Shown one piece after another: positions 1 to 40,552 of a stretch of DNA of 40,552 bases. Position 1 is the stretch's first letter. Every line of letters begins with the position of its first letter. The position numbers and the translations under genes are program-made. This DNA comes from Deltaproteobacteria bacterium (GTDB lineage: Bacteria > Myxococcota_A > Bradymonadia > REDH01): positions 1 to 40,552 of the forward strand of contig JABMMX010000056.1 in assembly GCA_013205435.1 (NCBI GenBank), given 5' to 3'. The notes under the pieces are model-generated. The model searched no databases. It was not told the DNA's origin and worked only from the letters and a program-made list of their open reading frames with translations.

Positions 1-2
1 CG

Positions 3-428
3 GCGCTGGCCGTGCTCGCCGACCATGGCATGCTGGCAGACAGCCTCATCACCGCCTTCGGCGAGGCCTCACTCACAGCCTGCCGCAGCGCCGGCTTCCG
101 AGGCGATCTGGGCCTTCTCATTGGCTCCGAAAGCCTCGCGCTCCGCCAGCGGGCCTTCGAGGCATGGCCCTTCGCCGCCATTGAACGCACGGGAGCCTCA
201 TCGCTCTCCATTCACCACCGTCTCGCCCATCCGCTCCTCCGCAGGGAGCTCCGCCGACGGGGCCTCGGGCTCTACCTCTGGATGAGCATGAAGGATGAGC
301 ACAGCCCCGAACCGCAGCGCGCGCTGCGATACAAGGCGGCGGCGCAGCTCGGCGCGAAGGGGCTCATCGTCGGTCGCATCCCCGAGGTGCGAAGCTGCCT
401 CGACGCCGCCGGCTTCAAGACTTCGTAA
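3..428 (+). CDS. Glycerophosphodiester phosphodiesterase family protein, C-terminal part
   Basis: The reading frame is open at the window edge, so only the C-terminal ~140 residues are present. The tail resembles the end of the GDPD TIM barrel: a Ser/Phe-containing strand near the start (DSLITAFGE), a segment ending SSLSIHHRLAHPLLRREL, a strand GLGLYLWMSM in the place of the usual 'vyvWTvN', and a final GAKGLIVGRIPEV that matches the usual 'gvDGIiTDrP' position. The Asp normally seen there is replaced (KGLIVGR). The catalytic N-terminal His/Glu residues lie outside the window, so activity cannot be judged. The 3' end overlaps the convergent downstream gene by 14 bp. Family assignment rests on pattern only. 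Confidence 0.6.
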   Translation, partial: ALAVLADHGMLADSLITAFGEASLTACRSAGFRGDLGLLIGSESLALRQRAFEAWPFAAIERTGASSLSIHHRLAHPLLRRELRRRGLGLYLWMSMKDEHSPEPQRALRYKAAAQLGAKGLIVGRIPEVRSCLDAAGFKTS

Positions 429-867
429 AGCGGTCCACGAGCTGTCCGACACCGGGCAGCGCCTCTTTCACATGCTTTTCGCCCATGGAGCGCAGGGCCT
501 CGTAGGTCTTGCGAAGCACAGCATTGTCCGTCTTCCGAGCGCGGGCATCGGTGATCGACAGCAGTGCATTGGCTGATCTGTCGCCCCGCGACGAGAGGAA
601 GCCGCCAAACCCTGAAGCCGTAGGGGCCGCCGCATACTCGGCATGCAGCGGCGCGATCGCGCCGGCGAACTCAGGCAGCAGACCGTCGACCACATCGTGA
701 ATCATGCGGCCGTTCTTGAGCCCGCGCACCGCCTTGAAGCCCTGCTTGATCGCAAAGCCGCTGATGCCGCCCTTCGACTCGACTTCCCGCTCTACCAGCG
801 CAACCGTGGCATCTACCACCTGCCGGCGAACCGCTGCATCTCCGATGACCTCTGTCAGTACCTTCAT
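415..867 (-). CDS. DUF6918-like conserved hypothetical protein
   Basis: This 150-residue protein has no signal peptide or membrane segment. It looks like the small DUF6918 group: an N-terminal helix with VVDATVALVEREVESKGGISGFAIKQGFKAV, then GRMIHDVVDGLLPEFAGAIAPL, and a C-terminal helical half ending GVGQLVDRF. The function of that family is unknown. The start is well supported, because a GGGAGAGAGG stretch lies just upstream of the ATG at 867. Its stop lies inside the 3' end of the convergent GDPD-like gene (14-bp overlap). It is probably cytoplasmic. The family name is recalled from pattern and would need a profile search. Confidence 0.7.
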   Translation of the reverse strand: MKVLTEVIGDAAVRRQVVDATVALVEREVESKGGISGFAIKQGFKAVRGLKNGRMIHDVVDGLLPEFAGAIAPLHAEYAAAPTASGFGGFLSSRGDRSANALLSITDARARKTDNAVLRKTYEALRSMGEKHVKEALPGVGQLVDRFTKS

Positions 868-905
868 CGCCTCTCTCCCTTCCAGACGGGCCAGTGCCTC
901 GCCAG

Positions 906-1385
906 CTACTCCGGCTGCTGCACCAAGGCCACAACCACACGAAGCCGAGAACCTACACCATCAACATTCAAAAGCAGGTTCTCCGTCCGCTCAGGGCAAA
1001 CGCGTAGTGTTGCCACCCCCTTCTTGCCCTCATCGGCCATCCGCTCCACGAAGTCTTCATCGAGGAGCGCGAGACGAATCTCGCTGCGCCGGTCCTCTGC
1101 CACAGCCATCGCGCGATAGCAGCGCCCTTGCGCCAGAATCATCGGGAACTCCGCGATCTCCCGCGCCGAGAGTTCGACCTGAACCGGCCCCAGCAGGTCG
1201 TGATGATCTACATAGCTGCCCTTTCGCACCTCATCATAGGCAAGTTCGGGCAGCCGGTCTGGCGGCGCCCCCGTCTGGAACGAGTAGGTTTGCACCCTCC
1301 CGCAGCCAACCGCTAAGGCAGCCGCGAGTACCATCATCCCGACCTGAAGGAGGAGGCGATGCGGCATCCTGTTCCAAAGATTCAT
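906..1385 (-). CDS. Predicted lipoprotein of unknown function
   Basis: This 159-residue protein starts with a type II signal peptide: basic n-region (MPHRLL), hydrophobic core and lipobox AVGC with Cys28. The mature part is about 130 residues, with no repeat or recognised domain. It is rich in short beta-strand-like stretches (GPVQVELSAREIAEF, SEIRLALLDEDFV, TLRVCPERTENLLLNVDGV). The ATG at 1385 has AAAGGA about 7 nt upstream. The ATG at 1367 would also give a good signal peptide. Either start overlaps the 5' end of the divergent phosphatase gene at 1359. The membrane leaflet of the final product is unknown. Confidence 0.75.
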   Translation of the reverse strand: MNLWNRMPHRLLLQVGMMVLAAALAVGCGRVQTYSFQTGAPPDRLPELAYDEVRKGSYVDHHDLLGPVQVELSAREIAEFPMILAQGRCYRAMAVAEDRRSEIRLALLDEDFVERMADEGKKGVATLRVCPERTENLLLNVDGVGSRLRVVVALVQQPE

Positions 1386-1859
1386 GTTCTCGTCCTTTGC
1401 AAGGGCAACATCTGCAGGTCACCGCTCCTCGAAGGTCTGCTACAGCACCGCGCAGGGATTTCAAACCTCACGGCAAATTACCACTTCGATAGCGCCGGAA
1501 CCTCTGCTTTTCACCGTGGCGAACCGCCCGACCCGAGGAGCATCGAGGTTGCAGCGCGCGCCAACATCTATATCAGTCACCAGCGCTCGCGACCACTGTC
1601 GATCGAAGACCTCCGCCGATTCGACTTCATCGTCGCCATGGATCGCGCCAACCGGCGCTTCGTCATCGAACTCGGCGCCTTCCCCGACGAACGCCTGCTG
1701 CTGGCGCGCCACTTCGACCCGGAGGCCAGCGAACACGATGTCCCAGACCCCTGGTACGGCGGGCCTGGCGGATTCGAAGAGGTCTTCGCCATGCTCGACC
1801 GCGCCACCGTGCCGCTTCTCGACCACTTCGCGACGCTCGGCGCTCGGTCCCGTCCGTAG
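1359..1859 (+). CDS. Low-molecular-weight protein tyrosine phosphatase
   Basis: This 166-residue cytoplasmic phosphatase should hydrolyse phosphotyrosine (or arginine phosphate in some family members). The P-loop C-X5-R-S is present as CKGNICRS (Cys14, Arg20), in the usual place right after the first strand HVLVL. The general-acid loop is DPWYGG near residue 130, and SAGTSAF with its downstream helix is also typical. An AGGAGG box about 5 nt upstream of the ATG at 1359 fixes the start. Family length is about 150-165, so the gene is complete. It runs head-to-head into the lipoprotein gene on the other strand (27-bp overlap), so its promoter must lie within that gene. In several bacteria this family regulates tyrosine kinases of polysaccharide export, but no such kinase is visible here. 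Confidence 0.93.
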   Translation: MRHPVPKIHVLVLCKGNICRSPLLEGLLQHRAGISNLTANYHFDSAGTSAFHRGEPPDPRSIEVAARANIYISHQRSRPLSIEDLRRFDFIVAMDRANRRFVIELGAFPDERLLLARHFDPEASEHDVPDPWYGGPGGFEEVFAMLDRATVPLLDHFATLGARSRP

Positions 1860-1893
1860 CGCAAAAATCCCAGCGGAAACGAGCCCGCCCAGC

Positions 1894-4800
1894 CTACTGC
1901 AACAGCATGTTGTAGAGCAGCTCGAGGCCGCCATTGCCTAGGTTGCCGCCACGCAGCGTCAGCCGTAGCGAGTCGGCCCCGAGGCGGACGACGATCCAGT
2001 CCAGTGCAACCTCAAAGTCGTTCTCATCCTCCGCAGCCTGCGGAATGTAGATGCCCGAGACGAAGAGATTCTCGGCGATATACTTGCCGCCTTCCACCCG
2101 TGAGACCGCACGGCCCGTCTGCGCGTCGCTCTCGATCGTCAGGGAGTCCACACCCACGCCCGGCAGCCGGTCGCTCAGCAACCCGATGAAGAGGCTGCCG
2201 GCGGTTGCGAGCGCCTGTTGCTGCGCCGCTACTGCGTCGCCGCTGGCGCTCTCCTCTCGCGCGATCGGGCGGCCCGTCAGAAGCACAAAAAGCACATCCT
2301 CCTGCGGCATCGCCGGGTCGGAGGCAAACCGCACCACGGGTGCGGAGGCCGTCCCCGTCACCGCCAACGTCACGCTCGGGCTCCCCGTCGTCGCCGGCGG
2401 CAGATTCACGGCCACCTGCGCGCTCAGTGTATGCGCCGCCTGAATGTCGAGCACGGCATCCATGGGGTTCTCGCCGACGCCGTCAAAGCTGATGAGCCCG
2501 CGCCGGATCGCAAACGACTTGCCCGCGAACCGGATGGTTCCCTCGGGCAGCGTCACGGTCCCCACGGGCACGATGCTGTCGCCCGCAACCGTGACATCAA
2601 GCCCGATCTTGTACTCGAGATCTGCATAGGTGTGCTCAACCCGGTTGCTTCCCGTCGTCTCCACATGCAGGCGGATGGGCACCGAAGCAACGCCCCGTGA
2701 GGCGCCCGATGCATCAGCCAGGAGCGCCGGTTTGCGCTTGCCGATCTGATCCGTTGCTACATCCTCCCCCACAAAGAAGACGCCTGCGCCAGCCGTCGTT
2801 GGGCCATACTCGGCCGCGTTCGCATACTCGGGAACCGCAATCTTGCTGTCGCGGATAACCGTGCTCGCGGTCCAGCCGGCAGCAGCGCGGTTGGCCGCCG
2901 ATTCGACCTTCGCTGTCACGAAGATCGCTGTTCCCTTCGGCGCCGTGACCAAGAAGTTCTTGAGCGCCACAGAGAGCTTCGCCGAGGCCGGCTCCAGCCC
3001 GGCCAGCACCACGTGACCCGACGCTCGAAGCGACGACCCCGACTCCTGCACCGAGAGCTGCCGCAGCTCCACCCTACCCGGCTCGAAGACCACCTCCGCC
3101 GTTGCATTCTCTACCCGCCGATGCAGCGCCGCCAGCGTCACTCCAAGTGCTGTCACGCTTGCGGCACCCTCCACCACCGGCGCCGCCATCGAACCACTCA
3201 CCTTCAGATCGGCCGTGAGCAGCCCAACCAGGTCGCTCGCCTGGCTGCCGAGCAGCGCGTTGCTTGCGACCGAGGCCAGCGGAACCTCCACACCGTGCAG
3301 CGAAGCCTCCATCGGCCAGCGCAGCGGCTCAGGGCGCTCGCCCTTCGACAGAAAGTCCATCCAGGCACCGTTCGGCACATTCCACGCAACCTCGTAGGAG
3401 AGCGGCGAGCTCACGGCCAACTCCGCCTCCCTCTGCTCACCGCAGATCGTGCCCGAGACGGCCACCCTCGCGGAGGTCGCCGAGAACTCGACCCCCACGT
3501 CGGCGCGCCTGGAGTTCTCCGAGGAGAGGCCCCGCAGGACTGCTCGTCCGCGCAGGCGTGGGGCGACGAGATTACCCGTGACATCAAGGTAGCCCGAGGC
3601 CGTCCCGCTCACCTTTCGCAGCGCAGGAACCACGAGCCCGAGACGCGTGAGAGAGACCGGTTCGAACTGCGCCCGAAGCTCCAGTGGGCGTGTGGCGCGC
3701 ACCGCCGTGTCAAGCAGCTCCGCCAGCGGCGCGGCAATCGAGCCCGCAACCTCCGCCAGCGGTTCGCCGCCGTAGGCCACGCTCGCTGCCACCTCCGTCG
3801 TCCTGTCGGCTTGAAGCGAGAGCGAGCCGTCAACGGCTTCCAAGCCCTGCACCGTGAGCCCTGCCACCTCGCCGTACGCCTCGAGCATGGGACGTCCGGT
3901 ACGGTTATCCCAGCGCAAAGACCCTCCGACGGTGCCAGAGATGAGGCCGAGCAGGGTGCGGAGCGAGGCGGGAAGCAGCGCAACGTCGAGGGGCTCCAGC
4001 TTCAGGCTGAAGTCTCCCTTCGCGGCCGACAGCATCGCCGGCGCCTTCACCGGGTCGCGCAGCGCCGCGCGTAAGTCGATGGCCAGCGCCGTCGACAGCG
4101 TCGCCGTGCGGCGGCCCTGCCAATCTACCTCTGCGCGCGCCTGAACGCTCGGGCCGCCTGCCCCCGCGGCCACATAGGCGATACCGGCCGTCGTCGTGAT
4201 CCCGTCGAACCGCACAGTAACACCGTGCTGCGACACGGTGCCGCCAAGGCCCTCGCCCGTGAGTGCGCCGGTCACATCGAGCGCGTCGAGCCGACCCCGA
4301 ACCGTGCCCTCGCCACGCAGACTCCCCGCCACCTCCGTCACGGGCAGGCCCGCTGCTGCCGCAAAGGGAGCGAGCGCGAGCGGCTCTAGCTTCCAGTGCG
4401 CCTCCATCGGCCGACGCGCCGACCAGACCAGCTGCCCCGTCCCGCTATCCACCGTCACAGGCAGTTCACAGCTCGCCGACAGCCGCGACGCATCGCCGTC
4501 CGACAGCCCGAATTCGGCGCGCATCCGACCCGGGGCATAGTTCGCCGTAAGCTTCGCTCCGTAGGGCCCGAGTCCGCGCGCCGAGATCTCGCTCAGACCG
4601 ACGGTCAGCTGACCGGTCGGCGCGCTGAGGCTGCCGCTCAATCCCGCGTCGAGATCCAGGAACCCCGCGAAGTCTCCCACGCTCTGCTCACCCGCCAAGG
4701 CCAGTGCAAGCGCCCGCAGGTCGACCCGCTTCGCCGTAAGCTGTCCCGCAAGCGCGCCCGACTCCTCCCACGAGCCGCTCGCCTCCACCAGGCCCGGACC

Positions 4801-6747
4801 AACCGCGAGTTGCAGCGGCGCGAGCGAAAACCCCACGGGCCGCAGCCCATCCGCCAGCGTCACGCCTGCACGCCCTTCGCCCACCAGGTTGACCGCCAGC
4901 TGCCCGCGCGCAGCAGAGAAGCTCCGCAGCCGAACCGCGACCTCCTCCTCCGCCAGCGATGCCCCTGCCGCCAGTTCGAGCGAAAGGCCGCCGGCCGCGC
5001 CACCCGAAACCGACAGGTCGAGTTCACGCCCAACCAGCCGCGCTTTGAGCTTCGTGCGACCCTCGCGCAGCCCTCCCACCTGCACCTGCTCAAGCTGCAG
5101 CGATGCATCCAGCGGGACCTGCGCGCCTGCCTCCTTGTTTACCAGCAGCGCCAACCGTCCCACCTGCTTCTCGCCGGCTGCGAGCCGATCGCCACGCAGC
5201 GCCAGCGCCACCTTGAGCTCCGGCCCGAGCTGCGCCCAGAGCTGCTGCGGGCTTCTCTTGGCGAGCGCCGAGAGTTCGTTCAGCGGCAACAATGCCTCGG
5301 CATCCAGCCGCAGCTCCGCTCCGCCCGACAGCCGCCCCACCGAGCGAGGAACCCAGGGCTCAGCCGAAGCAACATCGGGCACCGAGGCGCGCAGATGAAC
5401 CGTAACCCGACCCTCACGATCAAGACTGCCTGAGCCATCAAGCTCTCCGCCCAGCGCCGCGGCGCTCAGGTCGGTCACAACTGCGCGTCCATCCTGCACG
5501 GTGATGTTCCCGTAGGCTCGCTCCAACGGCAGCCCCGCAAGCAGGCTCGGGCCCACATCCAATTCCACCCGCGCCTTCATGCTCGACGCTGCAAAACCTG
5601 CCCCTTCGACCAAGAGTCGCGCGGTTAGATTCGACCCCGGCCCCGGCAGCTCAATCCATTCTTGCGGACGCAGATGCTGCGCCACCAACGAGCCGCCGTA
5701 GCGCGGCAGCGCGGCATCGCGCAGGTCGACCCAGCCGTCAAAGACCACCGGCTCCCCCACAGAGGCAGCCTCTAGATGAATGCCCACCCGCGACGCCGGT
5801 CCGCCGACCCGCGCCGACAGCTGCAGCGGTCCTCGGAGCTTCAGCCCCGGCACCAGTTCTGCCGCCAACTCAGGCGAGATGTTCCCCTTCGGTAACGAGA
5901 TCTCCACCCTCCCGAATGGCTCGCCCGCCTCGGTCGCCGGCGTCACCTGCACTCGAAAACCGAACAGCTCCGTGTCGCTCACGGCCAGCCTGCTCACCAC
6001 CGCGCGGAGCCCCGACACATCGTTGAGCAGGCTCATCTGGCGGAGCTCCAACGGCAACTCTGCCTTTACCCCGCCCACACGCCAGCGCAGGCCGAGCCGC
6101 TCCAGTTCAAACGCTGCGGCGCGGTCGCGCGACACTGTGGCCGCGCCCGAAAGCGTGAGCTGCCGAAGCGCCACCACCCGGGCGAGCCCGTTCCGACCGT
6201 CGCGAATCGACAGGCTGCTCCCATCCACCTTCAGCGCCTCTACCGAGACCGAAACCGGCAGCCGCTCGGTGCTCGGCGCGGATGGCGTGAACAGCCGGCC
6301 GATGTTGAGACCCCCGTCGGCCTCGATCACACCGTCCGCCTCGAACCCTTCGACCGCAAGCTCCGTCACCACCAGCCGCCGGCTGAGCAGCGGCAAGATG
6401 CGGTAGTTAACCCGTACCTTTGCGACCTTCACAACCGCCACGCCGCTGCCGTCCTCCAGCGCGATCCCCGACAGCTCAAGCGGGCCCCAGAGCGAGCCCG
6501 ATAGCCCGCCCAGACGCATCCGTCCGCCGGCCATCGACCCCGTCACCGCCGAAGCCACCTCGTCGCTCACACGGCCCAGCAGCCAGGCACTCTGCGACGC
6601 CCAGGCAACCACCCCCGCGAGCAGCAGCGCCACCGCAGAAAGGAGCAGCAGGGCGCGACGGCGACGGACCACCTTGCGCGGCGAAACGGGCTCTGGCGGA
6701 GCCTCCAGCTCGGGCTCCGCCTGCGGCTCTGTGAGCAGGTCGCTCAA
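1894..6747 (-). CDS. tamB: TamB/DUF490 translocation and assembly module protein
   Basis: This 1617-residue protein is anchored by one N-terminal membrane helix (about residues 32-50, after the basic stretch RKVVRRRR). The long body is a series of amphipathic beta-strand repeats typical of AsmA/TamB bridge proteins. The last ~300 residues match the TamB C-terminal domain (VPVGTVTLPEGTIRFAGKSF, RRGLISFDG, EDVLFVLLTGRPI, and the end LGNGGLELLYNMLLQ). It is expected to span the periplasm and pair with the Omp85 encoded just upstream. I chose the TTG at 6747: its last two bases form the stop TGA of the upstream gene (TTGA), and GGAGAGG lies 4-5 nt upstream. A longer reading frame to 6885 exists, but it lies in the upstream gene and gives no sensible N-terminus. 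Confidence 0.93.
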   Translation of the reverse strand: MSDLLTEPQAEPELEAPPEPVSPRKVVRRRRALLLLSAVALLLAGVVAWASQSAWLLGRVSDEVASAVTGSMAGGRMRLGGLSGSLWGPLELSGIALEDGSGVAVVKVAKVRVNYRILPLLSRRLVVTELAVEGFEADGVIEADGGLNIGRLFTPSAPSTERLPVSVSVEALKVDGSSLSIRDGRNGLARVVALRQLTLSGAATVSRDRAAAFELERLGLRWRVGGVKAELPLELRQMSLLNDVSGLRAVVSRLAVSDTELFGFRVQVTPATEAGEPFGRVEISLPKGNISPELAAELVPGLKLRGPLQLSARVGGPASRVGIHLEAASVGEPVVFDGWVDLRDAALPRYGGSLVAQHLRPQEWIELPGPGSNLTARLLVEGAGFAASSMKARVELDVGPSLLAGLPLERAYGNITVQDGRAVVTDLSAAALGGELDGSGSLDREGRVTVHLRASVPDVASAEPWVPRSVGRLSGGAELRLDAEALLPLNELSALAKRSPQQLWAQLGPELKVALALRGDRLAAGEKQVGRLALLVNKEAGAQVPLDASLQLEQVQVGGLREGRTKLKARLVGRELDLSVSGGAAGGLSLELAAGASLAEEEVAVRLRSFSAARGQLAVNLVGEGRAGVTLADGLRPVGFSLAPLQLAVGPGLVEASGSWEESGALAGQLTAKRVDLRALALALAGEQSVGDFAGFLDLDAGLSGSLSAPTGQLTVGLSEISARGLGPYGAKLTANYAPGRMRAEFGLSDGDASRLSASCELPVTVDSGTGQLVWSARRPMEAHWKLEPLALAPFAAAAGLPVTEVAGSLRGEGTVRGRLDALDVTGALTGEGLGGTVSQHGVTVRFDGITTTAGIAYVAAGAGGPSVQARAEVDWQGRRTATLSTALAIDLRAALRDPVKAPAMLSAAKGDFSLKLEPLDVALLPASLRTLLGLISGTVGGSLRWDNRTGRPMLEAYGEVAGLTVQGLEAVDGSLSLQADRTTEVAASVAYGGEPLAEVAGSIAAPLAELLDTAVRATRPLELRAQFEPVSLTRLGLVVPALRKVSGTASGYLDVTGNLVAPRLRGRAVLRGLSSENSRRADVGVEFSATSARVAVSGTICGEQREAELAVSSPLSYEVAWNVPNGAWMDFLSKGERPEPLRWPMEASLHGVEVPLASVASNALLGSQASDLVGLLTADLKVSGSMAAPVVEGAASVTALGVTLAALHRRVENATAEVVFEPGRVELRQLSVQESGSSLRASGHVVLAGLEPASAKLSVALKNFLVTAPKGTAIFVTAKVESAANRAAAGWTASTVIRDSKIAVPEYANAAEYGPTTAGAGVFFVGEDVATDQIGKRKPALLADASGASRGVASVPIRLHVETTGSNRVEHTYADLEYKIGLDVTVAGDSIVPVGTVTLPEGTIRFAGKSFAIRRGLISFDGVGENPMDAVLDIQAAHTLSAQVAVNLPPATTGSPSVTLAVTGTASAPVVRFASDPAMPQEDVLFVLLTGRPIAREESASGDAVAAQQQALATAGSLFIGLLSDRLPGVGVDSLTIESDAQTGRAVSRVEGGKYIAENLFVSGIYIPQAAEDENDFEVALDWIVVRLGADSLRLTLRGGNLGNGGLELLYNMLLQ

Positions 6748-8924
6748 AACGCCTCTCCGAAGGCCATGAAGATGCTCACCCGATCGAGCGGCGCATAGCT
6801 TGCAGGGTCGGTGAGCCGGTAACCGAGATCGAAGCGGAGCGGTCCGATCGGTGTAGCAAGCCGCAGGCCGCTGCCGATGGCCCACTGCGTCCCTTCGTCG
6901 TCAGGCGCGAGCGCAAAGTCGGAGCTCCCGCGCCCCACGCCGCCGCCATCCACGAACAGCGTGCCGTAGAGCCACCGCTTCCCAATCTCGCCGCGGAGCT
7001 CCACATTGCCCAGCCACGATGCGTACCCGCCGACGGGCACCGCCGAACAACGCTCCGAGACCGTCGGGCGCATCAGGCAGCTCGGATCGTAGCTGACCGC
7101 TGCCCCCGTCACCGCAGTCACGCTCGATGGCTCCGCATAATCGTTCGGCCCGAGCCGCCCCTGCGGAAAGCCGCGCACGCTGTCGCCGCCGCCAAGATAG
7201 TAGCGCTCGGTGCGAGGTACGTCGGCGCCGCCAAGCTCCACGAGCAGCCCTGCCTTGGCCCGCGCGGCCAGTACGAGGCGCCGGTGCAGCGGCCTGAAGT
7301 AGCGGAACTCAGGCGTCATCCGGAGGTAACTCGTGTCGCCCACCAGCACGCTCTCCGACACCTTCCCCTCCACCTGCGCCAGGTAGCCGGAACGGGTCGC
7401 GAGCGGGTCGTCGCGCCGGTCGCGGCGGAGCGCCCACGTAACGGCGCCGAGGCTGAACTGGGCCGGCAGCTCGAGGCTCGACGAACCCGAGGCGCCATCG
7501 AGTTTGTCGTCTGGAATGAAGAACACATCCACCGCGTAGCCGAGGTCGGCCCGCAGCCAGCGGCCGAACTGGCGCGAGACCGAAACCTCCGCGCCAGGAT
7601 TCCGATAGGCATACCCGGGCTCGATGCCGGCATCGAACCGCACCGATGTCGACAGGTCGTAGGGGCTGCCGGCTAGCTGCGGCGTTACAAGCGCGGTCTT
7701 CACCGAGCCGATAAGGTCGTTCTGCGCTTCGACGGCATCAAGCTTCTCGGTCGAAAAGCCCAGCAGCGAGAAGCCGTTGGCCAGCCACGCATAGCCTAGC
7801 CGGCCCTCCACATCGACCCGATTGAGGGGCGCGAGCACGCCCCGCCAAAGGGCCGCACCCTTGGTGTAGGTCTCGGTCCGGCCCGTCTCGATGCCAGCGC
7901 CAATACCAAACTTCAACGTCGCAGCGGCCGACTCCGTGACCCTGATTCGGACCGCCACATTCGGGTCCATCGCACGCAGCTTCACGCCCTCGCCGGCTGC
8001 CACCTCGACGGCCTCGCCGATGGGTCTCGACGCAACGCGAACCTCCGCCCATGCCTGACCAGGATGCCGCAGCGAGACCTCGGCCCAGACGCTCTCGTCG
8101 AGCGCCGAGATGTCTGTCTCCGGCAGCACCGCCTCTACCTCCACAAGGCCAAAGACCGAGAGCCGGTAGAGGTCGAACTGGGCATCACGGAGCAGCGACT
8201 GCCGGAAGACCTCGCCACGCCGAATCTGGATGGACCGCGCGATGAGCGCGTCCGGAATTCGGCTGTTGCCCTCCACCTCCAGCCGCCCGAAAACACAGGC
8301 AGGACCGCGGTCCCAGAAGAAGTAGACCTGCACCTCATGGCTCTCGCGATGCACGAACGAGCGCGACTCCACCCGCGCATAGGCATACCCGTTCTCCTGC
8401 AGCCGTGTGCGGATGATCTGCGCCGTCCGCGCGAGATCCTGCTCGCTGAAACGACGGCCCCGCTCCACCGGCAGCCCCGCCAGCAGCACCCGCAGGTCAA
8501 CCTGCCCCACCGACCGCCGGTCGAACTGCACCTCCGAGATCAGGCTCGGCGCCCCCTCCTCCACCGTAAACCGGACATCGACCGACGGCTCATCTTTGCG
8601 CTCCGTCACCTCGAAGTCCGACACCTTCGCATCGAAGTAGCCGCGCGCGTGCAGGAAGGCCTCTACCCGCTGCACATCGGTCGCCACATCGTAGGGGCTG
8701 TAACGGCTCGGCGGCGTGAAGGGATTGTAGGCATCCTCCTGCGTCGCGAGAGCCTCCAGGATCTCCTCTTCGTCGAAGCTCTGCAGCCCCTCAAACCGGA
8801 CAGAGGCCACGCCGAGCTCGGTGCGACCCGGCATCGCGGGCGCCACGGGCCGGCAGCCCGTGAGCAGCACAAGCAACGCAACGGCCACCGATGCCCAACC
8901 CCACATGCGGTAGGCCTTCGTCAA
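6744..8924 (-). CDS. Omp85 outer-membrane protein of the TamA/TamL type with a lipoprotein signal
   Basis: This 726-residue protein has a type II signal peptide (MTKAYR, hydrophobic core, lipobox LTGC with Cys24). POTRA-type repeats follow (GVASVRFEGLQSFDEEEIL; SLISEVQFDRRS; VFGRLEVEGNSRIPDALI), then a 16-strand-type Omp85 barrel. The barrel carries the diagnostic L6 motif RGF (about residue 584, in GGGDSVRGF) and ends with FMAFGEAF, an aromatic terminal residue as in barrels recognised by BAM. The partner tamB follows with a TTGA stop/start overlap. The TTG at 8924 overlaps the stop of the upstream gene the same way and has GGTGGAG upstream. It also gives the basic n-region that the ATG at 8906 would lack. 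A lipidated N-terminus is not found in classical TamA but is known for TamL variants. Confidence 0.9.
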   Translation of the reverse strand: MTKAYRMWGWASVAVALLVLLTGCRPVAPAMPGRTELGVASVRFEGLQSFDEEEILEALATQEDAYNPFTPPSRYSPYDVATDVQRVEAFLHARGYFDAKVSDFEVTERKDEPSVDVRFTVEEGAPSLISEVQFDRRSVGQVDLRVLLAGLPVERGRRFSEQDLARTAQIIRTRLQENGYAYARVESRSFVHRESHEVQVYFFWDRGPACVFGRLEVEGNSRIPDALIARSIQIRRGEVFRQSLLRDAQFDLYRLSVFGLVEVEAVLPETDISALDESVWAEVSLRHPGQAWAEVRVASRPIGEAVEVAAGEGVKLRAMDPNVAVRIRVTESAAATLKFGIGAGIETGRTETYTKGAALWRGVLAPLNRVDVEGRLGYAWLANGFSLLGFSTEKLDAVEAQNDLIGSVKTALVTPQLAGSPYDLSTSVRFDAGIEPGYAYRNPGAEVSVSRQFGRWLRADLGYAVDVFFIPDDKLDGASGSSSLELPAQFSLGAVTWALRRDRRDDPLATRSGYLAQVEGKVSESVLVGDTSYLRMTPEFRYFRPLHRRLVLAARAKAGLLVELGGADVPRTERYYLGGGDSVRGFPQGRLGPNDYAEPSSVTAVTGAAVSYDPSCLMRPTVSERCSAVPVGGYASWLGNVELRGEIGKRWLYGTLFVDGGGVGRGSSDFALAPDDEGTQWAIGSGLRLATPIGPLRFDLGYRLTDPASYAPLDRVSIFMAFGEAF

Positions 8925-9943
8925 AGGCGCTCCACCAGCGGCAGGTAGTCGGCATAGCTCGGAAGCGGCCCCGTGCGGCACCAGAGCAGATCTTCGCGCT
9001 GCTCCACAACACCGGCAAGCGCCATCTCGTCGAGCTGCGACATCGTGTTCGCGAGCCGGATGAATGCCACCTGAAACTGCGCAGGACCGAGCGTCTCAAA
9101 ACTGCCCAGAACCGCGCCCAGCGGCTCGAGCGGCTCGGCAGAGGCAAGGAAGCCGGCGGTCAGCACATACCCCGCCTCCAGGTAGCCGAGCGACCGCCCC
9201 AGCGCTCTGTCCAACCCCCCGCTCGGGCGGCCGTGGCCCGGCAGGATGAGCGAAGGTTCAGGCGCGCTCCGCCACCGCTGCAGCGTCGCCCGATAGCTTG
9301 TCATGTTATCGCCGATCCGTTCGAGCAGCGGCGTGGGAAGACCCAGCACGATGTCGCCCGTCACGAGCCGGTCGCAGGCCTCGTCGTGCCATACACAGTG
9401 AAAGGGATCGTGGCCGCGCGCATCCTCGCATCGAAAGCGGCGGCCTCCCACGGTAATCGCCTCGCCAAAGGCCACGCCCACCGCGCCATGCAGCAGCCCG
9501 TCGCCACCCTGCCGGAAGGCCTTGCCAGAGCGGCCGCTCGCCAGCTGCCGAAGCCGCTCCATCCACTCCGACGGGGCCATCCGGCGACCCAGCCAGACCC
9601 GCCAACTCTCGCAGCGGTCGTAGTAGTCATAGTAGTTCTCAAAAGCTGGCCGCGTCCCCTCCCACACATACTGCGGGCAGCGCCAAGCATCGCCCAGCGC
9701 GACCCCACCACCCATGTGGTCCTCGTGGGTGTGGGTGTAGAAGACCGCCGCGACATCTGCCGGCACCAACCCAAGCTCCGCGAGGCAGGCGCAGAGCTGG
9801 TCGGTCGAATAGGTGAAACCGCTGTCGAAGAGCACCCAGCCCGCACCCGTCTCCATGGCATAGACATTGACCGGCGCCAGCGTGGGCGAGGTCAGCCGGA
9901 ACCGAACAAGACCCGGCTCCAGCTGCTGGACTGCGCTGCTCAT
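8921..9943 (-). CDS. Metallo-beta-lactamase-fold hydrolase
   Basis: This 340-residue cytoplasmic protein carries the metal-binding motif THTHEDHMGG (His71, His73, Asp75, His76). Further ligands are expected at GHDPFH, GDIVLGL and LPGHG, so both metals of the fold can be bound. A helical C-terminal third (from about residue 250) follows, as in LACTB2-like or glyoxalase II-related members. The substrate cannot be told from sequence. The start ATG overlaps the stop of the cysteine desulfurase gene (ATGA), and its own stop overlaps the TTG start of the Omp85 gene. It therefore sits in the middle of a translationally coupled operon. An LACTB2-like RNase or a thioester hydrolase are alternatives. 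Confidence 0.88.
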   Translation of the reverse strand: MSSAVQQLEPGLVRFRLTSPTLAPVNVYAMETGAGWVLFDSGFTYSTDQLCACLAELGLVPADVAAVFYTHTHEDHMGGGVALGDAWRCPQYVWEGTRPAFENYYDYYDRCESWRVWLGRRMAPSEWMERLRQLASGRSGKAFRQGGDGLLHGAVGVAFGEAITVGGRRFRCEDARGHDPFHCVWHDEACDRLVTGDIVLGLPTPLLERIGDNMTSYRATLQRWRSAPEPSLILPGHGRPSGGLDRALGRSLGYLEAGYVLTAGFLASAEPLEPLGAVLGSFETLGPAQFQVAFIRLANTMSQLDEMALAGVVEQREDLLWCRTGPLPSYADYLPLVERL

Positions 9944-11100
9944 TCTGATGCGCTCCGCTCCGTGCTCGCAGCACGGCCTCGGGCCACAATCCGCGGAAGC
10001 CGCGCCAGGAGTTCGTCCACCTCGTCGTCGGTCGTGAGCAGGCTCAGTCCGAACCGAACCGAACCGTGAAGGTAGCGCTCCGACAGGCCGAGCGCCGTCA
10101 GCACATGGCTCGGCTCCTTCACATTCGACTGGCAGGCGGAGCTGCTCGAGGCCGCGATCTCCACCTCGTCCAAGAGCTGCAGCATGGCCTCGCCCGAGCT
10201 GTCTTCGAACGATACGTTGAGGGTGGTTGGGAGCCGCGGCTCGCCGCCGCCGTTCACCACAACGCGCTCGATGTTGGCCAGGATCGCCTGCTCGAGCCGG
10301 TCCCGCAGCGCCTCAACCGCCCCGTAGGCGCCCTCTTCGAGCCGCCGCCGCGCAAGGTAGCTCGCCATCCCCATACCCACGATGCCAGGCACATTCTCTG
10401 TGCCCGAGCGGATGTCCCACTGCTGACCGCCTCCCACCAGCTGCGCAACGATGGGCGCGCCTCGCCTCACCGCCAACGCGCCAACGCCCTTGGGCCCATG
10501 AAACTTGTGGGCACTCAGCGCAAGGTAGTCCACGCCAAGCCGCCGCGCATGCACCGGCATCTTGCCCACGGCCTGCGTCGCGTCGCAGAGCAGCAGCGCG
10601 CCACGCGCCTTCGCTGCCGCCGCAATCTCAGCAACCGGGAAAATCACCCCCGTCTCGTTGTTCGCAAGCATGGTCGCGACCAGCAGCGTGTCGTCGCGGA
10701 GCGCAGCAGCAACCTCGGCGGCCGTGAGCCCGCCCGAAGACGAGACAGGAAGCACCGTGACCTCATAGCCCTGCGCCCGCAACCGCTCGATGGGATGCAG
10801 CACCGCGTGATGCTCAACCGACGAGACCACAATGTGACGACGCTCAGGCCGCGCCGCTGCGGCACCGAAGATGGCCAGGTTACAGGCCTCCGTTGCGCCA
10901 GAGGTGAAGACAATCTCTTCCGGTCGGCTGCCGATGAGCCGCCCCACCGCAACACGCGACTGCCGCAGCGCCTCGCGCGACTGCTCCGCAAAGAGGTGGA
11001 TGCTCGACGGGTTGCCGTAGAGCTCACCGAAGTAGGGCATCATCGCAGCCAGCACCTCCGGCAGCAGACGGGTCGTGGCGTTGTTGTCCAAGTAGATCAT
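9940..11100 (-). CDS. Cysteine desulfurase (NifS/IscS family)
   Basis: This 386-residue PLP enzyme takes sulfur from L-cysteine as a protein persulfide for Fe-S cluster assembly. The N-terminus YLDNNATT, the His/Asp region CDATQAVGK, the PLP lysine in SAHKFHGPKG (Lys199) and the catalytic Cys323 in SSSSACQS on a mobile loop are all present. Its position 4 nt downstream of nadA recalls the dedicated NifS-type desulfurases that lie beside nad genes in Bacillus and mature the NadA cluster. I infer that role here. No iscU, iscA or sufBCD lies in the window. Length and motifs are normal for the group I enzymes. Confidence 0.95.
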   Translation of the reverse strand: MIYLDNNATTRLLPEVLAAMMPYFGELYGNPSSIHLFAEQSREALRQSRVAVGRLIGSRPEEIVFTSGATEACNLAIFGAAAARPERRHIVVSSVEHHAVLHPIERLRAQGYEVTVLPVSSSGGLTAAEVAAALRDDTLLVATMLANNETGVIFPVAEIAAAAKARGALLLCDATQAVGKMPVHARRLGVDYLALSAHKFHGPKGVGALAVRRGAPIVAQLVGGGQQWDIRSGTENVPGIVGMGMASYLARRRLEEGAYGAVEALRDRLEQAILANIERVVVNGGGEPRLPTTLNVSFEDSSGEAMLQLLDEVEIAASSSSACQSNVKEPSHVLTALGLSERYLHGSVRFGLSLLTTDDEVDELLARLPRIVARGRAASTERSASE

Positions 11101-11104
11101 CGCC

Positions 11105-12256
11105 CTACCCCGTTATCTCAATCATGCGCTGGAGCGAGAGCCTGGCCCCCTCCGCAATCCGCTCCGGCACCTTCACCACGTTGACCAAGCGCCCCTCGGC
11201 CAGCTCGTCCAGCACCCAGAGAAGGTAGTTCGGACGGATGCGATACATCGTGGCACACAGACACTGGAACGGACTCAGCGAGGCGATGAAACGGTCGGGC
11301 ATCATCGCCCGCAGCCGGTGCACCAGATTGATCTCCGTCCCCACAGCCCAGGCCGTCCCCGGCGGGCTGTTGCGAATCGTCTCAATGATGAAGTTGGTCG
11401 AGCCCGCCTCATCGGCCGCCTGCACCACCTCGAAGGTACACTCGGGGTGGACGATGATCCGGATGTCGGGCCGCTCCGCCCGCCAGTGGTCAATCTGTCC
11501 CACCGCAAACCCCATATGGACCGAACAGTGCCCCTTCCAAAGCAGCACCCGCGCCCGGGCGACGGTCTCCGCATCATGGCCGCCATTGGGCAACGCGGGG
11601 TCCCAGACAATCATCTCGTCGAGCGGCACGCCGAGCGCGAAGCAGGTGTTGCGGCCCAGATGCTGGTCGGGAAAGAAGAGCAGCTTCTGGCCCTGTGAGA
11701 AGGCCCACGACACCACCTTTGCAGCATTGGAGGAGGTGCAGACCGCACCACCGCGACGGCCGACAAAGTCTTTCAGGTTGGCCGCGCTGTTGATGTAGGT
11801 GATGGGCACGATGGTGTCGGTGGTGCAGGCCGCCATCTCGTCCCAGGCCAGCTCCACATCGTCGAGGTTGGCCATGTCTGCCATGGTGCAGCCGGCGCGC
11901 AGGTCCGGCAGAATCACCTGCTGCCCCGGCCCCGTCAGGATGTCGGCTGACTCGGCCATGAAGTGGACGCCCGCGAAGATGACGAACTCCGCCTCCCGCT
12001 CCGCCGCAGCAGCCTTGGCAAGCGCATACGAATCGCCCGTCCGGTCAGCGAAGCGGATGACATCGTCCACCTGGTAGTGGTGGCCGAGAATCATCAGACG
12101 GCTGCCGAATGCAGCACGGCGCGCTGCGATGCGCGCCAGCACCTCGTCATTGGCAAGCTCAGCATAGGCTTTGCCAGGCGTCGGCCGGACCGCCCGTTCG
12201 GCACGGGCAAAAATGGAACCTTCTTCGAGCTCTTCCATGGCGGAAACAACCTCCAT
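11105..12256 (-). CDS. nadA: Quinolinate synthase A
   Basis: NadA condenses iminoaspartate with dihydroxyacetone phosphate to quinolinate in de novo NAD synthesis and needs a [4Fe-4S] cluster. The 383-residue protein has LMILGHHYQVDDVI, three-fold repeated alpha/beta domains, and the cluster cysteines in GCTMAD (Cys123), KGHCSVHM (Cys244) and the C-terminal QCLCATMYRI (Cys332/Cys334). The start is either the ATG at 12256 or the one at 12238; a GGAGG between them is about 12 nt from the second, so the choice is open. nadB and nadC are not adjacent. It heads the minus-strand operon that continues with the cysteine desulfurase. A perfect inverted repeat lies upstream (see 12316-12356). Confidence 0.96.
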   Translation of the reverse strand: MEVVSAMEELEEGSIFARAERAVRPTPGKAYAELANDEVLARIAARRAAFGSRLMILGHHYQVDDVIRFADRTGDSYALAKAAAAEREAEFVIFAGVHFMAESADILTGPGQQVILPDLRAGCTMADMANLDDVELAWDEMAACTTDTIVPITYINSAANLKDFVGRRGGAVCTSSNAAKVVSWAFSQGQKLLFFPDQHLGRNTCFALGVPLDEMIVWDPALPNGGHDAETVARARVLLWKGHCSVHMGFAVGQIDHWRAERPDIRIIVHPECTFEVVQAADEAGSTNFIIETIRNSPPGTAWAVGTEINLVHRLRAMMPDRFIASLSPFQCLCATMYRIRPNYLLWVLDELAEGRLVNVVKVPERIAEGARLSLQRMIEITG

Positions 12257-12315
12257 CCTGCGCCCGTGACCAGCGCGAGCCGGCCTCTCGAAGGGCCCCT
12301 CGGGAGCCTCCGACC

Positions 12316-12356
12316 AGCGGTGCGTTTCAGACTAGCCGCACGAACCCCGCACCGCT
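12316..12356. promoter_or_regulatory. Inverted repeat in the nadA/rnd divergent region, possible operator
   Basis: AGCGGTGCG at 12316-12324 is the exact reverse complement of CGCACCGCT at 12348-12356, with a 23-nt spacer. The repeat lies in the 134-bp gap between nadA (minus) and the RNase D-like gene (plus), where a regulator of NAD synthesis would bind. It has no T-run on either side, so it is a poor terminator candidate. The operator role is inference. Confidence 0.4.
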
Positions 12357-12390
12357 AGAAGACCCTCGTCCCGCTCAAGAGAAACTTTCC

Positions 12391-13539
12391 GTGATCGACC
12401 GCACCTTTTGCTTTCTCGAGCGCGACGATGACCTTCGTGACTGGGTGGCCGAGCATGCAGACAGCCTCGAAGGGGCTGTCATCGCGCTCGACATCGAGGA
12501 GGACCGAGAGCGTGGCTACGCTCCACTCGTCGCCCTCATCCAGGTGACCATTGATGAGCACGACGTTATCTTCGACCCGCTGCGCCTCAGCAAGCCGGCG
12601 CTCTGCGAAGCCATCGAGCTCGTCTGCCTGCTCCCCGACGCCGTCGTTATCCACGGCTCGCACAACGATGTCACAGGCCTCAAGCGCGACTTCGGTGTAG
12701 GCCCAAAGCGGCTCATCGACACGCAGGTCGCCGCCCGCTTCCTCGGCGAGCGTGCCTTCGGGCTCGCGCCGCTGCTCGCATCGCGATTGAACATTGTCCA
12801 CGACAAGAGCGTGCGCCGCTCCGACTGGACCGCTCGCCCGCTCGGCGAGGAGCAGCTCATCTATGCCCGCGCCGACACCTCCAACCTGCTCGACCTCTGG
12901 TATGATCTCGAGGCCGATCTCGAGGAGAGAGCTTTGCTCGACGACTTCGATGACGAGTGCGCAGCCCTCAACGCCGACCAGCCGGAGCCGCAGCGCCTCG
13001 ACCCATGGGGCTGGCGCAACCTCAAGGGGCTCGGCAACCTCGACCAGGCCGCAGCGCAGCGCCTCGCCGCCCTTTGGGGCTGGCGCGACCGGGTAGGCCG
13101 TGAGCGCAACCTCCACGTGACCCGTGTGCTCCCGCCGTGGGCCCTCATCCTCCTGGCTGAGCGGGGAAGCAGCGCCCTCACCCGCCGCCGCTCCTCGGGC
13201 CTAGACCCCGCAATCTTCGACGCCGAGCACGAGGGGCTCGCGCTGCTGCTCGACAACCCACCGGAGCTCCCGCCCCCGGCCGCGCCGGCGCCCCGCAGCG
13301 CAGGACAGGGCCGAAGCGAGAGCGAGCGCCGGCTCGAACTTCTGCTGCAGTGGCGGAACGAGACAGCAGAAGCCACCGGCCTCGAACCGGGCTTCCTCGC
13401 CTCCCGGACCGTGCTCCTCGATGTTGCTCGACTGCTCGATCCAAGCCCCGCAAACATCGCCGCAGTCGCCGATGTGCGCCGCTGGAGAGCCGACAGATAT
13501 GCCCCGATTTGGTCTGATTTGATGCGCCGCGTCGGCTAA
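12391..13539 (+). CDS. rnd: Ribonuclease D-like 3'-5' exonuclease with HRDC-type tail
   Basis: This 382-residue enzyme of the DEDDy superfamily probably trims tRNA or other RNA 3' ends. Motif I is ALDIEED near residue 32, motif II is HGSHNDVTGLKRDFG, and motif III is YARADTSNLLDLW with the Tyr-X3-Asp that defines DEDDy. After about residue 205 a helical HRDC-like region follows (RLAALWGWRDRVGRERN), then a Pro/Ala linker and a second helical segment. The start GTG at 12391 is chosen because homology begins right there; the frame is open to 12109, but that part lies in the nadA 5' region and is not protein-like. The ribosome site is weak (AAGAGAAA). Confidence 0.87.
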   Translation: MIDRTFCFLERDDDLRDWVAEHADSLEGAVIALDIEEDRERGYAPLVALIQVTIDEHDVIFDPLRLSKPALCEAIELVCLLPDAVVIHGSHNDVTGLKRDFGVGPKRLIDTQVAARFLGERAFGLAPLLASRLNIVHDKSVRRSDWTARPLGEEQLIYARADTSNLLDLWYDLEADLEERALLDDFDDECAALNADQPEPQRLDPWGWRNLKGLGNLDQAAAQRLAALWGWRDRVGRERNLHVTRVLPPWALILLAERGSSALTRRRSSGLDPAIFDAEHEGLALLLDNPPELPPPAAPAPRSAGQGRSESERRLELLLQWRNETAEATGLEPGFLASRTVLLDVARLLDPSPANIAAVADVRRWRADRYAPIWSDLMRRVG

Positions 13540-13540
13540 T

Positions 13541-13583
13541 GGTCGAAAAATCGACCTGCGCACCATTGGTTCGAACCGTTTTT
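13541..13583 (+). terminator. Possible weak terminator after the RNase D-like gene
   Basis: A 6-bp perfect stem with an AAAA loop (GGTCGA/TCGACC, 13541-13556) is followed by the palindrome GGTTCGAACC (13568-13577) and TTTTT at 13579-13583. The T-run is attached to the weaker of the two foldings, so the assignment is tentative. Confidence 0.3.
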
Positions 13584-13691
13584 GTTGCGCTACCCGATTT
13601 TTTCCCCTAACAGCCGCCCCCGTACCAACTGCTTTTGAATTCCGTTTCAGCCCGCCGAGCAATCGGCACTTTCCCTCTTGAGGTTACTACA

Positions 13692-13964
13692 ATGTCGTTC
13701 TTCCGTCTCTCGCTGTCTGCCGCCGTCCTCGCCTCTGCTGCCCTCCTTGCTGGTTGCCCGTCGGCTCCCCCGGCCGCCAACGAAGGTTCGGCCGCCACGT
13801 CGGCCGGTTCCGCCGAGGCCAAGCCTGCCGAGCCCGCGAAGATCGCGGAGCCGATCCCGACCCGGACGCCTGCTGCTGAGGGCACGGGCTCGGGCGCCGC
13901 TGCTGCTGCCCCCGCCGCTGGCTCGGGCGCTGCCGTCCCGACGACTGCTCCCACGGGCAAGTAA
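13692..13964 (+). CDS. Small Ala/Pro-rich lipoprotein
   Basis: This 90-residue protein has a clear type II signal peptide (MSFFRLSLSAAVL..., lipobox LAGC, Cys22). The mature 69 residues are almost only Ala, Pro, Gly, Ser, Thr, Glu and Lys with no hydrophobic core, so they are probably disordered. It may be an envelope tether or an abundant small lipoprotein like Lpp in role, though it lacks Lpp heptads. The ATG at 13692 has GAGG about 9 nt upstream; the frame runs further up to 13635 but without a signal-like start. The gene stands alone, with an A/T-richer leader and a strong terminator behind it, which suggests its own, perhaps high, expression. Confidence 0.8.
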   Translation: MSFFRLSLSAAVLASAALLAGCPSAPPAANEGSAATSAGSAEAKPAEPAKIAEPIPTRTPAAEGTGSGAAAAAPAAGSGAAVPTTAPTGK

Positions 13965-13996
13965 TCGGGCGGCGCCGCAAGGCGCTGTACTACGCT

Positions 13997-14029
13997 CGGC
14001 GCGGGCTCGGTCGCGCCGTTTGCGTTTTT
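13997..14029 (+). terminator. Rho-independent terminator of the small lipoprotein gene
   Basis: CGGCGCG (13997-14003) pairs with CGCGCCG (14012-14018) over an 8-nt loop. TTTGCGTTTTT follows directly. It lies 32 nt after the lipoprotein stop. The remaining bases up to 14114 show nothing further. Confidence 0.75.
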
Positions 14030-14114
14030 GCTCCTCGCTCTGCACACCGCGCCTCGCGCGCCGCGCGGACCGGCGCCTCGAACGTAGCGTTCGTTACCGC
14101 CTCGACCGCGAACC

Positions 14115-14732
14115 TCAGCCGGGCCAGTGCCCGTCGAGCCGCAGGTGCTCCCAGATAACCTGGCACAGGTACTCCACCGCCTCCATGTGCCGCATGGCAT
14201 CAGACACCCGGGCGCCCCAAGCATAGACGCCGTGCCCTGCAACCAGCACCGCGCCCGCATCGGGACGCGAGGCCGCCAGCACCGCCTGCGCCAGCGTCGG
14301 GATGTCGCCATGGTTGGGCACGATCGGAAGCGTCAGCACATCGCCTTCGCCCCAGAAGCCCATCGCCTTGATGAGCTCCCAGCCCGTCACCGTTACCTGC
14401 CCCGCCGCCACGAAGCGCTGCGCCACCATCGTCGCATAGAGCGGGTGACCGTGGAGGATCGCCCCAGGCGCGTAGCGACCGTAGAGCAGGTCGTGGACCG
14501 AGGTCTCTGCCGACGACTTGGCCGCCCGCTCGTCGATCCGCCGGAGCCCCACCTCAAAGAGGAGAAAGTCCTCCGTCGTCAGCTCGCTCTTGGAGCCCCC
14601 CGACGCGCTGATAAGGTAGCGCGTTGGCGTTCCTTCGCGGCGCACCGAAAGATTGCCCGAGGTCGCCGGTACCCAGTTCCGGGAACCCATCTTGCGACCT
14701 GCCTCGATCAGCAACGAGACCTCTTCTTCCAT
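14115..14732 (-). CDS. mtnB: Methylthioribulose-1-phosphate dehydratase
   Basis: MtnB dehydrates methylthioribulose 1-phosphate in the methionine salvage pathway. The 205-residue protein is a class II aldolase-fold Zn enzyme: NWVPATSGNLSVR near the start, ISASGGSKSELTTEDF, the acidic residue in SSAETSVHDLLY, the zinc-binding HGHP, and a third His in VAGHGVYAWG. Length fits the family. I chose the ATG at 14732 because CCGGAGAG lies 4-5 nt upstream; the frame extends to 14774 without a better site. No mtnA, mtnC or mtnD is nearby, and the divergent neighbour is an aminotransferase that could act at the end of the same pathway. Confidence 0.9.
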   Translation of the reverse strand: MEEEVSLLIEAGRKMGSRNWVPATSGNLSVRREGTPTRYLISASGGSKSELTTEDFLLFEVGLRRIDERAAKSSAETSVHDLLYGRYAPGAILHGHPLYATMVAQRFVAAGQVTVTGWELIKAMGFWGEGDVLTLPIVPNHGDIPTLAQAVLAASRPDAGAVLVAGHGVYAWGARVSDAMRHMEAVEYLCQVIWEHLRLDGHWPG

Positions 14733-14753
14733 GGAACTCTCCGGCTCGCGCAT

Positions 14754-14769
14754 CGCGGGCTGACCCGCG
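14754..14769. repeat. Hairpin-forming inverted repeat upstream of mtnB
   Basis: CGCGGG (14754-14759) and CCCGCG (14764-14769) form a perfect 6-bp stem with a CTGA loop, 21 nt before the mtnB start in the divergent gap with the aminotransferase gene. It could be a leader hairpin or an operator half-site pair. No SAM riboswitch-like structure is evident. Confidence 0.3.
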
Positions 14770-14870
14770 CGCATCGTCTCAAATGGCGTGGGGCTAGCCG
14801 CTCCGCGCCGCGAATGCTAGCAGCGCCCTCCACCGCAAAGCGACCTCGCTACTCACCACGTAGGATGACC

Positions 14871-16037
14871 ATGAATCGCCACCACATCGCAGCCCGCGTT
14901 GCAGGCCTCACCCAGTCCGAAATCCGCGCCATGACACGCGCCTGCAACGCCGTCGGCGGCATCAACATGGGTCAGGGCGTCTGCGACGTTCCCGCTGAGC
15001 TCCTCATCAAAGAGGCTGCCAAGACCGCCATCGACAGCGACATCTCGCTCTACACCCGCTTCGATGGCGAAGAGCGGCTCCGCCGCGCCCTCGCCCACAA
15101 GTTCACCAACTACAACAAGGTGAACTACAACTTCGAGAGCGAGATCTGCGTCACGCTCGGCGCCTCCGGCGCCTTCGCCTGCGCCCTCACCGCCCTGCTC
15201 AACGCGGGCGACGAGATCCTCATGTTCGAGCCCTTCTACGGCTACCACTGGAACACGGCCTACATCGCCGGCCTCAACCCCGTGCCGATCCCGCTCGCGC
15301 CCCCCGACTTCGCCTTCGACGTCGAGCTCATCCGCTCCCGCATCACCCCCAAGACCCGCGCCATCCTGGTCAACACGCCCGGAAACCCGAGCGGCAAGGT
15401 CTTCTCGCGCGCCGAGCTCGAGACCATCGCGGCCCTCTGCATCGAGTTCGACCTGCTCTGCCTCACCGATGAGGTCTACGAGTATCTGACCTTCGACACC
15501 GAGCATGTCAGCATGGCCTCCATCGAAGGCATGCGCGAGCGCACCGTGACGATGGGCAGCTACAGCAAGACCTTCAGCATCACCGGCTGGCGCATCGGTT
15601 ACGCGGCCGCCTCTGAGCCGCTCGCCCGCGCCATCGGCATGGTCAACGACCTCTACTACAACTGCGCGCCCGCTCCGCTGCAGCGCGCAGTCGCCGTCGG
15701 CATCGAGACCTACGGCCCCGAGTTTTACACCGACCTCGCCAAGACCTACCGCAAGAAGCGCGACATCTTCTGCGAGCTGCTCACCGAAATCGGCCTCGAC
15801 CCCATCGTCCCCAAGGGCGCCTACTACGTGCTCGCCGACAACCGCCGCCTCGGCGCCGCCAACGACAAGGATGCAGCCATGAAGCTGCTGCACGAGAGCG
15901 GCGTCGCCGCCATCGCAGGCTCCGCCTTCTACACGGGCGAGACCGGCGAAGGGCTCCTCCGATTCTGCGTCGCCAAGAGCGACGAAGACCTTGCCCGCGC
16001 CTGCGACCAGCTCCGCAACTGGGGCAGCAAGCACTAG
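14871..16037 (+). CDS. Class I/II PLP-dependent aminotransferase
   Basis: This 388-residue cytoplasmic enzyme has the fold-type I features: NMGQGVCDVP near the start, TLGASGAF, NTPGNPSG, LCLTDEVYEYL with the Asp that contacts PLP, the lysine in GSYSKTFSITGWRIGY, and a C-terminal Arg in LLRFCVAKS. Sequence style is closest to the kynurenine/methionine-type aminotransferases (YbdL-like) rather than strict aspartate transaminases. The ATG at 14871 has TAGGA at the right distance; another ATG lies two codons upstream. With mtnB divergent from it, amination of ketomethylthiobutyrate to methionine is an attractive but unproven role. Confidence 0.9.
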   Translation: MNRHHIAARVAGLTQSEIRAMTRACNAVGGINMGQGVCDVPAELLIKEAAKTAIDSDISLYTRFDGEERLRRALAHKFTNYNKVNYNFESEICVTLGASGAFACALTALLNAGDEILMFEPFYGYHWNTAYIAGLNPVPIPLAPPDFAFDVELIRSRITPKTRAILVNTPGNPSGKVFSRAELETIAALCIEFDLLCLTDEVYEYLTFDTEHVSMASIEGMRERTVTMGSYSKTFSITGWRIGYAAASEPLARAIGMVNDLYYNCAPAPLQRAVAVGIETYGPEFYTDLAKTYRKKRDIFCELLTEIGLDPIVPKGAYYVLADNRRLGAANDKDAAMKLLHESGVAAIAGSAFYTGETGEGLLRFCVAKSDEDLARACDQLRNWGSKH

Positions 16038-16062
16038 CGCGGAGCAGCCGGCAAAGGCCGCA

Positions 16063-17091
16063 TCAGGTCGGCCACTCCATCACCAGCTTGCCCACGGTAG
16101 CACCCCGCTCCAGGTCGGCGTGTGCCGCAGGGAGCTCCGAGGCGGGACGGCGGCTCAGTTCGAGTTTCACCGTACCATCGGCTACCAGTGCAGCGGCCCG
16201 CTCCGTCACGGCACGCATTGCGGCCGGACGCGCATCGGCAACGCGGAGCATGTTGACGCCGATGAGGCCGCGCGAGCTTGAGAGGAAGACGAGCGGGTGA
16301 AAGAGTCCGAACTCCAACGCGCGGAGCGGTGCCAGCAGCCGCGACCAGCCGCCGGCTGCCATCGTTGCCACGCCGAAGCAGACCATGCGGCCGCCGTGCG
16401 CAAGCAGGCCCCAGGTGCGGCGCGCCTCTGCCCCACCCAGCGAGTCGAAGATGAGATCGTAGCCACCGGGGGCCGCCGCGCGGAGCGCAGCAAGGTCGCC
16501 GCCCGAGCCGTTGGTCACCACCGGCACCGCGCCCAGCGCGCGCAGGCGGTCGCACTTGCCGGCGCTGCGGGTCGTCGCGATCACGGTCGCCCCTCTGGCC
16601 ACCGCCATCTGCGTGAGCCAGAGCCCCACGCCGCCGGCAGCAGCGCGAATGAGGACCGTGTCGCCCGCATGGATGGTCGCCACCCACTCTGCGCACCAGA
16701 CCGCCGTTGCGCCCTGCACAGGGATTGCTGCAGCCTGCGCGAAGTCCACCTCTGCAGGAAGGGAAACCAGCCCCTCGGCGAGCGTCACCACGCGGCGGCC
16801 GTAGCCCCCGAAACGGGTGAGCGCCATCACACGGTCGTCCACCTTCCAACCTTCTACGCCAGGACCCACCGCGGAGATGATGCCCGCAACCTCGTAGCCC
16901 AGCGTCGCCGGGTTGGGAGGCGCGTCTGGATAGACGCCGAGCCGCGCCATCACATCGGCAAAGTTGAGCCCGAAGGCCGCTGCGTCGACCACAACCTCTC
17001 CCGTTCTGGGTGCTCGGAGCTCCACCGACCGTTGCTCAAAGGCAGCCGCCGCCGCTCCGTTACGAACCAACACCCATGCCTCGGTCTGCAT
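16063..17091 (-). CDS. Zinc-free MDR-type oxidoreductase, quinone reductase/VAT1-like
   Basis: This 342-residue NAD(P)H-dependent medium-chain reductase has a GroES-like N-terminal half (NFADVMARLGVYPDAPP, GYEVAGIISAVG) and a Rossmann half with AAAGGVGLWLTQMA. The cysteines and histidines of zinc alcohol dehydrogenases are missing, as in quinone oxidoreductases. The long insert LFHPLVFLSSSRGLIGVNML resembles VAT-1-like members. The ATG at 17091 has GGAG 7 nt upstream; the frame extends to 17154 without support. It is divergent from the acyl-CoA dehydrogenase gene with about 90 bp between starts and convergent with the aminotransferase. The substrate is not predictable. Confidence 0.88.
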   Translation of the reverse strand: MQTEAWVLVRNGAAAAAFEQRSVELRAPRTGEVVVDAAAFGLNFADVMARLGVYPDAPPNPATLGYEVAGIISAVGPGVEGWKVDDRVMALTRFGGYGRRVVTLAEGLVSLPAEVDFAQAAAIPVQGATAVWCAEWVATIHAGDTVLIRAAAGGVGLWLTQMAVARGATVIATTRSAGKCDRLRALGAVPVVTNGSGGDLAALRAAAPGGYDLIFDSLGGAEARRTWGLLAHGGRMVCFGVATMAAGGWSRLLAPLRALEFGLFHPLVFLSSSRGLIGVNMLRVADARPAAMRAVTERAAALVADGTVKLELSRRPASELPAAHADLERGATVGKLVMEWPT

Positions 17092-17183
17092 CTTCTCGCT
17101 CCATGCTGCTGCTTGGCACTTGTCGGCCCTTTCGACGCGCGATAAGCCCGCCAAGACCCAACCGTAGCAGGAGTAGCGGCGCC

Positions 17184-18323
17184 ATGTACCAGTTCGAACT
17201 GACAGAAGAGCAGACAGCCATCCGTGACACCGCCCGCGCCTTCGCCCGCGATGTCATCATCCCCGTGGCCGGTGAGCTCGACGAGCACGGCACCTTCCCC
17301 CGCGACATCTGCGCCAAAGCCTTCGACCTCGGCCTCATGAACGTCGAGATCCCCGAGGAGTACGGCGGCCTCGGCCTCGGCGCCTTCGAGCACGCTATCA
17401 TCTGCGAGGAGCTCTCCTACGGCTGCGTCGGCGTCGCCACCACCATCTCGGCCAACAACCTGGCCGCAGCCCCCATCCTCCTCGCCGGCAACCACGAGCA
17501 GAAGAAGCAGTATCTCGGAGGCCTTACCGGCGCCCTCTCCTTCGCCTCCTACGCCACCAGCGAGCCCGACGCCGGCTCCGACGTTGCCGGCCTGCGCTGC
17601 CGCTACGAGCGCAAGGGCGACACCTTTGTCCTCAACGGCTCCAAGCAGTGGATCACCAACGGCGGCCACGCAGACTTCATCGTCATCTTCGCCACCCGCG
17701 ACGCCGCAACCCGCCACAAGGGGATCTCGGCCTTCATTGTCCCCAAGGGCACACCCGGGCTCTCCATCGGCAAGAAGGAGAACAAGATGGGGCAGCGCTG
17801 CTCCAACACCACCGCCGTCCACCTTGAGGATTGTGCCATCCCGGCAGCCAACCTGCTCGGCGCCGAGGGCGAAGGCTTCAAGCTGGCGATGGCCACCTTC
17901 GACCGCACCCGCCCCGACATCGCCGCCTTCGGCCTCGGCATCATGCGCCGCTCCATCGACGAGTCGGTCAAGTATGCCAAGGAGCGCAAGACCTTCGGCG
18001 TGCCCATCGCGCAGCACCAGGCGATTCAGTTCATCATCGCCGACATGGCCATCGCCTACGAGGCCGGCCACCTGCTCACCTACAAGGCCGCCACCCTCCT
18101 CGACCGCGACCAGCCCAGCGCCATGCTCAGCGCCTACGCCAAGTGCTTCTGCGCAGACAACGCCATGCGGGTCGCCACCGACGCCGTCCAAGTCTTCGGC
18201 GGCAACGGCTACGTGAAGGAGTACCCCGTCGAGAAGCTCATGCGCGACGCCAAACTCCTCCAGATCTACGAGGGAACCTCGCAGGTCCAGCGCATGGTCA
18301 TCGCCAAGCGCCTGCTCGCCTGA
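17184..18323 (+). CDS. Acyl-CoA dehydrogenase
   Basis: This 379-residue FAD enzyme should oxidise acyl-CoA at the alpha-beta bond and pass electrons to ETF. It starts FELTEEQTAIRDTARAFAR, carries the two family signatures (YATSEPDAGSD and QVFGGNGYVKEYPVEKLMRD), and has the catalytic glutamate in IYEGTSQVQR, at the position used by short/medium-chain enzymes. Length is typical. The ATG at 17184 is preceded by GGAG at about 10 nt. No other fatty-acid oxidation gene is adjacent, and the divergent reductase may share the control region. Chain-length preference cannot be read from the sequence. Confidence 0.94.
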   Translation: MYQFELTEEQTAIRDTARAFARDVIIPVAGELDEHGTFPRDICAKAFDLGLMNVEIPEEYGGLGLGAFEHAIICEELSYGCVGVATTISANNLAAAPILLAGNHEQKKQYLGGLTGALSFASYATSEPDAGSDVAGLRCRYERKGDTFVLNGSKQWITNGGHADFIVIFATRDAATRHKGISAFIVPKGTPGLSIGKKENKMGQRCSNTTAVHLEDCAIPAANLLGAEGEGFKLAMATFDRTRPDIAAFGLGIMRRSIDESVKYAKERKTFGVPIAQHQAIQFIIADMAIAYEAGHLLTYKAATLLDRDQPSAMLSAYAKCFCADNAMRVATDAVQVFGGNGYVKEYPVEKLMRDAKLLQIYEGTSQVQRMVIAKRLLA

Positions 18324-18416
18324 GCCCCGCTCGCGCTAGGAAGTAGGCCCGCAACCTGCTAGCGACCCTCCTTGTCGGCCCTCGGGCCACCTCTACACCT
18401 CCTCCGCAACGACCGC

Positions 18417-21107
18417 ATGGCTCTGGATTTCAAGGCAACCAAGACCTGGAGCGCCATCGCGAAGGTGGGCCTCGTGCTCTTCCTCCTCGCGGGCGGTTCG
18501 TTGCTCTACCCCGTACTGCTGTGTGCGCTCGGAGCAGCGACGGGCGGCGGTGCGGATTCGGGCTTCGGAGCCTGCGCTATCCAGCAGCCCATGCTCCAAT
18601 CACCGGGCTTCGCGGCGGCCGTCTCCGTCATCGGCATCGCGGTCTTCGTGCTTGGCACCTACCAGGCTCGCAATGTGGGCCGCTTTGTGCCACCGAAACC
18701 CGGCACCAGCAAGGCCATGCCGAGCATCCCTGCATCGCCCAAGTTCACAACGGCCAACCCTGCCTTTGCTGCGCAGTCGCACGCCGGCCACGCCACGCTT
18801 GCAACGCCCGCCGCCAGCACGGGTTCTGCCCCCAAAATTGTCCGTCCCCACGCAACGGGCGGCGCCAACCGCGCCGAGCGCGACCCTGCAGACCGCTGGG
18901 CGACGGGCTCCAAGCAGTCCACAACCTTCAGCGACAACCCCTTCGCTGACGACGGGAGCAACCCCTTCGCTGACGCCGGCAGCAATCCGTTCGGCGACAC
19001 CGATACGGGCGGAATCTCCTCTGCCAACCCCTTCGCCGACCAGCATTTTGGCGGGCCAACACCGGCCTCGAGCGGCGCGACCTCGGAGCCCGAGAGCTTC
19101 CAGTCCTTCGCAGACGACCCGTTTGGCATCGAAGAGCCGGTGGGCGTGGGCCTTGGCTTCGGAGACCCGTTCGGCGTGAACGACGGCATGAGCGGTGCCG
19201 ACTCGCTCGACGCCGAGCTCGGCCTGTCAGGTGGCACCGAGATGGCGACGCCACTCACGCCGCCGTCGCAGATTGCGACGCTCTTCGCGCCTCCAACAAC
19301 GGCCGCGATCATCACCCCTCCTCTGCCGACCCGCGACGACAAAGACAAACTCGACTTCAACCTCGACCTTGGCCTCAACGACCCCAAGCTTCGGACGACA
19401 GCCGCCCATGCGGTGGTCGAAACGCCCGTGGTTACATCACCAGCTACGTCGCGCCTGCCGGCTCCCAGTGCCCCGACTCGTCCGGCCGCGCGCCCCGTCT
19501 ATGCGGAGCCAGAACTTCAAGGTGTTCGGCTCGCGCCAAACCTAGCCTTCGGAGAGGAGATCGCCTTCGAGATCCGGGGCAAGCACCTCATGCACGAGGC
19601 CAAGAGCGAGGCCACGGTGCAGCTGGCTTACATCGACCCTACCCGCGGTGTGACGCCCCTCTGGAGCCCGCCCCGTCCGCTGCACGAGTTTGCCGGCGCG
19701 CGCGAACTCGAGCGATCCCCGAAGGCCGTGCTTCGCGTGGCCTGGGAGTCCGTATCCGCCACGATCGTCTCGCTTGCGTCGGCGCCGGGCGCCGGCCCGG
19801 GCCGCATCCGGCTGCTGGTCGCGACCAACCGCTCGGAGGAGATCTCGGCAGCCCCCATCTCCGACAGCCTTGCCGTAGACCTCGCCATCCGCGGTGGCGC
19901 GCTCTTTCGGCCCACGACAGCGTCGCTCCGCGCTCCCGACGGCACCGTCTACGGTATCGGCATTGCGCCAGAAGCCGGCACAGCAAGCATCCGCATCCCA
20001 GACCTCGGAACGGGAAGCTTCGAACTCGAACTACACGACGGCTCTCTGCTGGCGTTGCCCGGTCAACAGCCCTCCAAAACCGTTCAGATCTCCACGCGCG
20101 GCGCGACAGCTGGTTCACTGGATGGCGTAGCGCGCATTACGGTGGTCCAACCCTGCCTCCTGCAAGTGCAGGCGGGCAGCGTAGCCGGCGATGGCTCAGC
20201 GGAGCGTCCCTTCGGCTCCATTGCCGAGGCCGTGTCGCGGCTGCAGGCCGACCGCGCAGCCCCCGACCCGGCGGTGCGCGAGCGGGCGCAGCTCGGCGAG
20301 ATCCGCATCGCCCCTGCCCAAGGGTTGCCCGAGGAGCGACCGCATCAGGCTGCCAGTTCGGGCAATACCCCCTGGTTCAACTGGTGGCGCAGCCATACCC
20401 CAAACACCCAGGTTGCCTGGTTCGACGGAGACGCCGCCACCGCGCGCGCTTCGCACCAGTTCTATCTCGAAGGCGCCCTGCAGGAAGATGTGGTCATCGA
20501 AGGAATGACCCACCTCCGCATCGTGAACGCGGCCTACGCCGAGCTGCGCGAACTCGCGGCGGTCAATACCGGCGAGGCGGCCCGCATCGACGAAGAGTAT
20601 GCCCTGCTACCCTTTACAGTACTCGCTCGTCCGCGTGAGGCGCTCACCCGCTCCTACCGGCTCGAGATTCGCGGCTGCCGCGATGTGTTGGTGGAGGGCC
20701 TCTTCCTGTTCGGCAACGAGTCGCAGAGCGGCGCTCTGATCACCGGCTCTGCCTCGGTGACGCTCAAGCGCTGCATCTTCGCCTTCTTCGCGGCAGGCCC
20801 GACCAAGATTGCGGGCACCTTCGCCGTGGGCCGCGGACTGATGATCGACAAGTCGGGGCTCACAGGCCCAGCCGATGGCATCCGCCTCGACCAGTGCGAG
20901 TTCGGCTGGAACACGGCGGTCCGCAAGAGCGTACAGGTGCGAGCAGCCGCGCTTGCCGTCTACGGCTCCGCTGTAGCCCTCTCACGATGCTACGCCCACC
21001 ACAATCGGGCCGACCTCGAGCCCGCCGACATCATGGCAGACGCCCCCTCGACGCTCTCGGGCGACGCAAACAACCACCGTGAAGCCAACACGGTTTTTAA
21101 GGCTTAG
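18417..21107 (+). CDS. Large membrane protein with Asn-Pro-Phe repeats and a possible beta-helix domain
   Basis: I do not recognise this 896-residue protein. Two membrane helices lie near the N-terminus (about residues 14-40 and 65-83). A Ser/Thr/Pro/Ala-rich region to about residue 390 includes clustered SDNPFAD, SNPFAD, SNPFGD and ANPFAD motifs, then DDPFG and GDPFG. The C-terminal half is folded: an Ig-like part around residues 400-580, then right-handed parallel beta-helix style strands (YRLEIRGCRDVLVEGLFLFGN, ASVTLKRCIFAFF, DGIRLDQCEFGWN, SAVALSRCYAHHNR), each with a Cys in register, as in pectate-lyase-like repeats. The ATG at 18417 is used although no good ribosome site is visible. The 3' end overlaps the convergent gene by 11 bp. 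Confidence 0.8.
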   Translation: MALDFKATKTWSAIAKVGLVLFLLAGGSLLYPVLLCALGAATGGGADSGFGACAIQQPMLQSPGFAAAVSVIGIAVFVLGTYQARNVGRFVPPKPGTSKAMPSIPASPKFTTANPAFAAQSHAGHATLATPAASTGSAPKIVRPHATGGANRAERDPADRWATGSKQSTTFSDNPFADDGSNPFADAGSNPFGDTDTGGISSANPFADQHFGGPTPASSGATSEPESFQSFADDPFGIEEPVGVGLGFGDPFGVNDGMSGADSLDAELGLSGGTEMATPLTPPSQIATLFAPPTTAAIITPPLPTRDDKDKLDFNLDLGLNDPKLRTTAAHAVVETPVVTSPATSRLPAPSAPTRPAARPVYAEPELQGVRLAPNLAFGEEIAFEIRGKHLMHEAKSEATVQLAYIDPTRGVTPLWSPPRPLHEFAGARELERSPKAVLRVAWESVSATIVSLASAPGAGPGRIRLLVATNRSEEISAAPISDSLAVDLAIRGGALFRPTTASLRAPDGTVYGIGIAPEAGTASIRIPDLGTGSFELELHDGSLLALPGQQPSKTVQISTRGATAGSLDGVARITVVQPCLLQVQAGSVAGDGSAERPFGSIAEAVSRLQADRAAPDPAVRERAQLGEIRIAPAQGLPEERPHQAASSGNTPWFNWWRSHTPNTQVAWFDGDAATARASHQFYLEGALQEDVVIEGMTHLRIVNAAYAELRELAAVNTGEAARIDEEYALLPFTVLARPREALTRSYRLEIRGCRDVLVEGLFLFGNESQSGALITGSASVTLKRCIFAFFAAGPTKIAGTFAVGRGLMIDKSGLTGPADGIRLDQCEFGWNTAVRKSVQVRAAALAVYGSAVALSRCYAHHNRADLEPADIMADAPSTLSGDANNHREANTVFKA

Positions 21108-21822
21108 CGAGCGGCCCTCCGAGGCCCCGCAGGCTCAGGCGATAGGGGAGATGCGACGCCGCGTCGGATCTCGACCGCACCGTGACCGTGACGTTGTTCC
21201 CGCCGCCGGGCACGATGACCGAGGTGCCCTCCCCCGCAAGCGATGCGGCCTGCGCGCGAAGGTTGGCTCCCTCATTCACCCGCAGCTCCCACGCCACCCC
21301 TGGAACGCCTGTGAGGCGCAGTTCGGTGCCAGCTCCGCCCTGCGGGGAGACGAGGTAGGTATCGATGTCGGCGGGCCACCCGATGACGCCTGTGCAGCCA
21401 GCGCTCGAACAGATCGACGGCGCTCCAGCAAGCGCCTCGTCCTCTTCGGAATCGAACTCCGGCCGAAGTCTCATGCGGTACCAGAGCGTCGCTGCCGGCA
21501 CCGTGCTTGGAAGCGTGAGCGCGACCGACAGAGGCCCATGGGCATGAAGCCCGAAGAGCCCTTCGGTGGCAGCGTGAAGTCGTCCTGCAGCGAGCTCCCG
21601 GCCGTCGGCGACGAGCAACCATGTGGTGTCCTCCACAACGCCGCGGAGCTCCAGCTCACCGCGCTGGTCGGCCGCAACCGCAGGGAGCAAAATGGCGGTC
21701 GCCTCGCCGGGCTCCAATGACAGCGCTGTCCAGGAGCCTGCCAGATCGGGCTCCTGTGATGGCGCGGCGCATCCCGCGAACGCAAGGATCGCACACGAGC
21801 AGGCGATGCGGAGGGCCTGCAT
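21097..21822 (-). CDS. Predicted lipoprotein of unknown function
   Basis: This 241-residue protein has signal peptide MQALRIACSCAILAFAGC with lipobox FAGC (Cys18). The mature protein is beta-rich with two glycine-rich turns and one Cys pair (SICSSAGCTGVIGW). The middle DIDTYLVSPQ and the end (SHLPYRLSLRGLGG) recall the pre-peptidase C-terminal (PPC) beta-sandwich, with DIDTYL in place of the usual 'DvDwFrf'. The start lies 4 nt after the stop of the upstream scaffold gene, so the two are almost certainly cotranscribed. The ATG has no separate good ribosome site, which fits re-initiation. An open frame to 22068 lies in that upstream gene and is ignored. Confidence 0.78.
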   Translation of the reverse strand: MQALRIACSCAILAFAGCAAPSQEPDLAGSWTALSLEPGEATAILLPAVAADQRGELELRGVVEDTTWLLVADGRELAAGRLHAATEGLFGLHAHGPLSVALTLPSTVPAATLWYRMRLRPEFDSEEDEALAGAPSICSSAGCTGVIGWPADIDTYLVSPQGGAGTELRLTGVPGVAWELRVNEGANLRAQAASLAGEGTSVIVPGGGNNVTVTVRSRSDAASHLPYRLSLRGLGGPLAKP

Positions 21823-21826
21823 CCTG

Positions 21827-23173
21827 CTAGCGGAGGAGGTACCAGGCGATCGCGGCGAGGACCAGGACCGTCGCGATACCTGCCACCCAGAGGACCGCGT
21901 TGTCGCGGCGGACGGGCGCTGGCTCACGCGATTCGCTCCGTTCTGGCGCTGCCGCCTGCGCTTCGCGGCGCGCGGGCTCACGCTGCCCGGGATGGGACTC
22001 CACCCGTGGCACCGCCCCCGTCTGGTAGCGCTTGGTCTTCTCCGGTGCCGGCATTTCGGTTTTGGCATGCGAGAGGTCTGCGGCGCTGTAGGCAGTCCGA
22101 GTGCTGGAGGAATCAGGCACGACGCTCTCGGGGCCCATGAAGAGGGTCTCGTTGGAGGCGGGGGGCGCCGGGGCAGGCGCGGGGGCGGGGCGGGGCGGGG
22201 CCGCCTTGGGCTCCGCTGGCTTCACAGCCGCCACGGCCGCTGCTGCGGCCTGCTCGAGCCACTCCGAAGACATCAACAGAGTACCGGCCGAGGTCGCGGG
22301 CGGCGCGACGGGCACAGGCGCTGCAACAGGCGGCGGCGCAGAGGCTGCGCTCGCCAGCCTTGCCTCTGCCCGCGCGGAGGCCTGCTGCTGCTCCTCTTCC
22401 AACGCAGCAAGAGCCGCAGAGCGGGCGTCGGCAGAGATACCCGCGGTAGCGGCAAAGGCAGCATCGACCTCGTCGGGCTCAGATGGATCCTCCATCTCAG
22501 CCTCCTCGCTGACGGCGCTGAGGCTACTCGTCACCTGCCCGAGAACGTTCGAGAGCGGGTCGGGCTCAGACGCCTGCTCCAACTCAGCCTCGACGCCGGC
22601 GGCGTTGAGGCTGCTCGTCACCTGCCCGAAAACGCTCGAGAATGCATCGCCCAAATCATCTGCATCGAAGAGCATCGTTGCACTGCTCTGCGCCGGCACG
22701 GAACTCTCGGTTACGCCTGCCTCCACGACAGACTCAGGCTCAGACGCAGGCGCAGGTTCCTGTTGGACCGCAGCCTCTGGCACGGGCGCCGCCTCCGCTT
22801 CGCCGCTGAGGAGTTTGTCGAGGTCGCCGAAGTCGGCGAGGGTCATCAGCATCGTACCGTTGGCCGGAGGCTCGTTGCTGTCTGCCGGAGCAGGAAGCAC
22901 GGGCGCAGCAGCGGTCGAGCCACGCTGGCGCGGCGGAGGAAGCGGAGCTGACCGCTGCGTCACATGCTTCGGTGCAACCTCGGCTGCACCCGTAACTCGC
23001 TCCTCCACCGAGGCGATGGCCGCATCGAGCTGCGCAAGTTCATCGGCTCCGAAGGAGAGCCCCACCATCGTCCGCTCTCCGGCAGCGGCCGGCCTGTCTG
23101 TCGGCGGCGCCTCCGTGCTCTCGAGCGGCAGTCCGGGCAACCCAAAAACCGTCTTCTCATTTTCGCTGGCCAC
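21827..23173 (-). CDS. Tail-anchored low-complexity scaffold-like protein with repeated Thr motifs
   Basis: The function is not recognised. This 448-residue protein is acidic and Ala/Pro/Glu-rich, without a signal peptide, and ends in one membrane helix (about residues 427-446, NAVLWVAGIATVLVLAAIAW) that would leave the bulk in the cytoplasm. Short motifs around a Thr followed by hydrophobic residues recur at Thr8 (KTVFGLP), Thr35 (RTMVGLS), Thr107 (GTMLMTL), Thr166 (ATMLFDA), Thr298 (GTLLMSS), Thr343 (ETLFMGP) and less clearly Thr360. A 24-residue unit is repeated at 182-205 and 211-234. The GTG at 23173 has GGAG 8 nt upstream. It lies between a small protein gene upstream and the lipoprotein downstream in one operon. 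Confidence 0.82.
   Translation of the reverse strand: MASENEKTVFGLPGLPLESTEAPPTDRPAAAGERTMVGLSFGADELAQLDAAIASVEERVTGAAEVAPKHVTQRSAPLPPPRQRGSTAAAPVLPAPADSNEPPANGTMLMTLADFGDLDKLLSGEAEAAPVPEAAVQQEPAPASEPESVVEAGVTESSVPAQSSATMLFDADDLGDAFSSVFGQVTSSLNAAGVEAELEQASEPDPLSNVLGQVTSSLSAVSEEAEMEDPSEPDEVDAAFAATAGISADARSAALAALEEEQQQASARAEARLASAASAPPPVAAPVPVAPPATSAGTLLMSSEWLEQAAAAAVAAVKPAEPKAAPPRPAPAPAPAPPASNETLFMGPESVVPDSSSTRTAYSAADLSHAKTEMPAPEKTKRYQTGAVPRVESHPGQREPARREAQAAAPERSESREPAPVRRDNAVLWVAGIATVLVLAAIAWYLLR
22472..22630 (-). repeat. Imperfect tandem duplication inside the scaffold gene
   Basis: Two 72-bp units (22559-22630 and 22472-22543), 87 bp apart start to start, encode FGQVTSSLNAAGVEAE... and LGQVTSSLSAVSEEAE..., each ending SEPD. 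The DNA is also clearly similar, so the duplication is fairly recent. Confidence 0.75.
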
Positions 23174-23234
23174 GAGGCAACTCCGCTCGAGAAATGCTCA
23201 GTACCCTCTAGGACTTCGCCTCGGAGCGTGTCAA

Positions 23235-23603
23235 TCAGAGCCGCTGAACACGGAGTTCCGAGCGGCCCCCCGAAGCCCGCACCAGCACCTCGCACTGCGT
23301 AGCCAACCGGAGGTCGGCTGTATCGTGCGCAACCATCAGTTCAACTCGGACGCCGTGCCGCCGTCCGCTCTGCCGAAGCATGGCTGCCACCGCAGCGAGC
23401 AGCTCCAACCTCCGGTGCCAAGCAGCGGGCACGATGACCAGGTCGAAGTCCGCAGCCACGGCCTCGACTCCATCTTCCGAACTGGCGTCGAAGCAGACCC
23501 GCAACAGCGGCGCAGCCCTCCCGTCCGGCGCAGCTCCGCCCTCCGGTACGCCTTCGCCTCCATTCAGAATCCGCTCCCACCAAGCCATGCACGCTCGCAT
23601 CAT
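23235..23603 (-). CDS. Small protein of unknown function
   Basis: This 122-residue protein has no recognised domain. An AAGGAG box lies about 6 nt upstream of the ATG at 23603, one of the best ribosome sites in the window, which supports a real gene. The N-terminus MMRACMAWWERILNGG could be a short amphipathic helix. The body alternates strands and helices (DFDLVIVPAAWHRRLELLAA, VRVELMVAHD, CEVLVRASGG), which suggests a small alpha/beta fold. It lies 61 nt upstream of the scaffold gene on the same strand, probably first in that operon, and is divergent from typA. Confidence 0.7.
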   Translation of the reverse strand: MMRACMAWWERILNGGEGVPEGGAAPDGRAAPLLRVCFDASSEDGVEAVAADFDLVIVPAAWHRRLELLAAVAAMLRQSGRRHGVRVELMVAHDTADLRLATQCEVLVRASGGRSELRVQRL

Positions 23604-23795
23604 CTTCGACTCCTTCAGCAGAAAGCACCCTCACCATCATTGTCGGCGTTCCGCGCGCAATGTTGCACGGCTGTCGCAAAGTGGCCCGAATGGCCGAAAA
23701 CTGCCGCTTCTTCTTGTGACAGAGCCGCTCCCCCGTTAGGGGTGCGCGCCCCTCGCGTCCGCGGGGACCCCGCCCGTACCTCAGAGTGCCCCGTC

Positions 23796-25616
23796 ATGAA
23801 GAAGGCTGAGTTCATCCGCAACGTCGCAATCATCGCCCACGTCGACCACGGCAAAACGACGCTGGTCGACAAGCTACTGCGTCAGTCTGGCACCGTCGCC
23901 GCCCACAAGGAGATGGCCGAGCGGGCCATGGACAGCAACGATCAGGAGCGTGAGCGCGGCATCACCATCTTGGCCAAGTGCACCACGGTGAACTACAAGG
24001 CCGACAGCGGCGATATTTACACCCTCAACATCGTCGACACACCCGGACACGCCGACTTCGGTGGCGAGGTTGAGCGCGTCCTCAAGATGGTCGACTCGGT
24101 CCTCCTGCTTATCGACGCCGTCGAGGGGCCCATGCCCCAGACCCGCTTCGTGCTCCGGAAGTCGCTGGCGCTGGGCCTCAAGCCCATCGTGGTCATCAAC
24201 AAGATTGACCGCCCGAACGCCCGCCTCGATGAGGTGCTCAACATGTGCTTCGACCTCTTCGTCGCCCTCAAGGCCACGGACGAGCAGCTCGACTTCCCGG
24301 TCATCTACGCCTCTGCCAAGCAGGGCTACGCGATGAACGACCCGAAGGAGCCCGCGATCGACATGCGCCCCATCTTCGAGCGCATCATCAAGTCGGTGCC
24401 GGCACCCGACGCCGACGTCGACGCCCCCTTCTGCATGCAGGTCGCCACCCTCTCCTACGACGCATTCGTTGGTCGCTTGGCCGTCGGCCGCGTCTATGAC
24501 GGTCGCGTTACGGTCGGTTCGCGCGTGGCTGTTCTCGGCCAGAACGATGTGAACAGCTTCGGCCGCATTTCGAAGATTGTCCGCTTCCAGGGCCTTGAGC
24601 GGGTCGAGGCCAGCGAGGCCAAGGCCGGTGACATCATCATGATCGCAGGTCTGGACACCGTCCTCCCCGGCGACACCATCGGCGCGCCGGACGGCACCAA
24701 GCGGCTTCCCGCAATGGAAATCGACGAGCCGACCATCAGCATGCTCTTCATGGTCAACACCTCGCCCTTCGCAGGCCGCGAGGGCAAGTTCGTCACCAGC
24801 CGCCACATCCGTGACCGGCTTATGCGCGAGCTCGAGGCCGACGTCTCGCTCCGCGTCGAAGACACCGAGTCTGCAGAGACCTTCCGCGTCTCCGGTCGCG
24901 GCGAGCTCCACCTCTCGGTCCTCCTCGAGCGTATGCGCCGCGAGGGCTACGAGCTCGCGGTTTCGCAGCCCAAGGTCATTCTCAAGAAGGACGAGAAGGG
25001 CCACACCCTCGAGCCCATGGAAATCGTCGTCGTCGAGTGCGGCGAAGACTACCAGGGCACCGTCATCAACAAGCTCAGCATGCGCAAGGGCGAGCTCAAG
25101 GTGCTTGAGCCCTCGGGCGACGGCATGTGCCGCATGGAGTACCTCATCCCGTCGCGCGGCCTTATCGGCTTCCGCAGCGAGTTCCTTACCGACACGCGCG
25201 GCACCGGCGTGCTCTACTCGAACTTCGACCACTACGCCCCCTTCCGCGGCGATATCGGCGGCCGTGCAAACGGCGCTCTCGTCGCGCTCGAGCCGGGCGA
25301 CACCACCGCCTACGCGCTCTACCGCCTGCAGGACCGCGGCCTCATGTTCATGGGCGCGGCAGAGAACGTCTACGGCGGCCAGATCATCGGTCAGCACGCC
25401 AAGGAGAACGACCTCGTCATCAACCCCTGCACCAAGAAGGCGCTCACCAACATCCGTTCGGCCGGCGCCGACGAGAAGTTGACGCTCGTTCCTCCGCGGC
25501 TCCACACGCTTGAGTCTGCGCTCGAGTGGATTGACGACGATGAGCTTGTCGAGGTCACCCCGAGCAGCATCCGTATCCGCAAGGCCGTCCTCGACCACAA
25601 CCGCCGCAAGCGCTAG
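23796..25616 (+). CDS. typA: Ribosome-associated GTPase TypA/BipA
   Basis: TypA is a translational GTPase related to EF-G that binds the ribosome and helps 50S assembly and stress or cold growth. The 606-residue protein is full length: G1 [15 protein letters not shown] at residue 14 onward, switch I with RERGITI, G3 DTPGHADF, G4 NKID, followed by beta-barrel domain II, domains III and V, and the TypA-specific C-terminal domain with [21 protein letters not shown]. The ATG at 23796 fits the family start. The ribosome site is weak. Its stop TAG is part of the palindrome CTAG, which is also the stop of the convergent gene. Confidence 0.96.
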
Positions 25617-26662
25617 GGCTCCGCGCCCTTCCGCTCCGAGCGCCACGACAGCCCCACAAAGGCGATGTGGCGCTCGAAATCGTTTTGGGCCGAGCTCTCC
25701 GCTCCCAGCCGCTGCAGGTAGCGCTGGTAGCGACCCTCGAGGCCCCAGCCCCCGACGAGCGGTTGCTCGATCGCGATGCTCACCTGGTTGCGGTCTTCGT
25801 CCTCTACGGCCAGCTCCACAACCGAGCCTGCGCCGTCGTAGGCAACGCGCTGCAGCACCCCGCTCAGGCGCCCCACTGCATCGCCCCAGAGGAGCCCGCC
25901 AAGGGTGAGTTCCGCCGTCTCGTGAAGGTAGTCGCCACCGCCCGAGGCATCGCTGCCTGCCGACGCGGCCGTCGCCGAGCCGGCGATCGAGGCAACCCAA
26001 CGCCCGGCATCATACTGCAACTTCGCACCCGTCGACTGCGTCAGGCTCTCGGTCAGCAGGACAGGCGCATCTGCGCTCATGCGGAGCGACGGCTCGTAGG
26101 AGGCGCTGAGCGTTACCGCTTCGCTCGGAGCATAGCTGAGCGTCAGCGCTGCGGTCGGCCCATGCCAGCTCCGGCCACTGTCGGCGGCGTAACCGAACGC
26201 GGCGTAGCCCGCCGCGGCCTCGAACGTGACCTGCTCCCAGGCGCGCGTGCTGCCGACGGTGGCGGCGACCCGCTCATAGTCGCGGGTCATGCCTAGGCCA
26301 TCATCGCCGGGGGCCTCGCTGCGGCCGCGGAACTCCGCGTAGGTGCGGTGGCTCCAGTCGCCGCCACTCGTCCAGTCCAGCCCCCCGCCAACACGCCAGA
26401 CCGCCGCCCAGTCTGCACGGAGCGGCAGCCAGCGCGCCCCTACCTGCGCCTCTGTCGTCAGCAGGCCGTCAGGCCAGGCCAACCGTTCATCCACGTAAGA
26501 AATGGTCCCCTTGGGCCCTGCGACCACGCCCTCTTCGGCGCCAAAGAGGCGCGCTGGATTGCTATCGGACTCCGCGCCGAGCCGGAGAATGAGCTGCCTC
26601 TCCGCGGCCGATGCGACAGCAGGAAGAAGAAGCGAAGCCAAGAGCAGGAGATGCCTAACCAT
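25613..26662 (-). CDS. Predicted outer-membrane beta-barrel protein
   Basis: This 349-residue protein has a Sec signal peptide (MVRHLLLLASLLLPAVASAA, cleavage after ASA). The mature part is a string of alternating amphipathic strands with tight turns (DWSHRTYAEFRGR, WEQVTFEAAAGYAAFGYAA, AVTLSASYEPSLRMS, AKLQYDAGRWVASIAGSA, WGLEGRYQRYLQRL, HIAFVGLSWRSER), as in 10- to 14-strand porin-like barrels. No family name is certain. The start ATG at 26662 has only a weak upstream site; a GTG nine bases earlier is possible. The long open frame up to 27721 is antisense to the neighbouring gene and is ignored. The stop is shared with typA in CTAG. Confidence 0.75.
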   Translation of the reverse strand: MVRHLLLLASLLLPAVASAAERQLILRLGAESDSNPARLFGAEEGVVAGPKGTISYVDERLAWPDGLLTTEAQVGARWLPLRADWAAVWRVGGGLDWTSGGDWSHRTYAEFRGRSEAPGDDGLGMTRDYERVAATVGSTRAWEQVTFEAAAGYAAFGYAADSGRSWHGPTAALTLSYAPSEAVTLSASYEPSLRMSADAPVLLTESLTQSTGAKLQYDAGRWVASIAGSATAASAGSDASGGGDYLHETAELTLGGLLWGDAVGRLSGVLQRVAYDGAGSVVELAVEDEDRNQVSIAIEQPLVGGWGLEGRYQRYLQRLGAESSAQNDFERHIAFVGLSWRSERKGAEP

Positions 26663-26794
26663 CGCTCGCACCGTAGCGCAGCGCTGCCAGCCGTGCCACT
26701 TCCATCGCGGAGGCGAATCGCCGCACCGTTGTTGCCCCATCGCCGCCGCCGCTCTAGCATGACGCGCCCTCGCCCCGAACCTCAAGGTCGCCAC

Positions 26795-27679
26795 ATGCGC
26801 AGTTCCATCATCGTGCTTGTCGCCTGTCTGGCCGCCTGCTCCTCCAAGGAGAGTGTGAGCACCGGAGACTCGGACGCAGGGAGCGGGCAAGACACCTCCG
26901 CCGGCTCGGGTGACGCGACGGGCTCTGGTTCGGGGAACGATGCCGACACGACGCCTGAAGACACCGGCGCATCGGCCTGCGAGCTCACGCTGCCGCCCGC
27001 GACCGGAACCGCCTGCGACTGCCTCGGCGCAACCCGAGACTTCCCCTTCAATGCCACGGGCCCGCTCACCTGCAGCTGCACCGACAGAGGCTGGGCCTGC
27101 GCGGCCGTCGAGCCAGAACCCGATACGACAGCCGATGACACCACCGCAGACACAGCGGTCGACGACACCACGCCCGACGACACCACGCCCGACGACACCG
27201 CCGCAGATACAGCGGTCGACGACACCACCGACGACACCACCGCAGACACGACGCCGGATACCACGCCCGTAGGCCCCTGCGAGGCAGGCGGCGGCGTCTG
27301 CATCGGCATGGGCGGTCCCTGCGAGACCGTGGGCGGCACTCCCTACCCCGCAGGCAACAGCCAGTGTGTCTTCACCGGAGAGCTCGGAAGCTGCTGCGTG
27401 CCACCGCCTGCACAGCCCACGGGCGACACCTGCGCAGACCGCGGCGGCGTCTGCGCCCCCATCGCCGGCTGCAACTTCACCAACAGCGCCTTCGCGCCCA
27501 CCCCGACCCCCAGCTGCGGCTTCGGCGGCATCATCTGCTGCGTGCCCAACACCGTCTGCGGCGAAGAGACCATGCGCTGCTGCGACACGATGACCTCCTT
27601 CCGCCCCGCCTGCGACCGCGGGCAATGGATCTGCACCATCGACGGCACCACCATGCTGCCGATCTCCGAGTGCCCCTAG
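26795..27679 (+). CDS. Cys-rich lipoprotein with Asp/Thr repeat linker
   Basis: This 294-residue protein has a type II signal peptide (MRSSIIVLVACLAACSS, lipobox LAAC). A Ser/Gly/Asp-rich linker comes first, then a small Cys domain (SACELTLPPATGTACDCLG), then a run of DDTT/ADT repeats. The C-terminal ~130 residues hold about 20 cysteines. There a unit of the form C-x(4-5)-GGVC-x-C-x-C-x-CCVP occurs twice (ending SCCVPPP and ICCVPN), followed by a third Cys cluster. These would be disulfide-bonded in the periplasm or at the cell surface. AAGG lies 7 nt before the ATG. Function is unknown; such architecture is common in lipoproteins of Myxococcota-like genomes. Confidence 0.83.
   Translation: MRSSIIVLVACLAACSSKESVSTGDSDAGSGQDTSAGSGDATGSGSGNDADTTPEDTGASACELTLPPATGTACDCLGATRDFPFNATGPLTCSCTDRGWACAAVEPEPDTTADDTTADTAVDDTTPDDTTPDDTAADTAVDDTTDDTTADTTPDTTPVGPCEAGGGVCIGMGGPCETVGGTPYPAGNSQCVFTGELGSCCVPPPAQPTGDTCADRGGVCAPIAGCNFTNSAFAPTPTPSCGFGGIICCVPNTVCGEETMRCCDTMTSFRPACDRGQWICTIDGTTMLPISECP
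27121..27269 (+). repeat. Tandem repeats coding the Asp/Thr linker
   Basis: GACGACACCACGCCC occurs twice in tandem (27161-27175, 27176-27190) and partly again at 27191. A longer 28-bp unit at 27144-27171 recurs at 27201-27228 with one mismatch, 57 bp apart. All units keep the reading frame, so length change by slippage would not break the protein. Confidence 0.8.
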
Positions 27680-27707
27680 TCCCTCCACCCCTCGCCCCGC
27701 ATACGCC

Positions 27708-28286
27708 ATGGCGCTCCGCACCGTTGTCCTCTACCCCCACCCTGCTCTCACGACGCCGGCCGTACCTGTCACGGTGTTCGACGAGCAGCTCCATGCCTTC
27801 ATCGAAGACATGGCCGAGACCATGTATCACAGCCGAGGCGTGGGTCTCGCCGCCAACCAAATCGCGGTCCTGAAGCGGGTCGCGCTGGTGGATGTCGCCG
27901 AAGATGGCGAGCCGGCCCGGCGCATCGAGCTCATCAACCCGAGCGTGGTCGCGGCGAGCGGCAAAGGGCGACGCGAAGAGGGATGCCTCTCCTTCCCGAA
28001 CCTCTACGACAACATCGACCGCGCCACCGAGGTCACGGTCCAGTTCGTGAATCGCTTCAACGAGCCGCAGGAGATCACGGCAACGGGGCTGCTAGCGGTC
28101 GCTCTCCAGCACGAAATCGACCATCTCGACGGCAAGGTTTTCCTCGACCGGATGGGCCCCTTGCAGCGAGCCCTGGCGATGAAGCGCTACCGCAAGATCA
28201 TGGAGCGGCGCGCAGACAGCGCTGCTGCGCCCGCGGAGAAGCGCGTCGAGGGACCGCAGAATCGCCAGCCTCCCCGCAACGGCTGA
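27708..28286 (+). CDS. def: Peptide deformylase
   Basis: Def removes the formyl group from nascent N-terminal Met. The 192-residue metalloenzyme has all three motifs: GVGLAANQI (residues 44-52), EGCLSFP with metal Cys93, and QHEIDHLDG with metal His135, His139 and catalytic Glu136. A C-terminal extension of about 25 polar residues (ending ENRQ-like PQNRQPPRNG) goes beyond the usual ~170. It starts a compact plus-strand run; fmt begins 2 nt after its stop, and the two enzymes are functionally paired. No strong ribosome site is seen before the ATG at 27708. Confidence 0.96.
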   Translation: MALRTVVLYPHPALTTPAVPVTVFDEQLHAFIEDMAETMYHSRGVGLAANQIAVLKRVALVDVAEDGEPARRIELINPSVVAASGKGRREEGCLSFPNLYDNIDRATEVTVQFVNRFNEPQEITATGLLAVALQHEIDHLDGKVFLDRMGPLQRALAMKRYRKIMERRADSAAAPAEKRVEGPQNRQPPRNG

Positions 28287-28288
28287 AC

Positions 28289-29242
28289 ATGACCGCAAAG
28301 ATTGTCTTCATGGGCACGGCCGCCTTCTCGGTCCCTGCGCTGCGCATGCTGGCCGCCCGCACCGATGTGACCGTCTCGCTGGTCATCTCGCAGCCGAGCC
28401 GCGCTGCAGGTCGGGGCAAGCTGCCGACGCCACCGCCCGTGGCCGCCGCAGCGCTCGAAATGGGGCTCCGGCTCGAGCAGCCCGAATCGCTCAAGACCGA
28501 CGAGGTCCACGCGCTCCTGGAGGCAGAGCAGGCCGACCTGTTTGTGGTCGCAGCCTACGGTCAGATCTTGCGCCAGCGCACGCTCGACCTTCCCCGCCGC
28601 GGCTGCGTCAACATCCACGGCTCCCTGCTGCCGCGCTGGCGTGGAGCGGCCCCCATCTCCTGGAGCATCGCGGCAGGTGACGCAACCACGGGCGTGGCAA
28701 TCATGCAGATGGAGCGCGGCCTCGACACCGGCCCGGTCTTCGCGCAGCGCCCGCTCATGATTGGCGATACCGAGACGGCCGGCGAACTCCACGACCGGCT
28801 CGCGCTGCTCGGCGCCGACCTGCTCGCCGACCTGTTGCCAGGCATCCTCGACGGCAGCGCCGCAGCAGACCCGCAGCCCGCGCGCGGCACCACCTACGCC
28901 CGCATGCTGACGCGCGCAGACCGCACCATCCCCTTCTCGCAGCGGGCCGCCTCTGTCGCTGACTGGATCAACGGCATGACGCCTTGGCCCGGTGCCGCAG
29001 CCATGGTGGAGGGCGAACTGGTGCTGCTCTGTCGTGCTCGGCCCGTGGAGGGGAGCCACGCGCTGGAGCCCGGCCAGGTGGTCGCCGCCGACGCGCGCAG
29101 CGGCCTCTTCGTTTCCGCCGGCGAGGGCACCGTCCTCGAGGTTCTCGAGCTGCAGCGAGCGGGCAAACGGGTGATGCCGGCCAAGGTTGTGCTCAACGGC
29201 TGGTGCCCCGCTTCGGGAACGCGCTTCGAGCCGGTCGCTTGA
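28289..29242 (+). CDS. fmt: Methionyl-tRNA formyltransferase
   Basis: Fmt formylates initiator Met-tRNA with 10-formyl-tetrahydrofolate. The 317-residue protein has the N-terminal catalytic Rossmann-type domain with SQPSRAAGRGKL, the active-site Asn108/His110 in VNIHGSLLPRWRGAAPI and Asp146 in GLDTGPV, plus the C-terminal OB-fold tRNA-binding domain from about residue 205. Length is normal. It begins 2 nt after def and its stop TGA overlaps the TTG start of the next gene. Coupling to def is a widespread arrangement. Confidence 0.96.
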   Translation: MTAKIVFMGTAAFSVPALRMLAARTDVTVSLVISQPSRAAGRGKLPTPPPVAAAALEMGLRLEQPESLKTDEVHALLEAEQADLFVVAAYGQILRQRTLDLPRRGCVNIHGSLLPRWRGAAPISWSIAAGDATTGVAIMQMERGLDTGPVFAQRPLMIGDTETAGELHDRLALLGADLLADLLPGILDGSAAADPQPARGTTYARMLTRADRTIPFSQRAASVADWINGMTPWPGAAAMVEGELVLLCRARPVEGSHALEPGQVVAADARSGLFVSAGEGTVLEVLELQRAGKRVMPAKVVLNGWCPASGTRFEPVA

Positions 29243-29940
29243 CCCAAACCACCCCATCATACGACAGCCTCTTGTGCGGCCTCGGCCCCTCCGTCGCCTG
29301 CGGCCTGGGCCACGGTCTGATGCTGCCGCTGGCGCGTGAAGCAGCGACGACGGCGCTCGGCGAGCCACTCCCGCAGGACGATGCGATGGCAGCAATGGCT
29401 GCGGCGCTTGGGGCCCTCGAGGCCGCTGCCCATACCGCCCTGCAGACAGGCCTTGGCGTGGTGCTGCTCTGGCCCCACCCGCCGGCCCGCTTCTCCACCT
29501 TTGCCCTGCCCGACTGGGCGGTGGCCGTGGTCACACCCGAACTGCCTGAAAGCGCATCGGAGGCCTCTGCCTTCCTCGGTAAGACGCTGATCGGCAAGGC
29601 GGCCGCCACCTTTGCGTCGCGCGCCGTCGCGGTCACCGAGGGGCTGCGAACAGGCAGCCTCGACCTGCTCCGCTTCGCGCTGGACGACGGCTCGCTCCAC
29701 GACCTGCTGGGCGCTGGCATCCCGGGCCTACAGCCCGCGCTTGCGGCCGCACGCGAAGAGGGGGTTGCCGCCGGACTCAGCCGCTTCCGCGGGCGCCGCT
29801 GCATCGTCGCACTTCACCCCGACGCCGACCGCGCAGCCGCTGCTGCAGCCGCTGCTGCGGAGCGCTGGCAATCACACACCATCTCCTGCGAGGTCACTCT
29901 GACCCGCTTTGCCCGCCGTCAGCCGGAGCCCTGCTCTTGA
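29239..29940 (+). CDS. GHMP kinase-like protein lacking the N-terminal part, homoserine kinase-like
   Basis: This 233-residue protein aligns by eye with the last two thirds of ThrB-type GHMP kinases. GLGPSVACGLGHGLMLPLA stands where the ATP-binding 'GLGSSAA' helix is expected. WAVAVVTPELPESASEA matches the strand and turn after the substrate site, and LLRFALDDGSLHDLLGAGIPGL matches 'ALeDrLHqPyR..LiPG'. About 80 N-terminal residues with the substrate strand are missing, the glycine loop is altered, and the C-terminal 'GalSGAGPs' is replaced by GLSRFRGRRCIVALHP. The TTG start at 29239 overlaps the fmt stop, and upstream DNA is fmt, so nothing is hidden there. It ends in a TTGA overlap with rsmB. 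It may be non-catalytic or have a new substrate. Confidence 0.7.
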   Translation: MTQTTPSYDSLLCGLGPSVACGLGHGLMLPLAREAATTALGEPLPQDDAMAAMAAALGALEAAAHTALQTGLGVVLLWPHPPARFSTFALPDWAVAVVTPELPESASEASAFLGKTLIGKAAATFASRAVAVTEGLRTGSLDLLRFALDDGSLHDLLGAGIPGLQPALAAAREEGVAAGLSRFRGRRCIVALHPDADRAAAAAAAAAERWQSHTISCEVTLTRFARRQPEPCS

Positions 29941-31277
29941 ACGCCATCCCTCCCTCCGCTTCTCCGCCAGAATCGGCGCGTAGCCTCGCCGCACGCGTCG
30001 TCACCCGCGTTGTCGACGAAGGTGCCTTCAGCTCCATCACCCTCCGCTACCAGCTCGCTGCCTCGGCCCTCGAGGGCCGTGACCGCGGATTCACCACCGA
30101 GCTTGTCTACGGCACCGTCACCTGGCTCACCCCCATCGACGAGGCCCTCGAGGCCTGGATGACGCAGGGGCTCGGCAGCGTCCCGCCCCTCGCGCGCGCC
30201 GTCCTCCGCGTGGCAACATACGAGCTCCTGCGCCCCAACCGGCCCGGCGCAGCCCACGCTGTGGTGGACGAGGCTGTCTCCCAGATGCATGCCATCGGGC
30301 TCGGCCGCATCTCCGGTCTGACCAACGCTGTTCTCCGCAAGATCGCCCGCTTCGGCGCCCCCTTCGCCGCCCACCCCGACGCCTCCTCCGCGGCGACCCT
30401 CGCAACCTCGGGTTCGCTTCCGCTCTGGATTGCAGAACGTCTCCTCGCAGCCCGCGGCCCCGAAGGCGCCGCCGCCGCGATGGCCGCCTGGAACGGGAGC
30501 TCCGCCACCCATCTCCGCCTCCGCGTTCCACTCACAGATGCGCTCCGCGAGACCTTCACCGCCGAGGGCATCGAACCCCACCGCTCGGTACCGGGCTGCT
30601 TCGTCATGCGTTCCGGCAGCGCCATCAAGGTGGCCCTGCAGCTTGGCGACGATGTGGCTGTGCAGGATGCCGGCGCGCAGTGGATCGGGCTCGTCGCCGC
30701 TGATGGTCTGCCCGCAACGGCCCGCATCTGGGATGTCTGCGCCGGCCTCGGCAGCAAGGCTGTCCACCTCGCCGAACTCCTCCCCGAGGCGCAGGTGCTG
30801 GCGACCGACCTCCACGCCCACAAACTCAATGCAGCGCGCAAGGCCGCTGGCACCCTGCCCGGCCTCCGCTTCCTGCAGGCCGACGCAACTGCCGGCCCGC
30901 CGGGAGAAGAGGCAGGGCCCTACGACCTCATCCTGCTCGACGCCCCCTGCTCAGGGCTCGGCACCATCGGTCGGCACCCCGAGGTCCGCTGGCGGCGCAC
31001 ACCTGAAGACCTCACCGCAACCTCAACCCTTCAGCGCCGCCTCCTCGAGACTTCGGCGCCCCACCTCGCGGTCGGCGGACGCCTCGTCTACGCTGTCTGC
31101 AGCTGGGCACCCGAAGAGGGCCGCGAGGTCATCCGCGACTTCCTCGCCCGCCACGCCGACTTCGCCGAGGAGCCCCTCCCGGGCGAGAGCGAGCAGGAGC
31201 AGCCAGGCCGCCTTCTGTTCCCCGACACCGACGACACCGACGGCTTTTTCGTGGCCCGCCTCCGGCGCCTTTGCTAG
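29937..31277 (+). CDS. rsmB: 16S rRNA m5C967-type methyltransferase RsmB (Sun/Fmu)
   Basis: This 446-residue SAM-dependent methyltransferase has an N-terminal NusB-like helical domain (SLAARVVTRVVDEGAFSS, FTTELVYGTVTW, VLRVATYELL) and a Rossmann catalytic domain. Motif I is WDVCAGLGSKAVHLAE; the expected 'DaCAAPGGKt' is changed to VCAGLGSK. Motif IV DAPCSGLGTIGRHPEVRW and motif VI VCSWAPEEG supply the two catalytic cysteines. The start is the TTG at 29937, overlapping the upstream stop (TTGA). It belongs to the def-fmt group, as often seen in bacteria, so identification as RsmB rather than another NSUN-like enzyme is well supported. Confidence 0.92.
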   Translation: MNAIPPSASPPESARSLAARVVTRVVDEGAFSSITLRYQLAASALEGRDRGFTTELVYGTVTWLTPIDEALEAWMTQGLGSVPPLARAVLRVATYELLRPNRPGAAHAVVDEAVSQMHAIGLGRISGLTNAVLRKIARFGAPFAAHPDASSAATLATSGSLPLWIAERLLAARGPEGAAAAMAAWNGSSATHLRLRVPLTDALRETFTAEGIEPHRSVPGCFVMRSGSAIKVALQLGDDVAVQDAGAQWIGLVAADGLPATARIWDVCAGLGSKAVHLAELLPEAQVLATDLHAHKLNAARKAAGTLPGLRFLQADATAGPPGEEAGPYDLILLDAPCSGLGTIGRHPEVRWRRTPEDLTATSTLQRRLLETSAPHLAVGGRLVYAVCSWAPEEGREVIRDFLARHADFAEEPLPGESEQEQPGRLLFPDTDDTDGFFVARLRRLC

Positions 31278-31307
31278 TCGAAACGCGCTGCACATACGGA
31301 GACAGAG

Positions 31308-32003
31308 ATGCCGATCGCCAGACCCCTGCCGGGCCAGACCCTCATCGCCCCCTCGCTGCTCTCAGCCAACTTCGCCCGCCTCGGAGAGGATGTGGAGAAG
31401 GTCACCGCCGCGGGCGCCGACTGGCTCCATGTCGATGTGATGGATGGCCGCTTCGTGCCCAACATCACCATCGGCCAGCCCGTCGTCGCGGCACTCAAGA
31501 AGGTGGCGCGGGTGCCGCTCGATGTGCATCTCATGATCGCCGAGCCCGAGCGCTACATCGACAGCTTCATCGACGCCGGCGCCGAGGTCGTGACGGTCCA
31601 TGTTGAGGCCTCGACCCACCTCCATCGGACGCTGCAGGCCATCCGAGCGCGGGGCGTGCTGGCAGGCGTTTCGCTCAACCCGCACACGCCGCCCGAGGCC
31701 GTGGAGTGGGTGCTCGACAGCTGCGACCTGGTGCTCGTCATGAGCGTCAATCCGGGCTTCGGCGGGCAGTCCTTCATCCCCTCCGCGCTGCGCAAGATGG
31801 AGTGGTTCGCCAACCATGCCTCGCGCAACAACCTCGACTACATCATCGAGGTCGACGGCGGCGTGAACACCGAAAACATCGCAAGCATCGCCGCTGCGGG
31901 CGCCTCCGTCTGTGTGGCCGGAAACGCCGTCTTCAGCACCCCCGACTGGGGTGCCACGATCGAACTCCTCAAGCAGCGCGCCGCCGGCGGCAAGGTGAAG
32001 TAA
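31308..32003 (+). CDS. rpe: Ribulose-phosphate 3-epimerase
   Basis: Rpe interconverts ribulose 5-phosphate and xylulose 5-phosphate in the pentose phosphate pathway. The 231-residue TIM barrel has APSLLSANFARLGEDV with the catalytic Ser/Asp region, the metal-binding HVDVMDGRFVPNITIG, DVHLMI, VNPGFGGQ and the second Asp in IEVDGGVN. Length is normal (about 215-230). GGAGA lies about 6 nt before the ATG at 31308, 30 nt after rsmB. The next gene starts 1 nt after its stop, so transcription continues into the tyrosine-degradation genes. Confidence 0.95.
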   Translation: MPIARPLPGQTLIAPSLLSANFARLGEDVEKVTAAGADWLHVDVMDGRFVPNITIGQPVVAALKKVARVPLDVHLMIAEPERYIDSFIDAGAEVVTVHVEASTHLHRTLQAIRARGVLAGVSLNPHTPPEAVEWVLDSCDLVLVMSVNPGFGGQSFIPSALRKMEWFANHASRNNLDYIIEVDGGVNTENIASIAAAGASVCVAGNAVFSTPDWGATIELLKQRAAGGKVK

Positions 32004-32004
32004 G

Positions 32005-32988
32005 ATGAAGTTCGCAACCCGCAAAAACGGAACACGCGACGGCGAGCTCCTGCTCATCTCGGCCGACGCCAGCCGCGCCCTCTCGCTTGCAGCACTCGCC
32101 CCCAACCTGCAGTCACTCCTCGACCACTGGGAGGCCCTTCTGCCCCATGTGCGTGAGAAGGCCGCAGCGCTCGAGGCCGGCGATGCAAACGCGATCGCGA
32201 CCCCGTGGTCGGAGCTCCACTCGCCCCTGCCCCGCGCCTACGAATGGGTCGACGGCAGCGCCTTCATTCACCATGTGAAGCTGGTCCGGCGCGCGAGAAA
32301 GGCCGAACTGCCGCCCACGCTCAACACCGACCCGCTGGTCTACCAGGGCGGAAGCGGCGTCTTCCTCGCCCCCACAGACCCCATCACCTTCCCCACCGAC
32401 GCCTGGGGCATCGACTTCGAGTCCGAGGTCGCCATCGTGCTGGGCGACGTCCCGCGCGGCACCAAGGCCGGCGAGGTCGCGCCCTACGTGCGGCTCGTGA
32501 TGCTGGTCAACGACACCACCCTGCGTAACCTCATCCCCGATGAGCTCGCCAAGGGCTTCGGCTTCTTCGTCTCCAAGCCCTCCACCACCTTCTCGCCGCT
32601 GGCCCTCACCCCCGACGAACTCGGCGAGGCCTGGTCGGGCGGAAGGCTCCACCTGCCGCTCCGAAGCCTGCTCAACGGCACCCTCTTCGGCGACCCGAAT
32701 GCCGGCCCCGAGATGCACTTCAGCTTCTTCGAGCTCGTCGAGCACATCTGCCGCACCCGCGCCCTCACCGCCGGCACCATCGTTGGCAGCGGCACCATCT
32801 CCAACGAAAACCCCGCGAGCGGCTCCAGCTGCATCGTCGAGCGGCGCACCCTCGAAACGCTGGCAGACGGCGCGCCCAAGACCCCCTACATGACCTTCGG
32901 CGACAGCATCGAAATCAGCATGGTCGACGCGGCCGGCACGAACCTCTTCGGCACCATCTCCCAGACCGTCGCCAAGAGCGACAGATGA
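32005..32988 (+). CDS. Fumarylacetoacetate hydrolase family protein
   Basis: This 327-residue enzyme probably cleaves fumarylacetoacetate to fumarate and acetoacetate, the last step of homogentisate/tyrosine breakdown. The FAH fold is marked by AYEWVDGSAFIHHVKLVRRAR, the metal-binding acidic motif DFESEVAIVLGD, VNDTTLRNLIP and the late GTIVGSGTISNENP. It belongs to the single-chain bacterial subgroup of about 330 residues with a short N-terminal domain. The neighbour maiA starts inside its stop (ATGA overlap at 32985), and pairing with an isomerase that makes its substrate supports the role. Homogentisate dioxygenase is not in the window. Confidence 0.9.
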   Translation: MKFATRKNGTRDGELLLISADASRALSLAALAPNLQSLLDHWEALLPHVREKAAALEAGDANAIATPWSELHSPLPRAYEWVDGSAFIHHVKLVRRARKAELPPTLNTDPLVYQGGSGVFLAPTDPITFPTDAWGIDFESEVAIVLGDVPRGTKAGEVAPYVRLVMLVNDTTLRNLIPDELAKGFGFFVSKPSTTFSPLALTPDELGEAWSGGRLHLPLRSLLNGTLFGDPNAGPEMHFSFFELVEHICRTRALTAGTIVGSGTISNENPASGSSCIVERRTLETLADGAPKTPYMTFGDSIEISMVDAAGTNLFGTISQTVAKSDR

Positions 32989-33638
32989 CCGCAGCCAAGC
33001 CCATCCTCTACAGCTACTTCCGTTCGTCGGCCTCCTACCGCGTCCGGATCGGGCTGGCGCTCAAAGGCATCGATTACGACTACCGTGCAGTGCACCTCGT
33101 CGAGGAGGGCGGCGCCCAGTACAAGCCGGCCTACGCCGCGCTGAACCCCATGCACGAGGTGCCGAGCCTGCTCATCGATGGCCTTGTGCTATCGCAGTCG
33201 CTCCCCATCCTCGAATACCTCGACGAGACCCGTCCGGCTCCGCCGCTGCTCCCCGCCGACGCCTACGGGCGGGCCAAGGCGCGGCAGCTCGCCGAGTGTG
33301 TGAATGCCTCCATTCAGCCCCTGCAGAACCTTCGCGTGCTGAAGAAGCTCGAGACCGACTTTGGCGCGGTCGAAGACAGGCGTCGCGCCTGGGTCGCCCA
33401 CTTCATCCACAGCGGCTTTCGGGGCATCGAGGCCATCCTGCGCGACACGGCGGGCACCTTCGCCGTCGGCGATGCGGTCACCCTCGCCGACATCTGTCTC
33501 GTGCCACAGGTGGTAGGCTCCGCCCGGTTCGGCGTCACGCTCGAAGACTACCCACGCTTGGCTGCCGTAGCGGCCCACGCGGCTGCCCTCCCCGCCTTCG
33601 AGGCTGCTCATCCATCTCGGCAGCCCGACGCTCAATGA
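32985..33638 (+). CDS. maiA: Maleylacetoacetate isomerase (zeta-class glutathione transferase)
   Basis: MaiA isomerises maleylacetoacetate to fumarylacetoacetate with glutathione. The 217-residue GST-fold protein carries the zeta signature YSYFRSSASYRVRIGLALKG (the SSxSxRVRI type active site), NPMHEVPSLLIDG, SQSLPILEYLDE and a helical C-terminal domain with FAVGDAVTLADICLVPQV. It overlaps the FAH-family gene by 4 bp and is the last gene of the plus-strand run that began with def. Its 3' end is followed by the promoter of the tRNA gene. Confidence 0.95.
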   Translation: MTAAKPILYSYFRSSASYRVRIGLALKGIDYDYRAVHLVEEGGAQYKPAYAALNPMHEVPSLLIDGLVLSQSLPILEYLDETRPAPPLLPADAYGRAKARQLAECVNASIQPLQNLRVLKKLETDFGAVEDRRRAWVAHFIHSGFRGIEAILRDTAGTFAVGDAVTLADICLVPQVVGSARFGVTLEDYPRLAAVAAHAAALPAFEAAHPSRQPDAQ

Positions 33639-33656
33639 GGGGCCCGCACTCCAGCG

Positions 33657-33685
33657 TTGACGAGGCTTCCGGTTCCGTCTAGATG
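33657..33685 (+). promoter_or_regulatory. Sigma-70 type promoter for tRNA-Pro
   Basis: TTGACG at 33657-33662 and TAGATG at 33680-33685 are 17 bp apart. The -10 is only a partial match, but spacing and the nearby tRNA make it a good candidate. It starts 18 bp after the maiA stop. Confidence 0.55.
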
Positions 33686-33692
33686 CGTCACC

Positions 33693-33709
33693 CTCCGCTT
33701 CGAGCGGAG
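33693..33709 (+). repeat. Leader hairpin before tRNA-Pro
   Basis: CTCCGC (33693-33698) and GCGGAG (33704-33709) form a perfect 6-bp stem with a TTCGA loop, 7 nt before the tRNA 5' end. It would lie in the precursor leader removed by RNase P. Confidence 0.45.
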
Positions 33710-33716
33710 CATCCAA

Positions 33717-33790
33717 CGGGGTGTAGCGCAGCCTGGTAGCGCGTCTGCTTCGGGAGCAGAAAGTCGCAGGTTCGAATCCTGTCACCCCGA
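33717..33790 (+). tRNA. tRNA-Pro (anticodon CGG)
   Basis: The 74 bases fold as a full cloverleaf. The acceptor pairs CGGGGTG with CACCCCG, the D stem is GCGC/GCGC around AGCCTGGTA, the anticodon stem TCTGC/GCAGA holds the loop TTCGGGA with anticodon CGG (codon CCG), and the T arm is GCAGG-TTCGAAT-CCTGT. The first base pair C1-G72 and the discriminator A are typical for bacterial tRNA-Pro. The 3' CCA is not encoded (CTT follows), so a CCA-adding enzyme is required. No other tRNA is nearby. Confidence 0.96.
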
Positions 33791-33868
33791 CTTCCCAAAC
33801 ATCATTTGTAGGCGCGGCCACCACGGGCGGGAGGCCAAGTTCAAAGGTCTCGACCTTCCGTCGCGCCT

Positions 33869-33897
33869 TTGACACTCTCCTCGCTGACGAGTATCCT
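33869..33897 (+). promoter_or_regulatory. Sigma-70 promoter of the MJ0042 zinc-finger gene
   Basis: A perfect TTGACA (33869-33874) is followed after exactly 17 bp by TATCCT (33892-33897), four of six matches to the -10 box. The start codon at 33944 leaves a leader of roughly 40 nt with GGAGAAAAG as ribosome site. Confidence 0.7.
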
Positions 33898-33943
33898 CGC
33901 ACCCCTATGACTGTCGCTCGCGAAGTGTCTGGAGAAAAGCCCC

Positions 33944-35365
33944 ATGCATGTCGAATGTCCCAAGTGCGGAAGTCTGTGTCGCGTTGCAGACGAGGCTCTC
34001 CCGGAGGCTGGCGCCAATCTCCGGTGCGGCTCCTGCACGAATGTCTTCTTCGTTGCAGCCGACGCCGCTGGTTCCGTTCGCGTCGTCCAGGCCTCCGCCA
34101 GCGGCAACTATCCTGCAGCGGCAAGCGCCGAAGCCACCATCACGGGCAGCCTGCCCGCGACCACCTCCTCGCCGGCCATGACCGGCACAGCGCGAGCGAT
34201 GACCGGCGTCTACGCCGCCATCTCCGGCCTCGGAAACGAGGCCTCGACCGATGCCGCTCAGCCCGCCCTTAGCTCCGGCTCCGGGCCGCGTGTCGCGATC
34301 GACCCGCGCCTCACCGGCTCCACGGCAACGCTTCAGCCGCCCAGCGAATCCGACGTGGTTCCACCGCAGGGCGCTTGGCAGATTCGCGGCACAGACAGCA
34401 TGGTCTTCAACTTCATCGATGCTGGCGATGTGCAGATCTGGCTCAGCCGCCGCGACTCCCACGAGGGGCTCAGCGCATCGAACGATGGCGGCAAGGTCTG
34501 GAGCAACGTCGCCGACCTTCCCTACTTCGCCAAGGTCCTGGCCGCCGGCAAGCTCGGTGGCCGCCGCACAGGTGTAACGAGCGCCATCCCCCGCGCCACC
34601 GGCTCCTTCCAGAGCGTAGGCCCGCGCAGCGGCTCCGCGCCCGCGCTGTCCGGCAACGCACCGGCCGTTACAGGCGCGCAGCCTGCCGTCACCGGCAGCC
34701 AGCCCAAAGTCAGCAGCAGCGTCCTGCCCGTCACCAGTCTCGGCAACACGGGCGCGCATCCCGCCGTGACGGGCAGCAACCCACGCGTCACGGGCGCGCA
34801 GCCCGCCGTCACCGGCAGCAACCCACGCGTCACGGGGAGCAACCCGGCCATCACGGGCTCCATGCCCGCGATCCCTGTCGACAAGAAGGCCGCGGCAGCC
34901 CGTCAACAGGCCATCTTCGGGCTCATCGCCCGCCTTGTCGTTCTCATCGTCGTGGTCGGCGCGGGCTACTACGCCTACGACGCAATGTATGCCGAAGAGG
35001 TCCTCGAAATCCCCAATACCCCGGCCGGCGACAAACTCCGCTGGACCATGGCCGTCTTCAACCAGAAGCGCGGCGAAGTGACCGAGGACGAGATTCTGAA
35101 GAACTTCTCGCCCGAGGTCACAAGCAAGGTCACGCCTGCTGCATTGGTCGAGAACTTCATCTTCCTTGGTCGACAGAACGGATTCTACGAACTCATCTCG
35201 ATCGAAGAGGGTGCCACAGACCACAGCCTCATCGCTGTCATGCGGACCACCAACCTCAGCCTCGTCGAGCTCCGCATCACCACAGAGAACAAGCCCCCCT
35301 TCAGCTTCAAGTCGCTGGCCTTCGAAGAGACCAAGCGGCGTCCGAAGGGCTCGGGCTTCAACTAG
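33944..35365 (+). CDS. MJ0042 zinc-finger / GYF-like / transmembrane fusion protein
   Basis: This 473-residue protein has an N-terminal zinc ribbon (CPKC at 5-8 and CGSC at 28-31). Next are a Thr/Ser/Ala-rich linker, a small domain at about 144-200 (GAWQIRGTDSMVFNFIDAGD... WSNVADLPYFAKVL) that recalls GYF_2-like domains of deltaproteobacterial regulators, and a repeat region at 238-310 built from (A/S)(Q/N)P(A/R)VTG. One membrane helix follows (about 325-346). The last ~115 residues (PNTPAGDKLRWTMAVFN to SFKSLAFEE) resemble the N-terminal domain of Orf12-type serine hydrolases without any hydrolase part. Topology should put the zinc finger in the cytoplasm and the C-terminal domain in the periplasm. 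Function is unknown. GGAGAAAAG precedes the ATG. Confidence 0.82.
   Translation: MHVECPKCGSLCRVADEALPEAGANLRCGSCTNVFFVAADAAGSVRVVQASASGNYPAAASAEATITGSLPATTSSPAMTGTARAMTGVYAAISGLGNEASTDAAQPALSSGSGPRVAIDPRLTGSTATLQPPSESDVVPPQGAWQIRGTDSMVFNFIDAGDVQIWLSRRDSHEGLSASNDGGKVWSNVADLPYFAKVLAAGKLGGRRTGVTSAIPRATGSFQSVGPRSGSAPALSGNAPAVTGAQPAVTGSQPKVSSSVLPVTSLGNTGAHPAVTGSNPRVTGAQPAVTGSNPRVTGSNPAITGSMPAIPVDKKAAAARQQAIFGLIARLVVLIVVVGAGYYAYDAMYAEEVLEIPNTPAGDKLRWTMAVFNQKRGEVTEDEILKNFSPEVTSKVTPAALVENFIFLGRQNGFYELISIEEGATDHSLIAVMRTTNLSLVELRITTENKPPFSFKSLAFEETKRRPKGSGFN
34655..34873 (+). repeat. Degenerate 24-bp tandem repeats coding xxPxVTGS units
   Basis: About nine copies of an 8-residue unit, such as GAQPAVTG, GSNPRVTG and GSNPAITG, lie in a row. 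Two copies of GSNPRVTG have identical codons, so part of the array expanded recently. Similar TG turns also occur earlier in the protein (ITGSLPA, MTGTARAMTG). Confidence 0.8.
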
Positions 35366-36525
35366 CGCTTCGACAGCGTCGTCTCGATATCGAACAGGCC
35401 TGCGTTGAGGTAGGCGACGCCCCGCGCCTCCTCCGAAAGCACCGACGCAAAGAAGGCAGTCACCAGCGCGGCCGTCGTCCGCCGCGCGGCTCCATTCTCC
35501 ACATAGGTGAAGGGTGCACGCCCAGTCATCCGGCGGCCATCACCGCACCCCGCCGCAAACTCTGCAGTCAGACCGCACAGGTCAGACGGGCTCCAGTGGC
35601 CCGCATCGGCCAGCTCCACAAGCCAGCTCGGCGAGGCTGCCGCAGCGTGGTTGTTGCGAATGAACCGGTTGCTGAGCTCGGTGATGCTGTTGTCTTCCCG
35701 CGCCAGCAGAAAGAGGGTCGGGAGCGACAGCGCCGCCATCGTCGGCCCGGGCAGCAGCGGGCTCTCCATGGGTGCCGCCAGCGCCACGACAGCCTTCACA
35801 CCCGGCAGGCGCTCGCCCGTCCATGCCGCCGTCGCCGCCCCGAAACTATGGCCCATCACACCCATCCGAGCCGCATCGAACCGCAGCCCAGACGCAGCGA
35901 ACGGACCGGCCTCGTCGAAGGCGGCTGCAGCAGTGAAGAGCATGTCCTCCACCCGCGTGTCGAGGAAGGCCGCATTGATGGGAGCTGGGGTGCCCGACCG
36001 GTGCGCAAAGAGGGTGTTACCCGCATGGTCGGGGGCCACCACCGCGAAGCCATAGGAGGCGAGCTGTTCGGCCACCGTGAAGAGCTCGAAACGGGTGCAA
36101 CCGTGGCAGTGCGAGAAGAAGATGACGGGGAGCGGGCTGCTCCCGGCGGGCGCGGCATCGCGGATGGCCTGCGTCGATCCGGTCGCGCAGCCTTCTGGTG
36201 ATGCCGGATAGAGCTGTTCGAGCAGCGTGCGCTCCTCAGCGTTCGTGGCGAAGTCGAGAACGGCGGAGGCCGAACCCTCTGCGACCGTCGGATACCAGAC
36301 CTCGGCTGTCCAGGAGCGCGAGCGGGTGGCGTCGCTCAGCGGAAGGCTGCGCACCCCCACGCGAAAGGGGCCTGGGGCCGCAAAGTCAAAGGCAACAATG
36401 CCAGAGCCGTCGCTGCTGCCGGAGCCGCCGCCGCTGCCGGAGCCGTTGCTGTTCGCAGCATCTGCGCATCCGCACACACCAAGAAACAGAGAGAACATGA
36501 GAGAGAGATGGCCCCACTTTTTCAT
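35362..36525 (-). CDS. Lipoprotein alpha/beta hydrolase (PAF-acetylhydrolase/chlorophyllase-like)
   Basis: This 387-residue protein has signal peptide MKKWGHLSLMFSLFLGVCGC with lipobox and Cys20, then a Gly/Ser/Asn linker, then an alpha/beta-hydrolase domain. The oxyanion region is VIFFSHCHGCTRFE, the nucleophile elbow is GHSFGA, the acid is probably Asp in FLLAREDNSI, and the His is in ADAGHWSPSD. The N-terminal strand PFRVGVRSLPL... AEVWYPT is typical of PAF-acetylhydrolase-like and dienelactone-hydrolase-like esterases. It is probably periplasmic or surface-exposed. GGGAG lies 5 nt before the ATG. The stop shares the CTAG palindrome with the convergent zinc-finger gene. Ester substrate unknown. 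Confidence 0.88.
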   Translation of the reverse strand: MKKWGHLSLMFSLFLGVCGCADAANSNGSGSGGGSGSSDGSGIVAFDFAAPGPFRVGVRSLPLSDATRSRSWTAEVWYPTVAEGSASAVLDFATNAEERTLLEQLYPASPEGCATGSTQAIRDAAPAGSSPLPVIFFSHCHGCTRFELFTVAEQLASYGFAVVAPDHAGNTLFAHRSGTPAPINAAFLDTRVEDMLFTAAAAFDEAGPFAASGLRFDAARMGVMGHSFGAATAAWTGERLPGVKAVVALAAPMESPLLPGPTMAALSLPTLFLLAREDNSITELSNRFIRNNHAAAASPSWLVELADAGHWSPSDLCGLTAEFAAGCGDGRRMTGRAPFTYVENGAARRTTAALVTAFFASVLSEEARGVAYLNAGLFDIETTLSKR

Positions 36526-36578
36526 TCTGACTCCCGCGGCCGTTCGACAAAAATCGGAACCGAATCCTCGTTACATGC

Positions 36579-36600
36579 CGCCAATCCGTTTGGGTTGGCG
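36579..36600. repeat. Inverted repeat upstream of the FHA-GGDEF gene
   Basis: CGCCAA (36579-36584) and TTGGCG (36595-36600) are perfect complements with a 10-nt spacer, between the divergent hydrolase and diguanylate cyclase genes. The size fits a dimeric repressor site or a leader hairpin. No decision is possible. Confidence 0.3.
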
Positions 36601-36644
36601 ACACGCTTGTGGTAGACGCAAGAGAGCCAAGCCGCGAGGTGATT

Positions 36645-37565
36645 GTGTCGACCGAGAACGCCAAACAGACCCGACAGATCACGCTTGTCCGCTCCATCAC
36701 GCTGCCCGGGCAGGAGCAGAAGTTTGATGCCTGCCTGCTCGGTCTTTCGGGCCGTGACATGGGCCGCCGCTTCCTGCTCGCCCAGCGAAAAATCACCATC
36801 GGACGGTCCGAGCAGGCCGACGTCACCATCGATGACGACGACGCGTCGAGGCTCCACTGCGAGATCATCGCGCATCCCGCAGGCGTGATGCTCCAAGATC
36901 TCCAGAGCACCAACGGAACCAAGGTCAACGGCCAGCGGGTCGCGCAGCAGCTGCTTGTCGACGGCGACCAGATCCAGATTGGCGGTTCGGTCTTCCGCTT
37001 CACGCGCGCGAACCACGTCGAGGCCCACTACTTCGACGAGATGTTCCGCCTCACGAACACCGACCCGCTCACGGGCGTCTATAACAAGCGCTACTTCCTG
37101 AGCATGCTCGAACGCGAGCTCGCCCGCGCGGAGCGATACAGGCGTGAATCCGCGGTCCTCATGCTCGACCTCGACTTCTTCAAGAAGGTCAACGACACCT
37201 TCGGCCATGTCGCAGGCGATGCCGTGCTCGTGGAGGCGGCGAAGCGGATCGGGGCTGAGCTAACAAGCGAAGACCTGTTGGCCCGGTTCGGCGGTGAAGA
37301 GTTTGTGGTGCTGCTCGACCAGACCACGCTTGCCGAAGCGGCGCTGGTGGCAGAACGCATCCGCGCCAGCATTGCCGCCTCGCCCATGCTCCACGCGGGC
37401 GCGACGATCCCCGTTACCACCTCCATCGGTGTGAGCGGCCTGCAGGAGGTCGCAGGCGGAGACGACGCTGCCTCACGCACGCAGCGGGTCGAGGCGCTCC
37501 TCACCCTTGCCGACACCAAACTCTACGAGGCCAAAAATGCAGGTCGAAATCGCGTCGTTGTCTAG
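36645..37565 (+). CDS. FHA-domain diguanylate cyclase
   Basis: This 306-residue cytoplasmic protein should make cyclic di-GMP and be controlled by binding a phosphothreonine partner. The FHA domain (about 45-120) has ITIGRSEQADVTI, ASRLHCEI and QSTNGTKVNG, which keep the Arg, Ser and Asn that contact phosphothreonine. The GGDEF domain (about 138-306) has DPLTGVYNKRYF, DLDFFKKVND and an intact active site RFGGEEF (216-220). The product-inhibition site RxxD is changed to TSED (207-210), so feedback may be absent. I chose the GTG at 36645 since GCGAGG lies 5-6 nt upstream. The 3' end overlaps the next gene by 29 bp. Confidence 0.94.
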   Translation: MSTENAKQTRQITLVRSITLPGQEQKFDACLLGLSGRDMGRRFLLAQRKITIGRSEQADVTIDDDDASRLHCEIIAHPAGVMLQDLQSTNGTKVNGQRVAQQLLVDGDQIQIGGSVFRFTRANHVEAHYFDEMFRLTNTDPLTGVYNKRYFLSMLERELARAERYRRESAVLMLDLDFFKKVNDTFGHVAGDAVLVEAAKRIGAELTSEDLLARFGGEEFVVLLDQTTLAEAALVAERIRASIAASPMLHAGATIPVTTSIGVSGLQEVAGGDDAASRTQRVEALLTLADTKLYEAKNAGRNRVVV

Positions 37566-38559
37566 CCTCCGGCTGCTCCCCTCGCTCCTCCTTCTTCTCG
37601 CTGCTTGCGGTGCCGAGGAGACGGCCTCTAACGAGGCCAATGCGGTCAACGACAGCGGCAGCGACGGCTCCGCTGACGGCAGCGGCACTCCCGAGTGCAT
37701 CACCTTCGCAGGCTCCGGCGAGACGCCCGTCTGCGGCGAACCTGCGACCACCGCGCCGCCCGCGACCGGCCCGGCCCGCGACCCCTCCTGCGGTGCCTCC
37801 TCCAAGTGGGTGACCAGCATCTCGGGCACCATCCTCGACGACGCCGGCGCCCCCGTGCCCTGTGCCAAGGCGCAGGTCTGTGTGCGCGGCGGAAAGCCAG
37901 CCCGCCTCACCTGTCTCCGCCCCGTTGCGACGGCCCAGGACGGCACCTTCACCATTCCGGTCGGAACCGAGGTGCAGTGCATGAGCGAGGCGACGCTCCG
38001 TCTCTTTGCTCCCGCTCGTCCGCTCGCCACCATCTACTGCGGCGTAGACATCGCAGCGGAGGGCGATCTCACCCTCGCCGATACCGGTCGCCTCTTCCGC
38101 CTCCGTGCCCCCGAGAACAGCCCCGACTTCTGCGACAACGCTCTTGCCCAGTCGGTCTCCCTCGATGGCGGGCTTACCGTCGAGGTGCTCCCATCATTGC
38201 TCTCCGATCCCGCCCGCGACCTCCCGCAGCTCTCGGCAACCAAGATCGACCCGACCGCCGAAGGGCTCTGCTTCCTCGGCGCCGACGCGCCTGCCATGCT
38301 CTACGCCTTCGGCCCCGAGACCGACGTTGCGGGCGACGGCTTCGGCTTCTCGCTTCCAAACGACCTAGGCCTTGCCGCCGGCGCGACCGCCAACCTCTAC
38401 ATCCTCGGCGGCCTCTCCACGACCGTGGGTACCGAGAGCGTCAAGGAGGGCGAGTGGCACCTCTACGGCCAGGGCACGGTCTCTGCAGACGGTAACCGTA
38501 TCGTCGCCGACGGTGTGAACGGCCTGCCCTACCTCTCCTGGCTGGGCGTCGCGCCCTAG
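37537..38559 (+). CDS. Lipoprotein with carboxypeptidase regulatory-like domain
   Basis: This 340-residue protein has a type II signal peptide (LLPSLLLLLAACGAEE, lipobox LAAC) and a Ser/Gly/Asp linker. A beta-sandwich of the CarboxypepD_reg type (SISGTILDDAGAPVPCAKAQVCVRGG... ATAQDGTFTIPVG) follows, then a beta-rich C-terminal half with scattered Cys pairs. The ATG at 37537 lies inside the diguanylate cyclase gene and has CGAGG 6 nt upstream. The overlap suggests coexpression with c-di-GMP synthesis. Domain assignment comes from the G-x-DxxG-x-P pattern, and the role is unknown. No good terminator T-run follows on this strand. Confidence 0.83.
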   Translation: MQVEIASLSSLRLLPSLLLLLAACGAEETASNEANAVNDSGSDGSADGSGTPECITFAGSGETPVCGEPATTAPPATGPARDPSCGASSKWVTSISGTILDDAGAPVPCAKAQVCVRGGKPARLTCLRPVATAQDGTFTIPVGTEVQCMSEATLRLFAPARPLATIYCGVDIAAEGDLTLADTGRLFRLRAPENSPDFCDNALAQSVSLDGGLTVEVLPSLLSDPARDLPQLSATKIDPTAEGLCFLGADAPAMLYAFGPETDVAGDGFGFSLPNDLGLAAGATANLYILGGLSTTVGTESVKEGEWHLYGQGTVSADGNRIVADGVNGLPYLSWLGVAP

Positions 38560-38600
38560 CGGGATTCGTCGCGCAGCAGACCAGGCTACTGGAGGGCGCC

Positions 38601-38640
38601 AAAACGGCAGGCGGCCCGGGACGCGAGGTCGAGGGCCGCC
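38601..38640 (-). terminator. Candidate terminator after the thioredoxin-like lipoprotein gene
   Basis: Read on the minus strand, an 8-bp perfect stem (GGCGGCCC/GGGCCGCC, 38640-38633 and 38617-38610) with a 15-nt loop is followed by TGCCGTTTT. A second small hairpin (GCGCC/GGCGC, about 38650-38662) lies between it and the stop. The T-run is short, so this is moderate evidence. It may work in both directions. Confidence 0.5.
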
Positions 38641-38670
38641 GAGAACGAGGCGCCTTGCGGCGCTCAGGCC

Positions 38671-39852
38671 CTATTCGATGGTGAACTCGTAGGAGGCGCT
38701 GGCGCTGCTGTAACCGTAGACAGCGACGTAGGCGGGGCCAGTGTAGCTGAGCGACTCGGTGCCGGTCGTCTCCTGGCTGACAAGGTCGTTGCCGGCATCA
38801 TCCTTGACGGGACGGTTGTTGGGCACGTCGAGCACGAACATGTCGATGTCACCCGCCGACTGCTCGTAGGTGAGGGTCATCGTCCAGGGGCCAGCCTCGG
38901 TGATCGAGTAGATGTCGGGCGCTGCCGAGCAGATGCCGCCGGTGAAGGAGCCAATACCAACGGGCGTTGCGGTGGTCGCATCGTCGTTGGGCTCGGTGAG
39001 CTCCTCGTCGCCGGGGCCACAGTTGCTGGTGAAGGGAACGGTCGGCGGGCCCCACGAGCCGGCCTCGGGGTCGCGAGCGATCTCAACGAAGTTCAGGTAG
39101 CTGCCGCCCGCGTTCTCAGGGTTGGCGATGACCTGCATGTCGCGGACGCGAATCACGTAGGCGCTCGGGAAGGCGTTCACCTCGCCGAGGGTGTGGAAGT
39201 AGTTGGCGTGGTTGGCGGCGCCGTCGCCGACGGCCCACATGTTGTCCGGGGCGACACCGTTGAGAGTGGCATGCTGGGTTACAAAGCGCTTGGCCTCAGC
39301 ATTGCTGGCCGGCGCGCCCGAGGTGTCTTCAAAGTTCACGACGACGAAGAGACCGCCCTCGGCCTTGAACTCCTCTGCTACGCGAGAGGCGAAGGCGATC
39401 TCGGCGGGGCAGTACTGGCACCACGAGGCAACCACGATGATCGCGAGCGTGTCGATTGGCGCCTCGGTCGACATCGGGTCGGCGCAGGTCTGGTTCTCGA
39501 AGAGCTTGTAGAAGTCGACATCGCCGGCCGCCTGGGTGCCGACGTTGGTCGCGCCGCGCCAGAAGAGGTCCTTCACGGTGTCGCCAAGCTGAAGACCTTC
39601 AGCTGCGCCGAGGTTGGGGTAGACGGGACGGCAGGCGCCGGTGCCCGTATCGGTTGTGCCGCTGTCGGTCTCGGTCGTGCCGGTGTCGGTCGTGCCAGTG
39701 TCTTCGGTCGTGGCGCCCGAGCCGCTGGTGCCGGTGTCGGCTGTGCCGCCGCCGCCGCCCGATCCGCCGCGGTTCGTCGCCGCATCATCGCTGCTGCAGC
39801 CGGCAGCCGAAATCATCACAAGCAGGCTCAACGTCAGACTCTTACGGACCAT
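38671..39852 (-). CDS. Thioredoxin-like lipoprotein with C-terminal PPC-type domain
   Basis: This 393-residue protein has signal peptide MVRKSLTLSLLVMISAAGC with lipobox and Cys19. A 55-residue linker of Gly runs and DTGTT repeats follows. The thioredoxin fold has the redox pair in VASWCQYCPAEI and strands FVVVNFED and AFPSAYVIR. The C-terminal ~90 residues (TEPNDDATTATPV... DIYSITEAGPWTMTLTYEQ... DIDMFVLD) look like a PPC beta-sandwich. It probably acts on disulfides, or binds a partner, in the periplasm or at the surface. GGGAG lies 8 nt before the ATG at 39852; the frame runs on to 39918 without support. It is divergent from another thioredoxin-like lipoprotein gene. Confidence 0.87.
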   Translation of the reverse strand: MVRKSLTLSLLVMISAAGCSSDDAATNRGGSGGGGGTADTGTSGSGATTEDTGTTDTGTTETDSGTTDTGTGACRPVYPNLGAAEGLQLGDTVKDLFWRGATNVGTQAAGDVDFYKLFENQTCADPMSTEAPIDTLAIIVVASWCQYCPAEIAFASRVAEEFKAEGGLFVVVNFEDTSGAPASNAEAKRFVTQHATLNGVAPDNMWAVGDGAANHANYFHTLGEVNAFPSAYVIRVRDMQVIANPENAGGSYLNFVEIARDPEAGSWGPPTVPFTSNCGPGDEELTEPNDDATTATPVGIGSFTGGICSAAPDIYSITEAGPWTMTLTYEQSAGDIDMFVLDVPNNRPVKDDAGNDLVSQETTGTESLSYTGPAYVAVYGYSSASASYEFTIE

Positions 39853-39904
39853 GTGCAGACTCCCGAAAAATTGCGCTCTGGCACCACAATAGGGCCGTGC
39901 GGAA

Positions 39905-39934
39905 TTGACCAAAGGCACCCTGCCACACTAGAAA
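39905..39934 (+). promoter_or_regulatory. Possible promoter of the right-edge lipoprotein gene
   Basis: TTGACC (39905-39910) is followed after 18 bp by TAGAAA (39929-39934), four of six matches to a -10 box. The 122-bp divergent gap must also hold the promoter for the minus-strand gene; TATTGT on that strand near 39890 is a weak candidate. Confidence 0.4.
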
Positions 39935-39974
39935 AGTTGTCGCAAGCGCACGCCGCACTTTTTGGTGATTCCTC

Positions 39975-40552
39975 ATGAACTTTGCCGCATTCCGACTCGC
40001 CCTCCCCGCTGCCCTGCTGCTTTCGACGCTGACCGGCTGCGAAGATGCTGGCGCCTGCGGCGAAGTCACCGCCGTTCCGCGGCCGACCTACCCTGCTGCG
40101 CCCTACGGCACAGCCGCCGGCACGACCCTCGCGAACCTCTCCTTTGCCGACCCGGACGGCACCTCCACCGTAGACCTGCAGAGCCTCCGCGCCGCGGGCG
40201 ACAAGCGGCTCCTTCTCGTCATCACCTCTGCTGGCTGGTGCTCGGCCTGCATCGAGGAGCAGCCCGAACTTAACCGGCTCTACGACACCTACAAAGGTTG
40301 TGGTCTCGAGGTGCTGCTCTCGGTCTTCGAAGATAACCAGACCAACCCGGCCACGCCTGCCGTCGCTGCCCAGTGGAAGAGAAGCTACAGCAACACCTTC
40401 CCCGTCGTCGCTGACGCACCCTTTGTGCTCAAAGACTACTACGACGAAAGCTACACGCCGATGGTCATGTTCGTCGACCTCGAGACCATGGAAATCCTCA
40501 GTATCTCCACCGGCCAGGTGGACCAATCGACGGAAGGGTTCATCCAACAGCA
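39975..40552 (+). CDS. Thioredoxin-like lipoprotein, N-terminal part (cut by window end)
   Basis: The ATG at 39975 opens a frame that stays open to the window end (192 codons). The signal peptide MNFAAFRLALPAALLLSTLTGC has lipobox LTGC with Cys22. The mature part begins with a Cys and a Pro-rich stretch, then an AhpC/TlpA-like thioredoxin fold: TLANLSFADPDG, LLLVITSAGWCSACIEEQPEL with the CxxC redox pair, VLLSVFEDN, and a TPMVMFVDLETM cis-Pro loop. It resembles the divergent neighbour in fold but has no long linker. No good ribosome site is seen. The C-terminal end is outside the window. Confidence 0.88.
   Translation, partial: MNFAAFRLALPAALLLSTLTGCEDAGACGEVTAVPRPTYPAAPYGTAAGTTLANLSFADPDGTSTVDLQSLRAAGDKRLLLVITSAGWCSACIEEQPELNRLYDTYKGCGLEVLLSVFEDNQTNPATPAVAAQWKRSYSNTFPVVADAPFVLKDYYDESYTPMVMFVDLETMEILSISTGQVDQSTEGFIQQ

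Follow-up and report, generated by a model that had tools for sequence, protein, structure and literature searches.

Which function can be assigned to a membrane protein that ends in the N-domain of a clavulanate enzyme but lacks the hydrolase that usually follows it? The question is raised by P0001, a 473-residue ORF (33944-35365, + strand; ATG at 33944, stop at 35363-35365) in a window of 40,552 nucleotides of contig JABMMX010000056.1 from a Deltaproteobacteria bacterium. The original prediction of a zinc finger, a GYF-like domain, repeats and an Orf12-like domain in one membrane protein was confirmed by domain searches and structural models. From the N-terminus, and all on the + strand, P0001 comprises an MJ0042-type zinc ribbon (33944-34051, residues 1-36, with Cys 5, 8, 28 and 31), a divergent GYF-like domain (34364-34558, residues ∼ 141-205) in which VFNF replaces the GPY/GPL motif, a heptad-repeat linker of the type xxPAVTG(S) on the cytoplasmic side (34619-34876, residues 226-311), a single transmembrane helix (34910-34966, residues ∼ 323-341) and a periplasmic, NTF2-like ORF_12_N domain (34988-35362, residues 349-473; Pfam 356-448). 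The helix (323-341) has a Kyte-Doolittle value of 2.5 and is flanked by DKKAAAARQQ on its N-terminal side and YDAMYAEEVLE on its C-terminal side. The Lys and Arg residues before the helix and the acidic residues after it point to an N-in/C-out orientation, with the ribbon and GYF-like domain in the cytoplasm and ORF_12_N in the periplasm. ORF_12_N-beta-lactamase proteins of the phylum read as lipoproteins, in keeping with a periplasmic ORF_12_N. P0001, which comes from freshwater delta-proteobacteria, is thus predicted to cross the inner membrane once, with ORF_12_N facing outward and two cytoplasmic docking modules that resemble those of known scaffolds for polarity and motility. Across the four genomes of the genus, ω of the P0001 segments is mostly 0.02-0.15; one value for the transmembrane segment is 0.47, from 33 codons. 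Nearly all segments are under purifying selection within the genus.

The ribbon scores above the cut-offs of both PF13717 (37.7 bits) and TIGR02098 (30.6 bits), and its cysteines are invariant across 17 aligned proteins. Pfam searches for GYF and GYF_2 gave no match in P0001 as a single sequence or in its close relatives; canonical GYF_2 was detected by Pfam in L059-like proteins only. A profile of the P0001-type domain aligned by hhalign to the canonical GYF_2 set gave a probability of 89.5%, compared with 0.6% for the control. When the AlphaFold model of the domain (pLDDT 81) was compared with the PDB using Foldseek, the leading matches were GYF domains (Smy2, GIGYF2 and Myxococcus GltJ, 7z3c), individually weak with E values of 0.14-0.5. 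An alignment of 19 proteins shows no variation at F157, W166 or R170 and very little at W145. Taken together, the profile match, the model matches and the conserved residues make homology to GYF likely. Classical binding of proline-rich peptides by this domain is doubtful, since the GP[YF]/GPY motif is replaced.

P0001 holds the sole ORF_12_N of its genome assembly. The domain exceeds the cut-off of PF18042 (28.1 versus 26.7 bits), and that of the orthologue in a second genus (G005) reaches 39.7 bits. AlphaFold modelled the 125 C-terminal residues as four helices followed by four strands (pLDDT 88, pTM 0.81). The first four Foldseek matches of this model in the PDB are all Cpe/ORF12 (TM 0.63-0.68), and the Cpe/ORF12 N-domain accounts for 10 of the first 12 (TM 0.60-0.68, probability 1.00), with 2xh9, 2xf3 and 2xep (TM 0.64-0.68) among the top matches; SnoaL/NTF2 proteins come next. 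A phmmer search of PDB sequences with the P0001 C end alone gave no match, and the family profile ranked Cpe first (E 0.012). The anticipated Orf12 N-terminal fold was thus recovered in the model. It had also been proposed that an Orf12-like domain normally stands ahead of a serine hydrolase and that this hydrolase is missing here. The usual arrangement is supported, with a following serine hydrolase of the beta-lactamase family borne out by Pfam for four proteins (L042, L044, L049 and L053), and ORF_12_N is indeed the end of P0001. The constraint on the domain equals that on the ribbon (ω 0.02-0.09).

Residue identity within the linker is 0.50 at lag 7, whereas no lag exceeded 0.28 in 5000 shuffles, and TRF finds tandem repeats in the DNA too. 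The description of the linker as recently expanded holds in part: two of the three congeners have one heptad fewer in a linker that otherwise shows conservation, so the array changes length, but slowly. The repeats barely pass PF21300 (30.9 versus 30 bits) and match 3ult (E 0.003). We judged this to be a match of periodicity and rejected an ice-binding beta-roll, because the linker is placed in the cytoplasm and carries a proline in nearly every heptad. Heptads of the xPAVTG type also make up linkers in other, unrelated proteins from the class (the Ser/Thr kinases L008 and L012, and L016), some of them kinases with a transmembrane helix, and are possibly a common linker type or a phospho-acceptor array. 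Beyond the neighbouring hydrolase gene P0002, the window encodes an FHA-GGDEF protein, a diguanylate cyclase (36609-37562, +). FHA domains bind phospho-threonine and the P0001 linker is rich in Thr; there is no evidence linking the two proteins. Elsewhere in the window (22472-22641), two tandem 87-base units that are 84% alike lie within a long ORF.

P0002 (35362-36525, − strand) is convergent with P0001, and the two stop codons overlap on opposite strands. It encodes a lipoprotein alpha/beta hydrolase of the PAF-AH/DLH/PETase-like kind (PF03403, 34.6 bits; PF01738, 30.2 bits). The original prediction had suggested that the two form a split Orf12-hydrolase system. The genes are adjacent, all four genomes of the genus retain P0002 alongside P0001, and both products are predicted to reside in the envelope. 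However, an alpha/beta hydrolase is the wrong fold class, since ORF_12_N normally precedes a beta-lactamase fold. The linkage is uninformative because synteny within the genus extends over the entire block: the congeners keep every tested neighbour gene as far as their contigs reach. In G005 the P0002 homologue and the ZnR-ORF_12_N gene are unlinked (contigs C61 and C114), and good P0002 homologues are present in five genomes that have no ORF_12_N (G004, G022, G024, G031 and G054). Outside the genus, P0002 homologues were never found beside a ZnR-ORF_12_N gene, the two genes share no neighbours, and P0001 has no conserved gene neighbour. A lack of co-occurrence with the hydrolase is one of the outcomes that the original prediction had named as refuting it. 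On fold, linkage and co-occurrence we rejected a split enzyme pair; the split system is very improbable, and P0002 is probably not part of the P0001 system. In G005 a patatin-like phospholipase gene (L035:14442-16433) directly follows the P0001 orthologue on the same strand and apparently overlaps it; this is a different hydrolase fold, seen in one genome only.

The P0001 architecture is held by two genera only, its own and that of G005; a search of named genomes with P0001 gave matches in its own genus only. ORF_12_N itself was found by Pfam in 7 of 57 genomes of the class (8 with our own profile) and in 13 of 379 genomes sampled across the phylum. Forms without the zinc ribbon are fused to Beta-lactamase2 (four confirmed by Pfam, three more read from sequence), and G027 encodes a stand-alone ORF_12_N lipoprotein with no hydrolase. 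At two further loci (L057 and L058) an ORF_12_N-like domain below the Pfam cut-off lies ahead of an apparent GNAT acetyltransferase. The family's third genus, represented by G004, lacks ORF_12_N, and G005 holds a TPR form (C27), the ZnR-ORF_12_N form (C114) and an ORF_12_N-beta-lactamase (C15). The front of P0001 is widespread: ZnR-GYF-TM-TPR relatives occur across the class, and a paralogue in the same genome (L032) has the same front with TPRs at the back. In a tree of the GYF-like domain P0001 clusters with its family's TPR paralogues (93/97), the pattern that a duplication within that family would produce. The ORF_12_N tree sets it apart, weakly (79/88), from the hydrolase-fused forms; in both trees G005 sits on long branches with weak support. 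Most likely, P0001 arose as a duplicate of the ZnR-GYF-TM-TPR protein found throughout the class, and ORF_12_N came to form its periplasmic end.

We lean towards reading P0001 as a scaffold or receptor of the inner membrane, assembled on this existing ZnR-GYF-linker-TM chassis. The chassis ends in TPRs in most relatives and in ORF_12_N here, and P0001 is retained under purifying selection alongside a normal TPR-type paralogue. By analogy with ZitP and GltJ, the ribbon and divergent GYF-like domain would be docking sites for cytoplasmic partners, and the heptad linker would space them from the membrane. ORF_12_N, tethered in the periplasm and lacking the serine hydrolase that normally goes with it, would bind a periplasmic ligand or protein. 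P0001 would then not be a catalyst; its job would be to hold cytoplasmic partners in position or to gate them, either in response to an envelope component or jointly with it. The orthologue of the same architecture in G005 and the ORF_12_N lipoprotein of G027 that has no hydrolase speak for this reading. The cytosolic part of GltJ binds MglA. A search of the genus's four genomes (own assembly 81% complete, best congener 93%) yielded no Arf-family ORF of MglA size; candidates of this size appear in G005 and G008. The MJ0042-type ribbon of ZitP binds PopZ directly (PMC5182065). PopZ (DUF2497) was absent from nine genomes searched, with a positive Caulobacter control. The scaffold reading is weakened, since neither analogue's known partner applies in the genus: either P0001 has another protein as its partner or the analogy fails. 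Also counting against it are the lack of a conserved neighbour gene outside the genus, the Phe35 that stands in place of ZitP Trp35, the weakly supported position of G005 in the trees and the restriction of the architecture to two genera. A role in anti-phage defence was rejected, as PADLOC gave no hit.

Other readings of P0001 are less probable. NTF2-like folds are commonly pocketed, and ORF_12_N persists under constraint without an enzyme; a periplasmic sensor, in which the pocket binds a small molecule (a cell-wall fragment, a beta-lactam-like compound or a lipid) and signals through the helix to the ribbon and GYF-like domain, is a minority possibility that we regard as unlikely. The clavulanate site of Cpe is lined by the N-domain residues His88 and Lys89, the latter being required in vivo (PMC6478378), but in a low-identity alignment the Lys89 position is Ser or Asn in P0001 and its congeners. 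The Cpe pocket is, moreover, shared with the beta-lactamase-like domain that P0001 lacks, and no known output domain (kinase, GGDEF or HTH) is present in P0001. A bolder and clearly tentative version, which we consider unlikely, would make P0001 a transmembrane receptor that arose by domain capture. The Cpe-type NTF2 domain, having parted from its hydrolase, would sense a ligand in the periplasm and be coupled by the single helix to the ribbon and GYF docking modules, which would place a polarity-type scaffold under the control of a signal from the envelope. That the ZnR-GYF chassis carries different ends (TPR, ORF_12_N, AgmX/TonB-like) would also suit a fortuitous gain, with ORF_12_N merely a folded anchor and all function cytoplasmic; since the domain is as constrained as the ribbon, we consider this improbable. 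P0001 might instead act in trans as accessory subunit of an exported Beta-lactamase2-family protein, either C393, a LysM lipoprotein, or C60. These are the only two such proteins of the genome, both lack ORF_12_N, and both have KAG for the KTG motif, as Cpe does; they lie on contigs unlinked to P0001, however, and in the phylum ORF_12_N and enzyme are fused in cis, which leaves a subunit in trans quite improbable.

The scaffold reading draws on proteins to which P0001 is related in parts. GltJ/AgmX of Myxococcus gliding shares the N-terminal MJ0042 ribbon, GYF domain, linker, single transmembrane helix and periplasmic end, and its GYF domain is among the leading structural matches given above. 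We rejected membership of P0001 in GltJ, because it scores 16.3 bits against NF033761 (cut-off 450) and is without the AgmX/TonB-like C end. Better GltJ-like ribbon-GYF_2 proteins are encoded in the same genome (C84, L059; C172, L060), though no MglA-sized Arf-family ORF was found there. ZitP, the Caulobacter bipolar zinc-finger protein, likewise has a single transmembrane helix and a periplasmic C-terminal domain, and its ribbon cysteines (5/8/28/31) occupy the same positions as those of P0001 (PMC5182065). It has no GYF domain, however, and carries DUF3426 in place of ORF_12_N; ZitP binds PopZ through Trp35 and a basic patch, and P0001 has Phe35 instead of Trp35, along with Ala24 and Arg27. 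Identity with a ZitP/PopZ system was rejected, as no PopZ turned up in the nine genomes searched. Functional analogues of P0001 are GltJ and ZitP, but it belongs to neither.

At the other end, P0001 has ORF_12_N in common, by sequence and fold, with Cpe/ORF12 of clavulanic acid clusters (2xep, 2xh9) and with the ORF_12_N-beta-lactamase lipoproteins. It differs from Cpe, which is itself cytoplasmic (PMC6478378), in having no beta-lactamase-like domain, in carrying ORF_12_N at the C-terminus behind a transmembrane helix and, apparently, in Lys89. The ZnR-GYF-TM-TPR proteins of the class have its cytoplasmic chassis, with periplasmic TPRs instead of ORF_12_N. P0001 is a new and unusual domain combination from known parts, probably a variant ZnR-GYF membrane scaffold rather than a split enzyme. 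It shows that the membrane chassis of ribbon and GYF domain, familiar from GltJ, can carry more than one kind of periplasmic end, and that the N-domain of Cpe, the clavulanate enzyme, can exist without its hydrolase; if ORF_12_N binds a ligand, P0001 would be a clean place to find it.
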